12,237 nucleotides of DNA from Akkermansiaceae bacterium UBA985 (GTDB lineage: Bacteria; Verrucomicrobiota; Verrucomicrobiia; Verrucomicrobiales; Akkermansiaceae): positions 12,899-25,135 of the forward strand of contig DBBL01000184.1 of the NCBI GenBank assembly GCA_002292185.1, written 5' to 3'. The notes beneath the pieces are model-generated. The model was not told where the DNA came from, ran no database searches, and was given only the letters and a program-made list of their open reading frames with translations. The translations under genes were made by a program, and so were the position numbers. Positions 1-12,237 of this stretch are shown piece after piece; positions within the stretch are counted from its first letter, which is position 1, and every line of letters begins with the position of its first letter.

Positions 1-1625
1 CTGCCAGCGATACGATAAAATTTCTGAATCGTTGGCTTCAGCACACCTGCTCGGCTTGCATCCGCCATGAAGGGCATCATCTTTTTAATCTGCATGGGCT
101 GCTGCACCGTGCCTTTGCCAAAACTGGAGCTGTCTCCAACGACCACAGCCCGGTTATAATCCTGTAAAGCACCTGCCAGGATCTCACTTGCCGAAGCGCT
201 CGTCTTATCAATTAAGACCACCACCGGGCCATCGAAAATGGGATTGTCATGGGAAGAATCTTTCACCTCAACCTGGTTGCGGAAATTTTTAACCTGCACC
301 ACTGGACCACGCCCAGTAAAGAAACCAGTCATTCTGCGCACCTCCTCAAGAGAGCCTCCACCATTGCCCCTCAGATCGAGAATGACACCTTGGACATTTT
401 CCTCCTTGAGGCGGCTGAGTAGCTTTTCGATATCTGTCGAACAGCGAGTCTCCCAATTCTGGAAATCTGCGTAAAAGGACGGCAGTCGAATAAAACCAAG
501 CCGCTGCTTGCCGCCATTAGGTCGAGCCATCTCAATGATCTCAGCCTTCGCCAACTCATCCTTGAGTTCCACCTTGCCGCGATTAATGACAATATATTTT
601 ATTTCACCAGGAGCCCCATCAGCAGGTTCTACCTTGAGGCGAACATCAACGCCCTCCTTGCCACGGATCATATCCACCACACGATCAAGCTTTTCAAACA
701 TGATATCCACTACGGCCTCTTCAGTACCAGCATTAATATGATCAACGCCCACGACCCGATCATTCAGCTTGAGCGAACCTTCTTTATCAGCAGGACCGCC
801 GACCACAATACCTGTGATTTTGGTTGAGCCATCGTCCTCGGCCTGAAGCAGCGCACCGATACCTACCAAAGAGTTTTTCATTCCTGCCATGAAGCGCTCC
901 ATTTCAGACATGCTAAAGTAATCGGTATGTGGATCGTAGCTTTTCGCAATGGCACTGAAAAACCGGTCAGCAATATCCTCTTCGTCTGCAGAGTTAATGG
1001 ATTTAAGAATGCGCTCATAGCGCAAGGAGATCATCTCGCCTGGGAGTTTTTTATCCTTCAGCGGATCTGCCTTGCCCTGCTTTGCCGCTAAATCAGCAAC
1101 ACTCTCACGCCTGAGGAATTCACTCAGCAATGCTTGCTCTACCTGATCTTTCCAGATTTGCTTTGCCTCCTCGTCAGATACCGGCCACTCCGCCTTTTCT
1201 CTGTCTAGGATCACCTCACGGTCACTTTCAAAAGTGAAGCGGCTATCGTCTTTGAGTAGTTCCTGCGCATACTTAATGCGGTCATTCGCGCGCTCCCTAT
1301 ACAGATTGTATATCTCCTCAGCTGGAGTCATGCACCGCTCATCAAGAAGTAGCTCGTGAAGATTAGTTCCATACTTTACACGAAACATATCAATATCGGA
1401 CGCGAGGAAATACTGCTTGTTGCCGTCTAAGGACTTAATATAGGTGTCAAAAAACCGAACCCCTAAATCATCAATATTAAGGCGCTCGTAATGGCTATTA
1501 CGCAGCATGATGAGCATCTGCTTACCAACGACATTGAAATTTGTCTTGGCGGCCACATGAGGTACGGCCGCTGTTGCCAGCATCAAACCCAAAGCCAGTA
1601 TTTTATGTAAGGAACGTTTTTTCAT
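1..1625 (-). CDS. prc: Tail-specific (carboxyl-terminal processing) protease, Prc type, family S41; 3' end beyond window
   Basis: The reading frame is open from an ATG at 1625 to the left edge (541 complete codons), so the C-terminus is missing. The protein begins with a signal peptide (KKRSLHKILALGLMLA, then small residues ending near HVAA), followed by a long helical N-terminal region. A PDZ domain lies at about residues 250-330 (GIGALLQ...GIVVGGPADKEG...NDRVVGVD). The S41 catalytic core follows: LRGNGGGSLEEV, then TSASASEILAGALQDY with nucleophile Ser478 (middle Ser of SASAS), then FGKGTVQQ with general-base Lys504. The Ser-Lys spacing is one residue longer than I recall for E. coli Prc. 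Family role: a periplasmic protease that degrades or trims proteins from their C-termini, for example lipoproteins, tagged proteins and cell-wall hydrolases. It is transcribed divergently from hisI. No clear Shine-Dalgarno sequence precedes the start. Family assignment is firm; the substrate is unknown. Confidence 0.95.
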   Translation of the reverse strand, partial: MKKRSLHKILALGLMLATAAVPHVAAKTNFNVVGKQMLIMLRNSHYERLNIDDLGVRFFDTYIKSLDGNKQYFLASDIDMFRVKYGTNLHELLLDERCMTPAEEIYNLYRERANDRIKYAQELLKDDSRFTFESDREVILDREKAEWPVSDEEAKQIWKDQVEQALLSEFLRRESVADLAAKQGKADPLKDKKLPGEMISLRYERILKSINSADEEDIADRFFSAIAKSYDPHTDYFSMSEMERFMAGMKNSLVGIGALLQAEDDGSTKITGIVVGGPADKEGSLKLNDRVVGVDHINAGTEEAVVDIMFEKLDRVVDMIRGKEGVDVRLKVEPADGAPGEIKYIVINRGKVELKDELAKAEIIEMARPNGGKQRLGFIRLPSFYADFQNWETRCSTDIEKLLSRLKEENVQGVILDLRGNGGGSLEEVRRMTGFFTGRGPVVQVKNFRNQVEVKDSSHDNPIFDGPVVVLIDKTSASASEILAGALQDYNRAVVVGDSSSFGKGTVQQPMQIKKMMPFMADASRAGVLKPTIQKFYRIAG

Positions 1626-1823
1626 TGGAATAACTTAGATAGATACATTTCACCATTGAGGTAAAAATCTTTACATATACTCGCCCCAAACTTGTTTCTT
1701 GTCTATCCCTTTCCCTTGAATTCTTGGAAACAATGAGCTCTTTACCGTCGTCGCAGCCCCCTCATTGATAAAGTTGCCACCCCCAAAGCTGGACAGAATT
1801 CATGGACGTGATAAATCCCAGAC
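1626..1823. other. Divergent intergenic region between prc and hisI
   Basis: This 198-base gap must hold the 5' signals of both divergent genes. I see a short inverted repeat, GTAAA-AATC-TTTAC (1661-1674), but no promoter good enough to call on either strand. No RNA gene or credible small ORF is visible. Confidence 0.5.
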
Positions 1824-2291
1824 ATGGAAAGCAATCAATCCAGCATCACACTAGGTATTCGCAACAACAAAAAAGAGGTCGAGGAACATCCTGTTTTCGC
1901 CCCAAAGTTTGATGCAGACGGTCTCATCCCGGCTATGGCCATGGATGCAATCACCAAGGAGCCACTCATGCTAGCCTACATGAATGAGCAATCACTCCTA
2001 CAAACCCTCGAACTTGGTGAGGCGGTATATTACTCCAGAAGCAGACAAGAAATATGGCACAAAGGCGCAACATCTGGGCATGTGCAGAAAATCGTAGAAA
2101 TCCGCACGGATTGCGATCAAGACGCCATCATCCTATACGTTGAGCAAATTGGAGCAGGAGCCTGCCACACGGGACGTAGCACCTGCTTTTATCGCGCTGT
2201 TGATCTAGAGAGCAGCAAGGATCCCGCAGCCCTCAAGTTCACGGAAAGCGATCTCAGCTTCAACCCAGAAGCCATCTACGGCAAAAAATAA
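1824..2291 (+). CDS. hisI: Phosphoribosyl-AMP cyclohydrolase (HisI)
   Basis: HisI hydrolyses the adenine ring of phosphoribosyl-AMP to give ProFAR, the third step of histidine biosynthesis, in the cytoplasm. The 155-residue protein is a stand-alone cyclohydrolase with no HisE domain fused. Family hallmarks in order are PLMLAYMNE (47-55), [17 protein letters not shown] (69-85), the metal-binding DCDQD (96-100) and [11 protein letters not shown] (114-124). Cys97, Cys114 and Cys121 are the expected zinc ligands, and the Asp residues of DCDQD the magnesium ligands. The start is fixed as the first ATG after an in-frame TAA at 1812-1814. About 26 residues of extra N-terminus precede the conserved domain, and about 25 acidic or polar residues follow it. 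No other his genes are nearby, so histidine genes are probably scattered in this genome. serB begins 84 bases downstream on the same strand. Confidence 0.95.
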
Positions 2292-2375
2292 CGGCGCAGC
2301 ATGCCTCGTTAGACATTACCACGCAAATCTCTGCATTACTAAGCCCCCCATTACCCCTTTATTATATAACTATTT

Positions 2376-3017
2376 ATGAAACTGATCGTCTTTGACTGTG
2401 ATTCCACTCTTTCCGCTATTGAAGGCATTGACGAGCTCGCAAGGGTCAATGGCCCCGAGACATTTGATAAAATCGAAGCATTAACCAATGCCGCCATGAA
2501 TGGCGAAGTTCCTATCGATGATATCTTTGCCCAGCGACTCGACATCATTCAACCGACTCTCCATACCTGCAAAAAGGTTGGGCAGCTCTACATTGACCAA
2601 ATTGAGCCCACGGCATTGTCTACCTTGGAGCTGCTGCGAGCCGGGGGCTGGGAGATCGTTATTGTTTCTGGTGGATTCACCCAGGTCATTGAGCCACTGG
2701 CCAAGCACCTCGGCGTTGAGCGCATCGAAGCCGTCCCACTCAAGTTTCACGAAGACGGGAGCTACGCAGGCTATGACACATCAGCTCCACCGACTCGCAA
2801 CGGAGGCAAGCCTGAGATTATCCAGCAGCTCAGAGCTGAGCTCCATCCCGATTACATCGTCATGGTTGGAGATGGCATCTCAGACTTAGAAGCACAGAGT
2901 GTTGTCGACACCTTCATTGGCTTTGGGCGCTATGCCGCTCGAGAAAAAGTAAAGTCGGAAGCCGACCACTTCGTTTTGTCTCTGGACGAAATCCCCTCAA
3001 TGATCAGCATGCGCTGA
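2376..3017 (+). CDS. serB: Phosphoserine phosphatase (SerB-type HAD hydrolase)
   Basis: A 213-residue HAD-superfamily phosphatase. The motifs are: I, DCDST with nucleophile Asp7 and acid/base Asp9; II, VIVSGGF with Ser98; III, Lys145 in GGKPEI; IV, VGDGISDLEA with Asp166 and Asp170. The cap region includes Glu17 in AIEGIDELAR, matching the substrate-side Glu of SerB proteins. SerB hydrolyses O-phospho-L-serine to serine, the last step of the phosphorylated serine pathway. Length fits a single-domain SerB without an N-terminal ACT domain. The ATG at 2376 places motif I at residue 7, as usual. It lies between hisI and dnaB on the same strand, with 84- and 328-base gaps, so it may be transcribed with hisI. 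A related HAD phosphatase of other specificity cannot be fully excluded. Confidence 0.88.
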   Translation: MKLIVFDCDSTLSAIEGIDELARVNGPETFDKIEALTNAAMNGEVPIDDIFAQRLDIIQPTLHTCKKVGQLYIDQIEPTALSTLELLRAGGWEIVIVSGGFTQVIEPLAKHLGVERIEAVPLKFHEDGSYAGYDTSAPPTRNGGKPEIIQQLRAELHPDYIVMVGDGISDLEAQSVVDTFIGFGRYAAREKVKSEADHFVLSLDEIPSMISMR

Positions 3018-3098
3018 TTTGCTAGCCCGCATTTACAGGGCAGCAAGCTCGTTGCTCCATGCTATCTAATATATATTTTTGCATCCTGCTTCAGATTG

Positions 3099-3129
3099 TT
3101 ATTCACGGCTTATTCACAAATTATTGATT
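3099..3129 (+). promoter_or_regulatory. DnaA-box array 1 (two good boxes plus one weak, 11-bp register)
   Basis: TTATTCACG (3099-3107), TTATTCACA (3110-3118, perfect to the TTATNCACA consensus) and the weak TTATTGATT (3121-3129) start exactly 11 bp apart, leaving 2 bp between 9-mers, all in the same orientation. Two-base spacing of same-direction boxes is the arrangement known to allow cooperative DnaA filament growth in origins. Confidence 0.6.
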
Positions 3130-3186
3130 TGATAAGAATATGCATGTAAAATTCAATACGATCTAGTTACCTCCAAATCATTTATT

Positions 3187-3217
3187 TTATTCGCAGTTTA
3201 TTGAGATGTTATTCACA
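3187..3217 (+). promoter_or_regulatory. DnaA-box array 2 (same three-site 11-bp layout)
   Basis: TTATTCGCA (3187-3195, one mismatch), TTATTGAGA (3198-3206, weak) and TTATTCACA (3209-3217, perfect) again start 11 bp apart in the same orientation as array 1. The arrays start 88 bp apart (3099 to 3187), which is eight times 11. Confidence 0.6.
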
Positions 3218-3277
3218 ATTTTGAGCTATACAAACTTTGATCTCGGCCATGTCATCACCTTCCTTGTTGCTGATAAG

Positions 3278-3286
3278 TTATTCACA
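3278..3286 (+). promoter_or_regulatory. Single perfect DnaA box near dnaB start
   Basis: TTATTCACA matches the consensus at all fixed positions and has the same orientation as the two upstream arrays. It lies 60 bases before the chosen dnaB start and outside the 11-bp register of array 2. Confidence 0.55.
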
Positions 3287-3345
3287 TAATTTCCAAGTTA
3301 CTCAGATTGACCTTCCGCCCAAACCTTCTACAAATCTATTTACAC

Positions 3346-4809
3346 ATGGCAACTGACTCTCCTCCAACCTCTCAGTCTGGTAATTCCAGAAAGAATCAAG
3401 GCCCCGCTCTTCAAAAAGCTCCAGCTACTGACCTCCAGTCTGCAGAGCGCGCTCTTCCTCATGCCATCGGACCTGAAAAAAGCGTGCTCTCCTCCATGTT
3501 TCAGGACCCCCAGCAGTTCATTGGTCTTGCCGTTGAGAACAAGCTGACAGCAGCCCATTTTTACCAGCCTGCACACGGATCTCTTTACACCATTTTACTC
3601 GAGTTGTTCGAAAAAAATGAGCCCATCGAGCTCGTCTCCCTATCCCAAACTCTGATGGATCGAAACCTGATGGCCTCTGTCGGAGGTCCTGCAGCGGTCA
3701 CAGAAATTTATACCTACTCCCCCACTCACGCGCACTACGAGCACCACCTCGACATCGTTAAAGACAAATATGTGCTGCGCTCAGTGATTCAACACTGCAC
3801 CGAGGCCATTACCCGAGCTTATGATGACCAGGAGGAGGTCGAGCAGCTCCTCGATAATGTAGAATCCCAAGTGCTGGCCATTCGTGAGGGCGCGGAGAGA
3901 AACAAGGAGGAAACAATCGCTGACCACATGAAAACGGTGATCGCGAACTTCGAGGCCTTTATCCACCGTGATGAAGACAGCCGCGGCCTGCTAACTGGTT
4001 ATTCAGAAATCGATAAGATGTCCAATGGCCTCAAGCCCGGGGAGATGTTCATTATCGCGGCGCGTCCGTCGATGGGTAAGACCTCCTTTGCCATGAACCT
4101 CGTTGAGCATTTCTGCCTCGATCTCAACCTCCCCGCCATGGTCTTCTCACTTGAGATGGGAGCCTTTCAGTTGGTCGAGAGATTACTCTACGCACGCGCA
4201 CGCTTTGACAAGTCAAAGGTCATGAAAGGATTCGAACCCACCAAATCTGACTTCCTCGGCATCAAACGCGCCTCTGAGGAAATCAAAGACTGCAAGCTCT
4301 TTATTGATGATACGCCAGGCATCAGCATCAACGAACTTCGAGCCAAAGCCCGACGCAAAAAGAAAGAGGAGGACATTAAAGTGATCGCTATCGATTACCT
4401 TCAGCTGATGCGCTCAAACTCAAAACAAGCTCAGAACTCACGGGAACGGGAAGTGGCTGAAATCTCAGCGGGCCTCAAGGGCCTCGCCAAGGAGCTCGAC
4501 ATCCCCATCATCGTGCTCGCCCAGCTCAACCGTGGACCAGAATCTCGAGTCGGCTCAAGTGGTGGCGGCGGCAAGCCACGTATGTCCGACCTACGTGAAT
4601 CAGGTTCTATCGAGCAGGATGCCGATATGGTGGGCCTGCTCTACCGCTCTGCGTATTACGCGGACAATAAAGAAGACCGCGACGAGGAGGATGGCAAAGC
4701 GGAGCTCGTCATCGCCAAGAACCGAAATGGCCCTACAGGTGACGTGCCGCTTACCTTCATCAAGGAAATCATGCGCTTTGAGACACGCGCCTGGGAACCC
4801 GACCAGTAG
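3346..4809 (+). CDS. dnaB: Replicative DNA helicase DnaB
   Basis: DnaB is the hexameric 5'-3' helicase of the replication fork. Numbering from the ATG at 3346 gives 487 residues. A low-complexity, Ser/Gln/Pro-rich N-terminus (about 1-35) precedes the DnaB N-terminal helical domain (about 38-135, IGPEKSVLSSMFQDP...). After a linker comes the RecA-like ATPase: GYSEIDKMSNGLKPGEM, Walker A ARPSMGKTS (239-247), Walker B VIAIDYLQLM (about 346-355), then LAQLNRG and LRESGSIEQDADMV, the usual DnaB C-terminal motifs. The C-terminus ends with KNRNGPTGDVPLTF. No intein or insertion is present. A TTG at 3307 would add 13 residues; I prefer the ATG because the added residues are not family-like, although neither start has a Shine-Dalgarno. 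DnaA boxes upstream suggest DnaA-linked regulation or an origin. Confidence 0.96.
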   Translation: MATDSPPTSQSGNSRKNQGPALQKAPATDLQSAERALPHAIGPEKSVLSSMFQDPQQFIGLAVENKLTAAHFYQPAHGSLYTILLELFEKNEPIELVSLSQTLMDRNLMASVGGPAAVTEIYTYSPTHAHYEHHLDIVKDKYVLRSVIQHCTEAITRAYDDQEEVEQLLDNVESQVLAIREGAERNKEETIADHMKTVIANFEAFIHRDEDSRGLLTGYSEIDKMSNGLKPGEMFIIAARPSMGKTSFAMNLVEHFCLDLNLPAMVFSLEMGAFQLVERLLYARARFDKSKVMKGFEPTKSDFLGIKRASEEIKDCKLFIDDTPGISINELRAKARRKKKEEDIKVIAIDYLQLMRSNSKQAQNSREREVAEISAGLKGLAKELDIPIIVLAQLNRGPESRVGSSGGGGKPRMSDLRESGSIEQDADMVGLLYRSAYYADNKEDRDEEDGKAELVIAKNRNGPTGDVPLTFIKEIMRFETRAWEPDQ

Positions 4810-4855
4810 ATTTGCCCTGCCAGCCTTAATAGGCTAATCGCTGGTCGCTGGTCAC

Positions 4856-6088
4856 CTAACGCTCAGTCTTATTGTCGGCAGTGCTTGTGACAAATCCTGT
4901 GACAAAGTACAGCGTGCAGCCAAACACAGCGACGCCCAATACACCCCAGAAAAACACCCAGCTATGTGGAAGCCCTTTTGTGCCTGCGTAATACCAGCCA
5001 CAAAACAAACTACCTAGCAATCCCCCGACTCCCCCGACAAGGGTCCCTAACAATGCTTGAGCCTGACTACGCATCGATGGATCCACACGGCGATCAACGA
5101 GTATCTGCCCGGTGATGTAGAACAGCGTGTAACAAGGCCCGTGCAAGGCAATACCTAACCAGATCCAAATCAGATCCCCGCCCCATCCAGAAAAGGCAAA
5201 CAAGCCATAGCGGACTACACCTAGCAATAATGCGGCAACGATCACCCAGCGCAATTTGACCATCGTCAGCAACCAGCTAAGCATCAGCATGGCAATGATT
5301 TCCGTAAGCTGACCAAGGGTCATTGATGCCGCCGGGTGGGTATCACCAAGCTCCTTGAGCTGAATGGGCGCATACATATAAAACGCGCCCAGAGGAATAG
5401 TGAAGAGCAGCGTGGTCAGCAAAAACACCCGCATTGTCCGATCCTTGAAGAGAATGAGAGCATCGAGGCCGAGGTTCTTCCTCCAGTTGGATTTCCCCGG
5501 CTCTAGCTTCCCCTGCGGCGGCGTATCCGGCATCATAAAACACGACAGCCCAAAAAGCACCCTAATGCCCGCAGCCGCCACACCCACCATCGGCGAGCTG
5601 TCCCAATCCAACAAACTAACCGATACGCCTGCAGTCACCCAACCAATCGAACCCCATACACGAAACAGAGGAAATTTCTTCTGCGCATTGTTCACATTAG
5701 CAAGCGTCACCGTTGACACCAACGCCCACATCGGAGCGCCTAGGAGAGCATTAACAAACTGGAAAGCCAAATACCACCAAGCACCCCAGCCCATATGCAG
5801 CGCATAAAAAGCCATGCCCAAGAAACCTGCACCTAATAGGGATAAGGTCCCCACCAGCTTCTGGGCCGAGAAACGATAGTCCGCCATCGAACCAAAAATA
5901 AGCGGCGTAAACATTGCCACCAGCGGCCCCACAGCAAAGGCATACGGCAGCACCCACTCAATGCCCTGCGCTTTTAAAACATTAGGCAATACCGGATACC
6001 ACATACCGGGAGCCGCAGTCAGCAGAAAGAAGCCGATCGCAATCCACCAGCTACCCCCCTTTCCTAGCTTCACACCTGTCGAGAACAC
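4856..6088 (-). CDS. MFS transporter, nucleoside:H+ symporter-like
   Basis: A 410-residue integral membrane protein with about 12 hydrophobic segments arranged as two six-helix halves, split by a polar loop at roughly residues 190-215 (PDTPPQGKLEPGKSNWRK). Features typical of the nucleoside:H+ symporter/NupG-like branch of the major facilitator superfamily are FRVWGSIGWV after helix 4, GQLTEIIAML in the second half, and FYITGQILVDRRVDPSMRSQAQAL near the end. The likely role is proton-coupled uptake of a nucleoside or similar small solute across the inner membrane; the substrate is inferred only. The frame is closed upstream by a TAG at about 6098-6100. The first start is a GTG at 6088, with another GTG at 6073, and neither has a Shine-Dalgarno. 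The gene is convergent with dnaB and divergent from rpoN. Confidence 0.85.
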   Translation of the reverse strand: MFSTGVKLGKGGSWWIAIGFFLLTAAPGMWYPVLPNVLKAQGIEWVLPYAFAVGPLVAMFTPLIFGSMADYRFSAQKLVGTLSLLGAGFLGMAFYALHMGWGAWWYLAFQFVNALLGAPMWALVSTVTLANVNNAQKKFPLFRVWGSIGWVTAGVSVSLLDWDSSPMVGVAAAGIRVLFGLSCFMMPDTPPQGKLEPGKSNWRKNLGLDALILFKDRTMRVFLLTTLLFTIPLGAFYMYAPIQLKELGDTHPAASMTLGQLTEIIAMLMLSWLLTMVKLRWVIVAALLLGVVRYGLFAFSGWGGDLIWIWLGIALHGPCYTLFYITGQILVDRRVDPSMRSQAQALLGTLVGGVGGLLGSLFCGWYYAGTKGLPHSWVFFWGVLGVAVFGCTLYFVTGFVTSTADNKTER

Positions 6089-6177
6089 GGCTTCGTTCTA
6101 GCCACCCTGCGTTAAATACCAACTATCAAATGAGCTCAGATCAGGTCAAAAAAGCCCACTGAATTATTTTTTTAATT

Positions 6178-6193
6178 TGGCATAATATTTGCT
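6178..6193 (+). promoter_or_regulatory. Sigma-54 (-24/-12) promoter candidate upstream of rpoN
   Basis: TGGCATAATATTTGCT matches the sigma-54 consensus TGGCACG-N4-TTGCW. The -24 GG (6179-6180) and -12 GC (6191-6192) are exactly 12 bases apart, and both TGGCA and TTGCT are intact. Transcription would start near 6204, giving an untranslated leader of about 165 bases before rpoN. The site points to sigma-54 driving its own gene. No sigma-70 pair of similar quality was seen here. Confidence 0.6.
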
Positions 6194-6271
6194 AAGAAAA
6201 AGTTGGTAAACCCTTGGTTTTTATTTTACCCTCCGGCGCGGTCTTCGACAAACGTCAACCAGCCCCTGACT

Positions 6272-6366
6272 GCATCCCTTACGCATTTTCAGTGCATCCC
6301 TTCAGCGCATCCCCTTTGCACCCTCCAATGCATCAGTGCACCCCCTAAGCACCCCCAGTGCATCCA
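6272..6366 (+). repeat. Degenerate 11-bp tandem repeat (GCAYCCC core) in the rpoN leader
   Basis: The core GCAYCCC or a close variant starts at 6272, 6283 (GCATTTT), 6294, 6307, 6318, 6330 (GCATCA), 6338, 6349 and 6360. Most spacings are 11 bp and all lie within 8-13 bp. The last unit abuts the rpoN start. The array is inside the predicted leader of the sigma-54 promoter at 6178-6193. It may be a degenerate minisatellite, a phased protein-binding array, or an RNA-level element. The function is unknown. Confidence 0.6.
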
Positions 6367-6369
6367 GTC

Positions 6370-7770
6370 ATGCCATCAGCCGGCCTCCATCAAAATCTTT
6401 CTCAACAGCAGGTCCTCTCGCCCCAGATGCGCCAGAGCCTAGAGATTCTGCAGGCCAGCAGCATGGAGCTAAGCCAACTCCTGAGTCAGGTTGCGGAGAT
6501 GAACCCAACCCTGGAAATCACCGAGGATCACGATCAAGTCGATGAGAGCCAGCCCGCTGATGCAGAAACCGATTATGAAAACCTCTCCGAGTTTGATGAT
6601 TACTGGCGCGAGGATCAGATCCTCATGCACGGGACCCGCACCCATACATCTGATGATGAGGAAAGACGTGAGTTTCTCTACAACTCCATTGTCGCACCGC
6701 AAACACTTCAGCAGCATCTCGTCGAACAGCTCAACCACGCAGCTCTCGATGACGATACCTATGTGGTAGCCGAACACCTCATAGGTGCTATTAATGATGC
6801 CGGTTTTCTGGATGAATCCATTGAGGACATCGCCGCGAACTCCACCTTCCCCCTCAAGCAACTCCGCTCCGCCCTTGCCCTGCTTCAGAGATTTGATCCC
6901 CCAGGTGTCGCTACAGAAAACCTCACTGAATCATTATTACTCCAACTTCAGCTCCAAGGCATGGGAGGATCACTGGAGAGTCGCATTGTTGACCAGCACC
7001 TTGATGACCTAGCTCGTCGCCGTTTTGGCGATATTACGCGAGCTCTCGGAGTCTCCCAAGAAGCTGTTATTGAAGCTGCCGAGCACATCTCCACACTGAA
7101 CCCTAATCCAGGAGCCGCATTTGACCCGACATCCAACCCCCATGTCAGCGCTGATCTTGAATTACGCCGAGATGCCGAGGGGAAATACTACGCCCACCTC
7201 ACCGGCGACCATTTACCCAAACTGCAAATCAGCAACCATTATAAAGACTTGCTAGCCAAGCTGAGTTCAGACCCTAAAGCACGCAAGTTCCTCAAAGACA
7301 ACATCCACGAAGGCAGACAAATCATCAGCGCCCTCAGCCAACGCCAAGAAACCCTATTGAAGATCGGCACTGAGCTCGTTAAACGCCAGCCCGACTTCAT
7401 TGCACATGGCCTTACCAAGCTCCGCCCCATGACCATGCAGGACATCGCGGAAACCGTCGGTGTGCACGCAGCGACTATCTCCCGTGCTGTTTCTGGAAAA
7501 TACATTCTCACGCCGCACGGACTGATGGAGCTGCGCACCTTCTTCTCCTCAGGCTACACCACCCAACAAGGCACGGAAATTTCCAACACCGGGGTCCGTG
7601 AAGCTATCCAACAACTCGTCAGCCACGAAGACACCGCCAAACCCCTCTCCGACACCGCCATTGAAAAACAACTCAAGGCCAAGGGCATCAAGGTAGCACG
7701 CAGAACCATCGCCAAATACCGCGATCAACTTGGCATCCTACCGTCCCATTTGAGAAAAAAACACTCCTGA
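6370..7770 (+). CDS. rpoN: RNA polymerase sigma-54 factor RpoN
   Basis: RpoN directs RNA polymerase to -24/-12 promoters and needs AAA+ enhancer-binding activators to open DNA. From the ATG at 6370 the protein has 466 residues. Region I is Gln/Leu-rich (HQNLSQQQVLSPQMRQSLEI, about residues 7-26, continuing to NPTLEI). Region II is acidic (many Asp/Glu at about 50-75). The core-binding domain follows, then the helix-turn-helix (DIAETVGVHAATISRAVSGK, about 357-376). The diagnostic RpoN box ARRTIAKYR occupies about 443-451, near the C-terminus as usual. A GTG at 6358 would add four residues. Earlier starts are blocked by an in-frame TAA at 6346. The leader holds the 11-bp repeat and, further up, a sigma-54-type promoter, suggesting autoregulation. 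The hpf and PTS genes that often follow rpoN in Proteobacteria are absent. Confidence 0.95.
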   Translation: MPSAGLHQNLSQQQVLSPQMRQSLEILQASSMELSQLLSQVAEMNPTLEITEDHDQVDESQPADAETDYENLSEFDDYWREDQILMHGTRTHTSDDEERREFLYNSIVAPQTLQQHLVEQLNHAALDDDTYVVAEHLIGAINDAGFLDESIEDIAANSTFPLKQLRSALALLQRFDPPGVATENLTESLLLQLQLQGMGGSLESRIVDQHLDDLARRRFGDITRALGVSQEAVIEAAEHISTLNPNPGAAFDPTSNPHVSADLELRRDAEGKYYAHLTGDHLPKLQISNHYKDLLAKLSSDPKARKFLKDNIHEGRQIISALSQRQETLLKIGTELVKRQPDFIAHGLTKLRPMTMQDIAETVGVHAATISRAVSGKYILTPHGLMELRTFFSSGYTTQQGTEISNTGVREAIQQLVSHEDTAKPLSDTAIEKQLKAKGIKVARRTIAKYRDQLGILPSHLRKKHS

Positions 7771-7874
7771 TTGATGACGCCGATCTAAGGCAAGCGCATC
7801 CTCATTCCATAAGGGAAAAAGTTAAGACATAATCTCTCCTTGCAGATGGACAAACAGACTCTACCCTACCTGAC

Positions 7875-9089
7875 ATGAGTGCAGTTAAGAATTTACCCGA
7901 TTATTTGAGCAAAGAAATCTTATTGAACCCTGAACAGCGCGTATTCCCCGATTTTAGCGTATCGAGGTTATTGGATACTGTCTTCAAACCAACACAAGGT
8001 TGCCGTGTTTGCATCTTAACTGATTTCGATGAGCCCGAGCGCTGGATGAAAGATTTCGCCTTCTTAAAATCCGATGGGTTTGAGGTGCAGAAAAACGCCC
8101 ATCATTATTTTTACGAAAGCCTAAGAGACGGCGTTATGGATGAACTAGGTATGACTGGTGGCGAAATGTTTGCCTACCGTTGCACCCATGGCTCCAATCT
8201 GGATCTCTCCGATGAGGTCTGGGATAGCGAAGGCAAAGAGCTTTCTCTGGATCGCGATATTTATACAAACTACGATATCGTCCTCTGTATTTCCACCTTC
8301 TCGGCAACAGCTCCCCTCACCGAGCGCTGCAAGGTGTTCGGCTTCCGTGGAGCAACCATGCACGGCATGAATGATATCATCTTACGCTCCGGCCTAGCCG
8401 TGAACTACGAAGAAGTCTCAGATGATGCCGAAAAAATCCGCCAAGCCCTGAACCGCGCCGACGAGGTAGAAATTGATTTTGAACTAGAAGACGGCCGCAT
8501 CCTTACCGCCTGGTTAGGACTGGACGGACAGGAGGCACAAAAGTCGCATGGCCTCTGCCAAGGAACCAAGCCCGACATCGCCAACCTACCCGCAGGCGAG
8601 GTCTACTTCGTCCCCGTTGATGCCCGCGGTCAATTCCCCATGAAGTATGAAGATGGCACCCTAGGCATCCTCGAAGTGGAAAACCGCGACGTGAAGTCCT
8701 CCAGCATTATCGAGGGTAACCAATCAACCATCGATGCGCACAATGCCCTCCTAGCTGACGACCCAATGACAGGCACGCTGGGAGAACTTGGATTTGGCAC
8801 GCAAGTGCTTCCCGTTTCCTACCAAGACATCCAAGACGAGAAGGTTCTTGGAACCTGCCATTTAGCTACTGGTCGTGATGACCATCTCGGTGGAGACATT
8901 GTTCCCGACATGTTTAAAGAACACGTCAACTCCTCACATGACGACATCCTTTTCGCCCCCCACAAAACACCCAACTTCAACCTCAAAGAGGTCCGCATGA
9001 AGTGGGGCAAGGGTGACGATTGCCGCACTGAAGTCCTCATCCAAGACTTCAAGCCAGCGCCTTACATGATCAATTCACTGGCGCGCTAA
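7875..9089 (+). CDS. M29-like metallo-aminopeptidase (aminopeptidase T/AmpS-type)
   Basis: A 404-residue cytoplasmic protein without signal peptide. Its C-terminal half carries the M29 pattern: LPAGEV (239-243, Glu242), TLGELGFGTQ (Glu304), DEKVLGTCHLATG (Glu322, His329) and NSSHDDIL (His355, Asp357), matching family blocks of the type GElgiGtN, DEK..GT.H.A.G and S..H.D. The Glu/His/Asp residues are the expected two-metal ligands. M29 enzymes remove N-terminal amino acids from peptides. The N-terminal half (about 1-230) is more divergent, so exact substrate and activity are uncertain. The ATG at 7875 has no obvious Shine-Dalgarno. The last 185 bp (8905-9089) are repeated at 10439-10623 with only synonymous changes, so the 3' end of this gene may have been supplied by recombination. 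First-half codons look more A/T-ending than later ones, judged by eye. Confidence 0.72.
   Translation: MSAVKNLPDYLSKEILLNPEQRVFPDFSVSRLLDTVFKPTQGCRVCILTDFDEPERWMKDFAFLKSDGFEVQKNAHHYFYESLRDGVMDELGMTGGEMFAYRCTHGSNLDLSDEVWDSEGKELSLDRDIYTNYDIVLCISTFSATAPLTERCKVFGFRGATMHGMNDIILRSGLAVNYEEVSDDAEKIRQALNRADEVEIDFELEDGRILTAWLGLDGQEAQKSHGLCQGTKPDIANLPAGEVYFVPVDARGQFPMKYEDGTLGILEVENRDVKSSSIIEGNQSTIDAHNALLADDPMTGTLGELGFGTQVLPVSYQDIQDEKVLGTCHLATGRDDHLGGDIVPDMFKEHVNSSHDDILFAPHKTPNFNLKEVRMKWGKGDDCRTEVLIQDFKPAPYMINSLAR
8905..9089 (+). repeat. Copy A of 185-bp direct repeat (3' end of the M29 gene)
   Basis: This copy is in phase with the intact peptidase gene and ends at its TAA stop. It aligns without gaps to 10439-10623 at an offset of 1534, with about 13 mismatches (about 93% identity). 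Every mismatch is at a synonymous site or in the stop codon. Similarity stops abruptly at both ends. Confidence 0.9.
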
Positions 9090-9092
9090 GAT

Positions 9093-9129
9093 ACATGATT
9101 TTCATGTGCCAACAGCACGTTTAGTAAAC
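9093..9129. other. Two short perfect palindromes between convergent M29 and GT61 genes
   Basis: ACATGA-TTT-TCATGT (9093-9107) and GTTTA-G-TAAAC (9119-9129) lie in the 44-base gap between the ends of the two convergent genes, directly at the left junction of the inserted segment. Either may act in RNA 3'-end formation, but neither has a run of T typical of an intrinsic terminator. Confidence 0.35.
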
Positions 9130-9133
9130 TATT

Positions 9134-10432
9134 TCAATCTCCGACCATCAAAGAAAGCATTTGTTCTACATCTTTGAGATCGAAGATAATATCTGAGAAA
9201 TTATCTAAAGCATCTTCCTTAATGGTATCTTTTAAGGGCTTACTTTTTAGATAATAATAATCTAAATTAAGAATGTTAGATATCCCCCAATACATAGGAT
9301 TCACATTATCCGCCTGAAACAACTCCAAAACTTTAGCCCCCTCATTACAAAACACCAAATTCGTTAGGCTCGCACCATGGGGAGAAACCACCATCTCACA
9401 AGACGACAACAATTCCGCTTGCTGTGACACTGACATGGCATCAAGGCTTACGCTCTCAAAGCCGTATGTGCACAATAAAGCTTCTAATTGATCCTCATTT
9501 AAAATCTTACGATACAGAACATTTTTTCTATTGAGGTATATTCTCCGTGTCTTTTCTCGGTGGAGATTCCCTTTGAATAAATTCCTTATAAAATGGACCG
9601 TTTCGGGTCGGAAAAAGCAATCCACTCCATTCCTAGTACGTGATATAACGACAAGTTCTCTCGCACACACATGCGGGTGCCAATATTCATCTATTATTTT
9701 TTCACTTGGTATACCAAGCGCCCTAAGGGTCTCCTTTTGATACTTGGTTCTCGGCGAGTTTATATAAAAATAATCAATAGCATCGAATAATGCGTTATTG
9801 CTAGCTTGCAAGATTTCAATTCTCGGAATTAATTCCATCATCCAGTGGTAATAATTACCTTGAGCAAAGGGAGTGGCTAAAACCAACACCCTACCATCTA
9901 TATATTCTGCAGGCTTAGTTGCTATATCAGTAGAAAAAACATCATGAGTTTTGTCAACAGGGATATAGCTAGGCCCCGACATTGATTGATGCATCGACAG
10001 CTCTTCTATCAATCTATTATCATGCGACAGAACATAACCCTGCGCAAACACCCGCCCCTCTGGTATCACCGCAATAAATTGCGGCTTTAATTGCAGTGTT
10101 TGATAATTAGCGAAAACTTCACTAACATCATCTACCAATGTCTTAGGTTTGTTCATCACAAACGCCTCCTGGTTTTTTACCGCCTCAAAGTAGAAGCCAT
10201 TATCAGCAGTATATTCTTCCAAAGAGCTTATGAACTCCTGTGGCACATCATATTTCTTCCATTTGTAGATGTAACTCTTAATCTTAAGTTGAACTTTGAT
10301 GATACAACTGTGCAACCATTTCATAAACCCATTTGAAATAGGGCTTTTAAAGGCTAAAGTTAATAATCTCTGTAGTAATTGACGAATAATAATTACTGTT
10401 AAAATGTTAAGCCTATGAATTAGCAAGCGCAT
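9134..10432 (-). CDS. Glycosyltransferase family 61 (DUF563) protein
   Basis: A 432-residue protein with the GT61/DUF563 signature: YYHWMMELIPRIEIL (194-208), TRRIYLNRKNVLYRKILNED (295-314), and SVSLDAMSVSQQAELLSSCE then MVVSPHGASLTNLVFC (347-362). GT61 enzymes transfer sugars, often in exopolysaccharide, capsule or LPS-type glycan assembly; donor and acceptor cannot be predicted here. The N-terminus (about 1-55) is hydrophobic and basic and could sit at the membrane, or translation may start at Met37 (10324). The gene is clearly AT-richer than its neighbours (sampled lines 23-35% G+C), suggesting foreign origin. It lies alone between the two copies of the 185-bp peptidase repeat. Its 5' end is 6 bases from copy B, leaving no room for its own promoter outside that copy if 10432 is the start. 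Confidence 0.8.
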   Translation of the reverse strand: MRLLIHRLNILTVIIIRQLLQRLLTLAFKSPISNGFMKWLHSCIIKVQLKIKSYIYKWKKYDVPQEFISSLEEYTADNGFYFEAVKNQEAFVMNKPKTLVDDVSEVFANYQTLQLKPQFIAVIPEGRVFAQGYVLSHDNRLIEELSMHQSMSGPSYIPVDKTHDVFSTDIATKPAEYIDGRVLVLATPFAQGNYYHWMMELIPRIEILQASNNALFDAIDYFYINSPRTKYQKETLRALGIPSEKIIDEYWHPHVCARELVVISRTRNGVDCFFRPETVHFIRNLFKGNLHREKTRRIYLNRKNVLYRKILNEDQLEALLCTYGFESVSLDAMSVSQQAELLSSCEMVVSPHGASLTNLVFCNEGAKVLELFQADNVNPMYWGISNILNLDYYYLKSKPLKDTIKEDALDNFSDIIFDLKDVEQMLSLMVGD

Positions 10433-10438
10433 ATTATG

Positions 10439-10623
10439 CCGACATGTTTAAAGAACACGTCAACTCCTCGCATGACGACATCCTTTTTGCTCCCCACAAA
10501 ACACCCAACTTCAATCTTAAGGAGGTCCGCATGAAGTGGGGTAAGGGTGATGATTGCCGCACTGAAGTCCTCATCCAGGACTTTAAGCCAGCGCCTTACA
10601 TGATCAATTCACTAGCGCGATAG
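10439..10623 (+). pseudogene. Detached 3' fragment of the M29 peptidase gene (copy B)
   Basis: From 10441 the fragment encodes DMFKEHVNSSHDDILF... to MINSLAR and a TAG stop: 60 codons identical in protein to residues 345-404 of the peptidase at 7875-9089. It has no upstream body or start, so it is not a functional gene. Differences from copy A are all third-position or stop changes, for example TCA/TCG, TTC/TTT, AAC/AAT, CAA/CAG and CGC/CGA. Both copies must therefore have evolved as functional gene ends before coming together. By analogy with element insertion into the 3' end of icd, copy B could be the displaced native end and copy A the incoming one, but the reverse is possible. Confidence 0.88.
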
Positions 10624-10692
10624 GTCCAAATCTTAGCTAACTATTATCTAAGTCAAGAGCTCATCTAAACGAGCAATGCAAAGGGCCTGAAA

Positions 10693-11367
10693 CTACTCAG
10701 CCCCCTTCAACTTGGATTGACTTGATTCAGACAATTTAGAGATATCATACCACAAAGCTTTACCGCTGGGCAAAAGAAAGAGAACCCTATCACCCTCGAT
10801 CTCTTGAACCGCAGCCTTGATTTTCTTGCCCGCAGAATTTTCCCATTGCTTAAATTCAGGCGCCTTCTCTTTTTCTTCCTCTTTACTGACATTCGCTTCA
10901 TCTGCGGAGTCAACACCCCCAATCACGTCAACATCCTCAAGGGACTTACGAAGCTCTCGAACAGCCTTTCTCATATCAGCCTTCAGATCAGAGTAAGGCA
11001 CAGCATCGATCCCCTTTTCGCCGTCTGAGGTAGTGATGAAAACCATTGGGATGGTATTACCACCTTTTGCGCGCACATCCATAACCCCTTTAGGTAAGGA
11101 CTCCTTGTCTTTTTTACTATCAGCAAAGACAACAATACCGACGGTTTTAAATGATTTAAAGGCCTCCAAACTGGCGGCCACGCATGGGCCTCAGCTCGTG
11201 CCTGGATCAGTATAAACAAAGACGAGCGGCTTTTCTTTCTTGGTAGCTTTAACGATAGCCTCATCCAGCTCGTCCATTCCATGAATCGAACGAGGAATTT
11301 TCATATCAGCAGAAAGCACGCTAAATAAGCATACAAATAAGGCCGCCGTGGCTAAAAAAACTTTCAT
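10693..11367 (-). CDS. Secreted thioredoxin-like protein with SHD1-like domain; candidate selenoprotein with in-frame TGA (UGPC)
   Basis: Read through one TGA, the frame gives 224 residues from the ATG at 11367. Residues 1-20 (MKVFLATAALFVCLFSVLSA) form a signal peptide. A thioredoxin-like fold follows (about 28-130): KPLVFVYTDPGTS, then residue 59 = TGA (11191-11193), then GPC (60-62), then VAASLEAF. The TGA sits exactly at the first Cys of a CGPC redox motif, so selenocysteine (UGPC) is the natural reading. A cis-Pro candidate, Pro107 in GNTIPMVFI, supports the fold. A Lys/Glu-rich linker (about 150-172) leads to an SHD1-like domain (about 173-222): FKQWENSAGKKIKAAVQEIE, DRVLFLL, SGKALWYDISKLSES, a module common in planctomycetal and verrucomicrobial secreted proteins. 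The frame continues for 165 clean codons after the TGA with no frameshift. A SECIS-like hairpin lies downstream of the TGA. The likely location is the periplasm, as a thiol/disulfide or peroxide-handling protein. A nonsense mutation or sequencing error is the alternative. Confidence 0.72.
11161..11179 (-). promoter_or_regulatory. Candidate bacterial SECIS hairpin
   Basis: On the minus strand, 11 bases after the TGA, GGCCGCCAGTTTGGAGGCC can fold as GGCC/GGCC, a G-A mismatch, CCA/TGG and a GTT loop. The loop begins with G, 19 bases after the TGA. Bacterial SECIS elements are recalled as stem-loops immediately 3' of UGA with the apical loop about 16-37 bases away and a G in the first loop positions, and this fits. 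The stem is short, so it is suggestive only. Confidence 0.45.
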
Positions 11368-11449
11368 TGCTTTAACCCTAAGGACCTTACCATGAGGCGT
11401 CGAGCAAATATCCGCTGTAAGCTTAACCTTCAGCAAGAAAACAAGCTTA

Positions 11450-11490
11450 TCAGAAAGAAAAAGCCCCCACTGTCTGCACAGTGAGGGCTT
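11450..11490 (-). terminator. Rho-independent terminator of ahcY
   Basis: On the minus strand, shortly after the ahcY stop, AAGCCC and GGGCTT (outer stem) enclose CACTGT/ACAGTG with one mismatch pair and a four-base loop (11461-11490). A T-rich tract (TTTTTCTTTCT) follows in the direction of transcription. It separates ahcY from the thioredoxin-like gene, which therefore needs its own promoter within about 11368-11450. Confidence 0.85.
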
Positions 11491-11516
11491 GGTAAATACG
11501 TTAAGATAATCAGCTA

Positions 11517-12237
11517 TTAGTAGCGATAAGGCTCCGGCTTGTAAGGGCCATTGACTGGAACACCGATGTAATCAGCCTGATCTTGGCTGAGAACGGTGAG
11601 CTTACAACCAATCTTCTCGAGGTGAAGTCGAGCGACTTCCTCGTCAAGATGCTTTGGCAATACCTTTACTTCACCAGCCTTGTAGTTGTCTTTGTTTTTC
11701 CAAAGATCAATCTGGGCCAGTGTCTGGTTAGCAAAGCTGTTGGACATCACAAAGCTTGGGTGGCCTGTGGCACAACCAAGGTTTACCAGGCGGCCTTCTG
11801 CAAGCATGTAGAGGCTGTTACCCGTTGGGAATGTGTATTTGTCAACCTGTGGCTTGATGTTGAGATGCTCAACACCCTCAGCCTTGCTTAGAGAATCCAT
11901 CTGGATCTCATTATCAAAGTGACCAATATTACAAACGATCGCTTGATCCTTCATCTTCTCCATATGCTCAAGACGGATGATGTCGTAGTTACCCGTGGTG
12001 GTGACATAAATATCTCCCCAGCCGAGGGTGTCCTCAACGGTGAGAACACGGTAACCTTCCATCGCTGCCTGCAGCGCACAGATAGGGTCGATCTCAGTGA
12101 CCACGACTTGTGCTCCTTGGCCACGTAGCGCCTGAGCACAACCCTTGCCAACATCTCCGTAGCCGCAAACAACGGCCACTTTGCCGGAAATCATCACATC
12201 GGTGGCACGCTTGATAGCATCAACGAGCGATTCACGA
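11517..12237 (-). CDS. ahcY: S-adenosylhomocysteine hydrolase (adenosylhomocysteinase); 5' part beyond window
   Basis: This is the C-terminal 239 or so codons; the frame is open at the right edge, so the internal GTG at 12197 is not the true start. The first visible residues are [15 protein letters not shown]. Next come the NAD-binding Rossmann motif [12 protein letters not shown], then [35 protein letters not shown], and [20 protein letters not shown]. The C-terminal tail KPEPYRY is the conserved end in which a Lys and a Tyr reach the NAD of the neighbouring subunit. The enzyme reversibly splits S-adenosylhomocysteine into adenosine and homocysteine, recycling the methylation by-product; cytoplasmic tetramer in known family members. 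Followed by a strong terminator at 11450-11490. Confidence 0.97.

Follow-up and report, generated by a model that had tools for sequence, protein, structure and literature searches.

The window analysed here is a stretch of 12,237 nucleotides from Akkermansiaceae bacterium UBA985 (Verrucomicrobiota; contig DBBL01000184.1, positions 12,899 to 25,135). One gene on its reverse strand forms a single reading frame in which a TGA codon at 11193-11191 is the sole interruption, as is evident from both the sequence and its translation. The frame starts with ATG at 11367; 58 codons precede the TGA (codon 59), another 165 follow it, and a TAG at 10695-10693 closes the frame (Table 1). This arrangement had been proposed from the letters alone, together with the residues GTS-(TGA)-GPC-VAASLEAF around the codon and a division of the gene into two apparent open reading frames. 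All three points are borne out: the translation reads VYTDPGTS-U-GPC-VAASLEAF, and the genetic-code table 11 list holds one frame of 81 residues (from TTG 11436) and another of 162 (from GTG 11181). The neighbouring gene for S-adenosylhomocysteine hydrolase also adjoins the homologous gene in three relatives (G003, G005, and G006).

Table 1. Features of the predicted selenoprotein locus, in window coordinates.
Feature	Position	Strand	Basis
Predicted selenoprotein gene, 224 residues, Sec at residue 59, stop TAG	10693..11367	-	Sequence, TGA conservation, dN/dS
In-frame TGA, most likely decoded as Sec: residue 59, opening the UGPC motif	11191..11193	-	Locus alignment, selA/selB tracking
Cys62 codon (TGC); Cys62 is the likely resolving residue in UGPC	11182..11184	-	Sequence, member alignment
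Predicted SECIS hairpin GGCCGCC-AGTTT-GGAGGCC	11161..11179	-	Folding, covariation, loop motif
Putative signal peptide MKVFLATAALFVCLFSVLSA	11308..11367	-	By eye; structure model has helix 2-15
Thioredoxin-fold domain, residues 25-146	10930..11295	-	Member alignment, structure model
Pro107, cis-Pro position	11047-11049	-	Thioredoxin-fold alignment
SHD1-like small beta-strand domain, residues 172-224	10696..10854	-	Structure model and family profile
Upstream neighbour, S-adenosylhomocysteine hydrolase, 3' part inside window	11517..12236	-	Pfam

The predicted protein (P0001) has a thioredoxin fold, with the UxxC motif at the start of a helix and a proline, Pro107 within NTIPMVF, at the cis-Pro position (cis being assigned by position, not geometry). 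The fold and the proline had both been named in the sequence-only reading, and model and alignment agree with it. P0001 itself has no match over cut-off in Pfam or NCBIfam, models for thioredoxins included. The SHD1-like domain proposed at the C terminus holds at the level of the family, where a profile of 35 members matches the SHD1 domain of yeast Sla1 (2hbp) with an E value of 1.6e-4, but not at that of the single protein: Pfam SHD1 (PF03983) leaves P0001 unmatched and, among nine relatives scanned, exceeds its cut-off only in the distant L036. This C-terminal domain, taken alone, matches many other open frames across the phylum, of up to 1021 residues. Other proteins with a similar fold include the chlamydial DsbH, the Xylella disulphide isomerase 3fk8, and Thioredoxin_7 proteins, which show 14% identity to the window protein; the window family differs from them in having Sec at the first active-site position, followed by the SHD1-like domain.

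A six-frame search of 98 related genomes gave matches in 65. Thirty best-match loci were fetched, and one (L021) was set aside as its match begins at residue 88, leaving 29 that cover the active site. The codon-59 column of these 29 holds TGA in 22, Cys in six (G044, G052, G046, G031, G056, and G039), and neither in one (G027), which answers the question of what homologues carry at this site. Fifteen further loci were chosen for a flagged TGA; 14 of them align U at the same column, and in the remaining one (G077a) the UGPC is shifted by one. A tree built on 42 thioredoxin domains nests the six Cys rows among Sec rows at two places, and well-supported branches force two changes between Sec and Cys. 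The tree is unrooted and has no outgroup, two of 44 rows (G027 and G077a) having been dropped, so the Sec-to-Cys direction is read from the nesting alone.

An alignment of 35 members shows no variation at residue 59 or Pro107, and more than 90% of them keep Cys62. Together with the thioredoxin fold, this conservation argues for a thiol/disulfide oxidoreductase. A different chemistry at a correctly decoded Sec, such as metal binding or a peroxidase-like activity, is unlikely yet deserves consideration: one paralogue has two TGA codons (UGNU, L095 in G077), others have Ser in the resolving place (UGPS, L100 and L101 in G092), and Cys forms with CPLA or CPKT have no second Cys.

Two genomes each carry a pair of distinct thioredoxin-like genes with TGA, adjacent and on the same strand (L020/L097 at G034:C51, and L024/L096 at G012:C2). 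The pairs are separated by about 50 nt in G034 and about 20 nt in G012, and probably form operons.

A distant second UxxC group, similar to ResA and TlpA, is also found in related genomes (L036, L037, L099, L104, and L108, from G032, G038, G008c, G058b, and G080). It is split from the window family by a fully supported branch of 3.2 changes per column, and its hairpin loop differs as well, reading CTGGTTCAG at +28 in four of five loci. L036 exceeds the Pfam cut-offs for both AhpC-TSA and SHD1. The ResA model is matched by four of the 35 aligned members, and in L036 its score stays below the cut-off.

The genome from which the window comes (G000) is an incomplete assembly of 1.95 Mb in 199 contigs, estimated at 84.6% completeness. 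It nevertheless encodes much of the machinery for selenocysteine insertion that the sequence-only reading had named as a check. The selA gene on C52 is interrupted by a run of N; its two parts score 243.8 and 185.8 bits, both under the cut-off of 267.9, and the gene otherwise aligns without gaps to two relatives. The selB gene on C85 scores 294.8 bits, over its cut-off, and covers model positions 2-342 before being cut by the contig edge. The selD gene on C134 (TIGR00476) scores 369.4 bits and has its own in-frame TGA, in LASCAGU. Neither model nor similarity revealed a tRNA-Sec gene in G000, and none was found in the assembly of its nearest relative G005; the gene is present in G003 and G006, of the same genus, between topoisomerase-like and hydrolase-like genes (translations read by eye). 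A 3-kb stretch around the G003 gene gives only short repeat-like matches to G000, and thus the whole neighbourhood, rather than the tRNA alone, is missing from the assembly. The covariance model RF01852 is indecisive by itself, giving weak scores on Leu and Ser tRNAs; ARAGORN confirmed tRNA-Sec in 28 of 30 loci.

In G005, the last ~20 nt of a tRNA-Sec (~113-132 of L136, G005:C121:1-1500) stand beside unrelated DNA. The arrangement resembles what would be seen at the far end of an element that had inserted into the tRNA-Sec gene, and may explain why that assembly lacks the tRNA.

Across the relatives, the TGA follows the machinery. Over their cut-offs, selA is found in 46 and selB in 45 of the 98 genomes. 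All 22 TGA genomes among the 29 loci have a selA match and/or selB over cut-off, and the other seven have neither. In a wider tally, made by hand over 46 genomes whose match covers residue 59 and with the TGA position read directly in 28 of 32, a selA match occurs in 30 of 32 genomes with a TGA row versus one of 14 without (p = 1.4e-8). The two TGA genomes without a selA match (G006 and G063) both hold selB and tRNA-Sec, and in G013, the single genome with selA but no TGA, the homologue is only weak (E 3.9e-4). A phylum-wide search of 115 genomes gave rows marked with one TGA where no selA match was present (G174, G203, G126, G056, G123, and G108); these were rejected as candidates, as the DNA shows Cys or another residue at the active site and the TGA ends a shorter protein. 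Among these 115 genomes, selA is over its cut-off in only four, besides that of the window genome in pieces, and the set therefore says little on co-occurrence.

These data bear on whether the TGA might be read through by insertion of another amino acid, by means of a suppressor tRNA or a leaky release factor. The missing tRNA-Sec would fit such a reading, which is nonetheless very improbable: among the genomes examined, the TGA is read at this site only where selA and/or selB are present, an in-frame TGA is present in the selD of this genome as well, and TGA terminates other genes of the window. The latter (2376-3017, 6358-7770, and 9134-10432) also dispose of a genome-wide change of the code. 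Selenocysteine thus remains the preferred reading of codon 59. The selD gene (L119, G000:C134:9101-10027), with a hairpin containing GCAGGTTCTGC downstream of its TGA, represents a second selenoprotein, of known type, in this genome. It resembles the window gene in having an in-frame TGA followed by a hairpin, and encodes an enzyme unrelated to the window protein; it served as an internal positive control.

The RNA downstream of the TGA can form a hairpin of six pairs, interrupted by a single internal mismatch (-9.2 kcal/mol), whose apical loop AGTTT lies at 11168-11172, 18 nt after the TGA. Published limits for bacterial SECIS elements (bSECIS) include a loop of 3-9 nt, a stem of 4-16 bp, a G in the first two loop positions, a distance of 16-37 nt after the UGA, and a minimum free energy of at most -7.5, as given in section 5 of PMC13188914. 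The window hairpin lies within them (loop AGUUU with G second, 18 nt, -9.2 kcal/mol). Rfam gives no match in the window. Folding energy alone is a weak test here, the useful ones being covariation and the position of the loop. The 45 nt that follow the TGA have their energy minimum in another fold (-11.0), better than the conserved hairpin; the folding z of the window sequence is only -1.35, and, taken by themselves, just 13 of the 31 hairpins attain -7.5 kcal/mol. Over 37 genes, the mean folding z just after the TGA is -0.97 versus -0.28 in other windows, with several genes showing no such signal.

Covariation is more informative. In 20 genes with UGPC-like sites, columns 15-21 pair with columns 27-33 around a 5-nt loop. 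Pairing is seen in 81.2% of cells compared with 71.3 in shuffled alignments, 13 cells changed on both sides compared with 4.9, and the covariation score is 0.297 compared with 0.141 (none of 500 shuffles as high; slid structures reach at most 0.141), controls that flatter the hairpin somewhat, since it was first seen on the same sequences. The count of pairs changed on both sides was not above the shuffles (79 of 500 as high). A second subgroup of 11 genes, with UPTC or UVAC, has one extra codon and the same hairpin 3 nt further on. Its covariation score is 0.254 versus 0.156 when shuffled (0 of 500 as high); neither the number of pairs with changes on both sides (reached by 420 of 500 shuffles) nor further pair types exceeded the shuffles. 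Of the 20 UGPC-like genes, 18 have the loop motif CAGTKYG beginning at nt +18, and all 11 of the second subgroup have it at +21. As a consequence of this motif, the Ser codon at +7 is fixed as AGT (18 of 18, against 104 of 716 other Ser codons; p = 2.5e-12 in a test that also counted three serines at +6, as 18 of 21). On this comparative evidence, the conserved and covarying hairpin is a predicted bacterial SECIS element.

The locus could also be read as a pair of genes, the first for a small secreted peptide that stops at the TGA and the second for a 162-residue protein initiated at GTG 11181. Both frames exist mechanically and the tail occurs in databases, but the tail lacks both a signal peptide and the beginning of the thioredoxin fold, the Cys forms of genomes lacking selA run through as a single protein, and the covarying pairs and fixed AGT codon right after the TGA would have no role. 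Such a division is accordingly highly doubtful, and one selenocysteine-containing product is favoured.

The possibility that the gene is decaying can be judged from its nearest relatives, G005 (94% identity), G003 (88%), and G006 (78%), which carry the same TGA in independent assemblies. The dN/dS ratio 3' of the TGA is 0.21 for G005 (based on 29 differences, G000 being identical to G005 before the TGA), 0.094 for G003, and 0.087 for G006. Constraint is weak in two short pieces, before the TGA in G003 (0.675) and in the thioredoxin part after the TGA in G005 (0.606, three differences). Overall, the frame 3' of the TGA is under purifying selection, and the decay of close relatives that the sequence-only reading had asked about is not seen. 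A pseudogene or a sequencing or assembly error, in which a Cys codon one base away (TGC or TGT) has mutated or been misread in this fragmented assembly of 199 contigs, is the least probable alternative, given the TGA shared by independent assemblies and by 22 of 29 loci, the selection downstream of it, and 34 database tails that start at the same residue.

Taken together, the shared TGA, its replacement by Cys in lineages without selA and selB, the covarying hairpin, and the selA, selB, and selD of the genome agree with the original proposal of selenocysteine. The TGA is most likely decoded as Sec in a predicted secreted thioredoxin-fold protein, with a predicted hairpin that its relatives share (probability of about 0.95), and by comparison the insertion of Sec itself appears near certain. 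Export and a thiol/disulfide redox function are presumed. In the proposed mechanism, SelB would bind the hairpin just 3' of the UGA and bring Sec-tRNA(Sec), allowing ribosomes to read on to the TAG, and the protein would then be exported. The selenolate of Sec59 would attack disulfides, peroxides, or sulfenates, and Cys62 would resolve the resulting selenenylsulfide. The SHD1-like domain may tether the protein, or bind a partner or surface. Presumed candidate roles are those of a reductase, an isomerase, or a peroxidase partner.

Thioredoxin-like selenoproteins are known from the Sargasso Sea and GOS surveys, which, in the portions of PMC1088965 and PMC2398784 covered, describe the Sec-containing families Trx-like 1, Trx-like 3, and GOS_C. 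Like the window family, as far as these portions go, they are microbial (marine, in the case of the surveys), and have UxxC and a SECIS-like element just after the UGA; an SHD1-like domain, present in the window family, is not mentioned for them there. GOS_C is listed with the NCBIfam model NF045500 in PMC13188914. This model gives no match to P0001 or to the 35 aligned members, and, judged by it, the window family is not GOS_C. The family may be identical with GOS 'Trx-like 3', the two having been compared by description, not sequence, on the covered parts of these papers. It is unnamed in the parts covered of PMC13188914, PMC2398784, PMC1088965, PMC9312934, PMC12013277, and PMC4807772, and the word Verrucomicrobi is absent from the main text of PMC13188914, PMC2398784, PMC9312934, and PMC12013277. 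Titles and abstract openings pairing selenoproteins with Verrucomicrobi, SHD1, or Akkermansiaceae also yield no such family, in a coverage that leaves out most subscription papers. This is probably a new selenoprotein family of the thioredoxin-like kind in Verrucomicrobiota, unless it is the same as Trx-like 3.

The sequence-only reading had also predicted that ORF callers would split and miss the gene. In the protein database searched, the alignment of every one of the 51 hits begins beyond the active site; the hits are tails without the active-site half, which standard gene calling has lost in all of them. On a broader reading that appears likely, a secreted thioredoxin-SHD1 family with Sec at the first position radiated within one Verrucomicrobiota order into UGPC, UPTC, UVAC, UGPS, and UGNU (double-Sec) forms, in part arranged as tandem pairs, with Sec as the rule and Cys as an exception arising without Sec machinery; it would have stayed invisible because gene callers cut at the UGA. 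The locus adds a probable new family in which Sec dominates over Cys in the loci sampled and whose window member matches neither Pfam nor NCBIfam, and the conserved SECIS loop at its fixed position provides a handle to search for more such genes.

Elsewhere in the window, in the stretch 9134-10623, a glycosyltransferase-61 gene (PF04577) lies between the predicted selenoprotein gene and a conserved gene for a 404-residue protein (7875-9089), a place where it is absent in G003, G005, and G006. A second copy, of about 185 bp, of the 3' end of the 404-residue gene (~10440-10623) borders the glycosyltransferase gene on its far side, suggesting that the latter arrived with a duplicated gene end. 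An assignment of the 404-residue protein as an aminopeptidase was rejected, with no Pfam match at 1e-5. Finally, a short tandem repeat (6302-6364, period 31, 2.1 copies) is located at the start of the sigma-54 gene (6358-7770).
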